Origin: Syntrophobotulus glycolicus DSM 8271
Lineage (GTDB): Bacteria > Bacillota > Desulfitobacteriia > Desulfitobacteriales > Syntrophobotulaceae
NCBI RefSeq assembly: GCF_000190635.1
Contig: NC_015172.1
Coordinates: forward strand, 1,922,001 to 1,986,000
Length of the DNA stretch: 64,000 bases
Direction of reading: 5' to 3'
Notes under the pieces: generated by a model
What the model saw: only the letters and a program-made list of their open reading frames with translations
Told to the model about the DNA's origin: nothing
Database searches by the model: none
Made by a program: the position numbers and the translations under genes
Shown: in pieces, positions 1 through 64,000 of the stretch
Position numbering within the stretch: the stretch's first letter is position 1
How the letters are laid out: each line of letters opens with the position of its first letter

Positions 1-181
1 CTTTTATTACACCTTCAGCCGCTCGGATATTGAAAATGCTATGGGGTTTGATGTCCGTGAATACAGTGGGAGTGAGGAAAAGCTGGCCGAGCTGATGGCC
101 AAGATACCTTTAAGGGAAAGAACCACGAATTCCCCCGGATCTTACGATCAGGAATCTATTGGGAAATTATTTTCCTTGTAA
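1..181 (+). CDS. C-terminal end of an unrecognised protein (truncated by window edge)
   Basis: Reading from base 2, an open frame runs 59 codons to a TAA at 179-181. The residues include FSRSDIENAMGFDVREY and end in ESIGKLFSL, which is a soluble-looking, charged composition. No start codon can be judged because the gene enters from outside the window. It converges with the minus-strand flx operon remnant, whose stop is 26 bases away. I do not recognise the family. Confidence 0.5.
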   Translation, partial: FYYTFSRSDIENAMGFDVREYSGSEEKLAELMAKIPLRERTTNSPGSYDQESIGKLFSL

Positions 182-206
182 AAAGAGCTTTATCCTTCAT
201 TCCACC

Positions 207-724
207 TCACCACTCCGGGGGGAGCTTCTTAATCTGGGCGTAATGAAAAACCGGTCCGTCCACGCAGACGTATGTACTGCCGATATTGCACCTTCCGCAT
301 TTTCCTATACCACAGGACATTCTCATTTCTAAAGTTGTGACAATATCGTCATCACGATAACCTTTATTTTCTAAGGCCTTGAATAAGCCCTTGATGACAA
401 TTGGCGGCCCGCAGGTTACCCATACGGTCCGCGAATCAACAATTGCTCACCAACAGTTAAATCATGAAGCGCATTGGTTAATCTCCCGACCTTTCTCACG
501 CAAAATTCTAAGAAACCTTTTTTCGTCGGCGAAGATGTGATGGAAATCATGGCTTCCCCTGTTTCCGGCAGGGAAAGCATAGCACATTGACCCGGTTTGT
601 TCCCGAAGCCGTCCTTAAGTTTCTGATTTTCAAAAACCACTTCTGTGCAAAAAAGGGCGCAAACTTTTACTGCGAAAAATTTGCGCCTGGTCAACAATGT
701 TATTCTTATCTCGTCAGGGCTCAC
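207..724 (-). pseudogene. FlxA-like pseudogene: NAD-binding domain deleted, frameshift at the junction
   Basis: From ATG 724 the frame encodes 102 residues resembling the FAD-binding half of neighbouring FlxA (shared pieces: MLSLPETGEAMISIT, VGRLTNALHDLTVGEQ, IRGPYG), then stops at TAA. In the +1 frame, directly at the junction, translation resumes as VWVTCGPPIVIKG and runs through TTLEMRMSCGIGKCGRC to a stop at 207-209. That second part matches the 2Fe-2S C-terminus of FlxA (VTVLCGPPIMIK, TTLEMRMKCGVGKCGRC). About 100 residues carrying the NAD(P)-binding GGGIGLAPVRSL region are missing. It lies 41 bases downstream of flxA, so it looks like a tandem paralog that decayed. A sequencing error would explain the frameshift but not the deletion. 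Confidence 0.9.
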
Positions 725-765
725 CCTGCTGTTTCATTGAACTTCAACTCGTATATGACGACCGT

Positions 766-1611
766 TTAGTACTCAGGCGGCAGATCCTTCAGCTCTGCCA
801 AGGTAAAGACCGGACCATCCAGACAGACATATTTGGACCCGATATTGCAGCGTCCGCATTTGCCGACACCGCATTTCATGCGCATTTCCAGAGTGGTAAT
901 AATGTCATGTTCCGGAAAACCGATTTTTTGCAGGGTCGGCAGCGTAAATTTGATCATGATCGGTGGGCCGCAGAGTACGGTAACCTGAGGTTTGAAGGCT
1001 AATTCTTCTACATAAGAAGGAACAAAACCAACATGGCCGTCCCAGCCTTCCTCGGCTCTGTCGATGGTCACAAATAAATCCATATTCTCAACTTTAGGCC
1101 AATTCTTAAATAAGTCCTCTTTAAAGGTCAAATCATCTTTGGATCTGGCCCCATAGACCACAGTCAGCTTACCGTAATCGGCCCGGTTGCGGATACAATG
1201 CATGATCAGGCTGCGCACGGGGGCCAGGCCGATCCCGCCGCCAATAAAGAGGAGGTCCTTGCCTTTACAATGCTCCAGCGGAAAACCGTTGCCGTAGGGC
1301 CCTCTGATCCCTACTTCCTGCCCAACCTCAATTTCATGCAGGGCATTGGTCAGTTCGCCAACCGCTTTAATGGCCATTTCAATATGGTTATCCCCTTTGT
1401 TGGTAATGGAAAACATTCCTTCCCCCACATTAGGCAAGGAAAGCATACCCAATTGGCCGGGCTGGGGATCGAATGGCTTTTGGTCATCCATGGTACTGAT
1501 GAAAAAGGTTTTGGTATCAGGAGTTTCCTGAACGATATTGATCACTTTCGCCCTGATCGGGATCAAGGCATTTTCCTGAGCATGATCATGGCTGCAATGA
1601 CAGTCACCCAT
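766..1611 (-). CDS. flxA: FlxA-type FAD/NAD(P)-binding oxidoreductase subunit with 2Fe-2S cluster
   Basis: 281 residues, related to anaerobic sulfite reductase subunit B and dihydroorotate dehydrogenase electron-transfer subunits. A ferredoxin-reductase-like FAD domain (PGQLGMLSLP, GEGMFSIT, IRGPYG) precedes a nucleotide-binding domain with GGGIGLAPVRSLI near residues 122-134. A C-terminal CGVGKCGRCNIGSKYVC block has the four-cysteine spacing of the 2Fe-2S site. The N-terminus is Cys/His-rich (MGDCHCSHDH). By analogy with Flx-Hdr complexes this subunit takes electrons from NADH. The ATG abuts the stop of flxB, consistent with translational coupling in the same operon. Confidence 0.9.
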   Translation of the reverse strand: MGDCHCSHDHAQENALIPIRAKVINIVQETPDTKTFFISTMDDQKPFDPQPGQLGMLSLPNVGEGMFSITNKGDNHIEMAIKAVGELTNALHEIEVGQEVGIRGPYGNGFPLEHCKGKDLLFIGGGIGLAPVRSLIMHCIRNRADYGKLTVVYGARSKDDLTFKEDLFKNWPKVENMDLFVTIDRAEEGWDGHVGFVPSYVEELAFKPQVTVLCGPPIMIKFTLPTLQKIGFPEHDIITTLEMRMKCGVGKCGRCNIGSKYVCLDGPVFTLAELKDLPPEY

Positions 1612-2604
1612 TTAGTCGGCCTCCTTTATCTTATTCATAATGGAGGTAATATCCATGTTAATCGGACAAACGTTGAGACATCTTCCGCAGCCGGTACAGA
1701 GAAGCATGTTGTACCGTTCCGGAAAATAGCTGAGCTTATGCATAAACCTGTTGCGGACTTTTTCTTTTTTACCGGGACGGGGATTATGGCCGCCGGCCAT
1801 CTGGGTATACTCCCCGTACATGCAGGAATCCCAGCAGCGGTACTTGATCCCTTCCTCACCCCGAATATTTTGGGAAATATCGAAACAGTGACAGGTCGGG
1901 CAAATATAGGTACAGGCCCCGCAATTGAGACATTTTCTGGAGACCTCTTCCCACAGCGGAGATTCGAACATGCCTTTAAGCTTTTCCGGCACTCCTTCAA
2001 CATCCACTTTCAGTTTGAAATCAAAGGCGTCGGGAATCTTGATCTGTTCTTCGGCAAGCTGGCCTTTAATCAGGTCAAGGACTTTTTGCCCTTTCTCAGT
2101 CCGGGGTTCCAGACCAATCGCATCTCCGGAAAGATAAGCCTGAATATCGGCATTCACACCTTTTTGGGGATCAACACTCATTGAGCTGCAAAAACAGGTC
2201 TGCCCGGGTTTGACACAATTCAAGGCAATAATTGTGGTATTGTCTCTTTTTTCTTTATAGAATTGGTCCACAAAGCCCTTAGTCAGGAAAACCTGATCAA
2301 GACATTCCAGGCTTTTCATATCACAGGATCTTACTCCAAAGAGCAGTTTGGGCTGTTTATCTTCCGGGATATTTTCTATTTCCAGGAACTTATCTTTAGT
2401 TTTAAAACAATACATGTTCTCTGTTTGTGGAAAAAAGACGTCCTTTGGGGAAAAACGCACATTCTCGCTTAACAGTATCTCTGTATTTTCCTGCAAGGGT
2501 ACAAATTTGGATGTCTCTTCTATTTTAGCAGGCACCAGGACCGCGTAATCTTTACTCAAAATATGGAGAACTTCTTTTAACTTCGCTGCTTGAACTGCCA
2601 GCAT
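1612..2604 (-). CDS. flxB: FlxB-type iron-sulfur protein (anaerobic sulfite reductase subunit A family)
   Basis: 330 residues. The N-terminal two-thirds resemble AsrA-like proteins (LLFGVRSCDMKSLECLDQVF; a central CFCSSM segment). The C-terminal third has two 4Fe-4S motifs: CLNCGACTYICPTCHCFDI near residue 225 and CTGCGRCLNVCPINMDIT near residue 305. It probably relays electrons between the FlxA flavin and the Hdr module. The gene is 12 bases downstream of flxC and touches flxA. Family membership is clear; the exact electron path is inference. Confidence 0.85.
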   Translation of the reverse strand: MLAVQAAKLKEVLHILSKDYAVLVPAKIEETSKFVPLQENTEILLSENVRFSPKDVFFPQTENMYCFKTKDKFLEIENIPEDKQPKLLFGVRSCDMKSLECLDQVFLTKGFVDQFYKEKRDNTTIIALNCVKPGQTCFCSSMSVDPQKGVNADIQAYLSGDAIGLEPRTEKGQKVLDLIKGQLAEEQIKIPDAFDFKLKVDVEGVPEKLKGMFESPLWEEVSRKCLNCGACTYICPTCHCFDISQNIRGEEGIKYRCWDSCMYGEYTQMAGGHNPRPGKKEKVRNRFMHKLSYFPERYNMLLCTGCGRCLNVCPINMDITSIMNKIKEAD

Positions 2605-2616
2605 TTTTCCACCTCC

Positions 2617-3504
2617 CTACATGAATTCTTCAGGATCAGAGTATTCATAGCCACCCAGAGGAAGCTTTTTATCCAGATCGACCCCGGCTTCATAGTCCCC
2701 GAACAGGTTATCGATATCCTGAGCCAGCTTCTTATTGACCAGCATGATCGGAACATTGGAAGGACAAACTCTTTCACATTCCCCGCAGTCAATACACCTT
2801 CCCGCTACATGCATCGCCCTGGTCAGAGCAAAAAACAGATTCTCGGAAACACTATTGGTTTTGCCCAGCCAGCCCTTTTCACTGTGATCAAAAATACAAT
2901 CCCGGCAGTTGCAGGCCGGACAGACATTGCGGCAGGCATAACAGCGTACACATTTGGCGTAATTCGCGGTAAATTTTTGATATTTTTCATCCGCTGTCAG
3001 GCCTTCCACCGCTTGAACATCAGAATAATCCTTACCTTCAGGGAGTTTTTTATTCTGTTTTTCCCCGATCATCCGGTCATAAATAACCGGATCAGGGAAA
3101 CGGCAGCTCCGGCATTTCACGGCCTCGGGAATATCTGCTCCTTGTTCGGAACCTTGAGCCAGCTTATCATCCTTCATTCCTGGACAGGATAGGCCTAATA
3201 AGACCACTTTGTCTCTGCTTATCTGTTTGTCCTGAATTAAACGGTTGACTCCGCGGGCATCACAACCCTTAACAAAGATGGCAATCTTGCCGTCTGTATC
3301 TTTAAAATCCAATAAATATTTGGATAAATTGCTGGCACAATACTCATTCCAGACTAAACGGTCGGTATCTTCCGGCTTATCAATGAAGACAGGCGTTGTG
3401 GCATACCAGAAATTGCCCTGTTCCCAACCGATCACCGTGTTCACTTCGCCCTTTTCCAAAAGCTCCCGGGCTATTTTTCTGACCTCCATTGTTAATTGTT
3501 CCAT
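2617..3504 (-). CDS. flxC: FlxC-type iron-sulfur protein (FrhB/dicluster ferredoxin-like)
   Basis: 295 residues. The N-terminal half resembles the F420-hydrogenase beta/4Fe-4S dicluster group (IAIFVKGCDARGVNRLI, VVLLGLSCPGM), followed by a four-Cys segment (CRSCRFPDP). The C-terminal half has CVRCYACRNVCPACNCRDC near residue 180 and CIDCGECERVCPSNVPIMLV near residue 245. It overlaps the end of flxD by 13 bases, so the genes are co-translated. A soluble electron carrier inside the Flx-Hdr complex is the likely role. Confidence 0.82.
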   Translation of the reverse strand: MEQLTMEVRKIARELLEKGEVNTVIGWEQGNFWYATTPVFIDKPEDTDRLVWNEYCASNLSKYLLDFKDTDGKIAIFVKGCDARGVNRLIQDKQISRDKVVLLGLSCPGMKDDKLAQGSEQGADIPEAVKCRSCRFPDPVIYDRMIGEKQNKKLPEGKDYSDVQAVEGLTADEKYQKFTANYAKCVRCYACRNVCPACNCRDCIFDHSEKGWLGKTNSVSENLFFALTRAMHVAGRCIDCGECERVCPSNVPIMLVNKKLAQDIDNLFGDYEAGVDLDKKLPLGGYEYSDPEEFM

Positions 3505-3938
3505 TGGTCATCCCTCAACTTCCTGTTTGGACCCAAAGCCTTGATTTGTTCTGTCAGCTCAGTGATTACCTGTTGGAATTTTGGGGCTTCGGCTGCGGAA
3601 ATCCAACGGTTTTGGAATCTTTCCGGTTCCATACCGACATATTCCATCAGACGTCTCATCAAGAGGAATCTCCTTCTGGTAAAATAATTTCCGGAATGAT
3701 AATGACAGTCTCCGGGGTGGCAGCCCGCAACCAGGACTCCGTCAACTCCTTTTTGAAAAGCCTTGATGACAAACTGGGGATTAACCCTGCCTGAACAAGG
3801 GACTCTGAGGATTCTGATATTCGGAGGATACTGCAATCTGGCCAGACCGGTCAAATCCGCCCCGGCATAGGTACACCAGTTACAGGCAAATACCAGTATT
3901 TTAGGTTCCCAATTTTCGCCTTCTTGATTTACAGACAC
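3492..3938 (-). CDS. flxD: FlxD / MvhD-type hydrogenase delta subunit
   Basis: 148 residues of the MvhD family. Cysteines are in the expected places: FACNWCTYAGADL near residue 14, RVPCSGRVN near residue 48, and VAGCHPGDCHYHSGN near residue 72. MvhD proteins join an electron-input module to HdrA through a 2Fe-2S cluster. Here it sits between hdrA (10-base overlap) and flxC, matching the position of a linker between the Hdr and Flx halves. No hydrogenase large subunit is nearby, so input is more likely NADH through FlxA than H2. Confidence 0.93.
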   Translation of the reverse strand: MSVNQEGENWEPKILVFACNWCTYAGADLTGLARLQYPPNIRILRVPCSGRVNPQFVIKAFQKGVDGVLVAGCHPGDCHYHSGNYFTRRRFLLMRRLMEYVGMEPERFQNRWISAAEAPKFQQVITELTEQIKALGPNRKLRDDQWNN

Positions 3939-5911
3939 AACGCATTCACCTCCGCCAGAATTTGTTCATCGGTAAAGTGCTTCAGATTGAGCGCCGCCGA
4001 ACGACAGGCAACCGTACAGGCTCCGCACCCCTGGCATAGACTGCTGTTCACAGCAGCTACTTTGCGTTCAACCATTTTTCCGTGGCAGCGTTCTGAAATT
4101 ATTTTCATCTCAATTGCTTTATAGGGGCATACAGGCGCACAAAGTTCACAACCGGAGCAGATTCTTTCCTCGACTTCGGAAACAATCGGCTCGGTCGGCA
4201 TTTCGCTCTTGGACAGCAATCCGCATACTTTAGCCGCAGCGGCACTTCCCTGGGCTACCGATTCCGGGATATCTTTCGGCCCCTGACAGGCTCCCGCCAG
4301 ATAAACACCTTGGGTGTGGGTTTCTACCGGCGCCAGCTTGGGATGAGCTTCCGTATAAAAATCATCCTTATCATAACCAATACCGATTTTTTGCGCTAAT
4401 TTGGACGCATCAGGCTGGGCAATCATTGCCGTGGCCAGAACCACCATATCGGCTTCAATCTCGACCGGCCTGGAGATCAGGGTGTCCTCCCCGCGAACAA
4501 TCAGTTTATCGCCCTGCTGATAGATTTTGGAAACGCGGCCCCGGATATAATTGGCCCGGTATTGCTCCCTGGTCCTGTTGTAGAATTCTTCATAGCCTTT
4601 TCCACCGGCCCGCACATCCATGTAAAACACATAGACATTGGCGTCCTTGATTTTTTCACTGACCAGGGTGGCATGCTTGGCTGAGTACATGCAGCAGGCC
4701 TTGGAGCAATAGCTTTTGCCTTTTGCCTCATCGCGGGACCCCACACATTTGATGAAGACAACATTCTTAGGCTCCTGATGGTCGGACGGTCTTTTGATTT
4801 TGCCCAGGGTTGGCCCTGAAGCATTGATCAATCGTTCAAACTGCATGCCGGAAATCACGTCAGGATATTTGCCATAACCATACTCACCGTAGGCAGACTG
4901 GTCAAACAGTTCAAATCCTGTCGCCACAACGATTGCGCCGTAACGACGGGTTTCCAGTTCTTCCTGCTGGGTATAATCAATCGCCCCGGCTGCACAAACT
5001 TTGGCGCAAAGTCCGCACTTGCCTGATTTAAAGTAGGTGCAGTTCGCCCGGTCAATAACCGGTTTATTAGGGATGGCTTGCGGAAATGGGGTATAGATCG
5101 CTCTTCTTTTGGCCATGCCCAGCTCAAATTCACTGTCAACTTTGCTTGGACATTTTTCCATACACAGACCGCAGCCTGTACAGACATCCATTTTTACGGA
5201 ACGGGCTTTTTTCTTTATTGTTACATCAAAATTTCCCACAAAACCTTCCACTTTTTCAATTTCGGAAAAAGTGATCAGGTTAATATTGGGATGAGCGGCC
5301 GCTTCCACCATTTTAGGGGTCAGAATACAGGCTGAGCAGTCCAAAGTGGGGAAAGTTTTATCAATCTGGGCCATTTTGCCGCCAATTGAAGGCTCCTTTT
5401 CCACAATGTCAACAATATGACCGGCATTAGCAATGTCCAAAGCCGCTTGAATACCGGCAATTCCCCCGCCGATCACCAAAGCCCGGTCGGTAACCGGAAT
5501 GGTGGATCTTTGCAGAGGCTTGTTTCTAATCGCCTTGGCCACAGCCATTTTGATCAGATCAATTGCTTTTTCGGTCGCTTTTTCTTTTTCATTGGCATGC
5601 ACCCAGGAACAGTGTTCCCTGATATTGGCCATCTCGACAAAATAGGGGTTCAGGCCGGCATTTTCCACACACCGGCGAAAGGTTGCCTCGTGCATTCTCG
5701 GTGAACAGGAAGCGACCACAATCCGATCCAGTTTGTACTCTTGAATGGCTTTTTTGATCAGCTCTTGACCCGGCTCGGAACACATATATTTATTATCTGC
5801 CGAATAAACGACACCCGGAAATGCTTTAGCCGCTTCAGCTGCTTGGGCACAGTCCACGACTGCCCCAATATTCGTTCCGCAGTGACAGACAAAAACTCCA
5901 ACGCGCTTCAT
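3929..5911 (-). CDS. hdrA: Heterodisulfide reductase subunit A (HdrA), bifurcating FAD/iron-sulfur subunit
   Basis: 660 residues, full length for the family. Features in order: an N-terminal CHCGTNIG segment; the HdrA signatures ASCSPRMHE and IREHCSWVH; a dinucleotide fold at GGGIAGIQAALDIA near residue 147; 4Fe-4S motifs CTGCGLCMEKCP near 243 and CGLCAKVCAAGAIDY near 300; and C-terminal CSGCELCAPVCPYKAIEM plus CQGCGACTVACR. HdrA carries the FAD where flavin-based electron bifurcation occurs in HdrABC systems. It overlaps hdrB by 4 bases (ATGA) and flxD by 10. The assignment is firm; the acceptor couple is not visible from sequence. Confidence 0.95.
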   Translation of the reverse strand: MKRVGVFVCHCGTNIGAVVDCAQAAEAAKAFPGVVYSADNKYMCSEPGQELIKKAIQEYKLDRIVVASCSPRMHEATFRRCVENAGLNPYFVEMANIREHCSWVHANEKEKATEKAIDLIKMAVAKAIRNKPLQRSTIPVTDRALVIGGGIAGIQAALDIANAGHIVDIVEKEPSIGGKMAQIDKTFPTLDCSACILTPKMVEAAAHPNINLITFSEIEKVEGFVGNFDVTIKKKARSVKMDVCTGCGLCMEKCPSKVDSEFELGMAKRRAIYTPFPQAIPNKPVIDRANCTYFKSGKCGLCAKVCAAGAIDYTQQEELETRRYGAIVVATGFELFDQSAYGEYGYGKYPDVISGMQFERLINASGPTLGKIKRPSDHQEPKNVVFIKCVGSRDEAKGKSYCSKACCMYSAKHATLVSEKIKDANVYVFYMDVRAGGKGYEEFYNRTREQYRANYIRGRVSKIYQQGDKLIVRGEDTLISRPVEIEADMVVLATAMIAQPDASKLAQKIGIGYDKDDFYTEAHPKLAPVETHTQGVYLAGACQGPKDIPESVAQGSAAAAKVCGLLSKSEMPTEPIVSEVEERICSGCELCAPVCPYKAIEMKIISERCHGKMVERKVAAVNSSLCQGCGACTVACRSAALNLKHFTDEQILAEVNALCL

Positions 5912-6795
5912 GCCTTTTCCTCCTTGCTTCCGGCAGTTTTGATTTTTTGGACCAGAGGCATGGCATCAACAAAGTGCTTATCTAGGCCCAGCTTCTGCGG
6001 CTGAATTCCCATAGCCAGACCCATCAGTTCGGTAAAATAGAATACCGGCAAGCTATACTGTTTGTGAAAAGCTTTTGCCACCTGATCCTGGCGCATGTCC
6101 AGATTGTTCATACACATTGGACAGGCTGTGACCAGACAGTCAGCCCCTGCTTGTTTTGCTGCGCTAAAAATCTTCTCCAGCATCGGCAATCCGACATCTG
6201 ATTTGGTCGTTAGATGGGAAGCCCCGCAGCATTCTGTTTTGAAGGCCCATTCTACAGTTTCCGCTCCGAGGTCCTGCATCAGCCTGTCCATAGTCCGGGG
6301 ATCTTCGGGATCATCAAAACCCATCTTGGTTGGACGGACGAGCAGGCAACCATAGTAACAGGCTATTTTTAAACCCTTCAGTTGTTTGCGCACTTTTTCC
6401 TTAATCGCCTCTGCGCTAACTTCATTAGCGATGATATCCACCAGAGCCCTGGCCTTGCTTTTTCCCTGATAGGGTCTTTCAATGATTTCTTCTACTTCCT
6501 GCCTTGTTTTTGCCGATCCTGCAACTGCTACCTCTACCGCTTTACTGCGGGCGTAACATGCCGCACAGGGAATCGCCACATCCAACCCCGCTTCTTCCGC
6601 AATCGCCATATTTCTGGCCGGAAGCGCCAAGGCCAGCCGGTGATCTGTTAAATGGCCGCTGGATGCTCCACAGCAGTTCCAACCGGGGATTTCCCATAAT
6701 TCAATACCCAGAAGTCTGGCAACTTCTTTGGTAGACAGGTCAAATTCAATACCTGTCGAGCTTAAGGAACAACCGGGAAAATAGGCATATTTCAT
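5908..6795 (-). CDS. hdrB: Heterodisulfide reductase subunit B (HdrB), CCG-domain protein
   Basis: 295 residues with two CCG domains. The first has CAACYARSK and CCGASSGH, the second CYYGCLLVRP, ECCGASHLT and TACPMCMNNLDMRQ. Each CCG domain in this family binds part of a non-cubane 4Fe-4S centre that reduces a disulfide. The start ATG overlaps the hdrC stop by 4 bases. In methanogens the substrate is CoM-S-S-CoB, in Desulfovibrio probably DsrC. Neither partner gene is in the window, so the disulfide substrate here is unknown. Confidence 0.94.
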   Translation of the reverse strand: MKYAYFPGCSLSSTGIEFDLSTKEVARLLGIELWEIPGWNCCGASSGHLTDHRLALALPARNMAIAEEAGLDVAIPCAACYARSKAVEVAVAGSAKTRQEVEEIIERPYQGKSKARALVDIIANEVSAEAIKEKVRKQLKGLKIACYYGCLLVRPTKMGFDDPEDPRTMDRLMQDLGAETVEWAFKTECCGASHLTTKSDVGLPMLEKIFSAAKQAGADCLVTACPMCMNNLDMRQDQVAKAFHKQYSLPVFYFTELMGLAMGIQPQKLGLDKHFVDAMPLVQKIKTAGSKEEKA

Positions 6796-7361
6796 CCTTT
6801 GCCACCCCGTTTCCGTACATTGTCAAATATTTTTTTCACTTCGTCCTGACCATTGCTCTTATGAGGAAGAATAGCCAGCTTGCCTCTGGTCACCATCGGC
6901 AGGCCATATTGCGCATCCTTTAAGGGCTGCCCACTTTGGAGATTGAAGCCCAAAATCAGGCCCAGTTCATGAACCCTGCCATTTGCTTCCACAGACTTCA
7001 GGAAGATGTCATGGAATAAGTCCATATTCTTTTCGGCAATATAACCTTTTTTCTTGGCCATGATTCTGACGCTTTCCATCACCGCGGCGATATCCACCTC
7101 TCTCGGACATCTGACCGAACAGGTCTGGCAGCTTGCACACAGCCAAATCGTATGGGACTTGAGCGCTTCCTCCGCCATGCTCAGCTGAAGCAATCTCATG
7201 ATCTCCCTGGGGGTCTTATCCATGGCAAAAGCAACCGGACATCCGGCGGTACATTTGCCGCACTGGTAACATTTGTTAAACTCCACACCGCTTTCCCGGG
7301 CGATTTCTTCCAGGACGAGTCGGTTTTTTTCTACCAGAGAAGTAAGATTAACACTACTCAT
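6792..7361 (-). CDS. hdrC: Heterodisulfide reductase subunit C (HdrC), 2x[4Fe-4S] protein
   Basis: 189 residues with two ferredoxin-type motifs, CYQCGKCTAGCPVAF near residue 31 and CASCQTCSVRCPREVDI near residue 75. HdrC moves electrons from HdrA to HdrB. It is the first gene of the operon: a good Shine-Dalgarno (AAGGTGGAAGG) precedes the ATG, and a 364-base leader with a Rex operator separates it from rex. The order hdrCBA-flxDCBA is on one transcript with overlapping or nearly overlapping genes throughout. Confidence 0.94.
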   Translation of the reverse strand: MSSVNLTSLVEKNRLVLEEIARESGVEFNKCYQCGKCTAGCPVAFAMDKTPREIMRLLQLSMAEEALKSHTIWLCASCQTCSVRCPREVDIAAVMESVRIMAKKKGYIAEKNMDLFHDIFLKSVEANGRVHELGLILGFNLQSGQPLKDAQYGLPMVTRGKLAILPHKSNGQDEVKKIFDNVRKRGGKG

Positions 7362-7427
7362 TTTGATCCTTCCACCTTCTCTTCAATCATTCTTTATCAT
7401 AAGGCCTTTAATGAACTCCTGCTAAAG

Positions 7428-7455
7428 TTTATAATGCTTTGATGGGCAAATCAAG
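7428..7455 (-). promoter_or_regulatory. Candidate housekeeping promoter for hdrCBA-flxDCBA
   Basis: On the minus strand a TATAAA -10-like box (7428-7433) is preceded by TTGATT/CTTGAT (7449-7455) with 15-16 bases between. It is 67 bases upstream of the hdrC ATG. The spacing is slightly short, so this is a candidate only. The remaining 7362-7725 gap otherwise holds Rex half-sites and the rex terminator. Confidence 0.35.
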
Positions 7456-7520
7456 CATAGTTTTTCGGTTAACAAAATTGAATAAGTATTGTTTAAACTT
7501 TTTCAAGGATCGTTCTAAAC

Positions 7521-7538
7521 CTGTTAAAAATTTAACAA
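7521..7538. promoter_or_regulatory. Rex operator (redox-responsive repressor site)
   Basis: The palindrome TGTTAA-AAAT-TTAACA at 7522-7537 extends to CTGTTAA...TTAACAA, one base away from the clostridial Rex consensus TTGTTAAnnnnTTAACAA. Isolated half-sites occur nearby (TTAACAA at 7469-7475, TTGTTTAA at 7489-7496). It is in the only gap between rex and hdrC, 160 bases upstream of the hdrC start. Rex releases such sites when NADH is high, so expression of the NADH-linked Flx-Hdr complex would rise with NADH/NAD+. Confidence 0.8.
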
Positions 7539-7608
7539 AATCAGAACTTTTTCTGCCTATTGTTTCATCATTCTGTCAAATCGGCTTTAAGTCAAATCCA
7601 TTCTCCAT

Positions 7609-7639
7609 AAAAAAAGAAGCGAGCTGAAAGGCACGCTTC
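7609..7639 (-). terminator. Rho-independent terminator after rex
   Basis: Minus-strand hairpin with arms GAAGCG-x-GC and GC-x-CGCTTC (one A/A mismatch), loop CTTTCA, followed by seven T. It is 87 bases beyond the rex stop and separates rex from the hdr-flx operon. Confidence 0.8.
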
Positions 7640-7725
7640 TCTCTATGTTATTTTAACCCAGAAAATCGATATCCAGATAAAATATCTCAATCTCAACCGA
7701 TGATCTCTATTGCTTCAAATTGGAT

Positions 7726-8376
7726 TTAGTTGGGGTTTAACTTTGCCTCCGCTGTTCTCAGATTATAGCCCAGAACCATCAAACTGTCTATCATTTGGAT
7801 ATTTTCCACTACGATATCATCACTGGCAAGCAATTCGATCGGGGAAAAATTCCATAAGGCTTTAATCCCATTGTCCGTAACCAGCTTGGCTACTTCCAAA
7901 ACACGGATTTCCGGTACGGTTAAAGCCGCAATATCAACATGATTGTCCTGCACATATTCCTGCAGTTTATCTAAATGGATAATTTCGATATCATTGATCC
8001 TTTCCCCGATAATTTCAGGCTTGACATCGAAAATAGCCGCTATTTTGTAACCGTTCTTTTCAAAGCCTGAATATTTGGCCAGAGCATGGCCCAGGTTTCC
8101 GGCTCCAATAATAATCACTGAAAATAAATCGTCCAGGCCAAAAATATCCCGGATCTCCTGGCGAAGCAAATCGACATCATATCCGTATCCCTGCAGGCCG
8201 CTGGCACCAAAACTGAAGAAGTCGTGTCTGACCTGAGAAGCGGTGACCCCCATCCTGTTGCCCAGATCCCTGGAGGAAATTCTGCTGATTCCCATTTGCT
8301 GCAGTGTGGTAAGATACCTGTAATACCTCGGCATTCTCTTGATGACCGCACTGGGCAGTTTCTTATGCTCCTTCAT
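7726..8376 (-). CDS. rex: Redox-sensing transcriptional repressor Rex
   Basis: 216 residues, usual length. The N-terminal winged helix (RMPRYYRYL, ISRISSRDLG, ASQVRHDFFSFG) is followed by a Rossmann domain with IIIGAGNLGHALAKY near residue 88, which binds NAD(H). The C-terminus keeps the domain-swapping helix region (NFSPIELLA...). Rex represses fermentative and respiratory genes when NAD+ dominates. Its start overlaps the preceding TsaD-like gene by 14 bases. A Rex operator lies just downstream, in front of hdrC. Confidence 0.95.
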   Translation of the reverse strand: MKEHKKLPSAVIKRMPRYYRYLTTLQQMGISRISSRDLGNRMGVTASQVRHDFFSFGASGLQGYGYDVDLLRQEIRDIFGLDDLFSVIIIGAGNLGHALAKYSGFEKNGYKIAAIFDVKPEIIGERINDIEIIHLDKLQEYVQDNHVDIAALTVPEIRVLEVAKLVTDNGIKALWNFSPIELLASDDIVVENIQMIDSLMVLGYNLRTAEAKLNPN

Positions 8377-9331
8377 CTTTATCCTCCCGAATCTTTCGGC
8401 ATTTGTTCCTTGTCAGAAAGGCAACACCTATGGCATTATCGGAGCTCCAGGAAAGCTCGGCCCAGAATAATTCAGCTTTGTCTTTCAGTCTCTGCGGTAT
8501 TTCTGTCCGAAGATACTGGTTACAGCAAACCCCTCCCACCATGAGAATCTTCCTGATTCCTGTTTCGGTTACGGCTTTATCGATGATTCTGGTGACCGTT
8601 CTTGCGATACACCCCTCAACAGCTCTTGCCACATCAGCAAAGGGGACATCTTTTCCGATCATTCTTTGAGCGGCACTCTCCACTCCCGAAAAACTGACCT
8701 TATAGCCGCTGACTGAAGCCGGAAGCAACGAAGCTGCCTGTTTGGACGCCTGAGCCGCCAGTTTTTCCAGTTCCTTTCCTGCGGGAAAGCCCAGACCAAG
8801 GCTCACCCCTACCCGGTCCACAAACTGCCCGGCATGAAGATCTGTCGTTCCCCCCAGGATTTCGATCTCCATTTGCCAAGCATTGAAACGGTTTACTTTA
8901 AGGAGTTCTGTCGTTCCTCCGGATAAATGAACGGCCAGGAATTCTTTTTCATCCATTCCGGCTGACTCGATGCCCGCACTGAGATGTCCTTCCTGATGGG
9001 TGGTTAGCACCAATTCTTTCTGTAAGCAACCTGCCGCTATTTTGGCTGTTGAGACGCCGGCTGTAAAAACAGGCATATAAGACCCTTGTACCGGACGGGG
9101 GGCGGCACTTACGCCGATGCCCGCTATCCCGGCCCAGAAGTCCGCAGGTACCATGCTCATCAGGTCCGGCAGATTCTGAATATGTTGAAAAAAAGCCTCG
9201 GACTGAGCCAAGCCTCTTTCACCGTGGATCACCTTGAGAACTTTTCTTTCTTCCCAAAGCAAATTTTTGTTCTTGTCAACAATCGCTGCGGAGGTCGTAT
9301 AAGCACTTGTATCTATTCCCAGGAACATCAT
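8363..9331 (-). CDS. TsaD/Kae1-family paralog
   Basis: 322 residues with the ASKHA-type fold of TsaD/Kae1 (N-terminal LGIDTSAYTTSAAIVD). The two metal-ligand histidines are present (THQEGHLSAG near residue 113) and so is the C-terminal aspartate (WSSDNAIGVAF). The usual SGGHT loop is SGGTT here, and CCNQYLR replaces the normal substrate-loop sequence. True TsaD makes t6A in tRNA together with TsaB and TsaE, neither of which is adjacent. Gene context (nusB upstream, rex overlapping downstream) and the divergent loop suggest a paralog rather than the housekeeping TsaD. Confidence 0.75.
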   Translation of the reverse strand: MMFLGIDTSAYTTSAAIVDKNKNLLWEERKVLKVIHGERGLAQSEAFFQHIQNLPDLMSMVPADFWAGIAGIGVSAAPRPVQGSYMPVFTAGVSTAKIAAGCLQKELVLTTHQEGHLSAGIESAGMDEKEFLAVHLSGGTTELLKVNRFNAWQMEIEILGGTTDLHAGQFVDRVGVSLGLGFPAGKELEKLAAQASKQAASLLPASVSGYKVSFSGVESAAQRMIGKDVPFADVARAVEGCIARTVTRIIDKAVTETGIRKILMVGGVCCNQYLRTEIPQRLKDKAELFWAELSWSSDNAIGVAFLTRNKCRKIREDKDEGA

Positions 9332-9341
9332 TTTACGGTGT

Positions 9342-9782
9342 TTACCCTTTCTTTTTCCCCTGCTTGATCCATTCTTTTTCTTCTTGGGTCATTAGGTTAT
9401 CCAATATTCCGTTGATAAACTTAGCCGAATCATCTCCGCCGAATTTTTTGGCCAGCTCAATCGCTTCGTTTAAGCTTACTCTCTGCGGTGTATTCCGCAA
9501 ATACAGCATCTCATAAGAGGCCAGTCTCATCAGGTTGCGGTCCACAACGCTCATCCGGTCCAAGGCCCATTCGTGAGCGTTTTGCCCAATCATATGATCG
9601 ATTTCTTCTTTTTTGCTTAAGGTGCCTTCGATCAGCTGCTTTGTAAAAGGCTGATGTTTCTCAGGCAGGTTAAACTCCCCGGCCCAATACTCTATGTTTT
9701 TATCCATTTCACTGATCTCACCGGTCATATCTATTTGGTACAGAACCTTTAAGGCAGTCTCCCGCGCTAGTCGTCTGCTCAT
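9342..9782 (-). CDS. nusB: Transcription antitermination protein NusB
   Basis: 146 residues, all-helical NusB fold. Recognisable pieces are SRRLARETALKVLYQID at the start, a central DRNLMRLASYEMLYL and a C-terminal NEAIELAKKFGGDDSAKFINGILD. NusB binds boxA RNA with NusE to prevent termination in rRNA operons. It lies 10 bases upstream of the TsaD-like gene and 43 bases downstream of the DUF2273 gene, so it is probably in the asp23 transcript. Confidence 0.95.
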   Translation of the reverse strand: MSRRLARETALKVLYQIDMTGEISEMDKNIEYWAGEFNLPEKHQPFTKQLIEGTLSKKEEIDHMIGQNAHEWALDRMSVVDRNLMRLASYEMLYLRNTPQRVSLNEAIELAKKFGGDDSAKFINGILDNLMTQEEKEWIKQGKKKG

Positions 9783-9825
9783 TGAATACCTCCGAAACAG
9801 GGTAAATTATAGTTTTTGTTATTTG

Positions 9826-10101
9826 TTATTTATATTTCCTCATTTTTAAGTTTCTAATCTTCTTCAGTAAGGACATCGTCCAATCCGGCAGCCCTTTTCC
9901 ATCGTCCCAGAACTTGCCGATAGAAAATCCGATTGCCGCCAAGACGATCAGACATATTGTTTGCCAAAAGCCCAGGATAATAATGAACAAGGCCATAAGA
10001 ATACCAAGCAAGGCTCCGATGAATTTACCCGGATGGTGGTCCAAAGCCCAATTGGTGGCGGCTTCCAGTCTTTCTCCGATTTTTTTTAGTAATTCCTTCA
10101 T
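9826..10101 (-). CDS. DUF2273 small membrane protein
   Basis: 91 residues with two closely spaced hydrophobic segments (FIGALLGILMALFIIILGFW and ICLIVLAAIGFSIGKFWDD) between basic ends, typical of DUF2273. This family is almost always linked to asp23/amaP, as here, and is thought to help anchor the Asp23 complex at the membrane near the site of wall synthesis. The exact function is unknown. Confidence 0.85.
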   Translation of the reverse strand: MKELLKKIGERLEAATNWALDHHPGKFIGALLGILMALFIIILGFWQTICLIVLAAIGFSIGKFWDDGKGLPDWTMSLLKKIRNLKMRKYK

Positions 10102-10126
10102 CCTTGATTACCGACCAGATCGTTTG

Positions 10127-10447
10127 TTACGACCGAATCAGTACATTCACCTCTTTGATCTCTATTCCAACCCATTCCTGGATGTTCCATTTGAGTCTCT
10201 TGGGGACGATCTCTGTGATCTCCTGTGCCGGAGCATTATCCTCCAATTGACAAAAAACAGTAATTTCGACAACGTCTTCTACCTGCTTCATTTCCCATTT
10301 CAGGCCTTTAAGGCCGGAGATATCCGCAGTACTTTTGTTCATTATATCAGCCAGCGCTTTTTTTGTAATCCTATATTCACCAATATCTTTTTCAACGATA
10401 ATCAGGATTTCATTGTCAAATAGACAACTCAAGAGCTCCTTGAACAT
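10127..10447 (-). CDS. AmaP-like/Asp23-type protein lacking the membrane hairpin
   Basis: 106 residues from ATG 10447, chosen because GAGGAG lies 6-7 bases upstream. The frame stays open further upstream but has no SD there and overlaps asp23. The protein resembles the cytoplasmic part of AmaP (EYRITKKALADIM, ending EIKEVNVLIRS). No N-terminal transmembrane hairpin is present, although AmaP normally has two segments. It sits between asp23 and DUF2273, exactly where amaP is expected. It may be a shortened AmaP or a second Asp23-like subunit. Confidence 0.6.
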   Translation of the reverse strand: MFKELLSCLFDNEILIIVEKDIGEYRITKKALADIMNKSTADISGLKGLKWEMKQVEDVVEITVFCQLEDNAPAQEITEIVPKRLKWNIQEWVGIEIKEVNVLIRS

Positions 10448-10462
10448 CTGTGCTCCTCTTTC

Positions 10463-10488
10463 AAAAACCCTCCTGTGGTCAGGAGGGT
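10463..10488 (-). terminator. Hairpin with T-tract between asp23 and the AmaP-like gene
   Basis: Minus strand: nine-base arms ACCCTCCTG/CAGGAGGGT around a four-base loop, then five T. It lies 9 bases after the asp23 stop, and the next gene's SD follows immediately. It probably attenuates rather than ends transcription, making asp23 the most abundant product. Confidence 0.8.
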
Positions 10489-10496
10489 ATGAAGTA

Positions 10497-10889
10497 TCAG
10501 GCCATCTTATCTTCTTTCGTTTCATTCTGCTGAGTTTTAAAAACAATTCCCTGTATGTTCACATTGATCTCCAACACACTAAGACCGGTCATTCCTTCAA
10601 TCGCTTCCTTGACGACCTCCTGGACCTTTTTGGCAACTTCAGGGATGGATACGCCGTATTCAACCGCAATAAACAAGTCAACTGTTGCTTCCTTTTCACC
10701 GGCTTCAACTTTAATCCCTTTAGACATGTTTTTACCGCGTCCCAGCATATTGGCAATATCACCAACAAATCCGGCATTCAATTCCGCTACGCCGGGCACC
10801 TCCGATGCCGCCATGCCGGCAATAACCTCAACGACCTCATCCGCAATCCGTACTGATCCTTGAGAACTCTCAATATTTGGATTTTCCAT
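10497..10889 (-). CDS. asp23: Asp23/Gls24 family envelope stress protein
   Basis: 130 residues. The Asp23 pattern is clear: GSVRIADEVVEVIAGMAASEV near the N-terminus, VDLFIAVEYGVSIPEVAKKVQ in the middle and VLEINVNIQGIVF at the end. The tail is charged (QQNETKEDKM). Asp23-type proteins coat the inner face of the membrane through AmaP. It is the first gene after an extended -10 promoter and is followed by an attenuator-like hairpin. Confidence 0.9.
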   Translation of the reverse strand: MENPNIESSQGSVRIADEVVEVIAGMAASEVPGVAELNAGFVGDIANMLGRGKNMSKGIKVEAGEKEATVDLFIAVEYGVSIPEVAKKVQEVVKEAIEGMTGLSVLEINVNIQGIVFKTQQNETKEDKMA

Positions 10890-10939
10890 AATCTATTTAC
10901 ACCTCATTTCAAACTGATTCAAATTGCTTATCATTGTCT

Positions 10940-10967
10940 ATTATAACAAAATACACCTTCACAGCAA
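10940..10967 (-). promoter_or_regulatory. Promoter for asp23 operon (extended -10)
   Basis: Minus strand: TTGCTG (10962-10967), 16 bases, then TATAAT (10940-10945) preceded by TGT, giving an extended -10. The asp23 ATG is 50 bases downstream. Confidence 0.65.
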
Positions 10968-11000
10968 GTATTTCCATGATTAATAGGGATACTATTGCCA

Positions 11001-11525
11001 TTATCCTCCTGAATATTTGACCAAAACCTCAATGATTGCTTCCTGAGCAACGATATCCTTCACGACATTCTTGACGGTATTTATTTCTTCAGTTGTCAGG
11101 GAGGGACTGAAGAGGACAACCTTAACTGCCTGCTGGTTGACCTCCGCAACGAGATCTTCAAATCCTTTTAACTTTAATATATTCTCGATCTCTCCTTCCT
11201 GCGCCATTTTTTTGCTGAGCTCCAGCCATCTTGTCTGGGCTTCCTCCCTGTTCTTTGCGACATCGGATTGTAAAAGCACCTTGAGCATTTCTTTGCTCTC
11301 TTCACGATACTCTTCTCTTTTCAGGCGGTAGTTGACAAAATAATTTCTGCCGTTTTCAGCAGGTTCCCCTAATTCACTTTTAAATATAATTTCTCTGGAG
11401 TTTTGTTCTGTCCCTACCTCTGAATAAGAACTTTTGGCATGGAACAGAAATACGGCAGCAAGGATCACAATCAGATAACACGTCACTCCGCCGAAAAAAT
11501 ATGGCCTGTATCTTTTATTGGACAT
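11001..11525 (-). CDS. spoIIIAH: Stage III sporulation protein AH
   Basis: 174 residues: one N-terminal membrane segment (GGVTCYLIVILAAVFLF), a long charged helical part and a C-terminal ring-building domain ending in EAIIEVLVKYSGG. SpoIIIAH in the mother cell binds SpoIIQ in the forespore across the intermembrane space, forming part of the feeding-tube channel. It overlaps spoIIIAG by 11 bases and is the last gene of the operon. Confidence 0.92.
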   Translation of the reverse strand: MSNKRYRPYFFGGVTCYLIVILAAVFLFHAKSSYSEVGTEQNSREIIFKSELGEPAENGRNYFVNYRLKREEYREESKEMLKVLLQSDVAKNREEAQTRWLELSKKMAQEGEIENILKLKGFEDLVAEVNQQAVKVVLFSPSLTTEEINTVKNVVKDIVAQEAIIEVLVKYSGG

Positions 11526-12087
11526 ATTGTTCTACCTCCATTGGCGAAACATTAATTTTTTCAGCTTGGATACTTAAAAGAGTTTTTACTGCTGTAAAAA
11601 TTTCCTCCCTGATTTGCGGATTACTTGCTCCCTGGGCAATAATTAAAACTCCGGCAATTTGGGGACTCTCTTCCATAACAATGACAGGCACCGCATTTGA
11701 GGGGACAACGAGCTTATCATTTTCCGTGGTTTCCGTTGTCTCCTGAACACTTCCCTGTTTATCCGTTACTTTGGAATCTCTTTTGGTGACGCTTTCATCT
11801 TTGGCATATTCTTTTTTGAGACCTGAACTGAGCGTGACCAGTACTTTGACTTGTCCAACCCCCCTCATCTGTTCCAGAGTAGAGGATATTTTTTCCGCTA
11901 AATTTTTTTCCAGGGTTTCAATTTGAGAATTTTCCTGGGAGCTGCCGGTGCTTTGAGCCTCGGTTTTAGGGGCCAAGACCTGTTCGTCCGTTTGTCTGCC
12001 AGTAAATATGAATATTGCTGAAACAACGATCAAAAGGATGACCCCATAAACAATTTTTTCCATATTTTCTTCTTTAAAAAACTTCAT
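11515..12087 (-). CDS. spoIIIAG: Stage III sporulation protein AG
   Basis: 190 residues from the ATG at 12087, where an AGAGAGGAG SD is 9 bases upstream; an earlier in-frame ATG at 12120 has no SD. One transmembrane segment (IVYGVILLIVVSAIFIF) is followed by a linker rich in Ser/Gln/Glu and a ring-building domain (GQVKVLVTLSSGLKKEYA, VPVIVMEESPQIAGVLIIAQG). SpoIIIAG forms a large ring in the mother-cell side of the SpoIIIA-SpoIIQ channel. Confidence 0.92.
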   Translation of the reverse strand: MKFFKEENMEKIVYGVILLIVVSAIFIFTGRQTDEQVLAPKTEAQSTGSSQENSQIETLEKNLAEKISSTLEQMRGVGQVKVLVTLSSGLKKEYAKDESVTKRDSKVTDKQGSVQETTETTENDKLVVPSNAVPVIVMEESPQIAGVLIIAQGASNPQIREEIFTAVKTLLSIQAEKINVSPMEVEQYVQ

Positions 12088-12138
12088 CTCAATTTGCTCC
12101 TCTCTTATATCCAAGATCAAAGAACGCCTTTTTTGCTT

Positions 12139-12666
12139 CTACATTATCTCGATAATATTTTCAGGAACCTGTAAAAACAGGGCTACTTTTTCTTTAAAAT
12201 CACTGCCGGTTGCCCTTAAATCATCGACATTCACATTAGACGGATTTTCCAGAGCGATGATGATTTTTTCTACTTTTGGATAGGATGTCCTGTCATAATC
12301 CTTTTCCAGTTCAATTTCCACTTTATTGATGAAAACCTCATTTTCTTCGGCCAATGTTTTGACCTGTCCGACAAGAATTTTTTTGTATTGTTCATTTACG
12401 GCTGATTCTCCCACGTTCTTGTCTTCTCCTCCGGCAGCGAGAACAGGGAGATCAGAAGCGGACTGATCGGCAAAAGCCGGTATTTGATTGGGCAGCTTGA
12501 CCTTAATCAAATCGGTCATGGGCGTCAATACCGCTGAGATGACAAACAGGCCCATGATTAACTGCACAAACCCTCTCATTGATTTATTGGGTAAGAGCAG
12601 TTCCAGAACAGAAGCCAGTAAAAGAATAAATGTCAGATTTTTTATGAGTAGTTTTAATCCTTCCAT
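12139..12666 (-). CDS. spoIIIAF: Stage III sporulation protein AF
   Basis: 175 residues: two N-terminal membrane segments (NLTFILLLASVLELLLP and LIMGLFVISAVLTPM) and an extracytoplasmic domain ending in LQVPENIIEIM. Length and layout fit SpoIIIAF. A GGCGAGGTGGAAT SD precedes the ATG. It lies between spoIIIAE (60-base gap) and spoIIIAG. Confidence 0.9.
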   Translation of the reverse strand: MEGLKLLIKNLTFILLLASVLELLLPNKSMRGFVQLIMGLFVISAVLTPMTDLIKVKLPNQIPAFADQSASDLPVLAAGGEDKNVGESAVNEQYKKILVGQVKTLAEENEVFINKVEIELEKDYDRTSYPKVEKIIIALENPSNVNVDDLRATGSDFKEKVALFLQVPENIIEIM

Positions 12667-12726
12667 ATTCCACCTCGCCGGACATCCTGTGAACTGGCGT
12701 TTCTTTCAGATGCTGTCTGGTAAGTT

Positions 12727-13884
12727 TCACCTCAACATGACAGTCAGGTCACCAACTCCGATGATGATCGATAACGTAATAAAAAACATGACGCTTACTG
12801 CCGCTACGGTAATACATATTTGCAGCAAACCTTTAGCAATATCCTGGAGACTCTCGGCCAGCTCCTGTTCGCCGAGCGGCTCAACCAGGGCAGCAGAAAG
12901 CTTAAATGTGATAATCATGGCAATGATCTGAATGATCGGTGAAAGAGTATAGAGAATAATTGCCAGAAGCGCGATGATCCCCACCGCGCTTTTCAGGATC
13001 AGGCCGGAGCTGGCGACCAGTTCTACGGCATCTTTAAAATATTTGCCCACTACCGGAACCAGGTCTGCGGAATATTTCGCCGTCCTTAAGGTTACACTGT
13101 CCGCCACTCCTCCTGTCGCGCCTTGGATTGTCATTACCCCCAGAAATACTGTCATAATAAAGCCGATCGCTGTTTTTCCGCCGAATTCCAAAAGTCCTGC
13201 CAGTTTGCTCAATTTAAACTGGCCGGAAATATGGTTGAACACTCGAAGCACGGCACTCACTAAAAACAGCGGCAAAACAATGCTTTTCACTATTGTCGCC
13301 AAAAAAACCAGACTGCCCATGACCAGAGGCTTAAACAAGGCGCCGCTGGTGATATTTCCCATTGCCAGGAGGATGGTATACATCACCGGCAGCACTGCTT
13401 GCATAAACGAAACCATTCGGTCGATGGCGCTGATCCCAATGCTGATCGCGGATTGAAAAGAGACTAAAGCCATCCCCGCTAAAACAAAATAAGTAAGCAG
13501 TTTGGAGAGCTTGCTGACCTCACCGGTAAAGGTTGTCTGAAGCTGGTTAATCACTGCGCAAAGGATGGCCAAAACCAAAAGTTTGCTTACCAAAGGGATA
13601 TTTTTTAAAAATTCCTTGATTGCCGCTGAAAAGATTTGCTGCAGAATATCCTGAACGCTAAGCTCAATGCTGCCACTTTTCAGTCCTTCAAAGATATTGC
13701 TCAATGATAAGCTCGGCAGCGTTTGCTGAGTATCCCTGTCAACTTGGTCAAGAAAGCCTTTGAATTGCGATAGGTCAATTTCTTCGGCCAAATCAACGGT
13801 TTCCGTAGTTTCGGCCAGCACAGGAATTGCCCAGAAAGCTAAAATGAACATGATTACAATTCCCAGCCAATACTCTTTTTTCAT
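12727..13884 (-). CDS. spoIIIAE: Stage III sporulation protein AE
   Basis: 385 residues. A signal-like N-terminus (GIVIMFILAFWAIPVLAET) is followed by a short extracellular helix region and about seven hydrophobic segments. Conserved stretches include AILCAVINQLQTTFTGE, VLPVMYTILLAMG and TIQGATGGVADSVTLRTAK. It is the polytopic subunit of the SpoIIIA complex. The SD AAGGAGA precedes the ATG, and spoIIIAD is 11 bases upstream. Confidence 0.94.
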   Translation of the reverse strand: MKKEYWLGIVIMFILAFWAIPVLAETTETVDLAEEIDLSQFKGFLDQVDRDTQQTLPSLSLSNIFEGLKSGSIELSVQDILQQIFSAAIKEFLKNIPLVSKLLVLAILCAVINQLQTTFTGEVSKLSKLLTYFVLAGMALVSFQSAISIGISAIDRMVSFMQAVLPVMYTILLAMGNITSGALFKPLVMGSLVFLATIVKSIVLPLFLVSAVLRVFNHISGQFKLSKLAGLLEFGGKTAIGFIMTVFLGVMTIQGATGGVADSVTLRTAKYSADLVPVVGKYFKDAVELVASSGLILKSAVGIIALLAIILYTLSPIIQIIAMIITFKLSAALVEPLGEQELAESLQDIAKGLLQICITVAAVSVMFFITLSIIIGVGDLTVMLR

Positions 13885-13895
13885 CGAGTGTCTCC

Positions 13896-14282
13896 TTATA
13901 CCAAAAGCTGCGAAATTGATTCGATAATAGCCATAATAATCGGAATTGCCATGATGACAACCGTGACTTTAGCTGCGATTTCGACCTTGGTGGCAATCGA
14001 AGCTTCCCCTGCATCCCGGCAGATCTGTCCGGCGAATTCAGCCAGATAAGCAATTCCCACGATTTTAAACACAATGAACAAGTAATAGGAACTGACATTG
14101 GCCTGCTCAGCCAATTTTTCCATTAGAGCGGCCACAAGCTCAATTTTGTTCATGATAAATAAAAAGATCAGTATTCCGGCCAGGATGCTCATTTGAATAG
14201 CGATTTCCGGTCTGAATTGCTTAATCACCGTTCCTAAAATTGCAACAATAAGGGCTAACCCCACAAGCTGTGTAAAATCCAC
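13896..14282 (-). CDS. spoIIIAD: Stage III sporulation protein AD
   Basis: 128 residues starting with GTG after GGGGGACTGAGG. Four hydrophobic segments; the phrase FKIVGIAYLAEFAGQICRDAGE is typical of SpoIIIAD. It resembles SpoIIIAC in its membrane segments. Spacing to both neighbours is 11 bases. Confidence 0.93.
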   Translation of the reverse strand: MDFTQLVGLALIVAILGTVIKQFRPEIAIQMSILAGILIFLFIMNKIELVAALMEKLAEQANVSSYYLFIVFKIVGIAYLAEFAGQICRDAGEASIATKVEIAAKVTVVIMAIPIIMAIIESISQLLV

Positions 14283-14293
14283 CCTCAGTCCCC

Positions 14294-14491
14294 CTAATAC
14301 AGTTTGAATACGCTTTTTACGAGCACCATCAAATCGGATAAGCTCTGGAGGACAATATAGAGAACAACAATTACCCCCGCAATAGTGACTAATTGAGCCT
14401 GTTCTTTTTTGTTGTACTGTTCCAGGATGAGCACGAGTATTCCCACAATCAGGCCAACCCCCGCAGCTTTAAAAACTAAATCAAAGTTCAT
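14294..14491 (-). CDS. spoIIIAC: Stage III sporulation protein AC
   Basis: 65 residues with two membrane helices (FKAAGVGLIVGILVLILEQY and AQLVTIAGVIVVLYIVLQSL), the standard size for SpoIIIAC. AGAAAGGATG lies upstream of the ATG. Confidence 0.93.
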   Translation of the reverse strand: MNFDLVFKAAGVGLIVGILVLILEQYNKKEQAQLVTIAGVIVVLYIVLQSLSDLMVLVKSVFKLY

Positions 14492-14506
14492 GAGCCAACA
14501 TCCTTT

Positions 14507-15016
14507 CTAAATGATGAGAATGACTAATGCGGCTCCTGAAAGAAAACCGAGATACGACCACATTTTTGCTTTCTTTTCCGCATCTTCACCCGCACTCTCT
14601 TTGATCGCTTCCAAGTGTTTTTGCGCCAATGCCAGCTGTTTGTGCTGTTCAGCCTTATCTGAGCGTCCCAACCCTTTGCTGATATCCATAATCACTTTCC
14701 AATCATCTTCACTCAGGCAAAACCTGCTGCGCAGCTTTTTCGTGGTATCCAGCCAGGCAGTTCTCATATTTTCACCTTTAAGCAATTGTTTTTCCAACTC
14801 TGCGAAAAATTGGTTCCAGGGCTCTTCGCTCCGCTCTTTTAAGATGCCGAAGGCCTCCGGAAGGGGGGTAATTCCCCAGACAATTTCCGTATCCAAAAGT
14901 GCCATGGCATTGATCACCTCTCTCAGCTCTTTAGGCCTTCTTTTGATTCTTGAAGCCTGAAGAAGCCCGAGACAGCCCAGACCGGCGATTAAACCCAGAT
15001 AACCGATCACCAGCAT
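14507..15016 (-). CDS. spoIIIAB: Stage III sporulation protein AB
   Basis: 169 residues. A hydrophobic N-terminus and a C-terminal membrane segment flank a soluble helical core (RPKELREVINAMALLDTEI, GLGRSDKAEQHKQLALA). It resembles the GspF/PilC fold used in secretion systems. The ATG overlaps the end of spoIIIAA by 10 bases with a perfect GGAGGTGATC SD. Confidence 0.92.
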   Translation of the reverse strand: MLVIGYLGLIAGLGCLGLLQASRIKRRPKELREVINAMALLDTEIVWGITPLPEAFGILKERSEEPWNQFFAELEKQLLKGENMRTAWLDTTKKLRSRFCLSEDDWKVIMDISKGLGRSDKAEQHKQLALAQKHLEAIKESAGEDAEKKAKMWSYLGFLSGAALVILII

Positions 15017-16041
15017 TTCTGATCACCTCCGGCTGAATAGATTGCTCTGTTGTCTAGCGGATCAAATACCTTTTCCAAGGTCCCTGGCCCCTTTCTCCGG
15101 CTTAATAGAACGATCCTGCGAAAAACCTTTTGCTCCAAAAGTCCATTGATTTGCTTTCTTTCCCGGATCTCTTCAATTGATCCGGCATGGGCTGTGGCTA
15201 TTATTTTTACACCGCATCTTACAGCATCCTCAAGCGACCGGACATCTTCAGGCGCGCCAAGCTCGTCAACTGCCACCACTGAGGGGGACATGGAACGAAT
15301 CAGCATGGCAATCCCTAAAGCCTTGGGCGTCCGGTCCAGAATATCTGTCCGGATCCCGAGATCGAAAGCCGGTATTCCCTGCCAGATTCCCGCTATTTCA
15401 CCCCGTTCATCAACGACTCCTACCGGTTGTCCGGCCAGCTGAATTGCCGGCAGACCATTGCTCAGGGTTTTGATCAGCATGCGTAGGACAGTTGTTTTCC
15501 CTGCTCTTGGCGGGGATATGATCAGGGTATTGCAGATGTCTTTTTCTTGATCGAGCAAATATTGAAGAAGCTTTGTTTCCCCCTCAAGCTCGTGTGCTAT
15601 CCTGATATTTAAAGCCGAAATATGCTTAAGACTGCGAACAGACCCTTTTTCCAGCAGTACCTCGCCTGCCAGGCCTACTCTATGCCCCCCGGGCAGAGTC
15701 AGAAAACCCTGCCGCAGCTCCTCCTCAACGGCATACAGAGAACTGAAGGTCATCTTTTCCAAGGTTGTGTCGATATCCTCTTTGGTGATCCTTATGCTTT
15801 CCTGCTCGTGACAATCCTCACCCGCCGGGGAAATAAAATACTCTGTTTTTCCTGTCCGCAGGATCAGGGGCTGATTGATCCTGATTCTGATTTCCTCCAC
15901 CAAGTCCTTTTCCTTCTGGTGATTCTTTAGCGCTTTTTCTATAGCGGCTTGCAGTCTGCCGGCAAACCAAGCGCCCGTAAAGACATCAGATCCCGGATTG
16001 TTCCTGGCAGTTTTGATCAAAGGAGTGATACTGAGTTTCAT
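15007..16041 (-). CDS. spoIIIAA: Stage III sporulation protein AA (secretion-type ATPase)
   Basis: 344 residues from ATG 16041, chosen because of AGAGGAGGG 6 bases upstream; the frame is open 26 codons further but without a ribosome site. P-loop PPRAGKTTVLRML near residue 195 and a Walker B-like VVAVDELGAPEDVRSLEDAV near residue 265. SpoIIIAA is the motor of the mother-cell channel that keeps the engulfed forespore active. It is first in the operon and sits behind a sigma-E-like -10 box. Confidence 0.94.
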   Translation of the reverse strand: MKLSITPLIKTARNNPGSDVFTGAWFAGRLQAAIEKALKNHQKEKDLVEEIRIRINQPLILRTGKTEYFISPAGEDCHEQESIRITKEDIDTTLEKMTFSSLYAVEEELRQGFLTLPGGHRVGLAGEVLLEKGSVRSLKHISALNIRIAHELEGETKLLQYLLDQEKDICNTLIISPPRAGKTTVLRMLIKTLSNGLPAIQLAGQPVGVVDERGEIAGIWQGIPAFDLGIRTDILDRTPKALGIAMLIRSMSPSVVAVDELGAPEDVRSLEDAVRCGVKIIATAHAGSIEEIRERKQINGLLEQKVFRRIVLLSRRKGPGTLEKVFDPLDNRAIYSAGGDQKCW

Positions 16042-16062
16042 CCTGAACCCTCCTCTGATTAG

Positions 16063-16094
16063 AAGGTATGTCCAAATCGTGTTTTTTAGAATGA
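16063..16094 (-). promoter_or_regulatory. Candidate sigma-E promoter of the spoIIIA operon
   Basis: Minus strand: CATACCTT (16063-16070) matches the sigma-E -10 consensus CATACAnT at 7 of 8 positions. A weak TCATTCT (16088-16094) lies upstream with 17 bases between, longer than the usual 13-15. It is 21 bases before the spoIIIAA ATG, and spoIIIA is a known sigma-E operon. Confidence 0.4.
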
Positions 16095-16101
16095 GGAAGA
16101 C

Positions 16102-16125
16102 AAAAAAAGCCGCCAACATTTGGCG
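16102..16125 (-). terminator. Rho-independent terminator, distal of a tandem pair after efp
   Basis: Minus-strand perfect hairpin CGCCAA/TTGGCG with a three-base loop, then GC and seven T. It insulates spoIIIA from efp readthrough. Confidence 0.88.
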
Positions 16126-16133
16126 ACTGCAAT

Positions 16134-16172
16134 AAAAATCACCTGGCGGCCCGGGGCTTGACAGGTGATTTT
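16134..16172 (-). terminator. Rho-independent terminator, proximal of the pair after efp
   Basis: Perfect 11-base arms AAAATCACCTG/CAGGTGATTTT around a GC-rich 16-base loop; T-rich on the minus strand. It is 50 bases after the efp stop. Confidence 0.85.
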
Positions 16173-16221
16173 AGCTTGTTTTACTTGAATGGAGATAAGT
16201 GGTCCATTTGAGTTTTAGGCC

Positions 16222-16779
16222 TTAAGCTCTGGAAACATAACTTCCTGTCCGGGTATCAATAACAAGGACATCCTCCTGATTCACAAAGAAAGGAACTTGA
16301 ACTGTGGCTCCGGTTTCAACAACAGCAGCTTTGGTACCGCCCGTAGCCGTATCCCCCTTAACACCGGGTTCAGTTTCAATGACCCTGAGTTCAACCGTGT
16401 TCGGAAGATCAACGCCAATGACCTGATCATTATGGAAAAGAACACCTAAATTCATATTTTCCTTCAGCCATTTGACCTCATCCCCGATCTGAGCGGCAGT
16501 CAAGCTGGTTTGTTCAAATGTTTCATTATCCATCACAATAAACTGCTCTTCTTCTTTATAAAGATACTGCACTTCTCTTCTGTCCAGACGGGCCCTGGCG
16601 ACTTTTTCTCCCGCATTAAATTTTCTTTCCACAACAGAACCGGTTTTGACATTTTTGATCTTGGTTCTGACAAAGGCAGCTCCTTTACCCGGTTTAACAT
16701 GCTGGAATTCTACAAGCTGATATACATCCCCGTCTACTTCAATTGTTACACCGGTTTTAAAATCATTCGAAGAAATCAT
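16222..16779 (-). CDS. efp: Elongation factor P
   Basis: 185 residues, exact family size. KOW-like N-terminal domain with [21 protein letters not shown], where the lysine-bearing PGKGAA loop reaches the P-site tRNA, then two OB domains ending in [15 protein letters not shown] relieves ribosome stalling at polyproline. The SD CAGGAGGA lies in front of the ATG; the upstream peptidase gene ends 45 bases away. Two terminators follow. Confidence 0.97.
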
Positions 16780-16824
16780 TGTCGGTTCCTCCTGTATTGT
16801 AAATATAAAAAATATTAAATATAC

Positions 16825-17886
16825 TCAATCACTAATAATGAACTGCTTTGGGGATTGTGTCAAGACTTTGACTCCATTTTTCGTGACCTGAACCATATCC
16901 TCAATCCGGATTCCGCCCCAGCCCTGAAGATAGATTCCCGGCTCAACCGTAATGACCATTCCCGGTTCTAGTCTTGTCTCTTCTTTACTGCCAAATCCAG
17001 GTTTTTCATGAATGTCAAGACCGACAGAATGTCCCAGATCATGGCCGAAAAATTCGCCGTACCCGGCTTCCGCAATGATTTTTCTGGCAACTGCATCAAT
17101 CTCTTTGCCCTGAATTCCCGGCTTTATCGCCCGGATTGCGGCTTGCTGCGCCTCAAGAACGATTTGATAAAGGTCCCTGAATTTCTGATCGGGTTCCCCG
17201 CAAAAAAATGTTCTGGTCAAATCGGAACAATAGCCCTGATATTTTGCGCCAATATCCAGGAGGACAATCTCTCCCTTGGCTATTTTCTTCTCGGAAGCTC
17301 TGCCATGCGGCATGGCGGACCTTGGACCGGAAGCAACAATAAAGTCAAAGGAAGTACCGGAAGCACCGGCTTTACGCATCTCAAACTCCAGATGAACCGC
17401 TATTTCCTGTTCTGACACCCCTTCTTTAATCCGAGGTATTGTCTTAAACAGTGCTTGATCGGCAATTTTGACAGCCTCAGTGATGAGGGAGATTTCCTTT
17501 TCATCTTTTGTTTGCCTGAGCTCCGCCAGTGAATCTGAGCAGGGAATGAAGCTTTCCTTACTTTTCAATTCAAGCAATTTTTGAAAATAGCTTACTGTCA
17601 CAAATTGTTCTTCAAAACCGATTTTGTCAGCTCCGGCAAAGTAACCGGCTAAAATATCCAGGCTGTTTTTCCGGACAGGAATCACTTCAAATCCTGCAGC
17701 CTCTTCAGAAGCCTGTTCCAAATAGCGAAAATCCGTGAATAAATATGCCGCATCCTGAGTGATATAAAGGGTAGCGGTTGTCCCTGTAAACCCGCTCAGG
17801 TAAAATATGTTCACCGGTGAATGAACAATTTGTCCGTCGATCTGGCCTTCAGCCATGATTTTTCGAAGTTCATTTATCCTCTTCAT
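16825..17886 (-). CDS. M24 family Xaa-Pro aminopeptidase
   Basis: 353 residues from the ATG at 17886 (GAAGGGA SD; an in-frame ATG 15 bases earlier has none). The N-terminal creatinase domain (GQIVHSPVNIFYLSGFTG region) is followed by the pita-bread catalytic domain. Metal ligands are visible: LLDIGAKYQGYCSDLTRTF (two Asp), GHDLGHSVGLDIHE (His), TVEPGIYL (Glu) and GGIRIEDMV (Glu). It removes the residue N-terminal to proline and overlaps the aroQ stop. The aroQ-pepQ-efp order is common in Firmicutes. Confidence 0.92.
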   Translation of the reverse strand: MKRINELRKIMAEGQIDGQIVHSPVNIFYLSGFTGTTATLYITQDAAYLFTDFRYLEQASEEAAGFEVIPVRKNSLDILAGYFAGADKIGFEEQFVTVSYFQKLLELKSKESFIPCSDSLAELRQTKDEKEISLITEAVKIADQALFKTIPRIKEGVSEQEIAVHLEFEMRKAGASGTSFDFIVASGPRSAMPHGRASEKKIAKGEIVLLDIGAKYQGYCSDLTRTFFCGEPDQKFRDLYQIVLEAQQAAIRAIKPGIQGKEIDAVARKIIAEAGYGEFFGHDLGHSVGLDIHEKPGFGSKEETRLEPGMVITVEPGIYLQGWGGIRIEDMVQVTKNGVKVLTQSPKQFIISD

Positions 17887-18340
17887 TTTTAATCCCTTCA
17901 TGATCGCGAAATCTTTGAAATTCTAAGGCATAGGCTAAAGCAAGCAGATAACTGTCCGAGCCTAATCCGCTGATCTGTCCCATACAGGAACCTGCGATCA
18001 CGGAATGGGCGCGAAAAGTTTCTCTGGCATAAATATTGGAAAGATGTACTTCAAGAGCAGGGACACCTACTCCTTTAATGGCATCAAAAAGCGCGTAACT
18101 GGAATGGGTCCACGCCCCCGGATTGATGATTAAAAAATCATCCGGGTTTAACGCTGTTATCCAGTCAACCATTACTCCCTCATGATTGGTTTGACGGCAC
18201 TCCACTTTCTGGGAATTTTGTTCTGCCATAAACCTGATTTTCTGATTGATTTCTTCTAAAGTCATTTTGCCGTAAATCTCAGGCTCTCTTGTCCCCAGCA
18301 AATGAATATTTACACCGTGAAAAACATAAATACTGCCCAT
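17870..18340 (-). CDS. aroQ: 3-dehydroquinate dehydratase, type II
   Basis: 156 residues, dodecameric type II family of the shikimate pathway. Catalytic loop LLGTREPEIYG with the Arg and Tyr present; EVHLSN supplies the catalytic His; GAWTHSSYALFDAI and GQISGLGSDSYLLAL are conserved. The usual NGPN near the N-terminus is HGVN here; the Asn that matters is kept. CAGGAGGAA precedes the ATG. aroK and aroE are also in the window, but about 10 kb away within pilus genes. Confidence 0.95.
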   Translation of the reverse strand: MGSIYVFHGVNIHLLGTREPEIYGKMTLEEINQKIRFMAEQNSQKVECRQTNHEGVMVDWITALNPDDFLIINPGAWTHSSYALFDAIKGVGVPALEVHLSNIYARETFRAHSVIAGSCMGQISGLGSDSYLLALAYALEFQRFRDHEGIKNEEDK

Positions 18341-18449
18341 TGATTTCCTCCTGTCGGGAATTAATATTCTGACTCTCCTCTATTATTCTATATCATAACT
18401 GAATTTACAATCCCCAAGAGATTTCTGGCTTATTGTCTGTTTTCGCTTG

Positions 18450-18478
18450 AACAGGGCAAGCTTCCTTTCCATATATTA
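18450..18478 (+). promoter_or_regulatory. Predicted sigma-K promoter of the amine oxidase gene
   Basis: AACA (18450-18453), 16 bases, CATATATTA (18470-18478). This fits the Bacillus sigma-K consensus mACm-N16/17-CATAnnnTA at every specified position. It lies 50 bases upstream of the preferred start at 18528. A sigma-A reading (TTGAAC-N19-TATATT) is poorer because the spacer is too long. Confidence 0.55.
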
Positions 18479-18527
18479 AAAGGGTGGAATATCCTCTCTT
18501 TTAAATCTAATAAAGGAAATGAGTGCG

Positions 18528-20246
18528 ATGAATGTAAACAGCCAGTTTTCATTTTTCCCCCCTCAGCCGGATAATCCGAGCGACCGGGATAGGCATCGCT
18601 TATTGTATGATGCCCTAAGCCAAAAAGGATGGCCGGAAGATGATCAGCAAATTTTACGGATCATGGCCCCCCCGCAGGAGATCACAAATTATGCTGAGCC
18701 CGGAAAATTCAAAGGTCTCCGGGTTGGCGTGATCGGCGGAGGCCTGGCCGGTCTGGCTGCTGCTTTTGAGCTGAGAAAGCTGGGCTTTGACATCACAATC
18801 TATGATGCTTTAGCAGATCGCGTCGGCGGCCGGGTTTATACATATTATTTTGATCAGGAAAAAACCTTATATCACGAGTTTGGTCCGATGAGAATCCCGG
18901 TTGCACATGAAACTGTGTGGCATTATCTGAATCTTTTCCAGCTGCCGACAAGACCTTTCATTCAGTACAATCCCAATGGTTATGTCTATTTGAGAAAAAT
19001 ACGGGTAAGAAATGACCGGGATGGTTCCCAGGTAAGAAAATACATCTATCCCCGGTACGATCTTCATGCCTGGGAAAGAGAGATGAGCTGGCAGGATCTT
19101 TTATACCTCGGCACGGACAGCCATCTGCTCACTGCTTCCCCCGAAGAACGGGCCGAAATATTGCAGGTGAAGCCTTCCTATCTGAGCAAAACACTGCGCT
19201 GGAATGCCCGGACCAATCTAAAGATGATGGAATCGGCGGCACTAAGCCAAGAGGCCATAAGCCTTTCTGCAAATTTTGTGCCCTTGCTGTACGGTAACTT
19301 ATATCATAGTTTTATTGATTTTATCCAAGAAGATTATCCTGCGGATTTGTCTTATTTGTATGAAATTCCCGGGGGGTTTGTTCAGCTCCCCAATGCGTTC
19401 TATTCTTCTTTCCTGAGTCCCAATCCTTATGAGCAAACCCAGGGTATTGCCCCGGAATGTTTAGGCAGGGTCATTTATCAGGCAGGGCATTGGGTCAATG
19501 GGATCAGTTTTCATGCCTGTGAACATAAAGTTCAGCTTGCGTATCAGGCTCTTGGCTCAGGAGAACAAGGGGAAGAAAAGTTTGATTTCGTGGTTTGTGC
19601 CATTCCGTTTTCCACTTTAAGAAACATCAGGATTGATCCTCTCTTCAGTCCGGTCAAAATGCGGGCAATCCGGGAAGTCAACTATACTCCCGCCCAAAAG
19701 TCCCTTTTGCTTTGCCAAGAAAGATTCTGGGAGAAAGAAGGCATTGTCGGCGGATCATCTTTCACCGACCTTCCGATCGCTTCCATCTGGTATCCCTCAG
19801 ACCACGCGCAATATCTTAATCATCCCCGTGAAGCTTTAAGTCAATTAAAAAGTTTGCCCTGGCAGGAGCCTGGGGTGATCATCGGTTCCTTTAATTTCAA
19901 CCTGGACACGACCCGTTTAACAAATCAGCCTGAAGAAAAGCGGTTTGAAGAAATAAAGAGAGAAATCGAAACGGTGCACGGTCTGCCCCCAGGGTATCTC
20001 AATCCTATTGTCACAGGCTATAAAACAGTGAATTGGAATGAAGAGCCGACAATCAGAGGGGCCATCTCCTTCTTCTCAACTGAACAAAAAAGAATTTTTT
20101 CCTATGGGATGAAATTACCGGAATATAACGGAAGAATTTTCTTTGCCGGAGAGCATATCTCGGCCGTTCACCGTTGGATGCAGGGGGCATTGCAAAGCGG
20201 CATGCAGGCAGCCAATGATTTGGTGCTGTCAGCCAGAAGAGGCTAA
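18528..20246 (+). CDS. Flavin-containing amine oxidase / NAD(P)-binding FAD oxidoreductase
   Basis: 572 residues. Start at 18528 because AAAGGAA is 9-10 bases upstream; an ATG at 18519 touches the SD. The FAD dinucleotide fold (GVIGGGLAGLAAAFELRKLG) begins near residue 70 and is followed by the GGR motif (DRVGGRVYTYYFD). The C-terminal flavin signature GRIFFAGEHISAVHRWMQGALQSG is intact. It belongs to the monoamine oxidase/phytoene desaturase superfamily; the substrate is not visible. No signal peptide. Transcribed divergently from aroQ, and the only plus-strand gene between 182 and 45774. A sigma-K-like promoter suggests a late mother-cell product such as a coat-associated enzyme (inference). 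Confidence 0.82.
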   Translation: MNVNSQFSFFPPQPDNPSDRDRHRLLYDALSQKGWPEDDQQILRIMAPPQEITNYAEPGKFKGLRVGVIGGGLAGLAAAFELRKLGFDITIYDALADRVGGRVYTYYFDQEKTLYHEFGPMRIPVAHETVWHYLNLFQLPTRPFIQYNPNGYVYLRKIRVRNDRDGSQVRKYIYPRYDLHAWEREMSWQDLLYLGTDSHLLTASPEERAEILQVKPSYLSKTLRWNARTNLKMMESAALSQEAISLSANFVPLLYGNLYHSFIDFIQEDYPADLSYLYEIPGGFVQLPNAFYSSFLSPNPYEQTQGIAPECLGRVIYQAGHWVNGISFHACEHKVQLAYQALGSGEQGEEKFDFVVCAIPFSTLRNIRIDPLFSPVKMRAIREVNYTPAQKSLLLCQERFWEKEGIVGGSSFTDLPIASIWYPSDHAQYLNHPREALSQLKSLPWQEPGVIIGSFNFNLDTTRLTNQPEEKRFEEIKREIETVHGLPPGYLNPIVTGYKTVNWNEEPTIRGAISFFSTEQKRIFSYGMKLPEYNGRIFFAGEHISAVHRWMQGALQSGMQAANDLVLSARRG

Positions 20247-20267
20247 CGGCAACCGCGTTTAATCTCC

Positions 20268-20678
20268 TCAGCTCCTATTTTGAGTTTCACTCCGTCTATC
20301 CTGGTGATAGGGCGAATTGACAATACTTATATTGCTGATCATAATCCTTGTTTCTATGGTGCCTTTGACCGGACATTCTATTTTATGAACTTCGGTTTGA
20401 GGAATGATGACATGGGACTCATGAGGAACTCTGGTTTCCCCCAGTCTCAAAACTCGGATTCTCAAACCTTCAACCTCAATCATGACATCATCACAGCGGG
20501 ATGGGGAAACACCATTCATTCTATTGTCTTCAGGCACCATGATCTTGGTCCCTACCGTTAAATTACAGGGATTTACGCCCGGATTCAAGTTGACATACTC
20601 CTGCCAGCTCCCTCCGTTTTTTTGGGACAAATGATAGAAATTATCTCCGGGTTGAATAACATATTCCACAAGGATCAC
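20268..20678 (-). CDS. LysM domain protein with an unrecognised C-terminal domain
   Basis: 136 residues. An N-terminal LysM motif (VEYVIQPGDNFYHLSQKNGG... LTVGTKIMVPE, residues 4-49) binds glycan chains or acts as a spore-coat scaffold. The remainder (about residues 60-120, RCDDVMIEVEGLRIRVLRLG and HKIECPVKGTIETRI) looks like a small beta domain with two cysteines; I do not recognise it. There is no signal peptide, so it may be cytoplasmic or assembled on the spore. It is 26 bases downstream of the PilO-like gene and the last gene of the pilus cluster. Confidence 0.7.
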   Translation of the reverse strand: MILVEYVIQPGDNFYHLSQKNGGSWQEYVNLNPGVNPCNLTVGTKIMVPEDNRMNGVSPSRCDDVMIEVEGLRIRVLRLGETRVPHESHVIIPQTEVHKIECPVKGTIETRIMISNISIVNSPYHQDRRSETQNRS

Positions 20679-20704
20679 TCCTTTACATTCCAGATTATGG
20701 ATGA

Positions 20705-21214
20705 TTATTTCTCTGGTGTCTGTCTTTCATTCACCCGATAAAATATTTCTAAGGATACCTGACTATCCTGTTCACCTAAATCAACTTCTTGAACAACAGC
20801 AGGTATCCTTCTTGCGCCGATTGTTTCAAGGGCCTTCATAATCTCCGTCCATGACCCCTGGACGTTCAGACTGGCCTTCGAATACGTCATGCCATCCCCA
20901 GTATTTTCAGCGGCAGAAACAAGAGACATGTCTTTAACAAGGACACCCTGAGCTCTCAATATTTCTTTAATTGCCGATACAATACTGGTTATTTCATCAT
21001 CGGCGCTTTTGTTCTCACCAGCCGGATTGCCTGACTGCGCTTGTTTCAGCAATTTTTCTTTCTCCTGTAACAGCCCTTCTTTTTGCTTGGCCAATGGCTG
21101 CAGAATAAACTGAGCCGAACAGATCAGGATTGCCGGAACCAGACACGCCATCAGCAAAAAACAGGTTCGTTTCCCCGGTCTTCGAATCATTTTAGGTTTG
21201 GCGATTTTCATCAT
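20705..21214 (-). CDS. PilO-like pilus assembly protein (first PilMNO set)
   Basis: 169 residues from the ATG at 21214 (GGGGGA SD upstream). Basic N-terminus, one membrane helix (CFLLMACLVPAILICSAQFI), coiled-coil stretch (KQKEGLLQEKEKLLKQAQ), and a C-terminal ferredoxin-like fold with the PilO pattern ASLNVQGSWTEIMKALETIG. PilO pairs with PilN in the membrane alignment subcomplex. It overlaps the PilMN fusion by 23 bases. Confidence 0.75.
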   Translation of the reverse strand: MMKIAKPKMIRRPGKRTCFLLMACLVPAILICSAQFILQPLAKQKEGLLQEKEKLLKQAQSGNPAGENKSADDEITSIVSAIKEILRAQGVLVKDMSLVSAAENTGDGMTYSKASLNVQGSWTEIMKALETIGARRIPAVVQEVDLGEQDSQVSLEIFYRVNERQTPEK

Positions 21215-22523
21215 CCCGGCTGTCCCCCGCTTCTTGAACACTTAGGCAAAACGCTATTCCTTTTCCCTGTTCGTATTGATACTGAACAAGGGTTGGCCTA
21301 CCCCAGCCCTTCTCGTTAAGGGTATGATTCAATGTGATCAGATCGACATCCGAAGCACTTTTTCCCCAAATCAATAAGGTCCGGTTTTTCAAATTCAGGC
21401 GCTGAATTTGAATTCCTTCCGCCTCTATCCCCACCGTCTTCCCTAATAAAACAATTTCCTCCTTTGTCAGATCAGCCGGATCTGAACCGGCAGCAAAAGC
21501 ATCGTTTTCGTTCTTATCCTCTGCTGTCTGCCGCAGTTCCCCAATCTCTTTTTCTAAACCCTTAAGCTCCTGCTGCTTAGCCAAACCATACATAGATGTG
21601 GAAAAAAACGCAAGGATAACAATCAGCAAACCACTTGCATAGGACAACCTTCTGTTTTTTTCCTTTTGCCGGTGCAGTCCGCTCATCTGAGCAGGACTGC
21701 TTTCTAAGGCTCCTCTTATACTGAATAGCGAAAAATCTGATTTTCCCATGGCAGTGAGGGGAATTTCCCTGCCGTCAAACAACTCTTGTCCAAACTGCTC
21801 TGCTTCCGGGCTGCCGTCCGTAATCATCCTAAGCCCGGAGAGATCATCCCCCTTTAATTGATGATGAAGATATCTTTTGATCATTTCAATGTTTTTTCCG
21901 GCAGCATATTTGGCCAGACAAGGCCTGCCGTTTCGATACAGAACCAGATGCCAAAAAGCGCCGTCGGATTTTTCAAGATCAAGGATGTATCTCTCAGGAA
22001 ATTGCTTGCATAAAGCTCCGCCTCTTGCCGTAACGGCGAGTTCAGCAGCAATTACCTTGATTCCCGCTGCGCTCAGGCAGTTTTCATATTTCTGCATAAG
22101 CGTTTTCTTAATTGCCCGCAAGTATACCAATAGGGATTGTTTATCCTCCGGATTTTCAATGTCATAATTGTAGGCCAATTCCTCCAGGGAGACCGGCATT
22201 TCCCGGGCAGCCTGATAAATTATCCCCGACTCCCGGTCTTTGGTATTGATCCAAGGGAGAATAAAATCACGCAGAATACAGTCCCCCGCAGGCAAAAGAA
22301 GGATTGCCTCCGGAATCCCCTTGCGGAAATATTCTGTACGCCATTTTTTCAAAAGCTCTGCCAGCTTATCTTCGTCCTGCAATTGACCTCGGGAAATCAC
22401 TCCTTTATCCAGAGAAATATGCAGGACTTTTAGGGCACAGCTTTTATCATCGCTCAGCCCGTTGAAAATTCTAATCTCTGAATCAGTTAACTCTATGATC
22501 AGTTTTCTCTTTTGGAAAAACAT
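21192..22523 (-). CDS. PilM-PilN fusion protein of the type IV pilus platform
   Basis: 443 residues from ATG 22523 (AGAGGG SD). Residues 1-250 are PilM-like, an actin-like cytoplasmic protein: KRKLIIELTDSEIRIF, AILLLPAGDCILRDF and PVSLEELAYNYDI. After a basic linker, one membrane helix near residue 290 (LSYASGLLIVILAFFSTSMYG) begins a PilN-like part with a coiled coil and a C-terminal Fimbrial-assembly fold (IQIQRLNLKNRTLLIWGKS). PilM and PilN are normally separate and bind each other through the PilN N-terminus; here they are covalently joined. A separate PilM and PilN occur at 32047-33731. Confidence 0.78.
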   Translation of the reverse strand: MFFQKRKLIIELTDSEIRIFNGLSDDKSCALKVLHISLDKGVISRGQLQDEDKLAELLKKWRTEYFRKGIPEAILLLPAGDCILRDFILPWINTKDRESGIIYQAAREMPVSLEELAYNYDIENPEDKQSLLVYLRAIKKTLMQKYENCLSAAGIKVIAAELAVTARGGALCKQFPERYILDLEKSDGAFWHLVLYRNGRPCLAKYAAGKNIEMIKRYLHHQLKGDDLSGLRMITDGSPEAEQFGQELFDGREIPLTAMGKSDFSLFSIRGALESSPAQMSGLHRQKEKNRRLSYASGLLIVILAFFSTSMYGLAKQQELKGLEKEIGELRQTAEDKNENDAFAAGSDPADLTKEEIVLLGKTVGIEAEGIQIQRLNLKNRTLLIWGKSASDVDLITLNHTLNEKGWGRPTLVQYQYEQGKGIAFCLSVQEAGDSRDDENRQT

Positions 22524-22612
22524 GGTTAGCCCTCTGAATTCAAAACACAATTGAGAAAATCCGCAACCCCTGAAAAAGCCTAAAAAACTCCATTATCTTT
22601 AAACGTAAAAAC

Positions 22613-23398
22613 CTAATAGGATAATTTATCTAAGTAACTCTTCTGAAGAAACATGAGGAAAGCCCCAACAGCCAGAAAAGGTCCGAAGGGAATTGGCTCG
22701 TTAAGTCCCTTGCGGCCTGTCACGATCAAGAGCAATGCAATCAATGTTCCGAGCAGGCTTCCGACTAATACCGCAAAGATAATATCGGGAAAACCAAGGA
22801 AAAAGCCCAGAGCACCGGCCAGCTTCACATCGCCCAAGCCAATTCCTCCGTTATAGATCAGATGGAGGATCAAGAAACAGCCGGCTGTCCCCACTGCCCC
22901 CAATCCCGCTGAGAAGAACCCCGGCTTGGAAAAGACTCCGATTTTGATTGCTCCCAGGAGAAACAACCCTGTAACCAGACTATTGGGAAGCCTCATTGTT
23001 TCCATGTCAATAAAAGAAAGCGCGATCAACAGTGAAGCGAAAGCCAGCCCGGTCAAAAGCTCCGGAATGGCAGCCCAGTCCGAATACATCGCAATCAGGA
23101 TAAAGATTATCCCGGTCAGAATTTCTACGGCCGGATACCTGAGGCTGATCTTTATTCCGCATTTCCGGCATCTGCCCTTTTGGATAAGATAACTGAGTAC
23201 AGGAACCAATTCCCAGGGCTTAAGGCAGTGCCCACAGTTAGGACAATGTGAACGGGTTACAACGAAAGATTCTCTGCGCGGCACCCGGTAGATGACTGTA
23301 TTCAAAAAACTGCCGATCAGTAATCCCAAAATAAAAACAAAGACATTTCCGGCAAACATCAGGCTAAATCCTCGGGCAATCATTCCGCCGATGACCAT
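22613..23398 (-). CDS. pilD: Prepilin peptidase / N-methyltransferase (PilD family)
   Basis: 261 residues, polytopic. N-terminal GSFLNTVIYRVPRRES, the zinc-binding pair CPNCGHCLKPW and CRKCGIKISLRYP, and the two catalytic aspartates in SFIDMETMRLPN and GLGDVKLAGALGFFLG. It cleaves the leader of prepilins after Gly and methylates the new N-terminus. Overlaps the pilin stop by 19 bases; GGAGAG lies 6 bases before the ATG. Confidence 0.95.
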   Translation of the reverse strand: MVIGGMIARGFSLMFAGNVFVFILGLLIGSFLNTVIYRVPRRESFVVTRSHCPNCGHCLKPWELVPVLSYLIQKGRCRKCGIKISLRYPAVEILTGIIFILIAMYSDWAAIPELLTGLAFASLLIALSFIDMETMRLPNSLVTGLFLLGAIKIGVFSKPGFFSAGLGAVGTAGCFLILHLIYNGGIGLGDVKLAGALGFFLGFPDIIFAVLVGSLLGTLIALLLIVTGRKGLNEPIPFGPFLAVGAFLMFLQKSYLDKLSY

Positions 23399-23871
23399 AA
23401 AACACTCTCCAGACTCTTATTGTATACTTGTACCTCAGCCATAGTTCCATCCCTGCTCAGATAAATCATTACAATATTTTGCGGTGACGGCAACTCCGCT
23501 CCCTTTTCAGTTTGAGCGACCCCAAAGCCTTTTTTGGATTCATCCGCCGACTGTTGGGTAATCTGATCATTCAATTTTTTTATATATTGGGGAATGAACT
23601 TGGAACAGGTGATTTCTCCATTTTTAGCGGTCATTTCGTCAAACTTGGGATATTCACCGTTTTCAACCTGATACCTGTCCAAAGCCGCTTTCAGTTCATG
23701 ACCCGTGGTGATATCAGCCTTTTGCCTGGCTGTCTCCGCACTGGCTGTAAGCCTGGGGACAGCAATCGCCGCCAGCATGGCAATGATCACGATAACCAGC
23801 ATAATTTCAATTAAAGTAAAACCATCTTCCTTTCCTGTACCGTCTTCTTTGTGAAGGACAATTCCAAACAT
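23380..23871 (-). CDS. Type IV pilin / GspG-like major pseudopilin
   Basis: 163 residues. A 17-residue leader ends in Gly (KEDG), followed by FTLIEIMLVIVIIAMLAAIAVPRL, with the Glu at position 5 of the mature protein. The soluble part resembles GspG/PilA (AALDRYQVENGEYPKFDEM). Downstream of pilC and just before the peptidase that would process it. No codon or length oddities. Confidence 0.9.
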   Translation of the reverse strand: MFGIVLHKEDGTGKEDGFTLIEIMLVIVIIAMLAAIAVPRLTASAETARQKADITTGHELKAALDRYQVENGEYPKFDEMTAKNGEITCSKFIPQYIKKLNDQITQQSADESKKGFGVAQTEKGAELPSPQNIVMIYLSRDGTMAEVQVYNKSLESVLWSSAE

Positions 23872-23895
23872 CTATCTACTCCCCCTGAATAAAAA

Positions 23896-25059
23896 TTATT
23901 GTATCTGGCTGCTCAGATCAAAAACCGGCAGCAGTACCCCCAAAGCGACAAAACCGACCAAAAAAGATATGCCCAAAATCATCATTGGTTCAATCAGCTT
24001 AACCATTCTTTCCATTTTTGTTCCAAGCTCCTGTTTAAAGATGACAGATATATTAAGCAATGTTTCCGCGAATCTTCCGGATTGCTCGCCTACTGCCAAT
24101 ATTTCTGCCGTTTCGCCGGGGAAATAGTTATTGGCCAGAAAGGCGGAATCTAAGGGCTGACCTTGAAGTAATCTGACCTGAAGATCATCAATAAACCCAA
24201 GTAATTTGGGGCCGGTCACCGTCTTTCTCAGCTGCTCCAGAGACTCATTAACGGAGATTCCGGCTTCCAGAAGCCTCCCTAAAATTCCGCAAAAATGAAT
24301 CAACTGATGATATTTTATGATTTCTCTGATAAGCGGCAGCCGCTCTAACCATGCCTGCTTGTATTTCCAGCCCGCCAAAGCCGTAATAATCGGGATGCTT
24401 ATCACCAAGTGAGGGACCATCTTTCCCAGAGTAAACACTGTTTTGGTCAGCAGCGGCATTTCTATCTCCAATGCGGCAAAGACCGATTCATACATCGGCA
24501 GGACAAGCGTACTTAACATCAGGAGAACAGCCATGGAGACAAGGAAGAGCAGGACAGGATAAAACAAGGCGGTTTTAACTTTCTCCCGATAAAAATATTC
24601 TTCTTCAAACTGTCCGGCCATCCGGCCAAAAGCTTCAGCCAAAGTACCGCTTTTTTCACCTGCCTGAATCAAAGCCTGCGCGAAAGAGCCGAAAGCGGGA
24701 ATATTTTCCTGGACTGCTTGGGAAAGAGTATGTCCAGACTGAACATCCAGACTGACATTTTGCCACTGGATTTTTCTCAAATCGTTTTTTTCTTGCTTGA
24801 CGATAAAATCCAGGACCTTCAGCAAAGACACTTCTGCCTGAAGCAGATTGGCAAATTTACGGGCAATAAGACTCAACTGATATTTGTTATAAGAGACTTT
24901 CCTCAAAGCGGCTATGGGGAAGAATGCTTTGTTGATGGAGACCGGATAAAGCCCCTGCCCCTGCAATTGATGTCGGATGCTCTCCTCACTTTGTCCAAAC
25001 AATTTGCCCTCTTTTATTTGATTGTCGGCATTCACCGCTTTCCACTTCCAATATGACAA
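23896..25059 (-). CDS. pilC: Type II secretion / type IV pilus inner membrane protein PilC (GspF)
   Basis: 387 residues with a TTG start (AAAGGATAT upstream). Two GspF domains, each with helices and membrane segments: FANLLQAEVSLLKVLDFIV and AEAFGRMAGQFEEEY in the first, FCGILGRLLEAGISVNESL and GEQSGRFAETL in the second. It forms the membrane platform that the PilB ATPase turns. Twenty-two bases downstream of pilB. Confidence 0.93.
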   Translation of the reverse strand: MSYWKWKAVNADNQIKEGKLFGQSEESIRHQLQGQGLYPVSINKAFFPIAALRKVSYNKYQLSLIARKFANLLQAEVSLLKVLDFIVKQEKNDLRKIQWQNVSLDVQSGHTLSQAVQENIPAFGSFAQALIQAGEKSGTLAEAFGRMAGQFEEEYFYREKVKTALFYPVLLFLVSMAVLLMLSTLVLPMYESVFAALEIEMPLLTKTVFTLGKMVPHLVISIPIITALAGWKYKQAWLERLPLIREIIKYHQLIHFCGILGRLLEAGISVNESLEQLRKTVTGPKLLGFIDDLQVRLLQGQPLDSAFLANNYFPGETAEILAVGEQSGRFAETLLNISVIFKQELGTKMERMVKLIEPMMILGISFLVGFVALGVLLPVFDLSSQIQ

Positions 25060-25081
25060 TCCAGATATCCTTTCTTCCTTA

Positions 25082-26581
25082 TCATGAAACTCGAAAAACT
25101 TCTTCCAGTGAGGTCAAACCAAGCTTTGCTTTAGTCATCCCATCTTCCAGCAAGGTTTTCATCCCTTTCTGCTTTGCTGCCTCCTCTATGAGAAGAGAAC
25201 TTCTCTTTTCCAAGACCAGTTCTTTAATTTGAGAATCGTATGATAAAAATTCATAGATTCCCGTCCTTCCTTCGTAGCCTGTCCCATTGCAGCGTTCACA
25301 GCCGACAGCGCGATAAAATATTTCCTTTCCCCGGCTTTGCTCATCCGAATACGCGGACAAAACCAAATCCTGATCAGGCTTCCTGCAATGCACACAAAGT
25401 TTGCGTACCAGTCTTTGGGCCAAAATCCCGCTGACAGCTGAGGCCAGCATATATGGCTCAACATTCATATCCAATAACCTGGCTAAGGTTTCTGCAGCAC
25501 TGTTGGTATGAATTGTGGAGATCACCAGGTGCCCGGTCAACGCTGCTGCTGTCGCTATCTTGGCTGTCTCATGGTCCCTGATTTCCCCGACCATGATGAT
25601 ATCAGGATCCTGACGGAGAATTGATCTTAAGCCCTGAGCAAAACCCAGTCCGGCTTTCACCTGAACCTGTGCTTGATTGACCCCCTTCAGCCTGTACTCA
25701 ATGGGATCTTCAATAGAAACAATATTATAAATATCCGAAGGCAATTCCTTGCATAACGCATACAAGGTTGTCGTCTTGCCGCTTCCTGTCGGACCGGAGA
25801 CCAGGACCAGTCCGTGGGGCTTTTTGAGGAGTTTTTGAATCTCCGTCTTAATCTTTTCCTGCATACCAAGATCGGCCAGTGAACGCTCGGCAAACTCTGA
25901 ATCCAATATTCTGGTTACGATCTTTTCCCCAAAAACAGTGGGGAAAGTTGAAACCCTGACATCTATGGTTTTGCCTGTGCCGGAAATCACCATCCTGCCG
26001 TCCTGAGGCAATCTTCTTTCCGAAACATCAATTCCCGCCATCAGTTTAAGTCTCGCCGCGATGCTCTTGGCCAAGCCTGGGGGCAGTTCGGATTTTTTGG
26101 CCAGAAACCCGTCAAGACGGAACCGCACCTGAAAACAGCTCTCCCTCGGTTCCCAGTGGATATCGCTTGCTCCTTCTAAAATTGCTTGTTTGAATAAGGA
26201 ATCAATCAAGCGGACGGTAGGGCTTTCTTCCGGTTTGTATTCACCGCCTTCTACCTGCCAGACTGCTCTTTTTTCTTTCTCTTCCTCCATATTTTCCGCT
26301 TTGCCGACAGTCAGATTTTGTCTGATGGCAATTTGAATTTGTTCACCATCCGCCCAATAAGGTTCTATTTCCAATCCCGTCAAAACACTGATGTCTTCCA
26401 TGGCCTTCATATCTGCCGGATCAGCCATGGCCAGCTCCAGTACCTTCCCTCTTCTTCGGACCGGAATTAATTGATGCTTTAAGGCAAGGGATTCGGGTAT
26501 TAATTGGGCGGCTGTTCTTTCAATCTGCCTGTCCTGCAGAGGTAAAAACTGGATCCTGGATTCCCCCGCCATTGGTTTCAT
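25082..26581 (-). CDS. pilB: Type IV pilus assembly ATPase PilB (GspE)
   Basis: 499 residues. N-terminal MshEN-like domain (LIPESLALKHQLIPVRRRG), then the secretion ATPase: Walker A GPTGSGKTTTLYALC near residue 263, Asp box and Walker B (RQDPDIIMVGEIRDHETA), His box (TGHLVISTIHTNSA), and the tetracysteine zinc site (CVHCRKPDQ, CERCNGTGYEGRTGIYEF). It powers pilus extension. ATG overlaps the upstream stop (ATGA). No PilT homolog is in the window. Confidence 0.95.
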   Translation of the reverse strand: MKPMAGESRIQFLPLQDRQIERTAAQLIPESLALKHQLIPVRRRGKVLELAMADPADMKAMEDISVLTGLEIEPYWADGEQIQIAIRQNLTVGKAENMEEEKEKRAVWQVEGGEYKPEESPTVRLIDSLFKQAILEGASDIHWEPRESCFQVRFRLDGFLAKKSELPPGLAKSIAARLKLMAGIDVSERRLPQDGRMVISGTGKTIDVRVSTFPTVFGEKIVTRILDSEFAERSLADLGMQEKIKTEIQKLLKKPHGLVLVSGPTGSGKTTTLYALCKELPSDIYNIVSIEDPIEYRLKGVNQAQVQVKAGLGFAQGLRSILRQDPDIIMVGEIRDHETAKIATAAALTGHLVISTIHTNSAAETLARLLDMNVEPYMLASAVSGILAQRLVRKLCVHCRKPDQDLVLSAYSDEQSRGKEIFYRAVGCERCNGTGYEGRTGIYEFLSYDSQIKELVLEKRSSLLIEEAAKQKGMKTLLEDGMTKAKLGLTSLEEVFRVS

Positions 26582-27042
26582 TGGTTATGCAGCTCCTCAT
26601 ATCGAGTGATCTCTATATTGCCTTCCCGTTTTTGCAGGGTGACTTGTATTTTCCGACGAGCCAGTCCACTTTCCACTTCCGAAATCACGAGATAATCTTC
26701 TTCGTTCTTTTTTACGCTTAACTTTACTTCATCATCAGGATAAGACATTGTTCCGCCGCTCCATTCGGGATTTGTGCTCAACGAAGCTTTTGCCCATTCC
26801 AAGCCGCCTTCCGCCAGGTAAATACATTTCATCCTGTCCTCTTCTTCCTTGATATATTGGCCCCTGGACTGAACCAAGAAAAGGCCTTCAACTCCCATAT
26901 AAGCAAGCAAAGTAATGATCAAAATAATCAGGACAGAAATAAAGCCGGCTTCTTTTTCTAGTCCTGGCCGGTCACTCTTTGCCTGACCATAAACGCTAAC
27001 TCTTCTGTCTGAGGGTGATTGAGGCTCAGTCTGACTTCCCAT
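26578..27042 (-). CDS. PilX-like minor pilin protein
   Basis: 154 residues. Unusually long hydrophilic leader of about 33 residues, then EAGFISVLIILIITLLAYMGVEGLFLV, a pilin-like hydrophobic helix after Gly in which Ser-Val replaces the usual Leu-Glu, as in PilX-type proteins. A YLAEGGLEWAKASL motif follows, also typical of PilX. ATG 27042 has TTGGAG close upstream and lies inside the preceding gene (85-base overlap). No alternative start exists nearer the helix. Confidence 0.7.
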   Translation of the reverse strand: MGSQTEPQSPSDRRVSVYGQAKSDRPGLEKEAGFISVLIILIITLLAYMGVEGLFLVQSRGQYIKEEEDRMKCIYLAEGGLEWAKASLSTNPEWSGGTMSYPDDEVKLSVKKNEEDYLVISEVESGLARRKIQVTLQKREGNIEITRYEELHNQ

Positions 27043-27467
27043 AACTCCAAGCCCACCTCTTTACAGGCAATTCTGCCCAGCCCTGTTGCAACAGGGTTGG
27101 ACACGCCCAAATGCTCTTTATACAAATCTGTTCGGCCATCATGATCTTTATCGTCTATGTAGAACTTGTCCGGAATAACCTGATCTATTGGTATTGACGG
27201 ATTTTGATCTGCCTGATAAATCTTTAAAACACCACGTTCAGACCACTCGATTTTTTCCGCGGTTCGAATGGATTCTTTGATCACCTGTGCCCCGCGAAAA
27301 AGGGCATATTTCTTTTCAAGCCCATTTTTTAATTCAAAAAACGCCTTGTACTTCCCAATATAAATCCCCAGGGCCAGGCTGGCCAGTATTGAAATGATCA
27401 GCAGTGAGGTAATCACCTCAATTAATGTCAAGCCTTTATCACTTTGAAAAATTTTCACGGTTTTCAC
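26958..27467 (-). CDS. PilW/ComGF-like minor pilin
   Basis: 169 residues from GTG 27467, preferred because AAGGA is 7 bases upstream. The start at 27509 overlaps the previous gene and has no SD. The leader VKTVKIFQSDKG is followed by LTLIEVITSLLIISILASLAL, a class III prepilin signal. The C-terminal part carries a DDKDHDGRTDLYKE segment that could bind calcium. Likely a pilus tip or initiating subunit. Confidence 0.75.
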   Translation of the reverse strand: MKTVKIFQSDKGLTLIEVITSLLIISILASLALGIYIGKYKAFFELKNGLEKKYALFRGAQVIKESIRTAEKIEWSERGVLKIYQADQNPSIPIDQVIPDKFYIDDKDHDGRTDLYKEHLGVSNPVATGLGRIACKEVGLELWEVRLSLNHPQTEELAFMVRQRVTGQD

Positions 27468-27489
27468 GGTTTTTTCCTTGTTTTTTTTC

Positions 27490-27891
27490 TTACCTGTTTG
27501 TGGCATCAAGGATACTGGAAACCAGAAGATAGTCTCGCATTTCGTCCCTTTCTTTCCACCTGATAACCATTTTGATGTTCAAAAGGTTTTTGCGGCTGTC
27601 CTTTTCAAGTGAAATTTTTCTTTCAAAACGCTGTTCAATTCGTTCCGAAAGCTCCCCTTCCAGGTATTTAGGGATTAATTCAGGATTTTCCTTAAAGTCG
27701 GCGATCAGTTCCTCCATAGAATCAGAACCGATTTGTATGGCTTTCAAATAATTCTCATTCTCCGCTTCTCTGCGGACGACATCATTGTTGAGCTCAATAC
27801 AAAGATATATTCCAACCGTCAGGACAATCAAACCAACTAAAATTTCCAAGTATATATATCCTTTCTCATCAATATTTTTCTCTGTTTTCAT
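27490..27891 (-). CDS. PilV-like minor pilin
   Basis: 133 residues from ATG 27891; in-frame ATGs upstream (27972, 27936) lack an SD and overlap a terminator hairpin. The leader ends in DEKG, then YIYLEILVGLIVLTVGIYLC, with Glu at position 5. The remainder is charged and helical (SDSMEELIADFKENPEL). First gene of the pilin-pilB-pilC group after the aroK terminator. Confidence 0.72.
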   Translation of the reverse strand: MKTEKNIDEKGYIYLEILVGLIVLTVGIYLCIELNNDVVRREAENENYLKAIQIGSDSMEELIADFKENPELIPKYLEGELSERIEQRFERKISLEKDSRKNLLNIKMVIRWKERDEMRDYLLVSSILDATNR

Positions 27892-27940
27892 CGTTTTCCG
27901 TCTGATCCTTCTTATTGGGACAAATTTGTACGTCATGTGA

Positions 27941-27979
27941 TAAAAAAATAAATATGCATATATTATATGCATATTTATT
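27941..27979 (-). terminator. AT-rich 15-base perfect inverted repeat with T-tract
   Basis: Arms AATAAATATGCATAT (27947-27961) and ATATGCATATTTATT (27965-27979) around a 3-base loop, followed on the minus strand by a run of T. It lies between aroK and the PilV-like gene, so it probably ends the aroE-pilin-aroK transcript. The stem is almost pure A/T, so a regulator site is an alternative. Confidence 0.65.
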
Positions 27980-28016
27980 ACATTTTTGGGGATAAATATT
28001 AATATTTTCTTTAATG

Positions 28017-28529
28017 TTACATATTTTTCTTTTTTTCAAGCATATTTGCTACTTCGTTTACAATATCCGAAGGATTCTTTCCTGTTGTCTCTATCGAAAT
28101 GGCCGCCTGGTTATAAACAGGCATTCTGCTGTCCAGTAAAGCCCTGACCTGCTCAGGATCTTGCTGAAGCAGGGGCCGTTCCTCGTTCTGTCCGGCCCTG
28201 GCTATAATGACATCTGGATCGGCCCAAAGATGCACCATGATCCCGACTTCTTCAAGCAGCTTCCAATGATCAGAAGGAAGGACCAAGCCGCCTCCGGTGG
28301 AAATCACCGTACTTTTCATTTTGGTTATCTGCCTGACCAGCCGGGTTTCTTCTTTGCGAAAGCTTTCTTCTCCGTATCTTTTAAAGATTTCGGGAATACT
28401 CAGACCCGTAGTCCTTTCAATTTCCTGATCGGTATCCAGAAATGCCCAGCCAAGCCGATGAGCAAGGAGTTTCCCTACCGTAGTCTTCCCGGTAGCCATG
28501 AAACCCACCAGAATAATATTTTTAACCAT
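28017..28529 (-). CDS. aroK: Shikimate kinase
   Basis: 170 residues. P-loop GFMATGKTTVGKLLA near residue 8, DTDQEIERTTG with the shikimate-contacting Asp, FRKEETRLV, GGGLVLP and the lid ERPLLQ. It phosphorylates shikimate at O3. Lies 77 bases downstream of the FimT-like pilin gene and close to aroE, so two shikimate steps share this transcript with a pilin. Confidence 0.96.
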   Translation of the reverse strand: MVKNIILVGFMATGKTTVGKLLAHRLGWAFLDTDQEIERTTGLSIPEIFKRYGEESFRKEETRLVRQITKMKSTVISTGGGLVLPSDHWKLLEEVGIMVHLWADPDVIIARAGQNEERPLLQQDPEQVRALLDSRMPVYNQAAISIETTGKNPSDIVNEVANMLEKKKNM

Positions 28530-28606
28530 GATCTTCCCACCTTGTACCGGTTTTCTCTTATTTTGTATTGGATCTTTATTTTATCTATTCCTGAGCCGAC
28601 TATTTT

Positions 28607-29074
28607 TTATTGTATTATTTCTTCCCGGATTCTCCCCATGACCGGCGCAATGATGACCTTCCTTTTCCGGTGATCTGTCAGGAGGTCCACGGTTGCTCCG
28701 GGAACCGGGGAACCTGTAGGCTGGAAAGTGATACTGGGGATTTTGCCGCCAAACCTGACCCCATCCTGAAGCTTGACTGACCGGACAAATGTCCCCTGCC
28801 GGAAAATCATATACTCTCCCGTTTCCTGATAAAATTTGATTTGGTACCAGTAATTCCCGGCAATCGCCGCTTGTTGGATTGCCCGCAGATCAGCAATCAA
28901 GATGGTTGACGTGCTTTTCAGTCGCTGATCCTCAAAATCATTAGGCAGTTTAACCAAGAACAAAAAACTGGAACCGCTCAGAATCAAAATAGCCAGCAAT
29001 ACTTCCACCAGGGTGAATCCGGCTTCATGATTCCTTTTCCAACGCTGAGTATAGGGCTTTACGCATGTTTTCAA
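28607..29074 (-). CDS. GspH/FimT-like minor pilin with TTG start inside aroE
   Basis: 155 residues from TTG 29074, where GGGAGGAAGG is 6 bases upstream; an ATG at 29110 lies deeper in aroE without an SD. Basic leader KPYTQRWKRNHEAG is followed by FTLVEVLLAILILSGSSFLFL. The C-terminal half is beta-rich (FGGKIPSITFQPTGSPVPGA), as in FimT/GspH. It overlaps aroE by 50 bases, so the two are translationally coupled. Confidence 0.75.
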   Translation of the reverse strand: MKTCVKPYTQRWKRNHEAGFTLVEVLLAILILSGSSFLFLVKLPNDFEDQRLKSTSTILIADLRAIQQAAIAGNYWYQIKFYQETGEYMIFRQGTFVRSVKLQDGVRFGGKIPSITFQPTGSPVPGATVDLLTDHRKRKVIIAPVMGRIREEIIQ

Positions 29075-29849
29075 CTGGTGCCTTCCTCCCAAACCAGATA
29101 TCCCAGGCATATGCTCCCTGATAAAGAAGCATCTCTAAACCGTTCATGATCCGACAGCCCAGGTTTTGAGCCTGTTTCAGAAAATTGGTTTGCAACGGCT
29201 TATAAATCAGGTCAACCGCTAAGACCTTTTCCTTTATCCCCTCCAGGACTAAAGGGAAAGGTTCGTCTTGCATCCCGATTGGTGTGCCTTGAATAATCAG
29301 CCCGGACGAGAGCATCCATTCCCCCTTGTCAAAGGGAACACAGTTAACGGGGCGACCGAACTTATTTTCGATCTGCCTGGCCAGTTCCCCGGCTTTCTGC
29401 TGGTTCCTGTTGACAATCGTAATCTCTGCCTCTTCCTTGGCTAGCGCATAGATGACTGCTCTGGCCGCTCCCCCGGCCCCAATGACTGCCACACGGTTAC
29501 CCGCGGGAACAAACCCGGCATTTTGAACTGCCGCCACAAAACCTGCCCCATCCGTGTTATATCCATACAACTTTCCCCGCTCGTTTTTCACCGTGTTAAC
29601 CGCCCCAAGAGCCTGTGCTTCCTCAGAGACATCATCCAGATACTTGATCATATCTTCTTTATAAGGATAAGTAATATTCCAGCCATGATACTGTTCGGAC
29701 AGCATTTGGACGTAAGCATCCAGCTCTCCGGACGGGACGGTAATTGCCTCGTAAGAAGCATCGATACCTGATGCTAAAAAGCCAGCCATATGCATGACTG
29801 GTGATAAGGAATGTTTGACCGGATTACCAATAACCGCATATCTCATCAT
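29025..29849 (-). CDS. aroE: Shikimate dehydrogenase (NADP+)
   Basis: 274 residues. GNPVKHSLSPVMHMAGF binds shikimate; the catalytic Lys is in ITYPYKEDMIKYLD; NADP-binding GAGGAARAVIYALA near residue 124; the NRNQQKAGEL phosphate-binding loop and GLEMLLYQGAYAWDIW close the domain. Catalyses reduction of 3-dehydroshikimate. Directly downstream of yqeG. Confidence 0.95.
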   Translation of the reverse strand: MMRYAVIGNPVKHSLSPVMHMAGFLASGIDASYEAITVPSGELDAYVQMLSEQYHGWNITYPYKEDMIKYLDDVSEEAQALGAVNTVKNERGKLYGYNTDGAGFVAAVQNAGFVPAGNRVAVIGAGGAARAVIYALAKEEAEITIVNRNQQKAGELARQIENKFGRPVNCVPFDKGEWMLSSGLIIQGTPIGMQDEPFPLVLEGIKEKVLAVDLIYKPLQTNFLKQAQNLGCRIMNGLEMLLYQGAYAWDIWFGRKAPVENMRKALYSALEKES

Positions 29850-29880
29850 CTCTCACCAGATACTCCGTTTCTTTGAAGAT

Positions 29881-30405
29881 TTATTTTTTTTCAACCCGCA
29901 CGGATGGTTCTGAAAAAACAGTCCTTCGCCCGACCATCCTTTCCATTAACCGCAGAACCTTAGTCCCGGCAAATTCCCTGTGAAACAAAGGGTTAACCAG
30001 GATGCTCTTCAGTCCGACTCTATTGGCCCCCAAAACATCAGTAAACAGTTGATCTCCGATCACCACGATTCTGTCCGGCTCCAGCCCTAAAACCTCTATC
30101 CCCATCAAAAAGGCTTTTTTTCGCGGCTTCGCTGCCTTGAATACATAATGGATACCCAGCCTTTCAGCAATCCTGGCCACTCTTTCAGGACTGCTGTTAT
30201 TGGATATGATACAGGACTTCATTCCCTGCCGACCGGCATGCTCAAACCATTTGACGACATCGTCCGTCAAAGTAGAATCGTTCCAGCGTGCGATCGTATT
30301 GTCAAGATCAAGAAGCAAACCTCCAATTCCCATGTCCAAAAGAGTGCTTACCGGAACCTTATAGATTGCTTCAAACTGCAAAGTTGGCTTTAATAATCCA
30401 ATCAT
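29881..30405 (-). CDS. YqeG family HAD-IIIA phosphatase
   Basis: 174 residues. HAD motifs: LLLDLDNTIARW (DxDxT), IISNNS (motif II), KPRKKAF (Lys) and IGDQLFTDVLGA (motif IV). B. subtilis YqeG is this family and lies near aroE in the yqeG-yqeH-aroE cluster; here aroE is likewise adjacent but yqeH is absent. Physiological substrate not established. First gene behind a good promoter. Confidence 0.9.
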   Translation of the reverse strand: MIGLLKPTLQFEAIYKVPVSTLLDMGIGGLLLDLDNTIARWNDSTLTDDVVKWFEHAGRQGMKSCIISNNSSPERVARIAERLGIHYVFKAAKPRKKAFLMGIEVLGLEPDRIVVIGDQLFTDVLGANRVGLKSILVNPLFHREFAGTKVLRLMERMVGRRTVFSEPSVRVEKK

Positions 30406-30447
30406 CTGTCAATCCTCAATATGTTTTCCCTATAATTCAATGATTAG

Positions 30448-30476
30448 ATTATATATCAGCAGGAATTTTAAGACAA
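30448..30476 (-). promoter_or_regulatory. Sigma-A promoter for yqeG-aroE-pilin-aroK
   Basis: Minus strand TTGTCT (30471-30476), 17 bases, TATAAT (30448-30453). It is 43 bases upstream of the yqeG ATG, in the gap after sigK. Confidence 0.7.
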
Positions 30477-30516
30477 CTGGTCTGGGGATATTGGCCAGGC
30501 CTTTTTCTTGCTCATC

Positions 30517-31263
30517 TCAGTCCAGCCGGTGTTCTTTCATTTCTTCGGTCAGCTTCTGAACAGCTTTTTTCTCGATCCTGGATACATAAGACCTTGATAT
30601 CCCTAACATCCTGGCTATTTCTCTCTGGGTTTTCTTTGGACTGTTCAACAATCCAAATCTCAATTGAAGGACCATCCTCTCCCGTTTGGTCAGGCATTTT
30701 AATTTTTCCAGGACAATACGCTGCTCAAACTCACTCTCGACCTGATCCGAAATGGCATCAGGATCAGTACCCAGGATATCAATCAGATTGATGGAATTGC
30801 CTTCTTTGTCCGTTCCGATCGGATCATACATAGAAACCTCACCGCGTGTTTTCTTCAGAGTCCGCAAATACATCAGAATTTCATTTTCGATACAGCGGGC
30901 GGCATACGTGGCCAGCCTCGTTCCTTTGTCCGTGTTGAAGGTATTGATTCCCTTAATTAGCCCTATTGTACCTATAGAGATCAGATCATCACTGTCTTCA
31001 CCAGTCCCATCATATTTTTTGACCAGATGAGCAACCAGTCTCAGATTATGCTCAATCAATTTGTTGCGGGCATTTTCCACTTCAATTTCCGTTGGCTTAT
31101 TGGCCGGCTCCCCCTTGGATTCCGCCAATATTTTCAGGTTTTGTGCTTCTTCCGCTTCGCTTAGCGGCTGAGGGAAGGCATTGTTGTTAATATATGAGAC
31201 AAGAAGAGTTATTCCCTTAAGAATTGATAAGGCCGCTCCGACAAAAAATAATTCCGTGATCAA
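30517..31263 (-). CDS. sigK: Sporulation sigma factor SigK (pro-sigma-K)
   Basis: 248 residues from TTG 31263, with AAAGGAG 9 bases upstream. This start gives the expected short pro-sequence, a membrane-seeking helix (LFFVGAALSILKG) before VSYINNNAFPQPLS, where B. subtilis pro-sigma-K is cut just before Tyr. Region 2 includes DLISIGTIGLIKGINTF and YAARCIENEILMYL; region 4 has QREIARMLGISRSYVSRIEKKA. The gene is continuous: no skin-like element interrupts it. The frame is open further upstream, but that extension would not fit the family. It controls late mother-cell genes. Confidence 0.93.
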   Translation of the reverse strand: MITELFFVGAALSILKGITLLVSYINNNAFPQPLSEAEEAQNLKILAESKGEPANKPTEIEVENARNKLIEHNLRLVAHLVKKYDGTGEDSDDLISIGTIGLIKGINTFNTDKGTRLATYAARCIENEILMYLRTLKKTRGEVSMYDPIGTDKEGNSINLIDILGTDPDAISDQVESEFEQRIVLEKLKCLTKRERMVLQLRFGLLNSPKKTQREIARMLGISRSYVSRIEKKAVQKLTEEMKEHRLD

Positions 31264-31368
31264 GCCATGCAGCTCCTTTCCAATTTTGCCTTTAATAATA
31301 ATATGCTTAGAAAGGATTATTACGCATAAAACTGTTGTAGAAATCAGGGAAAACCAACAAAAAATTAT

Positions 31369-31398
31369 AAAAAAAACTGTCCCTTTTCCAGAGACAGT
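31369..31398 (-). terminator. Rho-independent terminator after second pilO
   Basis: Minus strand arms ACTGTC/GACAGT around an 11-base loop, followed by eight T. It is 80 bases past the pilO stop and upstream of sigK. Confidence 0.82.
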
Positions 31399-31478
31399 CC
31401 CATCACGATTGGATACAAGGTGGTCAGATATCAATTTCCAGGTAAAGACAACTTTCGGCTAAGAGGTTTTCCTGCCCT

Positions 31479-32027
31479 TTAATCCGGTAGGCGATCAGCC
31501 TGAGGAGTAAAGGCATAGGCCGTCATTTTGACTTTTACGGTCACAATATTTTCGGCAAACCCCATAATTGTGCTGTCAATAGTGAACTTATACGCGCTGT
31601 CACTGTTCAGCTTCTCCAGAAAAGTCAGAATGCCGTTTTCCGTTCCTTCACACCTTAAGTTTAGGACCAGCGTAAGGACAGAACCCTCATTTTTAGGAGA
31701 ATCAAAGCTAAGCTCTTTTAAGCTTAAACCATACTTCCGGGTTTGATGATAGAGCAATAAAGCGATTTCCTGTTTATCCAAAGCCTGAGGAAAGTTCTTT
31801 TCCAGATTGGCGGCTTTTGTACTGAGAGCCATGGTATCTTCTTTAAGCTGGCCAAAATTGTCCGATTGCTCCCTGGCTTTTTCCAGCATTGCTTCTTTTT
31901 GTTTCAGGCCGGCCTGATTATGGACCGTCTCTTGCCATTTGGGCAGGTAAAGATAATGAACGAAAACAGCGGTCACTCCGATCATGATCAAGGAGAAGAC
32001 AATGAAATAAATCTTTTTCGGTTTCAT
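31479..32027 (-). CDS. pilO: Type IV pilus assembly protein PilO (second set)
   Basis: 182 residues: short basic N-terminus, one membrane helix (IYFIVFSLIMIGVTAVFVHYLY), coiled coil (KQKEAMLEKAREQSDNFGQLKED), and a PilO-type C-terminal domain (LVLNLRCEGTENGILTFLEKLN). Last gene of the PilM-PilN-PilO run. Confidence 0.85.
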   Translation of the reverse strand: MKPKKIYFIVFSLIMIGVTAVFVHYLYLPKWQETVHNQAGLKQKEAMLEKAREQSDNFGQLKEDTMALSTKAANLEKNFPQALDKQEIALLLYHQTRKYGLSLKELSFDSPKNEGSVLTLVLNLRCEGTENGILTFLEKLNSDSAYKFTIDSTIMGFAENIVTVKVKMTAYAFTPQADRLPD

Positions 32028-32046
32028 GGTATTCCTCGCAATCGGT

Positions 32047-32589
32047 CTATTTTAATTTGAGACTGAAAATCAGGTCTTTTTTTTCTGTGGTTCCCGTAAC
32101 TGCTACCGTATTTAAGTCAATTTCCTGAAACACCCCTGTTTTGGCCACAGCAGTCCAGACTTTAGCCATGTTTTCAGGGCCGCTGACCCCTACCGTTAAT
32201 TGAACTGAACCATCTTCCATCTGAGACAGGCTTTTTAACACCACATCTGAAGGAAGAGATTTTTGGAGCGTGTTTAAGGTTCCTCTCGGCTGTTTGGACT
32301 TTTCTTCAATGAAGTTCAAAAATTGCTGACTTTGGTCAATCCGGTCATTCAGATTTTCTCTTTTTTGGAGAACGGCATAAATTTCCTGATAAGATTTAAT
32401 ATTATTGTCTGCGACTTTCTGCCCGTAAACAGTTTTAAGATCCCACAGCCAGGGCAGGGAGAGCGCGAGAAGAACAGCCGTCCAGAATGTGTAAACAGCA
32501 AACAGCTTCTTATACCTGACCTCACTGTATAGATGCTTCTGGGAAATGGCCTTTCCTTCAGCGAAATTAAAATTGACTTTCCTGTTCAT
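32047..32589 (-). CDS. pilN: Type IV pilus assembly protein PilN (second set)
   Basis: 180 residues from ATG 32589, which overlaps the pilM stop (ATGA) and has GAGGGGG upstream. The N-terminus starts MNRKVNFNFAEG, where PilN normally contacts PilM. A membrane helix (FAVYTFWTAVLLALSLPWLW), coiled coil and a fimbrial assembly domain (LPSDVVLKSLSQMEDGSVQLTVGVSG) follow. Confidence 0.86.
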   Translation of the reverse strand: MNRKVNFNFAEGKAISQKHLYSEVRYKKLFAVYTFWTAVLLALSLPWLWDLKTVYGQKVADNNIKSYQEIYAVLQKRENLNDRIDQSQQFLNFIEEKSKQPRGTLNTLQKSLPSDVVLKSLSQMEDGSVQLTVGVSGPENMAKVWTAVAKTGVFQEIDLNTVAVTGTTEKKDLIFSLKLK

Positions 32590-33731
32590 TTCATCCCCCT
32601 CAACGCCAAACCGCACAGCCCGGTGAAGCTGAGCCAGTCCTTTTCCCACAACAGGCTTGGTTCCCTGAATTCCGGCTTCCATTTACCCGGATAACCTAAA
32701 ACTGTACTAACTTGGAGCTCCTTGTGGATCAACCCCTGGAATCCGGGAAAATCCGCATATTCCCCAAGCAAGTAGACCTTTTTAATTTGCTGTCCGCCAT
32801 GATTGGTCCTAAACGTGTTCAATGCTGCCGACAACTCTTCGATTACGGCAGTGAAAGCACTCTCATATTGCTGAGCAGAAGGAAAATAAGGGATAAACAG
32901 CTCTTCCAAAATAAATTCGTGTTCCTGTCTTTTCCTTTTTATTTGTAAGTTCCCTTTGGGGATCATCCCCCGAAATGCATATTCTGCCGACCCTTCAGGA
33001 GGTGTATCCGGTTCTTTCGGACAAGCAGCGGCGGCGGTTTCCTCAGCTGTCTTGCTGATTTGAGGCAAATGAACCGCTACAGAGGAATAATGATCCAACT
33101 GCCCTTCGGCAAGCACAATGAAGTCTGCCTTATCGTGCCTGAAATCAACGATGACAATATGATCGGGAGAATGACCTTCTTCACTGATCAAAGCCTGGCT
33201 GTTGATTTTGGCTTCCCTCTCAAACAAGACCTTAAACAGCCGGATGATACAATCCAGCCCCAAATCAATTGTTTGCGGCTGAATGCCCGCCTCTTTCCAG
33301 AGTTTATTTACGTTTTCCACATCAGAGCGGGGAACCGCAGCCAGAAGAATGCTGATTCTCTCTTGTCCCAGAGTTTTAAATCTGCGGATCATTCGATAAT
33401 CGATCAGATAATCTGTCAAATCAAAAGAGAAGCATTGGTCAAATTCATGATAAATAAATTGATCAAGACTACCGGAACTCATTTTCGGTACCGAGACCAT
33501 TCTGAACATTACCCCGGGACAAACCAGGCTGATTTTAAGGTTTTTTGTTGTCAGCTTTTCTCTCTTAACCAGTTCACGCAGTTTTTCGGCAATATCCTGC
33601 TGATCACCATTGGGGATATGGATCTGCTCAATCTTATTCATGATGATCCTGAGGTCCTTTTTCTTTTCCCATACGACCTCAGCCAAGATCATTTTATGGT
33701 GATTTATTTCCGCTAACCAACCCTTTTTCAT
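32586..33731 (-). CDS. pilM: Type IV pilus assembly protein PilM (second set)
   Basis: 381 residues, actin-like ATPase fold: KKLRELVKREKL-type region, MVSVPKMSSGSLDQFIYHEF, IVIVDFRHDKADFIVL and YLLGEYADFPGFQGLIHKEL. It sits on the cytoplasmic face and binds PilN. Forty-four bases downstream of the DUF4911 gene, so it may be transcribed with mltG and the U32 gene. Confidence 0.85.
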   Translation of the reverse strand: MKKGWLAEINHHKMILAEVVWEKKKDLRIIMNKIEQIHIPNGDQQDIAEKLRELVKREKLTTKNLKISLVCPGVMFRMVSVPKMSSGSLDQFIYHEFDQCFSFDLTDYLIDYRMIRRFKTLGQERISILLAAVPRSDVENVNKLWKEAGIQPQTIDLGLDCIIRLFKVLFEREAKINSQALISEEGHSPDHIVIVDFRHDKADFIVLAEGQLDHYSSVAVHLPQISKTAEETAAAACPKEPDTPPEGSAEYAFRGMIPKGNLQIKRKRQEHEFILEELFIPYFPSAQQYESAFTAVIEELSAALNTFRTNHGGQQIKKVYLLGEYADFPGFQGLIHKELQVSTVLGYPGKWKPEFREPSLLWEKDWLSFTGLCGLALRGMK

Positions 33732-33775
33732 AAAGCTTTCTCCCCGGTTCAGATAGAAATAAAATATTCTTTGTT

Positions 33776-34072
33776 TTAGATTTGCTGATTCAGGATTTTA
33801 ATATTGATCGGCATCTTCTCCAGGAGAACCTTTAATTCCGGCCAGAGGTATTTCGTTGTCTGGATCACGACCCTGCCCTCAAGCTTGTCTATGGTGGTGA
33901 CCACTCCCAGGTGTCCCAGACCCTCCACAAATTTAGCCAATAACTGGATCTCCGGTCTTGCTACCTGAGCCTGCACCAGAAAGTCGGCCTCTGCATATTC
34001 TTCCCGACTTGGCATTTTTTCTTTCCAGTCCTTTCCGTCTTGACTTATTCCTTTATTATTCTTTGATTTCAT
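33776..34072 (-). CDS. DUF4911-like small protein
   Basis: 98 residues: a hydrophilic lysine-rich N-terminal 25, then a small alpha/beta part (EIQLLAKFVEGLGHLGVVTTIDKLEGRVVIQTT). It resembles DUF4911 proteins, often next to U32 genes in Clostridia. It starts 3 bases after the U32 stop. No catalytic residues stand out and the function is unknown. Confidence 0.6.
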   Translation of the reverse strand: MKSKNNKGISQDGKDWKEKMPSREEYAEADFLVQAQVARPEIQLLAKFVEGLGHLGVVTTIDKLEGRVVIQTTKYLWPELKVLLEKMPINIKILNQQI

Positions 34073-34075
34073 TCA

Positions 34076-35326
34076 TTATTCCTGCTTTTGCGGTTTTCTG
34101 AGAATGCTGAACGGTTCCATGGGCCTGGGGAGTTCTAACTTGAGCAATTGTTTGGCATGTCTGGCCACATCCAATTTCCGGCCATCCGCATCATAAATAC
34201 CCCTGACCGGGAAAGTCCAGGGATCACCTTCAGGTGTCAGCACCTCCAGTTTATCCCCTTGTTTAAAATAATTGCGCTGTTCAATCCAATATCCCTGATC
34301 TGCTTCTCCGGCGGCGGGACATTCCTCTGTGGTTAAGACTTTTCCGATAAAGCTGTATTCGCGGATATAATCGGAGCTTTCTGTATTCTGGGATTCTGCT
34401 CCCGGGTTACCCAGAAAAAAACCCGGAGAATAATGACGGTGACTGACCTTATCCATCTCTTCCAGCCAGGACCCTAATTTATTTTGAAATTCCATTTGGT
34501 CTTTTTCCCACAACGTATCAATAGCCTGCCGGTATACTTTGACCGTGCTGGCAACATAATGAGCGCTTTTCATGCGTCCTTCAATTTTCCAGCTCTCAAT
34601 TCCCAGGTCTTTCAGCTGAGGAAGGTAAGGAAGGATACAAAGATCATGAGAGTTGAACAGATAAGTCCCTCTTTCGTCCTCTTCAATGGGAAAATAACGG
34701 TCGGGTCTGTTTTCGACCACCAGGGAATACCCCCAGCGGCAAGGCTGGGTACATTGACCGCGGTTGGCATCCCGTCCGGTCAGGTAATTGCTTAATAGAC
34801 AGCGTCCGGAATATGACATGCACATGGCGCCATGGATAAATATTTCCAGCTCAACTCCTGTCTTTTTCCGAATCTCCGCTATTTCATTGATCGCCAGTTC
34901 TCTTGCCAGAATGACCCTCTTGGCTCCCTGCTCACGCCAAAAAACAGCACTTTCCGAATTTGTGCAGTTGGCCTGAGTGCTGATATGAATATCCATATCA
35001 GGGATCACCCGCCGGGCTACCCGGAAAATACCGGGATCTGAAACAATAATGCCGTCTACACCCAAATCCTGAAGAACCTGAAGGTACTCGGGCAATAAGG
35101 AAAAATCCTGCTCGTGCGCAAAAATATTTACTGTAACATAGAGCCTGCGTTTCCGTTCATGCGCAAACATTAAACCCTCCCGCAGCTCATCTTCGTCGAG
35201 ATTTCCGGCATAAGCCCGCAAACCGAACATGGTCCCTCCCACATAGACGGCATCCGCTCCATAAGCAAGGGCAAATTTAAGTTTTTCCAGGTCTCCGGCG
35301 GGAGCCAGGAGTTCAGGTTTTGACAT
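34076..35326 (-). CDS. Peptidase U32 family protein, probable tRNA uridine hydroxylation enzyme (TrhP-like)
   Basis: 416 residues. TIM-barrel N-terminus PELLAPAGDLEKLKFALAYGADAVYVGG; the four family cysteines are in HGAMCMSYSGRCLLSNYLTG and GQCTQPCRW. The U32 signature is SWKIEGRMKSAHYVA, and a C-terminal beta domain follows (GDKLEVLTPEGD). Members such as TrhP bind an Fe-S cluster and prephenate and make 5-hydroxyuridine in tRNA; collagenase activity claimed for old members is doubtful. The single gene here contrasts with the two in B. subtilis. Confidence 0.88.
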   Translation of the reverse strand: MSKPELLAPAGDLEKLKFALAYGADAVYVGGTMFGLRAYAGNLDEDELREGLMFAHERKRRLYVTVNIFAHEQDFSLLPEYLQVLQDLGVDGIIVSDPGIFRVARRVIPDMDIHISTQANCTNSESAVFWREQGAKRVILARELAINEIAEIRKKTGVELEIFIHGAMCMSYSGRCLLSNYLTGRDANRGQCTQPCRWGYSLVVENRPDRYFPIEEDERGTYLFNSHDLCILPYLPQLKDLGIESWKIEGRMKSAHYVASTVKVYRQAIDTLWEKDQMEFQNKLGSWLEEMDKVSHRHYSPGFFLGNPGAESQNTESSDYIREYSFIGKVLTTEECPAAGEADQGYWIEQRNYFKQGDKLEVLTPEGDPWTFPVRGIYDADGRKLDVARHAKQLLKLELPRPMEPFSILRKPQKQE

Positions 35327-35346
35327 AGTATCCCCCTTGGTACGCT

Positions 35347-36375
35347 CTACTGATATTTCCGGATATTCTGCATATGCTCTTCATTCGTTTTGGCAAAAGC
35401 ATGGCTTCCGTCGCTTTTGGCAACAAAATACAGGTACTCTGTCTTTTCATGATCAAGTACTGCTTGCAATGAAGCTCTTCCCGGATTGGCAATCGGTCCC
35501 GGCGGAAGACCGGTGTGCTTGTAAGTATTGTACGGAGAGTCGATCTCTAAATCTTTGAGGCTCAACACTCTTTTATTTTCTTTGAGTAAATATTGGATCG
35601 TTGCACAGGATTGCAAGGGCATCCCGATTTGAAGGCGTTTTTCAAATATGGCTGCGATAACCGGCCTATCTTCACTTTTGGCCGCTTCTCTTTCGACCAG
35701 CGATCCCATCGTTACCCATTGAAAAACGCTCAGATTTTTCTCAGCTAATCTGGTCCTGACCTCAGTCGTCAGTTCGACGGAGAATCTTTGCAGCATTCGG
35801 TTAATGATGCTGTGTTCACCTTCCTCGACACTAAAATAATAAGTGTCAGGAAACAAAAATCCTTCCAGTCTGTTCTCTCCATTAGGAATATCATTTAAAA
35901 ACGAGTATTGAGCTGAAGTAAAGCTTTGCATTTCCGCATTGAAGCGTTCCCTGGTTCCGAAACCGTTCTTGACTAAAACATCAATAATTTGACTGGTATG
36001 ATATCCTTCGGGAATCGTGATCTTTTTTTCGTCCTTTTCCGGACCCTGCAAAAGTTTTTCAATCATCTGCTCAGGAGTCATGGATGGAGAAAAATAATAA
36101 ATTCCGGCTTTGAGTTTTGCTTCCACTCCTTTGATTCTGCACAAAAGAGTAAAAATACTGTCCTCACGGATCAGTCCGCTGCTCTCCAGCTGCTTGGCCA
36201 ATTGTTTAGCGGAAGTCCCCTGCTCAATAACAAAAGGCGCCTTTTCCTGGGAAGCGGAAACAGGCCTCAAATTGCTGATCCACCATGAGATGGAGGTAAG
36301 TGCTGCCACCAACAAAATCAGGACCAGGATTTTATTATTTTTTTTTCGGAAAAGATTCATTCTTTTTCTCGCCAT
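35347..36375 (-). CDS. mltG: Endolytic murein transglycosylase MltG
   Basis: 342 residues. N-terminal basic stretch and membrane anchor (ILVLILLVAALTSISWWI), a LysM-like fold (FVIEQGTSAKQLAKQLESSGLI), then the YceG catalytic domain with SLVEREAAKSEDRPVIAAIFEKRL (catalytic Glu) and DSPYNTYKHTGLPPGPIANPG. It cuts nascent peptidoglycan strands. U32 follows after 20 bases. Confidence 0.94.
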   Translation of the reverse strand: MARKRMNLFRKKNNKILVLILLVAALTSISWWISNLRPVSASQEKAPFVIEQGTSAKQLAKQLESSGLIREDSIFTLLCRIKGVEAKLKAGIYYFSPSMTPEQMIEKLLQGPEKDEKKITIPEGYHTSQIIDVLVKNGFGTRERFNAEMQSFTSAQYSFLNDIPNGENRLEGFLFPDTYYFSVEEGEHSIINRMLQRFSVELTTEVRTRLAEKNLSVFQWVTMGSLVEREAAKSEDRPVIAAIFEKRLQIGMPLQSCATIQYLLKENKRVLSLKDLEIDSPYNTYKHTGLPPGPIANPGRASLQAVLDHEKTEYLYFVAKSDGSHAFAKTNEEHMQNIRKYQ

Positions 36376-36481
36376 ATTTTTCGTTGTTTCCTTATCTCTT
36401 CATTCAGCCGAAGCGGTTTTTTGACCTGTTCTGCTTCTTGCGCAAAATTTATTTTTTCCGCTAACATTATATCCTTTTTTA

Positions 36482-36514
36482 GAAAATAAAGAAACTCACG
36501 ATTTCGTGAGTTTC
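36482..36514 (-). terminator. Rho-independent terminator after DUF1292 gene
   Basis: Perfect 11-base arms GAAACTCACGA/TCGTGAGTTTC with a 2-base loop, followed on the minus strand by TTTATTTTC. It lies 40 bases beyond the DUF1292 stop and ends its transcript before mltG. Confidence 0.85.
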
Positions 36515-36554
36515 CGGAAAACACTTGGTCCTTGCTCTGATCACTGTGTAATTA

Positions 36555-36866
36555 CTATTCTTCGTCTTCCTCTATTTCTTCCCAGGCATCAGCAACCTTT
36601 TCCCACTCTTCATCATCTTCGATGTCAAAGAGCATATCTTCACCGTTTTCATCCTTGCCAAGCTTCAGGATTATTGCTTCTGCTTCTTCCTCATCTTCGT
36701 CCTCCGCTTCATCAACAGGCAACAGGACATAGTAGGTATTTCCGTCAACTTCAAGGGATGCCAGGTGCATAAATTCGTGTTCTTTACCCTCATCATCGTT
36801 CAGGACGACAATGTCAAAGGTCTCTTCTTCCTCAACTGCCTCAGTTACCTTGATCTCATCTGTCAT
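36555..36866 (-). CDS. DUF1292 acidic protein (YrzB-like)
   Basis: 103 residues, extremely acidic: Asp/Glu runs at both ends. The core FDIVVLNDDEGKEHEF, LASLEVDGNTYYVLLPVD and AIILKLGKDENGEDMLFDIE is the DUF1292 pattern. It is part of the conserved alaS-ireB-ruvX-DUF1292 block. Function unknown. GAGGTGATC precedes the ATG. Confidence 0.9.
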   Translation of the reverse strand: MTDEIKVTEAVEEEETFDIVVLNDDEGKEHEFMHLASLEVDGNTYYVLLPVDEAEDEDEEEAEAIILKLGKDENGEDMLFDIEDDEEWEKVADAWEEIEEDEE

Positions 36867-36911
36867 TTATGGATCACCTCATTTCATGTTCGTTCCAAGG
36901 CTAATGTAATA

Positions 36912-36940
36912 ATTTTACCTGCCAAGGTAATGATTGTCAA
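36912..36940 (-). promoter_or_regulatory. Sigma-A promoter for the DUF1292 gene
   Basis: Minus strand TTGACA (36935-36940), 17 bases, TAAAAT (36912-36917), 46 bases upstream of the ATG. It sits just after the ruvX stop. Confidence 0.7.
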
Positions 36941-36946
36941 ACAACT

Positions 36947-37351
36947 TCAGTGTTTACTGTCAAGGAAACCTTGCAAAATAAAGACCGCAGCCATTTTATC
37001 AATCACTTTTTTCCTTTTTGCTCTGGATACGTCAGCCTGGATCAGGGATTTTTGCGCGGCTACCGTACTTAAACGTTCATCCCAGAGCTTAATGGGGAGT
37101 CGAAAAGCCGCCTGCAATTCTTGAGCAAAGGCTTCGGTGGCCAAAGCCCTTTCCCCAATCGTTCCATTCATATTCTTAGGATAGCCTACCACAATTGTAT
37201 CGACTTCATACTCTTTTATGATCCCTGCCAGCTCTTCTTGCTCTTTTTCGGAGCGTTTAATCACCAACAAAGGCTGGGCGGTTAACATGAGCAGATCACT
37301 GACCGCAACCCCTATTGTCTTTTCCCCCAAATCAAGTCCCATCACCCTCAA
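36947..37351 (-). CDS. ruvX: Holliday junction resolvase RuvX / pre-16S rRNA nuclease YqgF
   Basis: 134 residues from TTG 37351, chosen because AGGGGTG is 5 bases upstream and the protein then begins (L)RVMGLDLGEKTIGVAVSD, as in the family. Catalytic acidic residues: the first Asp of GLDLGEKTIG, the Glu of LWDERLSTVAA and the Asp near KKVIDKMAA. RNase H-like fold. It processes the 5' end of 16S rRNA in studied bacteria. Confidence 0.93.
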   Translation of the reverse strand: MRVMGLDLGEKTIGVAVSDLLMLTAQPLLVIKRSEKEQEELAGIIKEYEVDTIVVGYPKNMNGTIGERALATEAFAQELQAAFRLPIKLWDERLSTVAAQKSLIQADVSRAKRKKVIDKMAAVFILQGFLDSKH

Positions 37352-37389
37352 AGCCTCACCCCTTAATATGATCTCTAAAAATATCTTTT

Positions 37390-38334
37390 TTAAACGATTT
37401 TCAGACAAAAGTGCGGGCAGCTTCTGCCGCAATATCCGCACAGGATGCATCTTTCCCTGATCACCTCAGCAATGTTTTTCTTGAGATACAACGCCTTTTG
37501 GGAGCATTTTTCAACACATTGACCACAGCCCTGGCACCAGTCCGCAATATACAGCTTGCGTTTTATTGTGCTGATGCTTCGGGCAAGTTCCGGACAGGGT
37601 TCTTTCCCTGCCAGAACCATCAAGTTATAATCGATTTCAGCCTTCGATGACATCCCCAAAGCCATGGCCTGAACAGTCGGCAGTTTTTGAATGAATCTCA
37701 GGGCCTTGACCGGATCTGTTCCCAGATGGCCCCCGCCAAAAACCTTCATCGCATAGATCCCGATTCCCAAACTGGAAGCAAAATTCAGGGCTGCCAGCAT
37801 CTCCGCCAAGGTACCGTCTATTATGCCCAAGCCCGCATAATTAATCAGGGGATGAATAATATCCAGCCCCGGCTGCAATGCTCCGTCCCTGACTCCGCGC
37901 ACGGCATGAGTTGAAATGCCGATATAATTGACGATACCCTTCTCTTTGGCCTTTCTCAACGCATCCCAGGCTTCAGCATGTCCCTTTAAGGTCAGTCCGC
38001 TCTCCTGCTCATGTAAAAGAAAAAAGTCAATCATATCCCGGCCTAAAGCCCGCCGGGCCTTTTCGATACTCTTGTCCATCTGTTCTGCCGTAACAGCATA
38101 GCTTTTCGAAACAACCCTGACATGATGATTCTCTTTTAGTACCGGAGCAATCTGCTCATAGTTATCGTATATCTCGGCCGTATCCACCCAATCAATCCCG
38201 CTGGCGACCGCGTAGCGCAGGACTTCTGTTCCTTCGGACATGCTGACCCGCCCCTGAAGGGGAGATACAGCCAAGCTGCCAAAACAGATCTCCGATACCT
38301 CAGGTCCCAAAAGACCAAGCTTGATTTTGCGCAC
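37390..38334 (-). CDS. Aldo/keto reductase with C-terminal 2x[4Fe-4S] ferredoxin domain
   Basis: 314 residues from GTG 38334 (GGAGGGGAG SD upstream). N-terminal AKR barrel: GSLAVSPLQG, DWVDTAEIYDNYEQ (Asp, Tyr), VVSKSY (Lys) and DFFLLHE (His). The C-terminus adds two ferredoxin motifs, CQGCGQCVEKCSQKAL and CILCGYCGRSCPHFCLKIV. This subgroup is common in anaerobes; the substrate is unknown. It lies between ruvX and ireB, breaking the usual block. Confidence 0.88.
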   Translation of the reverse strand: MRKIKLGLLGPEVSEICFGSLAVSPLQGRVSMSEGTEVLRYAVASGIDWVDTAEIYDNYEQIAPVLKENHHVRVVSKSYAVTAEQMDKSIEKARRALGRDMIDFFLLHEQESGLTLKGHAEAWDALRKAKEKGIVNYIGISTHAVRGVRDGALQPGLDIIHPLINYAGLGIIDGTLAEMLAALNFASSLGIGIYAMKVFGGGHLGTDPVKALRFIQKLPTVQAMALGMSSKAEIDYNLMVLAGKEPCPELARSISTIKRKLYIADWCQGCGQCVEKCSQKALYLKKNIAEVIRERCILCGYCGRSCPHFCLKIV

Positions 38335-38361
38335 AGGCTGCTCTCCCCTCCAGGAAATCAT

Positions 38362-38392
38362 ACAAAAACAAACCCCCACCTGATGTGAGGGT
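38362..38392 (-). terminator. Rho-independent terminator after ireB
   Basis: Minus strand 8-pair stem ACCCTCAC/GTGGGGGT (one T-G pair), loop of 5, then TTGTTTTTG. It is 11 bases after the ireB stop and upstream of the aldo/keto reductase gene. Confidence 0.78.
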
Positions 38393-38402
38393 GTTGTTCA
38401 AA

Positions 38403-38657
38403 TCATTCTTTTTCATCTAAATATGACCGTACAAGCTCTTCCAACAGTTCATGACGTTCTATTTTCCGGATTTTTGTTCTGGCCTGGTTATGACTTGTGA
38501 TATAAACCGGGTCCCCTGACATCAGGTACCCTACGAGCTGATTGATCGGGTCGTATCCCTTCTCCTGCAATGCGGTATAAACCTGTTGTAAAATCTCATG
38601 TGCAGAAACCTCCCCTACTTGAGATTTAAACATCATAGTTTCTTCCATTTTATCCAA
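38403..38657 (-). CDS. ireB: IreB family regulatory protein (DUF965)
   Basis: 84 residues from TTG 38657, 7 bases after AAGGAGG; another TTG at 38663 touches the SD. The core [40 protein letters not shown] is diagnostic of IreB/YrzL. IreB is a phosphorylation target of a PASTA kinase that tunes antibiotic tolerance in enterococci. A -10 box lies 36 bases upstream. Confidence 0.92.
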
Positions 38658-38692
38658 GGTCAACCCTCCTTTCGAAACGGTCCGATGCCATT

Positions 38693-38721
38693 ATTATATT
38701 TAATCTTCGGGGAATTTTACA
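38693..38721 (-). promoter_or_regulatory. Candidate promoter for ireB
   Basis: Minus strand TGTAAA (38716-38721), 17 bases, TATAAT (38693-38698). The -10 is perfect and the -35 weak. It lies in the 158-base gap between alaS and ireB. Confidence 0.45.
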
Positions 38722-38815
38722 GTCATTCTTCGTTTTTTTCTAAAAAAACTTTAAATGTTTCCGATATCCCCAGATGATTACCGGGAAATGCTCCAACATG
38801 ACGAGGAAAAAGTTT

Positions 38816-41443
38816 TCAGCCCAGCATGCCTTTAATGATCGCAGGCACCTTAGCCAAAGCCTCTTCAATCTTGGAAGGGTCCTTTCCGCCCGCTTGCGCC
38901 ATATCGGGGCGTCCGCCACCGCTGCCGCCGGTAAAGGCAGCCACCTCTTTAATAATTTTACCTGCATGAAGCCCATTTAAACCTGAAGGACTGACAACAC
39001 TGACAAAATGAACTTTACCTTCGGCAGAAGCGCCCAGAATAATCACTCCTTCTTTCAGCCTGTCCTTTAACGTATCAGACATTTTCCTCAGGGCATCCAT
39101 GTCCGGAGCCTGAACTTTGGCTGCTAAGACTTTGACCCCTTGAATCTCCTGAACTTTGTCCAAAATATTTTCTGCTTCGTATTTTGACAGGCGGGCATTT
39201 AATTTTTCAATTTCTCTTTCCGCATCTTTCAGCTGGCCAGCCATTTGCCCAGCCTTCTTTAGAGACTCCCCGGGAGCCGCTTTCAGAATAACCGCGATTT
39301 CTTCCAAACTCTCTTCCAGGGAATGGATATAGGCCAGAGCCTGCTTGCCGGCAACCGCCTCAATCCTTCTTAAACCGGCGCCAATCCCGCTTTCGGATAA
39401 TATTTTCACGATCCCTATTTCCCCTGTATTTTGCACGTGTGTCCCTCCGCAGAGTTCCGTGCTGAACTCTCCCATCCGGACTACCCGCACCTCATCGCCG
39501 TATTTCTCCCCAAACAGGGCGATGGCTCCCTGGGCTTTAGCGTCTTCCATGCACATCTCAGCAATATTTACGGACAGGGCACCCCTGATCTGCCGGTTAA
39601 TCTCCTCTTCCACTGTGTTTAATTCTTCGGTCGACATGGCCGAGAAATGAGAAAAGTCAAACCTTAGCCTCTCTTCAGAAACCAGAGAACCGGCTTGTTG
39701 GACATGCTGACCAAGAACCTTGCGCAAGGCGGTATGCAAAAGATGGGTTGAGCTGTGATGAGCGGCAATACTTTTTCTGATTTCCCCGTCTACTTCAGCG
39801 ACAACCGTATCCTGAACCTTTAATACCCCACTGGTAATCCTTAACCTGTGGCAGAAGCTGCCGTCAGGAAGCTTGCGTACCTCCATGACCTGGGCTTCCG
39901 CTCTCTCCGACCGGATCCACCCTTTATCCGCAACCTGACCACCGCTTTCCGCATAAAATGGCGTACGCGGGAGCAAACACAGTACTTCTTCCCCTTCACC
40001 GGCACTGGCCACCTCTTCCTCGCCGCTGAAAAGGGCCGCAACAAATGTTTCCGTACTCAGTTGGCGATAGCCGACAAATTCTGTTTTGCCCAGTTCTCTC
40101 GCTTTGTTGATCAGGGCCATGTTCTCCGCGGAAGAGACCATTTGGCGTGATTGCTCCTTGGCAGCCTTCCGGTGTTCTTCAAAAGCCAGCTGATAATTTT
40201 CCATGTCCACGGTGATCCCCTCTTCAGCCAGGATTTCCTCGGTCAGTTCGACAGGGAAGCCGTAGGTCTCATAGAGATGAAAAGCATCTGTTCCGTTTAT
40301 TTCTTGAAGGCCCTGCTTTTTCAGGCTCTCCACTTTATCCTGGAGAATTTGGGTACCCTGCTCCAAGGTGGCCTGAAAATTCTTCTCTTCAAGCTTCAAA
40401 TGATTGAGAATAAAATTTTCATTCTCTTTTAATTCCGGATAAGCATGAGCATATTTACTCTGAATCACTGCAAAAATCTGCTCCAGGAATGGCTTTTCAA
40501 TCCCGATCAAACGGGCATATCTGACCGCCCGGCGCAAAATCCGGCGCAGGACATAGCCCCGGCCGTCGCTGCTTGGACGGATTCCATCACCCAGCATAAA
40601 GGCAATCGCCCGGGTATGATCGGAAATCACTTTGAGGGCAGTATCCTTTTTAGGGTCGTCTTTATAGTTAATCCCTGCGATCTCAGCGATCTTATTAATA
40701 ATCGGTATAAATAAATCTGTATCAAAATTCGAAACGACACCTTGCATGACTGAGGTAATCCGCTCTAATCCCATACCTGTATCAATATTTTGTCTGGGCA
40801 GAGGAGTAAGTGTTCCACTTTCGTCCCGGGTATATTGCATAAATACCAGGTTCCAGATCTCCAGAAAGCGGTCACAGTCACAGCCTATGGCGCAATCCGG
40901 CTTACCGCAGCCCCTGGCTTCGCCAAGATCAACGTAAATCTCCGAGCAAGGCCCACAGGGTCCAACCGGTCCGGCAGCCCAGAAGTTTTCTTCATCATCT
41001 AACAGCCTGTCCGGTGAGACTCCGGCCTTATTGATCCAGATTTCTCTGGCTTCATGATCTTCCGGGTGAACAGTTATCCATAATTGGTCCGCAGGAAGCT
41101 TGATGACCTCGGTAACATATTCCCAGGCCCAGGTTATGGCTTCTTCCTTAAAATAATCTCCAAAGGAGAAGTTACCCAGCATTTCAAAAAAAGTATGATG
41201 CCGGGCTGTCTTACCCACACGTTCCAAATCAGGTGTCCGTACACATTTTTGGCAAGTGGTGGCCCGTGGAAAAGGCGGTTCAACCTGCCGCATAAAATAT
41301 GGTTTAAAAGGAACCATCCCTGCCACGGTCAGGAGCAGAGTAGGATCGTTTTTCGGAATTAAAGAAGCGCTGGCCTGCAAACGATGTCCTTTTTCCTGAA
41401 AAAAATTCAGGAACATTTCACGAAGTTGGTCTCCGGTATACAT
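38816..41443 (-). CDS. alaS: Alanyl-tRNA synthetase
   Basis: 875 residues, full length. Class II catalytic core (FFQEKGHRLQASASLIPKND, RHHTFFEMLGNFSFGDYFK, GMGLERITSVMQG), editing domain with the zinc-site HHSSTHLLHTALR and CGGTHVQNTGEIG, and a C-terminal DHHA1 domain with GGSGGGRPDMAQAGG. Charges tRNA-Ala and edits Ser/Gly. A strong promoter precedes it; no T-box fits the 125-base leader. Confidence 0.98.
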   Translation of the reverse strand: MYTGDQLREMFLNFFQEKGHRLQASASLIPKNDPTLLLTVAGMVPFKPYFMRQVEPPFPRATTCQKCVRTPDLERVGKTARHHTFFEMLGNFSFGDYFKEEAITWAWEYVTEVIKLPADQLWITVHPEDHEAREIWINKAGVSPDRLLDDEENFWAAGPVGPCGPCSEIYVDLGEARGCGKPDCAIGCDCDRFLEIWNLVFMQYTRDESGTLTPLPRQNIDTGMGLERITSVMQGVVSNFDTDLFIPIINKIAEIAGINYKDDPKKDTALKVISDHTRAIAFMLGDGIRPSSDGRGYVLRRILRRAVRYARLIGIEKPFLEQIFAVIQSKYAHAYPELKENENFILNHLKLEEKNFQATLEQGTQILQDKVESLKKQGLQEINGTDAFHLYETYGFPVELTEEILAEEGITVDMENYQLAFEEHRKAAKEQSRQMVSSAENMALINKARELGKTEFVGYRQLSTETFVAALFSGEEEVASAGEGEEVLCLLPRTPFYAESGGQVADKGWIRSERAEAQVMEVRKLPDGSFCHRLRITSGVLKVQDTVVAEVDGEIRKSIAAHHSSTHLLHTALRKVLGQHVQQAGSLVSEERLRFDFSHFSAMSTEELNTVEEEINRQIRGALSVNIAEMCMEDAKAQGAIALFGEKYGDEVRVVRMGEFSTELCGGTHVQNTGEIGIVKILSESGIGAGLRRIEAVAGKQALAYIHSLEESLEEIAVILKAAPGESLKKAGQMAGQLKDAEREIEKLNARLSKYEAENILDKVQEIQGVKVLAAKVQAPDMDALRKMSDTLKDRLKEGVIILGASAEGKVHFVSVVSPSGLNGLHAGKIIKEVAAFTGGSGGGRPDMAQAGGKDPSKIEEALAKVPAIIKGMLG

Positions 41444-41532
41444 TTTCTTCCTCCTCGATCATTAAGGTTCAATAAAATAAGTAATTCAATTGGAATAAAA
41501 AACCATGAAATAAAAAATAAACATACTTCTTT

Positions 41533-41562
41533 AGTATATCTGTTTCCAAACTTTACTGTCAA
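41533..41562 (-). promoter_or_regulatory. Sigma-A promoter of alaS
   Basis: Minus strand TTGACA (41557-41562), 18 bases, TATACT (41533-41538). The -35 is a perfect match. The alaS ATG is about 90 bases downstream. Confidence 0.75.
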
Positions 41563-41568
41563 TAAAAC

Positions 41569-42618
41569 TCATCTTTGCGAACTGTCAGGAAGCTCCGGCG
41601 CGACCAGGAACAAATATGTTTTTAACAGGACATTTTTCATAATGGCCGTCAGGGGAATGGCAACCAGCATTCCCAGCAAGCCGGCAAGCTTTTCCCCTGC
41701 CAGCAGAGAAAAGACAACTGTCAGTGGACGCAGCCCGACCTTATCGCTCATCAGCTTAGGATTAATGAGATTTCCGTCAATTTGTTGGACAATGAGGATC
41801 AGGACCAGGATCTTTACCGCCATTATTGGCGAATTGCTTAAGGCCAGCATCAAAGAAGGAACCGCTCCGATTAAAGGGCCAAAATAAGGAATAATATTGG
41901 TAATCCCGCAAATGATGCCGATGAGAAGCGCATATTCCGTCCCCAGCAAAGCAGCCCCTATCCCGATGATCACACCGACCAGGACAGCATCAATGAGATT
42001 ACCGTGAATATAATTGACAATAATCAAATTGATCTCTTTTAAGAGATGGCGCCAGCTGTTTCGGTATTTTCTTGGGACCAGCCAAATCATGGTTTGCGTC
42101 ATTCTTCTCCAGTCTGCCAGGAAATAAATCGCCAGAACCGGAGAAAGGACAAGGTAGGTCAGGGAAACAAGTATTCCCGGAATATCATTTAAAAAATTCA
42201 CCAGCCATCTGGTGGCAAAACCCTGAGCATAAATGATTTTTTCATCATAAAGCTTAATGACCTCCCCAGGAAGGCCTGCCTGCAAAAAACTCAGCTTGAT
42301 GCTCTCCATATATTTGAATAAATTGTCCATCATCTTGGGAAGCATAGCCGATAGTCTGCTCAATTCCAGGTATAACGCGGGCAATAAAACGAAAAAAACG
42401 AAAGCAAAAAAAACAATGATCGCGATAAAGACCAAAGCAATAGCATACTTTCGTCCAATTTTCTTTGCTTCCAGCCAGCATACCAGCGGGTTCAACAGGT
42501 AAGCCAAAACAAGGCCCAAAATAAACGGCCACATCATCTCCGTAAGCTGACTAAAAAGATATATCCCTAAAAACAACGTGAGAAGGATGAAAATCAGACG
42601 AATTCTTTTTCTGCGCAT
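41569..42618 (-). CDS. AI-2E family transporter (YtvI/PerM-like permease)
   Basis: 349 residues from ATG 42618, with TTGGGAGGAACA upstream. About eight hydrophobic segments; the family pieces WPFILGLVLAYLLNPLV, LSPVLAIYFLADW, GNLIDAVLVGVIIGIGAALL and ITNIIPYFGPLIGAVPS are clear. Substrate unknown; members move AI-2, ions or other solutes. Often found beside alaS in Clostridia. Confidence 0.88.
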   Translation of the reverse strand: MRRKRIRLIFILLTLFLGIYLFSQLTEMMWPFILGLVLAYLLNPLVCWLEAKKIGRKYAIALVFIAIIVFFAFVFFVLLPALYLELSRLSAMLPKMMDNLFKYMESIKLSFLQAGLPGEVIKLYDEKIIYAQGFATRWLVNFLNDIPGILVSLTYLVLSPVLAIYFLADWRRMTQTMIWLVPRKYRNSWRHLLKEINLIIVNYIHGNLIDAVLVGVIIGIGAALLGTEYALLIGIICGITNIIPYFGPLIGAVPSLMLALSNSPIMAVKILVLILIVQQIDGNLINPKLMSDKVGLRPLTVVFSLLAGEKLAGLLGMLVAIPLTAIMKNVLLKTYLFLVAPELPDSSQR

Positions 42619-42631
42619 TGTTCCTCCCAAT

Positions 42632-42666
42632 AAAAAAAGGTTGGTGTTATAATTACCCAACCTTTT
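42632..42666 (-). terminator. Rho-independent terminator after the zinc-ribbon gene
   Basis: Arms AAAAGGTTGG (42635-42644) and CCAACCTTTT (42657-42666), loop 12, then a T-run on the minus strand. It ends the isc transcript just before the permease SD. Confidence 0.82.
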
Positions 42667-42708
42667 GCACAATATCCCACTTGTTTTGAAAATCTATCCG
42701 GATCTGTT

Positions 42709-42918
42709 CTATTCCGCCGTAGTCTGCACTGTCCGATCAAGATATGCGTCATTTTCAAGATAAAAATCTTCCCAAGCCACAAGGCCGCCTTCCTCGTCCA
42801 AGTCATACACTACGATTTTGTCTGTATGGCTGTTAAATTCCACACAACAATTCCAGCAGTAGTACTGATCGACACCCACTTTTCCTATGGAACGGCCTCC
42901 ACAAACAGGACAAGTCAT
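42709..42918 (-). CDS. Small zinc-ribbon protein
   Basis: 69 residues. MTCPVCGGRSIGKVGVDQYYCWNCCVEF gives two CxxC pairs about 15 apart, a classical zinc ribbon; the acidic C-terminal 40 residues (YDLDEEGGLVAWEDFYLEND) have no match I know. It is 5 bases downstream of the PRC-barrel gene and last in the isc operon. A role in metal or RNA binding is possible but unproven. Confidence 0.65.
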   Translation of the reverse strand: MTCPVCGGRSIGKVGVDQYYCWNCCVEFNSHTDKIVVYDLDEEGGLVAWEDFYLENDAYLDRTVQTTAE

Positions 42919-42923
42919 TGGGC

Positions 42924-43379
42924 TTACCCCCCTTCAATGACGATGACATCCTTTCCTTCCAGTAAAATATTCTTTTCTAAAATCGCTTGTCTGCCATTAA
43001 GTAAATCGGCAAATAACCCGTCGGAGAGCTCATAGCCAAGGATTTCCTGCCAGCCTTCATCCAAAAAAACATCAACGATACAGCCCTTGACCGTGCCATC
43101 ACAGTTATATACTGTGCCACCGGATTTTTCCAACCAGCTGTTTCCTCTCAATTCCGGTGAGCCGGAGCAATCGGCGACAATGAAGTCGTCATTAATCTGA
43201 ACCAGATCCTGCCTGAGAATACCTGGAGAACCTCCGCTAAACAGAGAATCTGTTTCCAAGATTATGCCGATCAATCTGTTGGCCTGGTCATCTATGATGA
43301 GATCCTTGACATGTCCCATTTGAGCCCCGGTTTTCTGATTTAAGACTGGTGTCCCCATAATTTCACGGATTCTACGCAT
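42924..43379 (-). CDS. PRC-barrel domain protein
   Basis: 151 residues from ATG 43379 (GGCAGGATG upstream). Two PRC-barrel-like halves: GTPVLNQKTGAQMGHVKDLIIDDQANRLIGIIL and GGTVYNCDGTVKGCIVDVFLDEGWQEILGYELSDG. PRC barrels bind RNA or proteins (RimM and photosynthetic reaction-centre H subunit are relatives). Small clostridial ones are often near sporulation or Fe-S genes; the role is unknown. Confidence 0.82.
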   Translation of the reverse strand: MRRIREIMGTPVLNQKTGAQMGHVKDLIIDDQANRLIGIILETDSLFSGGSPGILRQDLVQINDDFIVADCSGSPELRGNSWLEKSGGTVYNCDGTVKGCIVDVFLDEGWQEILGYELSDGLFADLLNGRQAILEKNILLEGKDVIVIEGG

Positions 43380-43450
43380 AATCATCCTGCCTAAAATATT
43401 CACTACAAGATAATTTTCCCAATTGGACGGTTTTTATTCATCAGATACCT

Positions 43451-43825
43451 TTATACTTTGGTTTTTTTTTCATAGTAATCTTTAATCGCCGCATGAACAG
43501 CATCTGCCGCCAGATTGGAGCAGTGCATTTTTACTGGCGGCAGGCCGTCCAATGCTTCGGCAACAGCCGCATTTGTAACGTTCATCGCTTCTTCAACTGT
43601 TTTTCCTTTTACCATTTCCGTCACCATACTGCTGGTGGCGACCGCAGCACCACAACCAAAAGTTTTAAATTTAACATCCTTAATAATATCGTCCTCAATG
43701 TCCAGAAAAATCTGCATGATATCTCCACATTTGGCATTACCGACTGTGCCTACACCATTGGCATTTTCCAGTTCACCGACATTTCTGGGATTGCTAAAAT
43801 GATCCAATACTTTATCAGAATACAT
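43451..43825 (-). CDS. iscU: Iron-sulfur cluster scaffold IscU/NifU-like
   Basis: 124 residues from ATG 43825 (AAGGAGC SD). Three scaffold cysteines: NAKCGDIMQIF with the nearby Asp, FGCGAAVATSSM and MHCSNLAADAV. Clusters are built here from sulfide supplied by IscS. Distance to iscS is 95 bases. Confidence 0.94.
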   Translation of the reverse strand: MYSDKVLDHFSNPRNVGELENANGVGTVGNAKCGDIMQIFLDIEDDIIKDVKFKTFGCGAAVATSSMVTEMVKGKTVEEAMNVTNAAVAEALDGLPPVKMHCSNLAADAVHAAIKDYYEKKTKV

Positions 43826-43920
43826 ATGATTATCGCTCCTTATTCCATTATCCAATATTATGATTTGAATATACTTTGAAAATATGAATCTTAAAAAAAA
43901 TTTTTATATCCCGATCCAAA

Positions 43921-45090
43921 TCAGTTGGCCTGATTAAAGAGAGGGGACATCTGCCTCAACCGATTGACAATTTTAGGCAATTCCGCAATCAAATAATCAA
44001 TTTCTTCTTCCGTATTTTGCCTTCCCAGGGAAAATCTCAGTGATCCATGGGCAATTTCATGGGATAAACCCATGGCCAGCAAAACATGAGAAGGATCCAG
44101 GGAGCCGGATGTACAGGCTGAACCGCTGGAAGCGGCAATCCCCAGCATATCCAGACTAAGCAAGAGGGATTCCCCTTCAACAAAAAAGATACTGACATTG
44201 ACATTATGGGGCAGGCGTCTTTCCCCTATGGGACCATTCACTTTTACATCAGGAATCGTTGAAGTAATCCCTGCTAAAAGCTTGTCCCTGAGATAAACCA
44301 TCCTGTCATGTTCTTCCTTCATCCTTAAACCGGCCAATTCGCAGGCTTTGCCAAAACCGACAATACCGGGAGCGTTTTCTGTTCCCGAGCGGATTTTTCT
44401 TTCCTGCCCTCCACCCAAAACCAGTGGAGAAATTCTTATTCCTTTCCGAATATAAAGAGCCCCAACACCCTTCGGACCATAAATTTTGTGGCTGGAAATC
44501 GTCAGTAAGTCAATGTTCATTTCCTTGACATTGATCGGAACTTTACCTAAAGATTGTACGGCGTCAACGTGGAAGAGAATATCTTTCTCCCTGGCTATTT
44601 GACCGATCTCAGAAATAGGCTGGATCGTACCGACTTCGTTATTGGCATGCATTATACTGATCAGAATCGTATCCGGCCTTATGGCTTCAGATACAGCCTC
44701 AACGGAAACAAATCCTTCAGAATCGACAGGGATAATCGTAAGCTCAAAACCATTTTTAGCCAGGTGTTCGCAGGTATCCAAAACTGCGTGGTGTTCAACG
44801 GCGGAAGTAATGATATGCCTGCCTTTATTGGAACGGGTCTTTGCCGCCCCCTGAATCGCCAGATTGTCCGCCTCCGTACCGCCGCTGGTAAAAATTATTT
44901 CTTTGAAGTCTGCCCCGACCAAAGCGGCTACCTGGTTTCTGGCCTCTTCAATCCCTTTCCGAACCTCCCGGCCAAAAGAATGGACACTGGAAGGATTCCC
45001 ATAGTATTCTACATAATACTTCATCATCAGTTCTGCTACTTCAGGATCCGTTGGCGTGGTTGCGCTGTGATCCAGATATATTCTATTCAT
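43921..45090 (-). CDS. iscS: Cysteine desulfurase IscS/NifS
   Basis: 389 residues, PLP enzyme. GGTEADNLAIQG, HHAVLDTC (His stacking on PLP), the Schiff-base lysine in SSHKIYGPKGVGALY, and the active-site Cys loop SSGSACTSGSLDPSHVL. It supplies sulfur to IscU and probably to tRNA thiolation. Seventeen bases after the rrf2 gene. Confidence 0.96.
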   Translation of the reverse strand: MNRIYLDHSATTPTDPEVAELMMKYYVEYYGNPSSVHSFGREVRKGIEEARNQVAALVGADFKEIIFTSGGTEADNLAIQGAAKTRSNKGRHIITSAVEHHAVLDTCEHLAKNGFELTIIPVDSEGFVSVEAVSEAIRPDTILISIMHANNEVGTIQPISEIGQIAREKDILFHVDAVQSLGKVPINVKEMNIDLLTISSHKIYGPKGVGALYIRKGIRISPLVLGGGQERKIRSGTENAPGIVGFGKACELAGLRMKEEHDRMVYLRDKLLAGITSTIPDVKVNGPIGERRLPHNVNVSIFFVEGESLLLSLDMLGIAASSGSACTSGSLDPSHVLLAMGLSHEIAHGSLRFSLGRQNTEEEIDYLIAELPKIVNRLRQMSPLFNQAN

Positions 45091-45106
45091 CCGTCAATAC
45101 CTCCAT

Positions 45107-45616
45107 TTATTTTTTGCTGTCTTTATCCTTTATCTTATAATCTTGATTGGCTTCTATTTTAAAGATCTCGTCCAGATTGGCCATCGATCCCTTTTCAGCT
45201 TCCTGCACCAAATCAGCAAGGGAAATGGAATCAACCAAGTCATTGATTGAATCACTGACTCTTACCCATACTTCTCTGGTCAGACAGAAATTGGTTTTTT
45301 CACAGCAGTTCTCGGTTTTTTGGCCGGAACATTCCACTGGGGCAATAGGCCCTTCCAGTGCCCTGATGATATCTCCGACTATGATATCTTCAGTTTTTTT
45401 AGCCAGAATATAACCTCCCTGCGCACCGCGGATACTTTTTACCATACCTGCTTTACGCAGATCAGGAACCAACTGTTCTAAGTAATGTTCAGATAACTTC
45501 TGTCTGTCTGCTACGCTTTTTAAGGAGATCGGCTCATTGTTGGAGTGTAAGGCCAAATCGACCATTAACTGAACTCCATAGCGGCCTCTTGTCGAAAATC
45601 TCACCCTTTTCTTCAC
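45107..45616 (-). CDS. Rrf2 family regulator (IscR-like)
   Basis: 169 residues; GTG start at 45616. N-terminal winged helix STRGRYGVQLMVDLALHS, SLKSVADRQKLSEHYLEQLV and VKSIRGAQGGYIL. A cysteine cluster (ECSGQKTENCCEKTNFC, four Cys) fits a 2Fe-2S site. It leads the iscS-iscU operon, so it probably represses it when clusters are plentiful, as IscR does. CymR is the alternative, but that family lacks these cysteines. Confidence 0.88.
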   Translation of the reverse strand: MKKRVRFSTRGRYGVQLMVDLALHSNNEPISLKSVADRQKLSEHYLEQLVPDLRKAGMVKSIRGAQGGYILAKKTEDIIVGDIIRALEGPIAPVECSGQKTENCCEKTNFCLTREVWVRVSDSINDLVDSISLADLVQEAEKGSMANLDEIFKIEANQDYKIKDKDSKK

Positions 45617-45661
45617 CCCGCTCCCATCTGAATAAACTGCCTTTGCCGCAAATCTAATTAT

Positions 45662-45690
45662 ATCCTACTAAACCAATCGGAATTTGTCAA
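45662..45690 (-). promoter_or_regulatory. Promoter of the rrf2-iscS-iscU operon
   Basis: Minus strand TTGACA (45685-45690), 17 bases, TAGGAT (45662-45667), 45 bases before the GTG. A downstream TATAAT (45657-45662) has a spacer of 22, too long. Confidence 0.6.
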
Positions 45691-45714
45691 TAAACTTCTT
45701 TAACGTAAACTTTC

Positions 45715-45743
45715 TTCAACATGTCCTTCTTCTTTGGTATAAT
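45715..45743 (+). promoter_or_regulatory. Promoter of rarA
   Basis: TTCAAC (45715-45720), 17 bases, TATAAT (45738-45743). Transcription would begin near 45750, which excludes an in-frame ATG at 45721 and supports the start at 45775. Confidence 0.75.
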
Positions 45744-45774
45744 ATCATTACTTCAAATAAATGAGGGATATCTA

Positions 45775-47079
45775 ATGGATTTATTTTCAGCATCTTTTGA
45801 TTCAGGTAAAATAGCCCCCCTGGCTGAACGTATGCGTCCACAAGGCTTTGCGGACTTTATCGGTCAGGAAGAAATATTGGGCCCGGGCAAGCTTCTCCGC
45901 CGGGCTATCGAGGCCGACCGCATAGGTTCCATTATCCTGTTCGGCCCTCCGGGATCAGGCAAAACATCCATAGCCCAGATCATTGCCAATCATACTTCAT
46001 CCGATTTTGTCAGAATTAATGCCGTCTCGGCAGGGGCAAAAGAGCTGCGGGCGATCATCGACCAGGCCGAGGAAAAGCTTAAGCTTTACGGTCAGAAGAC
46101 ACTGGTGTTCTGCGACGAAGTTCACCGTTTTAATAAAGGACAGCAGGATATTCTGCTCCCTGCTGTGGAAAAGGGTCTCATCAATTTCATTGGCGCGACT
46201 ACCGAAAATCCTTATTTCGAGCTGAATTCCGCTCTCCTCAGCCGCTCATCCCTGTTCCGGCTTCGGTCCCTGAATGAGGAGGATATAAAAAGAGGCATTT
46301 CCCAGGCCCTGAATGATCCGGTAAAGGGGCTGGGAAACTACAAAACAAATGTCAGTCCGGAAGCACTGGCTTTTTGGGCGGGTTTTGCCAACGGGGATTT
46401 GCGCAGGGCCTTAAATGCTTTGGAATTAGCCGTCCTCACAACTCAGCCTGTTGAAGGTATCCGAACAGTAGATTTAGAAACAGCCAAAGAATCGATTCAA
46501 GAAAGAGCCTGCCTTTATGATAAAAAAGGCGATAATCATTATGATATGATCTCGGCAATGATCAAAAGCATGCGCGGCTCCGATCCTGATGCCGCCTTAT
46601 ACTGGTTTGCCCTGATCCTGGAATCGGGCGAAGACCCCCGCTTCGTCATGCGCAGAATCATCATCCATGCTTCAGAGGATGTCGGCCTGGCTGATCCGAT
46701 GGTCATGCTCCAGGCTCACGCTGCGGCCAACGCCCTGGAATGGATCGGTATGCCTGAAGCCAGGATTCCCATGGTTCAGGCTGTTTTAGCAATCGCCAAT
46801 GCCCCCAAGAGCAATTCCGTCGTCACCGCAATGCATAAGGTCTTTGCTTATGCCAAAGCCAATCCCCAGGCCCAGGTCCCTCTCCATTTAAGGGATTCTC
46901 ACTATCCTGGGGCTTCCCAGCTTGGTCACGGCACCGGCTATCTTTATCCCCACTCTTATCCGGGCAGCTGGGTAGAACAAGCCTATCTGCCTGAAAGCCA
47001 TCAACATGTCCAATTTTATGAGCCAACGGGAAAAGGCGCTGATCATAACCGGGGACGGGCAGAGAAAGAGAAGAAATAG
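45775..47079 (+). CDS. rarA: Replication-associated recombination protein RarA (MgsA)
   Basis: 434 residues from ATG 45775 (GAGGGATATC upstream). Clamp-loader-like AAA+ ATPase: GPPGSGKTSIAQII (Walker A), VFCDEVHRFNKGQQD (Walker B), GATTENPYFELNSALLSR (sensor 1), NGDLRRALNALELAV (sensor 2), and a C-terminal tetramerisation domain with LRDSHYPGASQLGHGTGYLYPHSY. It acts at stalled replication forks. Divergent from the isc operon. Confidence 0.95.
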   Translation: MDLFSASFDSGKIAPLAERMRPQGFADFIGQEEILGPGKLLRRAIEADRIGSIILFGPPGSGKTSIAQIIANHTSSDFVRINAVSAGAKELRAIIDQAEEKLKLYGQKTLVFCDEVHRFNKGQQDILLPAVEKGLINFIGATTENPYFELNSALLSRSSLFRLRSLNEEDIKRGISQALNDPVKGLGNYKTNVSPEALAFWAGFANGDLRRALNALELAVLTTQPVEGIRTVDLETAKESIQERACLYDKKGDNHYDMISAMIKSMRGSDPDAALYWFALILESGEDPRFVMRRIIIHASEDVGLADPMVMLQAHAAANALEWIGMPEARIPMVQAVLAIANAPKSNSVVTAMHKVFAYAKANPQAQVPLHLRDSHYPGASQLGHGTGYLYPHSYPGSWVEQAYLPESHQHVQFYEPTGKGADHNRGRAEKEKK

Positions 47080-47259
47080 AAACTGGTTTTATTCTAAATT
47101 ACAGGTATCTTTGTTTAACAGCTCTGGTAAACAATCATTCTTATTGTAAGGATATGACGGCATTATCCCTTACGGTGCTTTCAGGAGTAAATCTTTATTC
47201 TTTTCTGTTGGTTGAGTGCATATGTCCGACATGCTAACGACCAAACAAGCTGTGATAAA

Positions 47260-47946
47260 CTAACGTTTCTTTTTCTTTTCCGGCTTGCCGCCGGACTCGA
47301 GCTTGATCTTTAGCTGATCTAAAGCCTGGAGCTCCGAGCTGTTGAGCGTTTCTTCCAATTTTGGCCCATCCAGATCTGCCATGCTGGCCAAACTTTCCAC
47401 ATAAGAATCTCTCAGACGGGGGTTTATTTCCACTAGCTGATAGCTATCCTTTATTCCGGTACGCAGTTGATCTCTTTTGACCAGGATGTCTTGTTCGTCC
47501 TCTTGATTCCTTTGAACAGTATTTTGGGGACTGCCTTTTCCTGAATTTTTTATTTGTCCCGGTTGAGACTTCTTCTTTTGTAAGTGTTTTTTCTTTAAGT
47601 CTTCTTGATCATCCAGCTCACTTTTTTCTTTCATCAGTTTTTTGTCGTGAATTAACTCGCTTTTTCTCGGATTAGATCCTCTGGTCTCAATCCACTTTTT
47701 TATAGCCTTGGGATTCTTGGTCACGATGAACGCTTCCTGAACAGAACCTCCGCTTTTCAGAAGGATTTTACAGCCGGTTGCGGTTTCATATTTATAGACC
47801 GGACCACTTTCCGAAGAATGGGTCACATCAATCACCCCGGGAATAATATCGGTTACTTCCGGCAGCTTGCTTAACTCCTCCAGCCATTCCAGAGCCTTTT
47901 CCAAAATGCCATGCTCTCTTTTGACTTTGTTGCGCCTGAATTTCAT
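47260..47946 (-). CDS. DUF2103-like protein with a long charged extension
   Basis: 228 residues; ATG 47946 preferred, but a TTG 6 bases earlier is possible. The first 95 residues (KALEWLEELSKLPEVTDIIPGVI, TGCKILLKSGGSVQEAFIVT) resemble DUF2103, a small domain described as metal-binding though no ligand is obvious here. Residues 95-155 are a low-complexity Lys/Glu/Gln stretch and the tail ends in KKKKR. Six bases after the phosphodiesterase gene. Confidence 0.55.
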   Translation of the reverse strand: MKFRRNKVKREHGILEKALEWLEELSKLPEVTDIIPGVIDVTHSSESGPVYKYETATGCKILLKSGGSVQEAFIVTKNPKAIKKWIETRGSNPRKSELIHDKKLMKEKSELDDQEDLKKKHLQKKKSQPGQIKNSGKGSPQNTVQRNQEDEQDILVKRDQLRTGIKDSYQLVEINPRLRDSYVESLASMADLDGPKLEETLNSSELQALDQLKIKLESGGKPEKKKKR

Positions 47947-47952
47947 ACACAA

Positions 47953-48462
47953 TTAACCCCGTCCAAAGAAAATATGGTTCATCCGGATCGCTTTTTCTTT
48001 ATTTTCAGCTTCTTCATTGATGGTTAATATTCCTATGGAATAATACTCTTGTCCCCTTTTTTGGGTAGGGGAACCCGGATTGAAAAGGATCACTCCATTG
48101 CGGACTTCCTGATAGGGAATGTGGCTGTGTCCAAAAACAATGATATCCACCTGGTCGCCGTCAAATAGATGATAGGCACGATCAGGGGTGTCTTTTCCTG
48201 CACCCAAATGTCCGTGGGTTAAACCGATTTTAAATTTTCCACAACACAGAACGCGCTTGGATGGCAGTCCCTCTATATTCCGGTCACAATTGCCCAGGAC
48301 GGCATATACTGGGGCAATTAAAGCTAAGTCGCGTAATAAGTCCTCAGTCAAAATATCTCCGGCATGAAGAATGATCTCCGTATCCGCAAGGCTTTCCCAG
48401 ACCTGGCGCGGTAATATCCCGCCCGCGGACAAATGTGTATCAGATAAAATACCGATCTTCAT
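47953..48462 (-). CDS. YfcE/MJ0936 family metallophosphoesterase
   Basis: 169 residues. Metal-binding motifs in order: GILSDTHL (DxH), HAGDILT (GD), LGNCDRN (GNCD), THGHLG (GH) and FGHSHIP (GHxH). Family enzymes hydrolyse phosphodiesters in vitro. Commonly placed after rph/xanthosine-triphosphatase genes in Clostridia; here it leads a two-gene unit with the DUF2103-like gene. Confidence 0.92.
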   Translation of the reverse strand: MKIGILSDTHLSAGGILPRQVWESLADTEIILHAGDILTEDLLRDLALIAPVYAVLGNCDRNIEGLPSKRVLCCGKFKIGLTHGHLGAGKDTPDRAYHLFDGDQVDIIVFGHSHIPYQEVRNGVILFNPGSPTQKRGQEYYSIGILTINEEAENKEKAIRMNHIFFGRG

Positions 48463-48530
48463 CTTGTCCCCTGCCTTATTTTTTTATTCACTTACAAAAT
48501 ATTAACATATTTTTTTGTTTTTTTGGAAAA

Positions 48531-48562
48531 ATAAAAACAGGGCGGCTATCCCCTGTTTTTTT
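48531..48562. terminator. Bidirectional-looking rho-independent terminator
   Basis: Arms AAAACAGGG (48534-48542) and CCCTGTTTT (48551-48559), loop 8, with A/T runs on both sides. It directly follows the stop of the hypothetical gene at 48561 and ends that minus-strand transcript. Confidence 0.83.
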
Positions 48563-48911
48563 AACGATATTGAAATCTAATCGATTTTCTGATTTCATTG
48601 GCTACCCGCCACGTCTCCTGTAAGTGAGGGGTCAACAACTCAACTTTGCCACTGTTGCGATCCACTAAAATATCCGGTGAACCGGTATTGTCTATTTTTT
48701 TGTTGACATGTCGAATATCTATCGCTATTTTATCCTCATCAAACAATGGCGGTGAAAAATAATTCAGGACTTCTTCGGTGGCCTCAATCAATTCTATAAC
48801 CTCATCTTCAGGATAACCATCCCTCAGCAATATTTCCTTAACCTGAGACAAAGAATGATCTAACGTGAGAAGCATTTGGGCACGTTGGATCAATTCTGGA
48901 TTGATATCCAT
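48561..48911 (-). CDS. Hypothetical protein, 116 residues
   Basis: From ATG 48911 (AAGAGGTG SD 5 bases upstream). The first half is helical with a UBA/CUE-like feel (HSLSQVKEILLRDGYPEDEVIELIEATEEVL). The second half has a short beta segment (GSPDILVDRNSGKVELLTP). No cysteines, no membrane segment, no catalytic signature. I do not recognise it. Its own transcript is closed by the terminator that touches its stop. Confidence 0.65.
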   Translation of the reverse strand: MDINPELIQRAQMLLTLDHSLSQVKEILLRDGYPEDEVIELIEATEEVLNYFSPPLFDEDKIAIDIRHVNKKIDNTGSPDILVDRNSGKVELLTPHLQETWRVANEIRKSIRFQYR

Positions 48912-49073
48912 TGTCACACCTCTTTTCAGACTTCTTTACATTTTGACATTTGTTCTATTTCTTTGTTAAGTTATTTTCATTTTCCCCTATTTGTTCCTGT
49001 GCGATACTGATACTTTTTTACTTACTTGGTGTTCTTGCCCATAATATATTCTATATTCATCAAAGAGGTTATT

Positions 49074-49517
49074 ATGGAAAAAATATTTCAGCTGCCCTTT
49101 ATCCTCGCTGCCTTATCCGGAGCCATCATGGCCGGACAAGGCACCTTAAATTCTCAGCTCAGCCAAAAGACATCCCTTATTTCTTCGACTTTGGCGATTC
49201 ATCTCGTTGGCACAATCGGGATATTAATCGCAGTTCTTTTGCTTAAAGAACCGGTACTGACGCATCACTGGCGGCAGATCCCCTGGTACCTCTATCTCGG
49301 CGGGATCCTCGGCATCTGTATCATTGTTTTAGTATCTGTCTCAATCTCTAAAATGGGGGTCTGCAATGCGACAACGGCAATTATTATCGGGCAGGTAAGC
49401 ACTGCGGTAATCATTGACCATCTCGGGCTATTCGGTACGCATAAAATCCCCTGGAGTCCCTGGCAGCTTGCGGGCTTAGCTCTTTTTGCCTTGGGAGCTA
49501 AATTACTTTTTCGTTAA
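49074..49517 (+). CDS. DMT superfamily transporter (DUF606/YdcZ family)
   Basis: 147 residues from ATG 49074 (AAAGAGG SD 5 bases upstream). Five hydrophobic segments: FILAALSGAIMAGQGTLNSQ, AIHLVGTIGILIAVLLL, YLGGILGICIIVLVSVSI, ATTAIIIGQVSTAVIIDHLG and LAGLALFALGAKLLF. The YdcZ family usually acts as paired half-transporters; no partner is adjacent. Substrate unknown. It converges with the next gene, and the two stops overlap by 4 bases. Confidence 0.85.
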   Translation: MEKIFQLPFILAALSGAIMAGQGTLNSQLSQKTSLISSTLAIHLVGTIGILIAVLLLKEPVLTHHWRQIPWYLYLGGILGICIIVLVSVSISKMGVCNATTAIIIGQVSTAVIIDHLGLFGTHKIPWSPWQLAGLALFALGAKLLFR

Positions 49518-50008
49518 ATCGATCCCCCGCCCGCATTAATTGTATTTAAATTACTGATGATTGCAAAAACTTCATTACTGACGACATATTTGTGAACTTT
49601 ACCATTTTCAGCGATAATAATAGTAGCTTTCTTTTCATTTTGTTGATCATTCGCTATAATTTTCATTAGAAAGGTGTATGTTTCCAAAGACATTTTTAGT
49701 TGTTTGAATTCTCCGTCGGCGACAAACACCACCCAATAGCCTTCTGTAAATTCACTTTCTCCGTAAACAGAACTGTAGACGTCCGGTAATTGTGGGGTTG
49801 TCGGTTCTGTCACTGTTGATGTCGGAAGCGATATTTCGTTGACATCAGCAGACTCTTTTATTGGGCTCGTCAAGGCAGAATAAATGCTTTGGTATAAACT
49901 GGGGAACAAAAGATAGCCCACTACTCCCACGATGACTACCCAAATTGCTACCGCCTGGATATCGGTCCATATTTCATTACGTGGGGGACGTCCCCATGAG
50001 TTCCGCAT
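49514..50008 (-). CDS. Hypothetical membrane-anchored protein
   Basis: 164 residues from ATG 50008 (GAGGTGGGTGAA upstream). A short cytoplasmic N-terminus, one membrane helix (AVAIWVVIVGVVGYLLFPSLY), a Thr/Pro/Ser-rich linker (LPTSTVTEPTTPQLP), then a soluble domain (EGYWVVFVADGEFKQLKMSL, ATIIIAENGKVHKYVVSN). Probably faces outside. No known family. It ends 4 bases inside the convergent transporter gene. Confidence 0.65.
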   Translation of the reverse strand: MRNSWGRPPRNEIWTDIQAVAIWVVIVGVVGYLLFPSLYQSIYSALTSPIKESADVNEISLPTSTVTEPTTPQLPDVYSSVYGESEFTEGYWVVFVADGEFKQLKMSLETYTFLMKIIANDQQNEKKATIIIAENGKVHKYVVSNEVFAIISNLNTINAGGGSI

Positions 50009-50166
50009 TTCACCCACCTCATAGTATTTATACGTGGATATTCAGATGAATATGATGAATAATTGTTTTGTGCGGGCTAAGTTTAATCAGGTTGAAAATG
50101 CGATGAGTCACCATTAACAGACTATACTGATGTGTGATTTTTAGATAAAGATCTTTGAGGTGTTTA

Positions 50167-51930
50167 ATGGAACAGATAAAAAACAAGCTCGGACTTCTTC
50201 CTGCCAAACCTGGTGTTTACCTCATGAAGAACAACAAAAACAGAATCATTTATGTAGGGAAAGCCAAGATTTTAAAAAACAGAGTAAAATCGTATTTTCA
50301 CGGTTCCCATGACCAAAAAACCCAACAGCTTGTCAGCCAAATCGCTGATTTTGAATATATTGTCACTTCTTCCGAATTGGAAGCGTTAGTCCTGGAATGC
50401 AACCTGATCAAAAAATATTATCCCCGCTATAACATCATGTTAAAAGATGATAAGACCTATCCTTATCTCCTTTTAACTTCTGAGAAACATCCCCGCATTC
50501 TTGTGACAAGGAATGTCAACCGTAAAATGGGCAAGTACTTCGGCCCCTATCCCAATGCTACGGCAGCGAAAGAAACTGCCCGTCTTTTGAACAGAGTATT
50601 CCCCTTACGCAAATGTACCCATATCCCCCATGAACCTTGTCTCTATTTTCATATCGGCCAATGCCTGGGTCCTTGTATAAATCAGCTCAATCCCGAACAA
50701 TATCAGGATGTTCTGGATAAGATTACCTCTTTTCTCAAAGGGAACCAGAAAGATATCATTCGCTGGCTGGAAGAAAAAATGAATTCAGCCTCAGCAAACC
50801 TGCAATTTGAGAACGCCAAGGAATACCGGGATCTGATTCAGGCCATCCAAACCATTAGTGAAAAACAAAATATCACCTTAAATGATTTTCGAAACAGAGA
50901 CTTTGTTTCCTATCGTTTTTCTGATGAACTGCTCTGTATTCAAATTTTCTATTTTCGGCAAGGTAAGCTTGTCGCCAGAGATAACTTCCTGTTCCCCTAT
51001 TATGAAGAACCGGAGGAGGCCTTCGTTTCTTTTCTCCTGCAGTATTATGACAATAAGAATAAAATACCTGATGAAATCTGTCTTCCGGAAAACAAATCTC
51101 CTCTTCTCAACCATTTGCTTCCGGTCACTGTCCCTAAAAGAGGAAAGACTCTGGAAATCATCAAACTGGCCACGAATAACGCTGAAACGGTCCTTCAGGA
51201 AAGAACCTCTTTAGAAAAAATAAAAACTGAAAAGACATTGCTTGCCTTACAAGGTCTGGGAGAGCTGCTGGATATTGATCCCCCTCAAATCATCGAAGCT
51301 TTTGATATTTCTTCCATATCCGGGACAAATATCGTTGGGGGCATGGTACGGTTTGTTCAAGGTAAACCCTGTCGTTCCCATTACCGTAAGTTTAATATTG
51401 ACTCCTCTTCTGTCAATGATGATACATCGAGTATGAAACAGGTGGTATTCAGAAGATATGACAGGCTTTTAAGCGAAAATCACCAGATCCCGGACCTCAT
51501 TCTTCTTGACGGAGGAAAAGGACAAATCACGGCGGCCCTGAACAGTCTTGATGTTCTTGGTTTATCCATTCCGCTTGCCGGTATGGTCAAAAACGAGGAG
51601 CATACAACCAGAACCCTCATCAATGCTGATGGCGCGGAAATTGATCTGGCCAAATATCCGGATGCCTTTCGTCTGATCCAGCAAATCCAGGAAGAGGTCC
51701 ACCGTTTTGCCATAACCTTTCACCGGCAAAAAAGAATTAAAGATCTTACCAGTTCTGAGCTGGATTTGATTCCTGGCGTAGGACCGAAACGCAAACGGGA
51801 TCTTCTGTTAAATTTAGGGTCACTGGCAAACATAAAACAATCTTCAGTCGAGGACTTCAGGAAAATCGGCTTGCCGGAGAATATCGCTCTTGCCATATAC
51901 AGCTATTTTCATGGTGAAACTGGATCATAA
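50167..51930 (+). CDS. uvrC: Excinuclease ABC subunit C
   Basis: 587 residues from ATG 50167 (TTTGAGG upstream; a TTG 12 bases earlier overlaps the SD). GIY-YIG domain LPAKPGVYLMKNNKNRIIYVGKAK, a cysteine pair region around CTHIPHEPCLYFHIGQCLGPC, UvrB-binding UVR helix (LQFENAKEYRDLI), RNase H-like endonuclease (IIEAFDISSISGTNIVGGMV, DLILLDGGKGQI) and a C-terminal HhH (LDLIPGVGPKRKRDLL). Makes the dual incisions of nucleotide excision repair. Confidence 0.97.
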   Translation: MEQIKNKLGLLPAKPGVYLMKNNKNRIIYVGKAKILKNRVKSYFHGSHDQKTQQLVSQIADFEYIVTSSELEALVLECNLIKKYYPRYNIMLKDDKTYPYLLLTSEKHPRILVTRNVNRKMGKYFGPYPNATAAKETARLLNRVFPLRKCTHIPHEPCLYFHIGQCLGPCINQLNPEQYQDVLDKITSFLKGNQKDIIRWLEEKMNSASANLQFENAKEYRDLIQAIQTISEKQNITLNDFRNRDFVSYRFSDELLCIQIFYFRQGKLVARDNFLFPYYEEPEEAFVSFLLQYYDNKNKIPDEICLPENKSPLLNHLLPVTVPKRGKTLEIIKLATNNAETVLQERTSLEKIKTEKTLLALQGLGELLDIDPPQIIEAFDISSISGTNIVGGMVRFVQGKPCRSHYRKFNIDSSSVNDDTSSMKQVVFRRYDRLLSENHQIPDLILLDGGKGQITAALNSLDVLGLSIPLAGMVKNEEHTTRTLINADGAEIDLAKYPDAFRLIQQIQEEVHRFAITFHRQKRIKDLTSSELDLIPGVGPKRKRDLLLNLGSLANIKQSSVEDFRKIGLPENIALAIYSYFHGETGS

Positions 51931-51961
51931 GAGTTTTCAAATTCAGTTTTTTGTCAAAACT

Positions 51962-51970
51962 TGATATAAT
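51962..51970 (+). promoter_or_regulatory. Extended -10 promoter for the M23 peptidase-bactofilin operon
   Basis: TGATATAAT: TG-n-TATAAT, followed about 35 bases later by the TTG start. A -35 is weak (TTCAGT 17 bases upstream), as often with extended -10 promoters. It lies 32 bases after the uvrC stop. Confidence 0.6.
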
Positions 51971-52003
51971 ATACAAGGATTTAATCTATTCAGGAGTGAT
52001 TTT

Positions 52004-52918
52004 TTGAAAAACAAGTATTCAATTATCATTGTTCCACCCGACCACAACAAGCCCACTCGTCAGATCCAGTTTACTTTGCAGGGAAAGAAGAAAGTCGTTT
52101 CCGGTCTGATTGCGGCAGGACTCCTGCTTTGCGGTTTAATTGGTCATGATCTTTATCAGTCTGGTTACATCCATAAATATCAGGATAAGTATGCCTATGT
52201 TCAACAACTGGAAGCTGAACTTGAACGAAAAGATACGGAAATAGCCAGCCTGAATCAGCAGACTGAAATGATCAATCACAACCTTGAGATCATATCTTCC
52301 TTAGAAAATAAAATAGCCGCTGTTCTTAAATTCAGCGGTCAAGGCGATCTGCCCTCAACAGACAAAGGGTCTGCCGCTCTACAGTCCTTCAGCACAGCGG
52401 AAACCCTTTCTGATGCCGCTCAAATGTTGGATTCTAAAAAAAATATTTTACAGGAATACTATAATTCCACGTTAACCAATGGGGACAAGGTTGACCATAC
52501 CCCCAGCCTGCTGCCGGTAGAAGGTGAGATTACCTCCCCTTTCGGCTACCGGAACAATCCCTTTGGCGGGCAGTCTATTGAATTCCACAACGGAATAGAT
52601 ATCGCCTGTAACTATGGCACTCCTGTTCTGGCAACAGCTGACGGAATAGTAACCTATACCGGCTGGGATGTCACATATGGCCGAAAGGTAGACATCAGCC
52701 ACGGGTTTGGGATCGTAACCTTTTATGGCCATAATTCCAAGCTGGCGGTGAATATAGGGGATCAGATCAAAAAAGGTCAGATTATTGCTTACAGCGGAAA
52801 CAGCGGCCGCAGTACAGGCTGCCACCTGCATTACGGTGCCTATCTGAACGGTAAGAGTGTAGATCCGCTTATTTTTACCGATTTAAATATTGATTCAAAT
52901 GATAATAAGGAGCAGTAA
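52004..52918 (+). CDS. M23 family peptidase (LytM domain), membrane-anchored
   Basis: 304 residues; TTG start with CAGGAG SD. A membrane helix near residues 32-47 (VSGLIAAGLLLCGLIG), then a coiled coil (VQQLEAELERKDTEIASLNQQTE) and a LytM domain with EFHNGIDIACNYGTPVLA (His and Asp ligands) and GCHLHYGAYLNG (HxH). It should cut peptide crosslinks of peptidoglycan outside the membrane. The bactofilin gene follows after 2 bases, an association known from shape-determining systems such as Helicobacter. Confidence 0.9.
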   Translation: MKNKYSIIIVPPDHNKPTRQIQFTLQGKKKVVSGLIAAGLLLCGLIGHDLYQSGYIHKYQDKYAYVQQLEAELERKDTEIASLNQQTEMINHNLEIISSLENKIAAVLKFSGQGDLPSTDKGSAALQSFSTAETLSDAAQMLDSKKNILQEYYNSTLTNGDKVDHTPSLLPVEGEITSPFGYRNNPFGGQSIEFHNGIDIACNYGTPVLATADGIVTYTGWDVTYGRKVDISHGFGIVTFYGHNSKLAVNIGDQIKKGQIIAYSGNSGRSTGCHLHYGAYLNGKSVDPLIFTDLNIDSNDNKEQ

Positions 52919-52920
52919 AT

Positions 52921-53373
52921 ATGTTTGGTTTAAAAGATTCTTCCGGACCCAAAAATGAAACAAAGCATTCGCTGAAAAACTCCAGCTTAAACATTACCGT
53001 ATTGGCCGAAGAATGTGAACTTAAGGGCAGCATAACCTGTAAAGGAAGTGTACGAATAGACGGTAAGGTGGAGGGAGGTCTCAGCATTGCCGGGGATCTG
53101 ATTATTGGCCCCACCGCAAATCTCCAAGCCGATATCGAAGCACGTAATGTCAGTATTGCCGGGGAGGTTCAGGGAAATATCAAAGTCTCGGAGCTTTTGG
53201 AATTAAGCTCGACAGCCCGGATTCACGGGGATGTTACAGCAAAAAGCTTAAAGATTGAAGAAGGGGCCCGTTTCAATGGACGCAGCACGATCATAGAAGG
53301 CACGGGAACATCAGAAGATAGCCGGATAAAGAATACCCCTGAAAAAACAGCTAAAGGGACGCCGCGAAATTAA
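52921..53373 (+). CDS. Bactofilin family protein
   Basis: 150 residues. Central repetitive beta-helix: CELKGSITCKGSVRIDGKVEGGL, IIGPTANLQADIEARNVSIAGEVQGNIKV and RIHGDVTAKSLKIEEGARFNG, with short polar ends. Bactofilins polymerise without nucleotide and localise wall enzymes. Two bases after the M23 gene, so both should act together. The 3' end of the coding sequence forms the left arm of the terminator. Confidence 0.92.
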   Translation: MFGLKDSSGPKNETKHSLKNSSLNITVLAEECELKGSITCKGSVRIDGKVEGGLSIAGDLIIGPTANLQADIEARNVSIAGEVQGNIKVSELLELSSTARIHGDVTAKSLKIEEGARFNGRSTIIEGTGTSEDSRIKNTPEKTAKGTPRN

Positions 53374-53400
53374 AGTTTCGTTGCGTCCCTTTCCTTTTTC
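53353..53400 (+). terminator. Rho-independent terminator overlapping the bactofilin stop
   Basis: Arms AAAGGGACGC (53353-53362) and GCGTCCCTTT (53383-53392), with an inner CGAAA/TTTCG pair, then TCCTTTTTC. The left arm is inside the coding sequence. Confidence 0.85.
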
Positions 53401-53440
53401 ATTTCATCCGCCGATGTCTTATTGTTTATTCCGACCAGCG

Positions 53441-54691
53441 TTATTCCTGCCAGTCCGCCAGATATTTTTCCTGTTCCTCGGTTAAGCTGTCGATTTGCAG
53501 TCCCAGTGAAGTCAGACGCATCAGGGAAACCTCGTCATCAATCACATCCGGGACTTTATAAAGATGCTTTTTTAAGTCCTTGTTTTTTGTCAGGTATTCC
53601 ACCATTAGAGCCTGCAAGCCAAATGACATATCCATGACTTCAGCGGGATGCCCGTCACCGGCGGCAAGATTAACAAGCCTGCCTTCGGCCATCAGATAGA
53701 CTTTCACACCGTTTTCCAGTGTGAATTCTTCAATATTGGACCGTACGGTCCTTCTGCTTACCGCCAGTTCTGCCAGATCCTGTTTGTTGATCTCCACATC
53801 GAAATGCCCGGCATTGGCTAATATTGCTCCATTTTTCATTAATGGAAAATGGTTTTTGTTGATCACATTGATATTCCCTGTGACAGTAATAAAATAATCT
53901 GCTTCGGGAGCCGCGGCCCTAAGCGTACGTACTTCAAATCCATCCATCCAGGCTTCATTGGCCTTAACCGGGTCAACTTCGCAAATGATCAGTTTGGCGC
54001 CAAGACCTCTGGCCCTGAGGGCAACCCCCCGGCCGCACCAGCCATAACCGACAACACATACTGTTTTTCCGGCAACGACCAGATTTGTTGACCGCATAAT
54101 CCCGTCCCAGACGGATTGGCCGGTCCCATACCTGTTATCAAAGAGGAATTTACTTCTGGCATCATTGACGGCGATCATGGGGAAGGGTAAAAGTCCCTCC
54201 TTATCCATGGCTCTCAGTCTTTTGACGCCGGTAGTCGTTTCTTCCGCGCCGCCTTTAACTTTGGAAATGAGCTCTCTTCGGTCTCTGATGATGGTTGAAA
54301 CCAGATCCCCCCCATCATCAATGATATAATCAGGTTCAAAGTCCAAGGCCTCGTGAAGATGAGCGGTATATTCCTCTTCTGTCGCCCCATACCAGGCATG
54401 GGCCCGTACTCCCTGGTCAACTAACGCGGCTACAATATCATCCTGGGTGGATAGTGGATTGCTGGCCACTACCGCCACCTCTGCCCCTCCGGCTTTGACT
54501 GTTAAGGCCAGGTAAGCGGTCTTGGCTTCTAAATGGAGGCATAACAAGATCCGCAGGCCTTTAAAAGGCTGCTCTTTACTGAATCTTTCGTGAATGCAAT
54601 TCAGTACAGGCATATTCGGTTTGACCCAGTCTATTTTCAGCTTACCGCTGGGAGCAAGAGCGATATCTTTTAATGAAGAACAATTTTTCAT
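53441..54691 (-). CDS. ahcY: Adenosylhomocysteinase family protein
   Basis: 416 residues. Substrate domain LHLEAKTAYLALTVKAGGAEV, central DARSKFLFDNRYGTGQSVWDGI, and the NAD fold VVGYGWCGRGVALRARGLG. Tight NAD binding to hydrolyse S-adenosylhomocysteine to adenosine and homocysteine is the family role; the subgroup that acts on S-inosylhomocysteine cannot be excluded. Upstream gap of 88 bases shows no riboswitch I recognise. Confidence 0.93.
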   Translation of the reverse strand: MKNCSSLKDIALAPSGKLKIDWVKPNMPVLNCIHERFSKEQPFKGLRILLCLHLEAKTAYLALTVKAGGAEVAVVASNPLSTQDDIVAALVDQGVRAHAWYGATEEEYTAHLHEALDFEPDYIIDDGGDLVSTIIRDRRELISKVKGGAEETTTGVKRLRAMDKEGLLPFPMIAVNDARSKFLFDNRYGTGQSVWDGIMRSTNLVVAGKTVCVVGYGWCGRGVALRARGLGAKLIICEVDPVKANEAWMDGFEVRTLRAAAPEADYFITVTGNINVINKNHFPLMKNGAILANAGHFDVEINKQDLAELAVSRRTVRSNIEEFTLENGVKVYLMAEGRLVNLAAGDGHPAEVMDMSFGLQALMVEYLTKNKDLKKHLYKVPDVIDDEVSLMRLTSLGLQIDSLTEEQEKYLADWQE

Positions 54692-54779
54692 ATGGCACCA
54701 CCTTCATCAATTTCTCCGGCTCTGAAACCAATCCCTGAAATTGTCTTATTCTTTCAGGGCTCTGCTCTCTTTCCTTTTT

Positions 54780-55622
54780 TCAGGACTCTATAGCTTCCCG
54801 GCTTTTCTGGACAACTTTATCTGCAATTGCCGCGAATCGATCAGATTGATAATCTTCAATTCTGCCGGCATCGGACAATTCTGTCAGAACAGGTTCAATC
54901 GGAAGTTCCCCCAGGAAAGGAATTTCATTGAATTCAGCCTCTTCTTTTCCCCTGGCTTTTCCGAATAACTCAATTCTTTTCCCGCAATCCGGACATTCTA
55001 CAAAAGCAAAGTTTTCCACCATCCCGTAAAAATTCACATCATACATTTGCGCCATTTTGATCGCTTTACGGACGACCATATTCGCTAACTGCTGAGGCGT
55101 TGTGACGATCACCACGCCATCAACGGGAATTGACTGAAATACGGAGATCGGCACATCTCCTGTTCCCGGCGGAAGGTCGATCAGCAAATAGTCCAACTCG
55201 CCCCAAATCACATCGGTCCAGAATTGCTTTACAAGCTGGGAAATAATCGGCCCCCTCCAGACAACCGGATCATCTTCCTTGGCAATCATGAGATTCAGGG
55301 AAATAACCTTGATCCCCGTTGATGTTTCTACTGGAATGATCCCGGTTTCATTGGCATCCGCCATGTTTTTCAAACCAAAAACCTTGGGTATGCTTGGCCC
55401 TGTGATATCGGCGTCAAGTATTCCCACTTTATATCCTTTACGCTGTAAGCTCACGGCCAGCATTCCGGTTACTGAAGACTTCCCTACTCCTCCCTTACCA
55501 CTCATAATCGCAATAACTTTTTTAACGTTACTGGCTTTCTGAGCTTCGGTCATTTCCGGAACAGTAGGGCAACTGCCTGAGCAATCGCTTGCCGAAGAAC
55601 AGCCACTACAGGGACTCCCCAT
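54780..55622 (-). CDS. Mrp/NBP35 family iron-sulfur carrier ATPase
   Basis: 280 residues from ATG 55622 (GGAGGTAACG upstream). N-terminal cysteines CSGCSSASDCSGSC form a Nbp35-like cluster. Deviant Walker A SGKGGVGKSSVTGMLA near residue 48, LLIDLPPGTGDVPISV, and C-terminal CPDCGKRIELFG, whose CxxC bridges the dimer. It hands Fe-S clusters to target proteins, of which the Flx-Hdr complex would need many (inference). Confidence 0.93.
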   Translation of the reverse strand: MGSPCSGCSSASDCSGSCPTVPEMTEAQKASNVKKVIAIMSGKGGVGKSSVTGMLAVSLQRKGYKVGILDADITGPSIPKVFGLKNMADANETGIIPVETSTGIKVISLNLMIAKEDDPVVWRGPIISQLVKQFWTDVIWGELDYLLIDLPPGTGDVPISVFQSIPVDGVVIVTTPQQLANMVVRKAIKMAQMYDVNFYGMVENFAFVECPDCGKRIELFGKARGKEEAEFNEIPFLGELPIEPVLTELSDAGRIEDYQSDRFAAIADKVVQKSREAIES

Positions 55623-55732
55623 TTTCGTTACCTCCGTTGTATTTTCTTTTTTCCCAAATACCAGGTAAGAATAATTTCTGGCAAATAATATAGTATCAGG
55701 GATCAATCAATTCCGCAAACTCAAAATACCCG

Positions 55733-57535
55733 TTAATGATTTTCCAGCAAACTTTCCAATTCATTGACCATTGAGGCAAACACCTGCAAGCCTTGTTTGA
55801 CCGGCTCGGGCTTTTCCATATCTACCCCGGCTTTACGCAGCAATTCAATCGGGTAATCCGATCCGCCGCTCCCCAGAAAATCGAGGTACCTCCTGACTGC
55901 AGGCTCTCCTTCGTTTAAAATCTGCTGGGCCAAAGCAGTGGCTGCCGAGAAACCTGTGGCATATTTATAGACATAAAAAGCATTATAAAAATGCGGGATT
56001 CTGGACCATTCCATAGCGATTTGCTCGTCGGAGACCACATCCGGTCCATAATATTTTTTATTCAGTTCAAAATACATACCAGAAAGATACTCTGCCGTAA
56101 GAGCTTCGTTTTTCTCAACCGCGGCATGAATATCTCTTTCAAATTCCGCAAACATGGTCTGTCTGAAAACCGTACCGCGGAACTGTTCTAAATAATGGTT
56201 GATCAGATATGCTTTCATCTTATTGTCGTTCGTGTGCTCGATGAGGTATTTTATTAATAAAGATTCATTCAGGGTAGAGGCAACCTCAGCGACAAAAATC
56301 TTATATCCGGCATACAAATGGCTTTGCTTTTGGTTGGAAAAATAGCTGTGTAACGCGTGGCCCATTTCATGGGTAAGGGTAAATACAGAGTCCAAGGTCT
56401 CTTGATAATTGAGCAGGACGTAAGGATGGGAACTGTATGTTCCCCAGGAATACGCTCCGCTGGTTTTGCCCAGATTCTCATAAGTATCTATCCATCCGGA
56501 GGAATATGCCGAATCCAGGACTTTCAGGTACCCTTCTCCCAGAGGCTGCAGACTTTTATTCACCATATCTCTGGCTTCTGCAAAGTCAATCTTGGTCTCA
56601 ATCTCCGCCACCATCGGAACATAAATGTCATACATGTGAAGCTCAGACAATTGAAGAACTTTCTTCCGTAATTTTGTATAACGGTACATTTCCGGTAAAA
56701 AATCATGTACAGAGCTGATCAGGGAATCATAAACGGAAAGTGGAACCTTATCATCATCTAAGGCGGCCTGGCGCGCCGAATCATAATGTCTGATCCGGGC
56801 AAAGAAACAATCCGCTTTGACACTGGCATTGAGCATAGCCGCCCAGGAGTTGATTTGCCGGCCATATGCCGAATAAAGTGTATTGAAAGCATCCTGCCGT
56901 ACAGCCCGGTCCTTACTCTCCATATATTTTACAAAATTTCCTTTGGTCAGTTCCTGTTCCCTGCCCTCTTCATCCTTAATCCTGCCCAGTTTTAAATCCG
57001 CATCATTAGCCATGGAAAAAATTGTGCTGGGCGCATCTGCCATTTCACTGGCTTCAGCCAAAAGCTTTTCCTCGGCCAAAGAGAGAACATGTTCTTTACG
57101 GCGCAAAATATGATCAAAATAGTGATCGTAAAGCTCCAGCCTGGAATCTTGGCGCAGTTCCGCAAATCTGTCGTCCGGGATGCTCATCAGTTCGGGAATA
57201 AAGAAAGACAAAGCACTTCCCGCTTGAACCGAAAGGGTAGCGGCCCGGTCCGTCATTGCCTGGTAAATGGATACCCTATTATCCTCATCCCGGCGCATTT
57301 TGGCATAGGTATAGATATTTTCCACACCAAGGCTTAACTCATCGGTCCATTGCAGGCACTCCACAAGAAGGTCCGCACTTTCGGCAATTTTACCGGCATA
57401 CTTTTCAGCCTGAGCGATTTTCTTCTCCGTCTCTTTGTATGTCGTTTCCCAATCGTCATCACTTGGGAAAATATCCTCCAGCTTCCATTTGTCTCCCTGA
57501 GCAATCTCATCTCTGGTTTTGAGTACCTCAGTCAA
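55733..57535 (-). CDS. pepF: Oligoendopeptidase F (M3 family)
   Basis: 600 residues from TTG 57535 (GGGAGGG upstream). Zinc motif HEMGHALHSYFSNQ near residue 383, with the third ligand Glu in VAEVASTLNESLL. N-terminal M3 helical domain (KWKLEDIFPSDDDWE) and C-terminal FYNAFYVYKYATGFSAATALA typical of PepF. Cytosolic degradation of 7-17-residue peptides. Confidence 0.95.
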   Translation of the reverse strand: MTEVLKTRDEIAQGDKWKLEDIFPSDDDWETTYKETEKKIAQAEKYAGKIAESADLLVECLQWTDELSLGVENIYTYAKMRRDEDNRVSIYQAMTDRAATLSVQAGSALSFFIPELMSIPDDRFAELRQDSRLELYDHYFDHILRRKEHVLSLAEEKLLAEASEMADAPSTIFSMANDADLKLGRIKDEEGREQELTKGNFVKYMESKDRAVRQDAFNTLYSAYGRQINSWAAMLNASVKADCFFARIRHYDSARQAALDDDKVPLSVYDSLISSVHDFLPEMYRYTKLRKKVLQLSELHMYDIYVPMVAEIETKIDFAEARDMVNKSLQPLGEGYLKVLDSAYSSGWIDTYENLGKTSGAYSWGTYSSHPYVLLNYQETLDSVFTLTHEMGHALHSYFSNQKQSHLYAGYKIFVAEVASTLNESLLIKYLIEHTNDNKMKAYLINHYLEQFRGTVFRQTMFAEFERDIHAAVEKNEALTAEYLSGMYFELNKKYYGPDVVSDEQIAMEWSRIPHFYNAFYVYKYATGFSAATALAQQILNEGEPAVRRYLDFLGSGGSDYPIELLRKAGVDMEKPEPVKQGLQVFASMVNELESLLENH

Positions 57536-57592
57536 ATTAATCCCTCCCGGATTTTCTGTTTCCTTTATTATACACACGACCAACTTAAATTT

Positions 57593-58069
57593 CTAATCGG
57601 ACCATTGGGAATAAGGGCTTGCCCCCAGATTTTGATTTGAATACTTTTTCTCAAAAGTAATTTCCTGATTTGCATCTACCCAGGACGGGAAGCTCAATGG
57701 ATAATCCATAGATGGTAATTCCACATCCACGGTGATCAATCCTTCATTTTCCCCACCGTAAACATCAATTTCCCAAATCAGTCCTTTAAATTCAAGACAA
57801 TATCTGGTTTTCACAACAGGCGCAACGATGGCCAACATCATTAGTTTGGCTTTTTCTTCTTCCGTTATACCGTTTTTTTCTGTTTCTAATTCAAAGCGGC
57901 TGCCATTATGATAATATTCCTTAACTGTAAGATAGACGTTTTCTCCAATAATTCTAAAACGGACCGAAGGATCAAGACTGAAATATCCCTGATAAATTGT
58001 TGTTCCTCCGCGCAAAGGGGGCAACCGGTCTTTATGGACCAAAAACTTTCTTTCAATTTCCAGACCCAT
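57593..58069 (-). CDS. CYTH domain protein
   Basis: 158 residues from ATG 58069 (AAAGGAGAGG SD). N-terminal EIERKFLVHKDRLPPL is the CYTH signature ExExK. The tunnel strands VRFRIIGENVYLTVK, ETRK-like TRYCLEFKGLIWEIDVYGG and VDVELPS carry the basic and acidic residues that bind triphosphate and metal. Possible functions: inorganic triphosphatase, thiamine triphosphatase or adenylate cyclase; the first is most common for this short form. Confidence 0.9.
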   Translation of the reverse strand: MGLEIERKFLVHKDRLPPLRGGTTIYQGYFSLDPSVRFRIIGENVYLTVKEYYHNGSRFELETEKNGITEEEKAKLMMLAIVAPVVKTRYCLEFKGLIWEIDVYGGENEGLITVDVELPSMDYPLSFPSWVDANQEITFEKKYSNQNLGASPYSQWSD

Positions 58070-58143
58070 GATCCCTCTCCTTTCTCTGATGGAATGATCG
58101 ATTAGCCTGATTTTATTATATCTAAAAGCAGGTGGCAAAAGCA

Positions 58144-58182
58144 AAGCAGGCAGCGTACGTTCCACTGCCTGCTTCGTCCACC
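58144..58182 (-). terminator. Rho-independent terminator after thrC
   Basis: Perfect 10-base arms AAGCAGGCAG/CTGCCTGCTT with a loop of 11; minus-strand T-rich tail TGCTTTTG. About 100 bases past the thrC stop and upstream of the CYTH gene. Confidence 0.78.
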
Positions 58183-58275
58183 TTGTCCACCTTTTCTCCC
58201 AGGAAGGTTCCCCATCCTTCCAAAAGATATTTTACTTGATCAAAAAGTCAAATGCAAGTAACCTTTCTAAAAGAT

Positions 58276-59763
58276 TTATAAAAATTTCTTTTTCAACAGA
58301 TCATTTGTAATCAAGCCGTTGATTTCTTCCGGTGAGCACAATATCTTTTCCCTGATTGCTTTTTCAAACAAATTCTCCAAACAATCCGGTATTTCCCATC
58401 CGGTCGTATCCTTCAACCGCTCAACCGCCTCCCCGGCTTTCCCGCTAAAACTTTTTTCCGTCAGGGCTTCCAAAACGCTTTGCGCAAATTTAAAAGGACT
58501 GGCCGTGGAAACAATCACAGTAAAAGCGGGATCTCCGGTCTTTTCTCGATAGTCCTGGTACACTTTCATCGCCACTGCGGTATGGGAATCAAGCAAATAA
58601 GAAGAATCTGCATAAACCTTTTTTATCGTACTTTTTACAGCCTGCTGGTCGCACCATCCGGCCCACATCCCGTCTCTGCAGGCGGTCAAAACCTCCCTGT
58701 CCACCTCGAACCTGCCGGATGAAGCTAACTGTTCATACCATTGCCTGACCTTTTTCCCGTTTCTTCCGGATGCCTCGTAGAGGTATCTTTCAAAATTACT
58801 TGATATTAAGATATCCATAGAGGGTGAACTGGTCAAATAGAATGGCCTGTTGCTGTCGTAAATCCCTGTTTGGAAAAAATCAGCCAAAACTTTATTGTCA
58901 TTGGAAGCGCAAATCAGATTGGCGATTGGCAGCCCCATTTCCCGGGCATAATAAGCTGCCAGGATATTGCCGAAGTTCCCGGTAGGCACAACAATATTGA
59001 GTTTTTCGTTTTCTTTGATTTTGCCTTGTTTGAACGCCTGAATATAAGCCCAAAAATAGTAAACAATTTGCGGCAGCAATCTTCCCCAGTTTATGGAATT
59101 GGCCGAAGAGAAAACCATTTTATGCTCCAATAACTCATTTCTCAGCTGTTCTGAGGAAAAAATATCTTTAACGGCATTCTGGCACTGGTCAAAGTTCCCT
59201 TTAACAGCCACTACTGTTGTATTTTGCGCCTTTGTGGTCAGCATTTGTCTTTCCTGGACCGGACTGACACCGCCTTCCGGGTAGAAAACAATGATCCTTG
59301 TCCCCGGGACGTCTTTGAAGCCTTCCAGGGCCGCCTTGCCCGTATCTCCCGAAGTAGCCGTCAGAATAATTACTTCTTGTTCTGTGCCAAGTGTTTTGAT
59401 ACTGGAAGACAACAGATAAGGTAAAACCTGAAGGGCCATGTCTTTAAAGGCTGCTGTCGGGCCATGCCAAAGCTCGAGGACGGAACAATCCGCCAATCCG
59501 ACAAGCGGGACGGGATTAGCAGATGAAAACCTGCCGTCTTCATATACCTTTACTGCTTTTTCGATATCTGCTGAGGGAATATCCGTTAAAAACAGATTCA
59601 TCAAGGCTGCTGCCAATTGAGAGTATGTGCTGTTCTGATAATCCTGCCATCTGGCCTTGGGCAGAGCTGTCGGGACAAAAAGCCCTCCCTGTGGCACCAT
59701 GCCCAAGGCAATCACTTCAGCGGCACTTTTAGTTGAAAAATTTCCCCGCGTACTTTCGTACAA
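58276..59763 (-). CDS. thrC: Threonine synthase
   Basis: 495 residues; TTG start with GGAGGAG. PLP lysine in GPTAAFKDMALQVL; ATSGDTGKAAL; the phosphate-binding VPTGNFGNILAAYYA. Long-form class (E. coli/yeast type), with N-terminal YESTRGN. Converts O-phosphohomoserine to threonine. Single gene between a good promoter and a terminator; hom and thrB are not in the window. Confidence 0.96.
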   Translation of the reverse strand: MYESTRGNFSTKSAAEVIALGMVPQGGLFVPTALPKARWQDYQNSTYSQLAAALMNLFLTDIPSADIEKAVKVYEDGRFSSANPVPLVGLADCSVLELWHGPTAAFKDMALQVLPYLLSSSIKTLGTEQEVIILTATSGDTGKAALEGFKDVPGTRIIVFYPEGGVSPVQERQMLTTKAQNTTVVAVKGNFDQCQNAVKDIFSSEQLRNELLEHKMVFSSANSINWGRLLPQIVYYFWAYIQAFKQGKIKENEKLNIVVPTGNFGNILAAYYAREMGLPIANLICASNDNKVLADFFQTGIYDSNRPFYLTSSPSMDILISSNFERYLYEASGRNGKKVRQWYEQLASSGRFEVDREVLTACRDGMWAGWCDQQAVKSTIKKVYADSSYLLDSHTAVAMKVYQDYREKTGDPAFTVIVSTASPFKFAQSVLEALTEKSFSGKAGEAVERLKDTTGWEIPDCLENLFEKAIREKILCSPEEINGLITNDLLKKKFL

Positions 59764-59777
59764 ATGATCTCCTCCTA

Positions 59778-59805
59778 TTTATGAAGCAACATTTATGGAG
59801 CAACA
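59778..59805. repeat. Two tandem 14-base repeats in the thrC leader
   Basis: TTTATGAAGCAACA (59778-59791) and TTTATGGAGCAACA (59792-59805) are adjacent and differ at one base. They lie just before the thrC SD and 8 bases downstream of its -10 box, so they are in the 5' untranslated RNA. Confidence 0.7.
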
Positions 59806-59812
59806 TAAACTA

Positions 59813-59841
59813 ATTTTAAATTATTTATTTTTGAGGTTCAA
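59813..59841 (-). promoter_or_regulatory. Sigma-A promoter of thrC
   Basis: Minus strand TTGAAC (59836-59841), 17 bases, TAAAAT (59813-59818); 50 bases before the TTG start. Confidence 0.6.
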
Positions 59842-59934
59842 GTATGACAGGAAATATTGTGATAATTGTTGAATTTTAAGAGATTAAGTATTTGTCATTA
59901 ATCACTTTACGATAAGCATTAAAGGTGGGTAAAC

Positions 59935-60189
59935 ATGGACGAAATTTTATTTACAGACGATAAGTACAGACGCCAATACAGGCAGACTCTCCAATTGGGA
60001 CTGATTAAAATTGTTCAGGACCTCTTTCCTTTAGAAAAGCTGAAAATACCCTATTCGATTCTGGACGGCATCTACTGTGAATTATCAGAATCCCTCGTTT
60101 CCAGCCGGGAAGTAAAACTGATTGAAGAAACTTTAAAAAGATGGGTTTCCGAAGATCATCCTATTGAGTTTATCCGAATCATTAATTGA
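59935..60189 (+). CDS. N-terminal fragment of a nucleoside kinase (ThrRS-like SAD domain), ends at an in-frame TGA
   Basis: 84 residues behind AAAGGTGGG. Segments VQDLFPLEKLKIPYSILDG and LIEETLKRWVSEDHPIEF resemble the second additional domain of threonyl-tRNA synthetase, which precedes the kinase in clostridial nucleoside kinases of about 550 residues. It ends in TGA at 60187-60189, and the kinase frame continues in the same phase with no other stop. Either a split gene or a gene broken by one base change. The usual N-terminal TGS domain is missing. Confidence 0.6.
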   Translation: MDEILFTDDKYRRQYRQTLQLGLIKIVQDLFPLEKLKIPYSILDGIYCELSESLVSSREVKLIEETLKRWVSEDHPIEFIRIIN

Positions 60190-60204
60190 TATTATGAATA
60201 TCAG

Positions 60205-61335
60205 GTGGGCGATACCTTAATTCAAAGCATTCACCCTGCTTTTGACCATTCTTCCATCATTAAAAATTTTGAATTAATCCATTTCCCTCCCGGCTTTATT
60301 CTGCATTTTTCTGAAAAACCAACCAAGCATCCCTCTTTCCTGCTGCCGGAAAAATTATCAGCTACTTATGCCGAATCCCAGCGCTGGCTGGAAAATATCA
60401 ATTTAGACGGGGTCAATGACGTCAATAATTATATCTCTTACGGGAGGTCTCTGGAACTGATCAGCATCGCTGAAGCCCTGCATGAAAAAAAGATCTCCAA
60501 AATCGCCGATATGATCTATGAACAAAAAAAAGCGATAAAAGTTGTTCTTATCTCAGGTCCTTCCTCATCCGGCAAAACTACTTTTACCCAGCGCCTCTCT
60601 ACCCAATTGAGGGTGAATGGGCTAAAGCCCGTCTCACTTTCTCTTGACGACTATTTTTTAAACAGAGAGGATACTCCCAGAGACCCTTCCGGTCAATATG
60701 ATTTTGACGCTTTAGAAGCACTGGATCTGGAGCTCCTCAATAAACAGCTTGAAAAACTGATCAACGGTAAGATTGTCGAAATTCCCATCTTTAACTTTTT
60801 AACCGGCAAACGTTCTCCCAAAGGAAGATTCCTGCAGCTGGGGAAAAACGAAATATTACTGGTAGAGGGCATCCATGCCCTAAATCCCAACCTTCTTTCC
60901 TTTGAAAAAAAGGATCATTTCTTTAAAATTTATCTGAGTGCCCTCTTTCTTCTGAATATTGACGGCTTGAACCGTGTCCCAACCACAGAGGCCCGTCTGA
61001 TCAGGCGCATCGTCAGGGACGATAAATTCCGGTCATTCTCTCCGGAACGGACCTTAAAACAATGGGCCAGTGTAAGGCGAGGGGAGAATAACAGTGTGTT
61101 CAAATACCAGGAGGAAGCGGATATCATGTTTAATTCCAGTATTCTGTATGAGCTCAATGCCCTCCGTCCTACAGCGGAAGTTCTTTTGCGAAATGTTCCT
61201 GAGGATGATGAATATTATGATACGGCAATCAGACTGCTCAATTTGCTTTCCTTTTTCAAGCCCATGGAATTGTCCCAGATCCCGAGCAATTCTATTCTCT
61301 GTGAATTTATTGGCGGCAGCATTTACTCAACCTGA
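60205..61335 (+). CDS. Nucleoside (uridine) kinase domain protein
   Basis: 376 residues from GTG 60205, which lacks an SD and follows a 7-base hairpin that starts on the TGA. The end of the ThrRS-like domain (FELIHFPPGFILHFSEKP) leads to a P-loop kinase: SGPSSSGKTTFTQRLSTQL near residue 118, SLSLDDYFLNREDTPRD, VEGIHALNP, and RRIVRDDKFRSFSPERTLKQW. Family members phosphorylate uridine/cytidine. The kinase half is complete and looks under selection, so the product could still work if reinitiation or readthrough occurs. Confidence 0.8.
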   Translation: MGDTLIQSIHPAFDHSSIIKNFELIHFPPGFILHFSEKPTKHPSFLLPEKLSATYAESQRWLENINLDGVNDVNNYISYGRSLELISIAEALHEKKISKIADMIYEQKKAIKVVLISGPSSSGKTTFTQRLSTQLRVNGLKPVSLSLDDYFLNREDTPRDPSGQYDFDALEALDLELLNKQLEKLINGKIVEIPIFNFLTGKRSPKGRFLQLGKNEILLVEGIHALNPNLLSFEKKDHFFKIYLSALFLLNIDGLNRVPTTEARLIRRIVRDDKFRSFSPERTLKQWASVRRGENNSVFKYQEEADIMFNSSILYELNALRPTAEVLLRNVPEDDEYYDTAIRLLNLLSFFKPMELSQIPSNSILCEFIGGSIYST

Positions 61336-61363
61336 TTAATGATTAATAACTGGAGATGAATTA

Positions 61364-61993
61364 ATGGATCAGCCCAATGCAAGAACAGCCGAGATCATCA
61401 CTATTCTGGCTCAAACCTATCCGAAAGCCGGATGCGAGTTAAATTTTTCCAATCCATACCAGCTTCTGATCGCGACAATTCTAAGTGCCCAATGTACCGA
61501 TATTAAGGTCAATGCTGTGACAAAAAGTTTGTTTGCCGATTATCCTTCAGCTCAGGAAATCATCAAGCTTTCTCAGACAGAGCTTGAAAATATTATCCGT
61601 CCCTTGGGTCTGTTTCACAATAAAGCCAGAAATATTCTAAGTACCAGTCAGATCTTATTGGATAGATATCAGGGAGAAGTCCCTTCCGATATGGCAAGCC
61701 TGGTCTCTCTTCCAGGTGTTGGGCGCAAAACAGCCAATGTCATCCTGAGCAATGCCTTCAACTTTCCGGCTTTAGCTGTTGATACTCATGTATTTCGGGT
61801 ATCCAGACGCTTGGACCTGACAAGGGGAAAAACGCCGCATCAGGTGGAGCTTGATTTAACAGCGCAAATCCCCCGGGATTTATGGAGTAAGACCCACCAT
61901 TTGCTGATTTGGCATGGGAGAAGGATTTGCAAAGCACAAAAACCTGCCTGTCCCAGTTGTCCTTTACTTGACCTGTGTCCGTCTGCGCAATGA
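61364..61993 (+). CDS. nth: Endonuclease III
   Basis: 209 residues. Helix-hairpin-helix LPGVGRKTANVILSNAF with the catalytic Lys, VDTHVFRVSRRLDLT with the catalytic Asp, and the C-terminal 4Fe-4S loop CKAQKPACPSCPLLDLC. Removes oxidised pyrimidines in base excision repair. GGAGATG precedes the ATG; converges with the DUF948 gene. Confidence 0.97.
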   Translation: MDQPNARTAEIITILAQTYPKAGCELNFSNPYQLLIATILSAQCTDIKVNAVTKSLFADYPSAQEIIKLSQTELENIIRPLGLFHNKARNILSTSQILLDRYQGEVPSDMASLVSLPGVGRKTANVILSNAFNFPALAVDTHVFRVSRRLDLTRGKTPHQVELDLTAQIPRDLWSKTHHLLIWHGRRICKAQKPACPSCPLLDLCPSAQ

Positions 61994-62003
61994 ATACCCT
62001 GGC

Positions 62004-62465
62004 CTAAATCATTTTCCTTTTCCCCAAATATTTCCAAATGGAAAAACCTTTTTTTACGTACCTTCCAAAAGTTGTGGCTGCTGCAACGGGGTGTCCATCT
62101 GTCTTTTGATCAATGATTTCAGCAAACTCAGCCTTAATGTTCTCTGTAATCATTCTTGTATTAAATACCGTGTCTTTCAAATCATCCGCGATATCGGGTA
62201 AATTTTCATTTACCGTGTCTAAAGCCTGGTCAATTTTGTTCAGGGTTTCTTCAGCGTGAACGAAAGTCTCCCCGGCCCGAGCAACGGCATCATTGGCAAG
62301 GATGATCGCTTTATTGGCCTGTTCTGCAATTTTGCTTGCCTCATGAACGACTTCGTCAAGACGTATAAGGTTTTTGGATACACGATTGAGAAACACAGCA
62401 ACATAGATACTAAACATGGTCACGACAACCGATATGACTATTGTGCAGACTGATAAAACATCCAA
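62004..62465 (-). CDS. DUF948 membrane-anchored coiled-coil protein
   Basis: 153 residues from TTG 62465, chosen because AAGGAGTG is 8 bases upstream; an ATG at 62489 directly abuts an upstream stop and has no SD. N-terminal helix SVCTIVISVVVTMFSIYVAVF, then heptad-like repeats (VVHEASKIAEQANKAIILAND, LNKIDQALDTVNENLPDIADD) typical of DUF948 (YtxG-like). Function unknown; general-stress homologs exist in Bacillus. Confidence 0.8.
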   Translation of the reverse strand: MDVLSVCTIVISVVVTMFSIYVAVFLNRVSKNLIRLDEVVHEASKIAEQANKAIILANDAVARAGETFVHAEETLNKIDQALDTVNENLPDIADDLKDTVFNTRMITENIKAEFAEIIDQKTDGHPVAAATTFGRYVKKGFSIWKYLGKRKMI

Positions 62466-62489
62466 GATTTTCACTCCTTCCGGAAACAT

Positions 62490-62608
62490 TTATTTAGCCG
62501 ATGCTGCTTTAGCGGAACTTGGCGCAGAATCTTTATTTTGTTTTTCCTTTATTTCTACAAAATTTTGTTTAATTCCTTCCCGCCCGTTTGACTTCTTGAT
62601 CTGACCAT
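62490..62608 (-). pseudogene. Possible frameshifted small gene upstream of DUF948
   Basis: ATG 62608 has a fair SD (GGAG, 5 bases) but stops after 17 codons. The overlapping +1 frame, open from 62627 without any start codon, encodes a plausible Lys/Ala-rich protein end (IKQNFVEIKEKQNKDSAPSS, AKAASAK) ending at 62490-62492, just before DUF948. A single-base shift in the ACGGGCGGG run would join both into about 39 residues. It could be a decayed YtxH-like partner or a sequencing slip. Confidence 0.3.
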
Positions 62609-62769
62609 AGTTTCTCCGGACAAAGAGTCAGGCATTCAATTTATTCGCTTTTCTTTCTGTACAACCTGAAACATCATTGAATCATGCCGAAAAAGTATGC
62701 ATTTTTTATTATATCCTTAATAAACCCCTCTTATCTTATTTTTCCAACCCTGATTACTACATACTTGCA

Positions 62770-62798
62770 GTGACATTGTCTTCCTTAAACGATATAAT
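62770..62798 (+). promoter_or_regulatory. Promoter of the NlpC/P60 gene
   Basis: GTGACA (62770-62775), 17 bases, TATAAT (62793-62798); 61 bases upstream of the ATG at 62860. Its position rules out the in-frame ATG at 62677. No c-di-AMP riboswitch fits in the short leader. Confidence 0.75.
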
Positions 62799-62859
62799 AG
62801 TGACAACTTGCTTTTGCTTTGAGATTGTTTGTAAAGCGAAGAAGAAAGGACCGTGTCTA

Positions 62860-63651
62860 ATGAACAAACCATTATACATGCTGCTTACTCCTTTTTTAGG
62901 CTTAATTTTGCTCGTAAGCATCAATACTGCGACCGCTTATGAAATTCCCAATAATCCCTACCAACAAAAAGATCTTCAAAGTTATTCCGTCTCACAGGTG
63001 GCGGACTGGGGACTAACCAGTCAACAAATTGCAGATTCCAATTCCACCGAGACAATTGATCCCACTAAGGCCAAAACCGCGAATAAGACTGAAACAAAAA
63101 CCGGCAATACAACGGAGAGCAAAGAATCAGCAGAGATCAAAACGGCTTCTTCCCAAAGGGCTACTCCATTATCGACCGCTTCCCGCGGAGAAAGCGATTC
63201 CAGAACAACCAAAGCCGCAAAGACTTCCAGTAAGGCTTCCGTTTCGGCTAAAGCCTCTCAAAGCAGTACTACAGTCAAATCTGCGGACCAAAACAAAGTC
63301 GACGCGATCATCGGGACAGCAAAAAAATACCTTGGAGTGCCTTATTTATATGGGGGGACTACCCCTTCAGGATTTGACTGTTCAGGATATGTAAGATATG
63401 TTTTCAATCAAAACGGCTTATCCTTGCCAAGAACAGCCCGGGAACAATATACCGTCGGGAGCAAAGTCTCCTCCCTTCAGGCCGGAGACCTTGTATTTTT
63501 CTCGACCAACAGTAACGGAAAAATCGACCATGTCGGGATTTATTTAGGAGGAGGAAACTTTATCAATTCCACCTCATCCCGCGGAGTAATCATTTCCTCC
63601 CTTAACTCATACTGGCAGCCACGTTATGTTGGGGCCAAAAGAGTTCTATAA
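62860..63651 (+). CDS. Secreted NlpC/P60 family cell-wall hydrolase
   Basis: 263 residues from ATG 62860 (AGAAAGGACC upstream). Signal peptide KPLYMLLTPFLGLILLVSINTATA, a Thr/Ser/Lys/Ala-rich linker of about 110 residues, then the NlpC/P60 domain. Catalytic Cys in GFDCSGYVRYVF, His in KIDHVGIYLGGGN, and the third polar residue in the following strand. Hydrolyses D-gamma-Glu-DAP bonds. The linker is unusually long with no SH3 or LysM domain. Confidence 0.92.
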   Translation: MNKPLYMLLTPFLGLILLVSINTATAYEIPNNPYQQKDLQSYSVSQVADWGLTSQQIADSNSTETIDPTKAKTANKTETKTGNTTESKESAEIKTASSQRATPLSTASRGESDSRTTKAAKTSSKASVSAKASQSSTTVKSADQNKVDAIIGTAKKYLGVPYLYGGTTPSGFDCSGYVRYVFNQNGLSLPRTAREQYTVGSKVSSLQAGDLVFFSTNSNGKIDHVGIYLGGGNFINSTSSRGVIISSLNSYWQPRYVGAKRVL

Positions 63652-63716
63652 CAAGCACACCACAAAAAACAGCCCCGTTAGGCAGTCCTTAGTAAAACAG
63701 TATTTGAACGAAGTAT

Positions 63717-63748
63717 AGCGTAGCATAAAAAGCTACGCTCTTTCTTCA
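63717..63748 (+). terminator. Rho-independent terminator after the NlpC/P60 gene
   Basis: Arms AGCGTAGC (63717-63724) and GCTACGCT (63732-63739), loop 7, then CTTTCTTC. It is 66 bases past the stop. The rest of 63652-63871 shows nothing I can name. Confidence 0.8.
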
Positions 63749-63871
63749 TCTATTGGGTTATTCAGTTCTGGCAAAATCCCCACCAAAATCAGAGGGAAAT
63801 CTGAATAGATTTCATTGTTCTTTCTATGGCTGCCGTTAAAACATCTTTTAATAAGATTATAGCAAAATACA

Positions 63872-64000
63872 TTAATTCTTATAAATATTAGATTTGGAAA
63901 TTACTTTATTCATGCTATCAGTGAGCTTGACTTGGATCTCTATATTTTCTATCCTCTTCGGCAGGTCAATCCTTAACATGTCCGGACTAGAATACGTCGT
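63872..64000 (-). CDS. Possible C-terminal end of an unknown protein (cut by window edge)
   Basis: On the minus strand a frame is open from the edge to TAA at 63872-63874, 42 residues including MLRIDLPKRIENIEIQVKLTD. The alternating hydrophobic/charged pattern looks protein-like, but the stretch is short and AT-rich. No family recognised; it may be chance. Confidence 0.3.
   Translation of the reverse strand, partial: TTYSSPDMLRIDLPKRIENIEIQVKLTDSMNKVISKSNIYKN

Follow-up and report, generated by a model that had tools for sequence, protein, structure and literature searches.

A probable recent nonsense codon in the uridine-type kinase gene of Syntrophobotulus glycolicus

Introduction

The protein considered here shares the P-loop (GPSSSGKTT) and the kinase core with the PRK/uridine kinase P-loop family PF00485, which it matches at 68.7 bits (cut-off 22, E 8e-19). 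In a structure model, residues 136–455 match uridine and pantothenate kinases. The match to the UCK/Udk enzymes, such as human UCK2 and T. thermophilus Udk, covers residues 199–455 (Z about 16), while that to the pantothenate kinases covers residues 136–405 (Z about 18–19). Fusions of TGS and ThrRS-editing-like domains to a kinase occur in Clostridia and other bacteria (loci L038–L049). They are homologous over the whole length of the protein, with 41–44% identity, and, the TGS domain aside, their domains follow in the same order. A literature search for TGS-kinase fusions found nothing. A further comparison is with recent single-nonsense pseudogenes of bacteria, in which a conserved frame is likewise intact except for one stop and the disruption is confined to one genome.

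We analysed a 64-kb stretch of DNA (the window) from the S. glycolicus type strain FlGlyR (DSM 8271), whose genome is a single contig of 3,406,739 bases. All coordinates below are window positions, and all features lie on the forward strand.

Results

Positions 59935–61335 hold one kinase reading frame, which is split by a single in-frame TGA (60187–60189). The start codon, ATG 59935, is preceded by the Shine-Dalgarno sequence AAAGGTGG; the probable Shine-Dalgarno region (AAAGGTGGG) spans 59921–59929. The upstream part (59935–60189) consists of 84 codons and the TGA. According to sequence, alignment and structure model, it encodes the first helices and strands of a ThrRS-editing-like domain. 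After the TGA, the same frame stays open up to the stop at 61333–61335. This downstream part (60190–61335), an open frame of 381 codons, contains the remainder of the editing-like domain and a P-loop kinase of the uridine kinase type. Codon usage is coding-like both 5' and 3' of the TGA. The read-through protein of 466 residues aligns end to end with orthologs of the order at 55–67% identity, indicating that both halves belong to one gene. The preliminary description had reported a single frame with the TGA as the only stop between two parts of one family, and this is correct to the exact coordinates. Elsewhere in the window, same-frame neighbours that each match Pfam, among them SpoIIIAB/AC and prolidase/EF-P, appear to be distinct genes lying next to each other.

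For modelling only, the TGA was read as Trp. The read-through model has a mean pLDDT of 89 and a pTM of 0.87, and places residue 85, the position of the TGA, in a tight turn (84–85) between strands 76–83 and 86–91. Residues 5–136 superpose on the ThrRS editing domain (6vu9; Z 13.3, rmsd 2.5, 132 aligned residues) and on AlaX-M (9iuw; Z 13.1). The model thus suggests a ThrRS-editing-like N-terminal domain, the likeness being one of shared fold only: a Pfam search of the 84-residue upstream part gave no match, and a sequence comparison of the N-terminal half with solved structures gave no credible one. The stop falls inside this domain and not between domains. Judged by sequence, the gene product appears to be a related kinase that is uridine-type by family, with a score of 82.2 bits against the uridine kinase equivalog TIGR00235, far below its cut-off of 220.3. 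The genome has no second match to the PRK/uridine kinase family. No genome match to uracil phosphoribosyltransferase reached the model cut-off, so loss of the kinase could cost the cell pyrimidine salvage. For de novo synthesis, the genome does have aspartate carbamoyltransferase.

We looked for the gene in 73 genomes of the order, with S. glycolicus represented by one strain, and found it in 59. Matches in 57 other genomes cover the site, and none of them has a stop there. The residue aligned with the TGA in 34 order orthologs is Gly (11), Asn (10), Ser (5), His (5), Gln (2) or Pro (1); the premature TGA replaces a sense codon of a variable β-turn. Three genomes of genus g16 contain a TAG inside the match. 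We rejected this as a premature stop and read it as the natural C-terminal one, since the g16 frames finish with GGGIY at the corresponding position. In most close relatives, the kinase gene has an oppositely oriented threonine synthase gene beside it and a gene for endonuclease III downstream, which argues for vertical inheritance of the locus. Genus g5 gave no match to the gene in any of its five genomes, of which one is 95% complete, and neither did three genomes of family f3. This suggests separate losses, and loss of the gene seems to be tolerated elsewhere in the order.

The residues directly before the stop (60172–60186) are IRIIN, at a place where relatives in family f1 have mostly polar, GKEGN-like residues. 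Both a local template switch and a relaxed turn are possible explanations.

Constraint on the two halves was assessed in two ways. Where at least 90% of the order orthologs agree at a column, S. glycolicus has the conserved residue in 26/26 columns of the N-terminal half and 148/152 of the rest. Strictly invariant columns are kept in 18 of 18 and 92 of 94 cases, similar to intact orthologs. For relative rates, branch lengths were fitted separately for each half on one tree. S. glycolicus accounts for 0.043 of the total tree length in the N-terminal half and for 0.047 in the rest; the resulting N/C ratio of 0.91 indicates that constraint on the N-terminal half has not been relaxed compared with the kinase. 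Both tests speak against the earlier proposal of an eroding N-terminal half beside an intact kinase, which we rejected. With the conserved columns kept and neither half faster, either the stop arose not long ago or some protein is still being produced. If constraint ended with the origin of the stop, a rough Poisson bound places the unconstrained changes per site since loss below about 0.056, for comparison with a terminal branch of 0.34 for S. glycolicus in the kinase part.

The read-through residue 456 (61300–61302), near the C-terminus, is Cys, whereas all 34 other order orthologs have Arg at this position (SILCEFIGG versus SILREFIGG). The change could reflect early relaxed constraint or chance.

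The idea of erosion had also drawn on a missing TGS domain and about 25 missing residues near the break. Both are present in the wider family and absent here, as had been suggested, and they are equally absent from every aligned ortholog of the order (loci L003–L037 examined). Because these intact orthologs all lack them, the missing parts point to an ancestral short form and not to erosion in S. glycolicus.

A perfect stem that starts on the TGA, TGATATT-ATG-AATATCA (60187–60203), is present as first described. It is an inverted repeat of 7 bp with a 3-nt loop, worth -2.5 kcal/mol as RNA on its own. Codon shuffles of the gene give a mean of 0.66 such stems (7 bp, 3–8 nt loop), with at least one in 42% of shuffles, and the window holds 40 comparable stems. 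By our own rough, post hoc estimate, a particular stop would be overlapped by a stem of this kind with a chance of about 1%. The hairpin is missing from the minimum-energy fold of the 101 nt around it (z -0.31). None of the 34 inspected order orthologs has a 7-bp stem at the site, so we rejected the hairpin as a conserved signal. Nor do the orthologs conserve a stop together with a flanking element, the pattern sought for programmed readthrough or stop-reinitiation. The arms TGATATT and AATATCA are exactly complementary, forming a quasi-palindrome, and we considered that the TGA may have arisen by template switching within it.

An in-frame GTG (60205–60207) follows the TGA at a distance of 15 nt and, as noted before, lacks a Shine-Dalgarno sequence. 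It is a native Val codon of the orthologous frame at which orthologs mostly have Leu, Val or Ile. In reporters in E. coli and Haloferax, reinitiation drops steeply with distance and is nearly abolished at about 20 nt (PMC10666635), and structure directly downstream of stops has been described as an insulator against reinitiation (PMC7518266). By analogy, restart at the GTG might occur at a low level but is unlikely to be efficient. Judging from the model, it would also remove most of strand 86–91 (residues 86–90) of the editing-like domain. The hairpin and the GTG lend no support to a dedicated device for stop-reinitiation or readthrough, two options raised in the preliminary description.

We also looked for means of decoding the TGA. 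SelA has no match in the genome, the best SelB match (180.9 bits) is below the cut-off of 242, and the sole match over the cut-off of the tRNA-Sec model is tRNA-Ser(UGA), the model matches being ordinary tRNAs. Release factor 2 (RF2) is present. As an in-genome yardstick, 0 of 129 matches to ABC-transporter domains contain an internal stop, indicating that conserved domains across the genome are not often interrupted by stops. These results disfavour selenocysteine or a changed code. The aligned position is neither Cys nor Sec in any of the 34 order orthologs, and with no Sec machinery detected, selenocysteine was rejected.

Discussion

The TGA is probably a recent nonsense mutation in a vertically inherited uridine-type kinase gene, which would now be an early pseudogene or a near-null allele with low leakage at most. 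The disruption is limited to one lineage and the gene is otherwise conserved, as expected of a recent nonsense pseudogene. Among the options originally offered, loss of function is the best supported; the underlying observation was real, while its interpretation is only partly borne out. We propose that the orthologous nucleoside kinase gene of S. glycolicus recently gained a single nonsense codon at a variable β-turn. Most ribosomes would then terminate at codon 85, leaving an 84-residue fragment and presumably little or no kinase. Residual kinase, if any, might come from inefficient readthrough, for which the turn should accept nearly any residue, or from weak restart at the GTG. Against a null allele stands the remainder of the gene, which is kept so well that a leaky, useful gene is possible.

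Leaky expression is the main rival, albeit a rather unlikely one. A near-cognate tRNA would read the TGA, or translation would restart at GTG 60205, and the resulting kinase would be enough for selection. This would fit the intact conservation on either side of the TGA, the location of the stop in a turn that varies among relatives, and the status of the gene as the only one of the PRK family in the genome. Feng et al. are said to have found in 2022 that bacterial pseudogenes show low protein expression, which we also count in its favour. However, recency explains the conservation equally well, and the weak stem overlapping the stop itself is the only candidate for a stimulatory element. The GTG has no Shine-Dalgarno sequence, restart there would lose strand residues from the editing-like domain, and the reinitiation-distance data oppose efficient restart (PMC10666635). 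It is improbable that the allele is naturally leaky and still selected, UGA readthrough or restart without a Shine-Dalgarno sequence at the β-turn maintaining a low kinase activity and the stop serving as a dosage valve on the only PRK-family kinase of the cell. If peptides across the stop exist, the gene would offer a neat natural experiment on how leaky UGA is in a clostridial bacterium.

That the finished assembly of 2011 contains a sequence error here is likewise quite improbable, even though the gene otherwise looks alive and the analysis covered one assembly of the strain. 454 sequencing typically errs by indels and not by substitutions, which counts against this explanation. The polished assembly combines 167x Illumina and 48x 454 data (215-fold) with a stated error rate of less than 1 in 100,000, and 119 pseudogenes were counted in the published genome (PMC3156405). 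Coverage, error rate and pseudogene count together make a recent nonsense mutation likelier than an error.

We consider a maintained split kinase, in which the 84-residue N-terminal chain assembles with a separately started kinase chain, very improbable. The break lies exactly in the turn between two β-strands, where splits can be tolerated, and the IRIIN before the stop differs from the GKEGN type of relatives. Yet the split is absent from every other genome of the order in which the site is covered, the cut lies within one domain, and the second chain would start without a Shine-Dalgarno sequence. Selenocysteine insertion directed by a SECIS hairpin is hardly credible: a small stem does begin on the TGA, but the codon lies within the stem rather than before it, the orthologs never have Cys at the site, and the genome has no SelA, a SelB match below the cut-off and tRNA-Ser as the best hit of the tRNA-Sec model.

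A recent nonsense mutation is an ordinary finding and most likely not a new way of reading genes. Its main value is a correction of the annotation, which should record one interrupted kinase gene instead of two genes or a GTG-started gene, and treat the short N-terminus as standard for the order. In comparison with PRK-family kinases, this protein is distinguished by its fusion to the ThrRS-editing-like N-terminal domain. In comparison with the fusions of Clostridia and other bacteria, the whole order lacks the TGS domain and the approximately 25 residues near the break, while S. glycolicus alone has the TGA. Set beside recent single-nonsense pseudogenes, the only oddity of the gene is that its stop coincides with a short palindrome.
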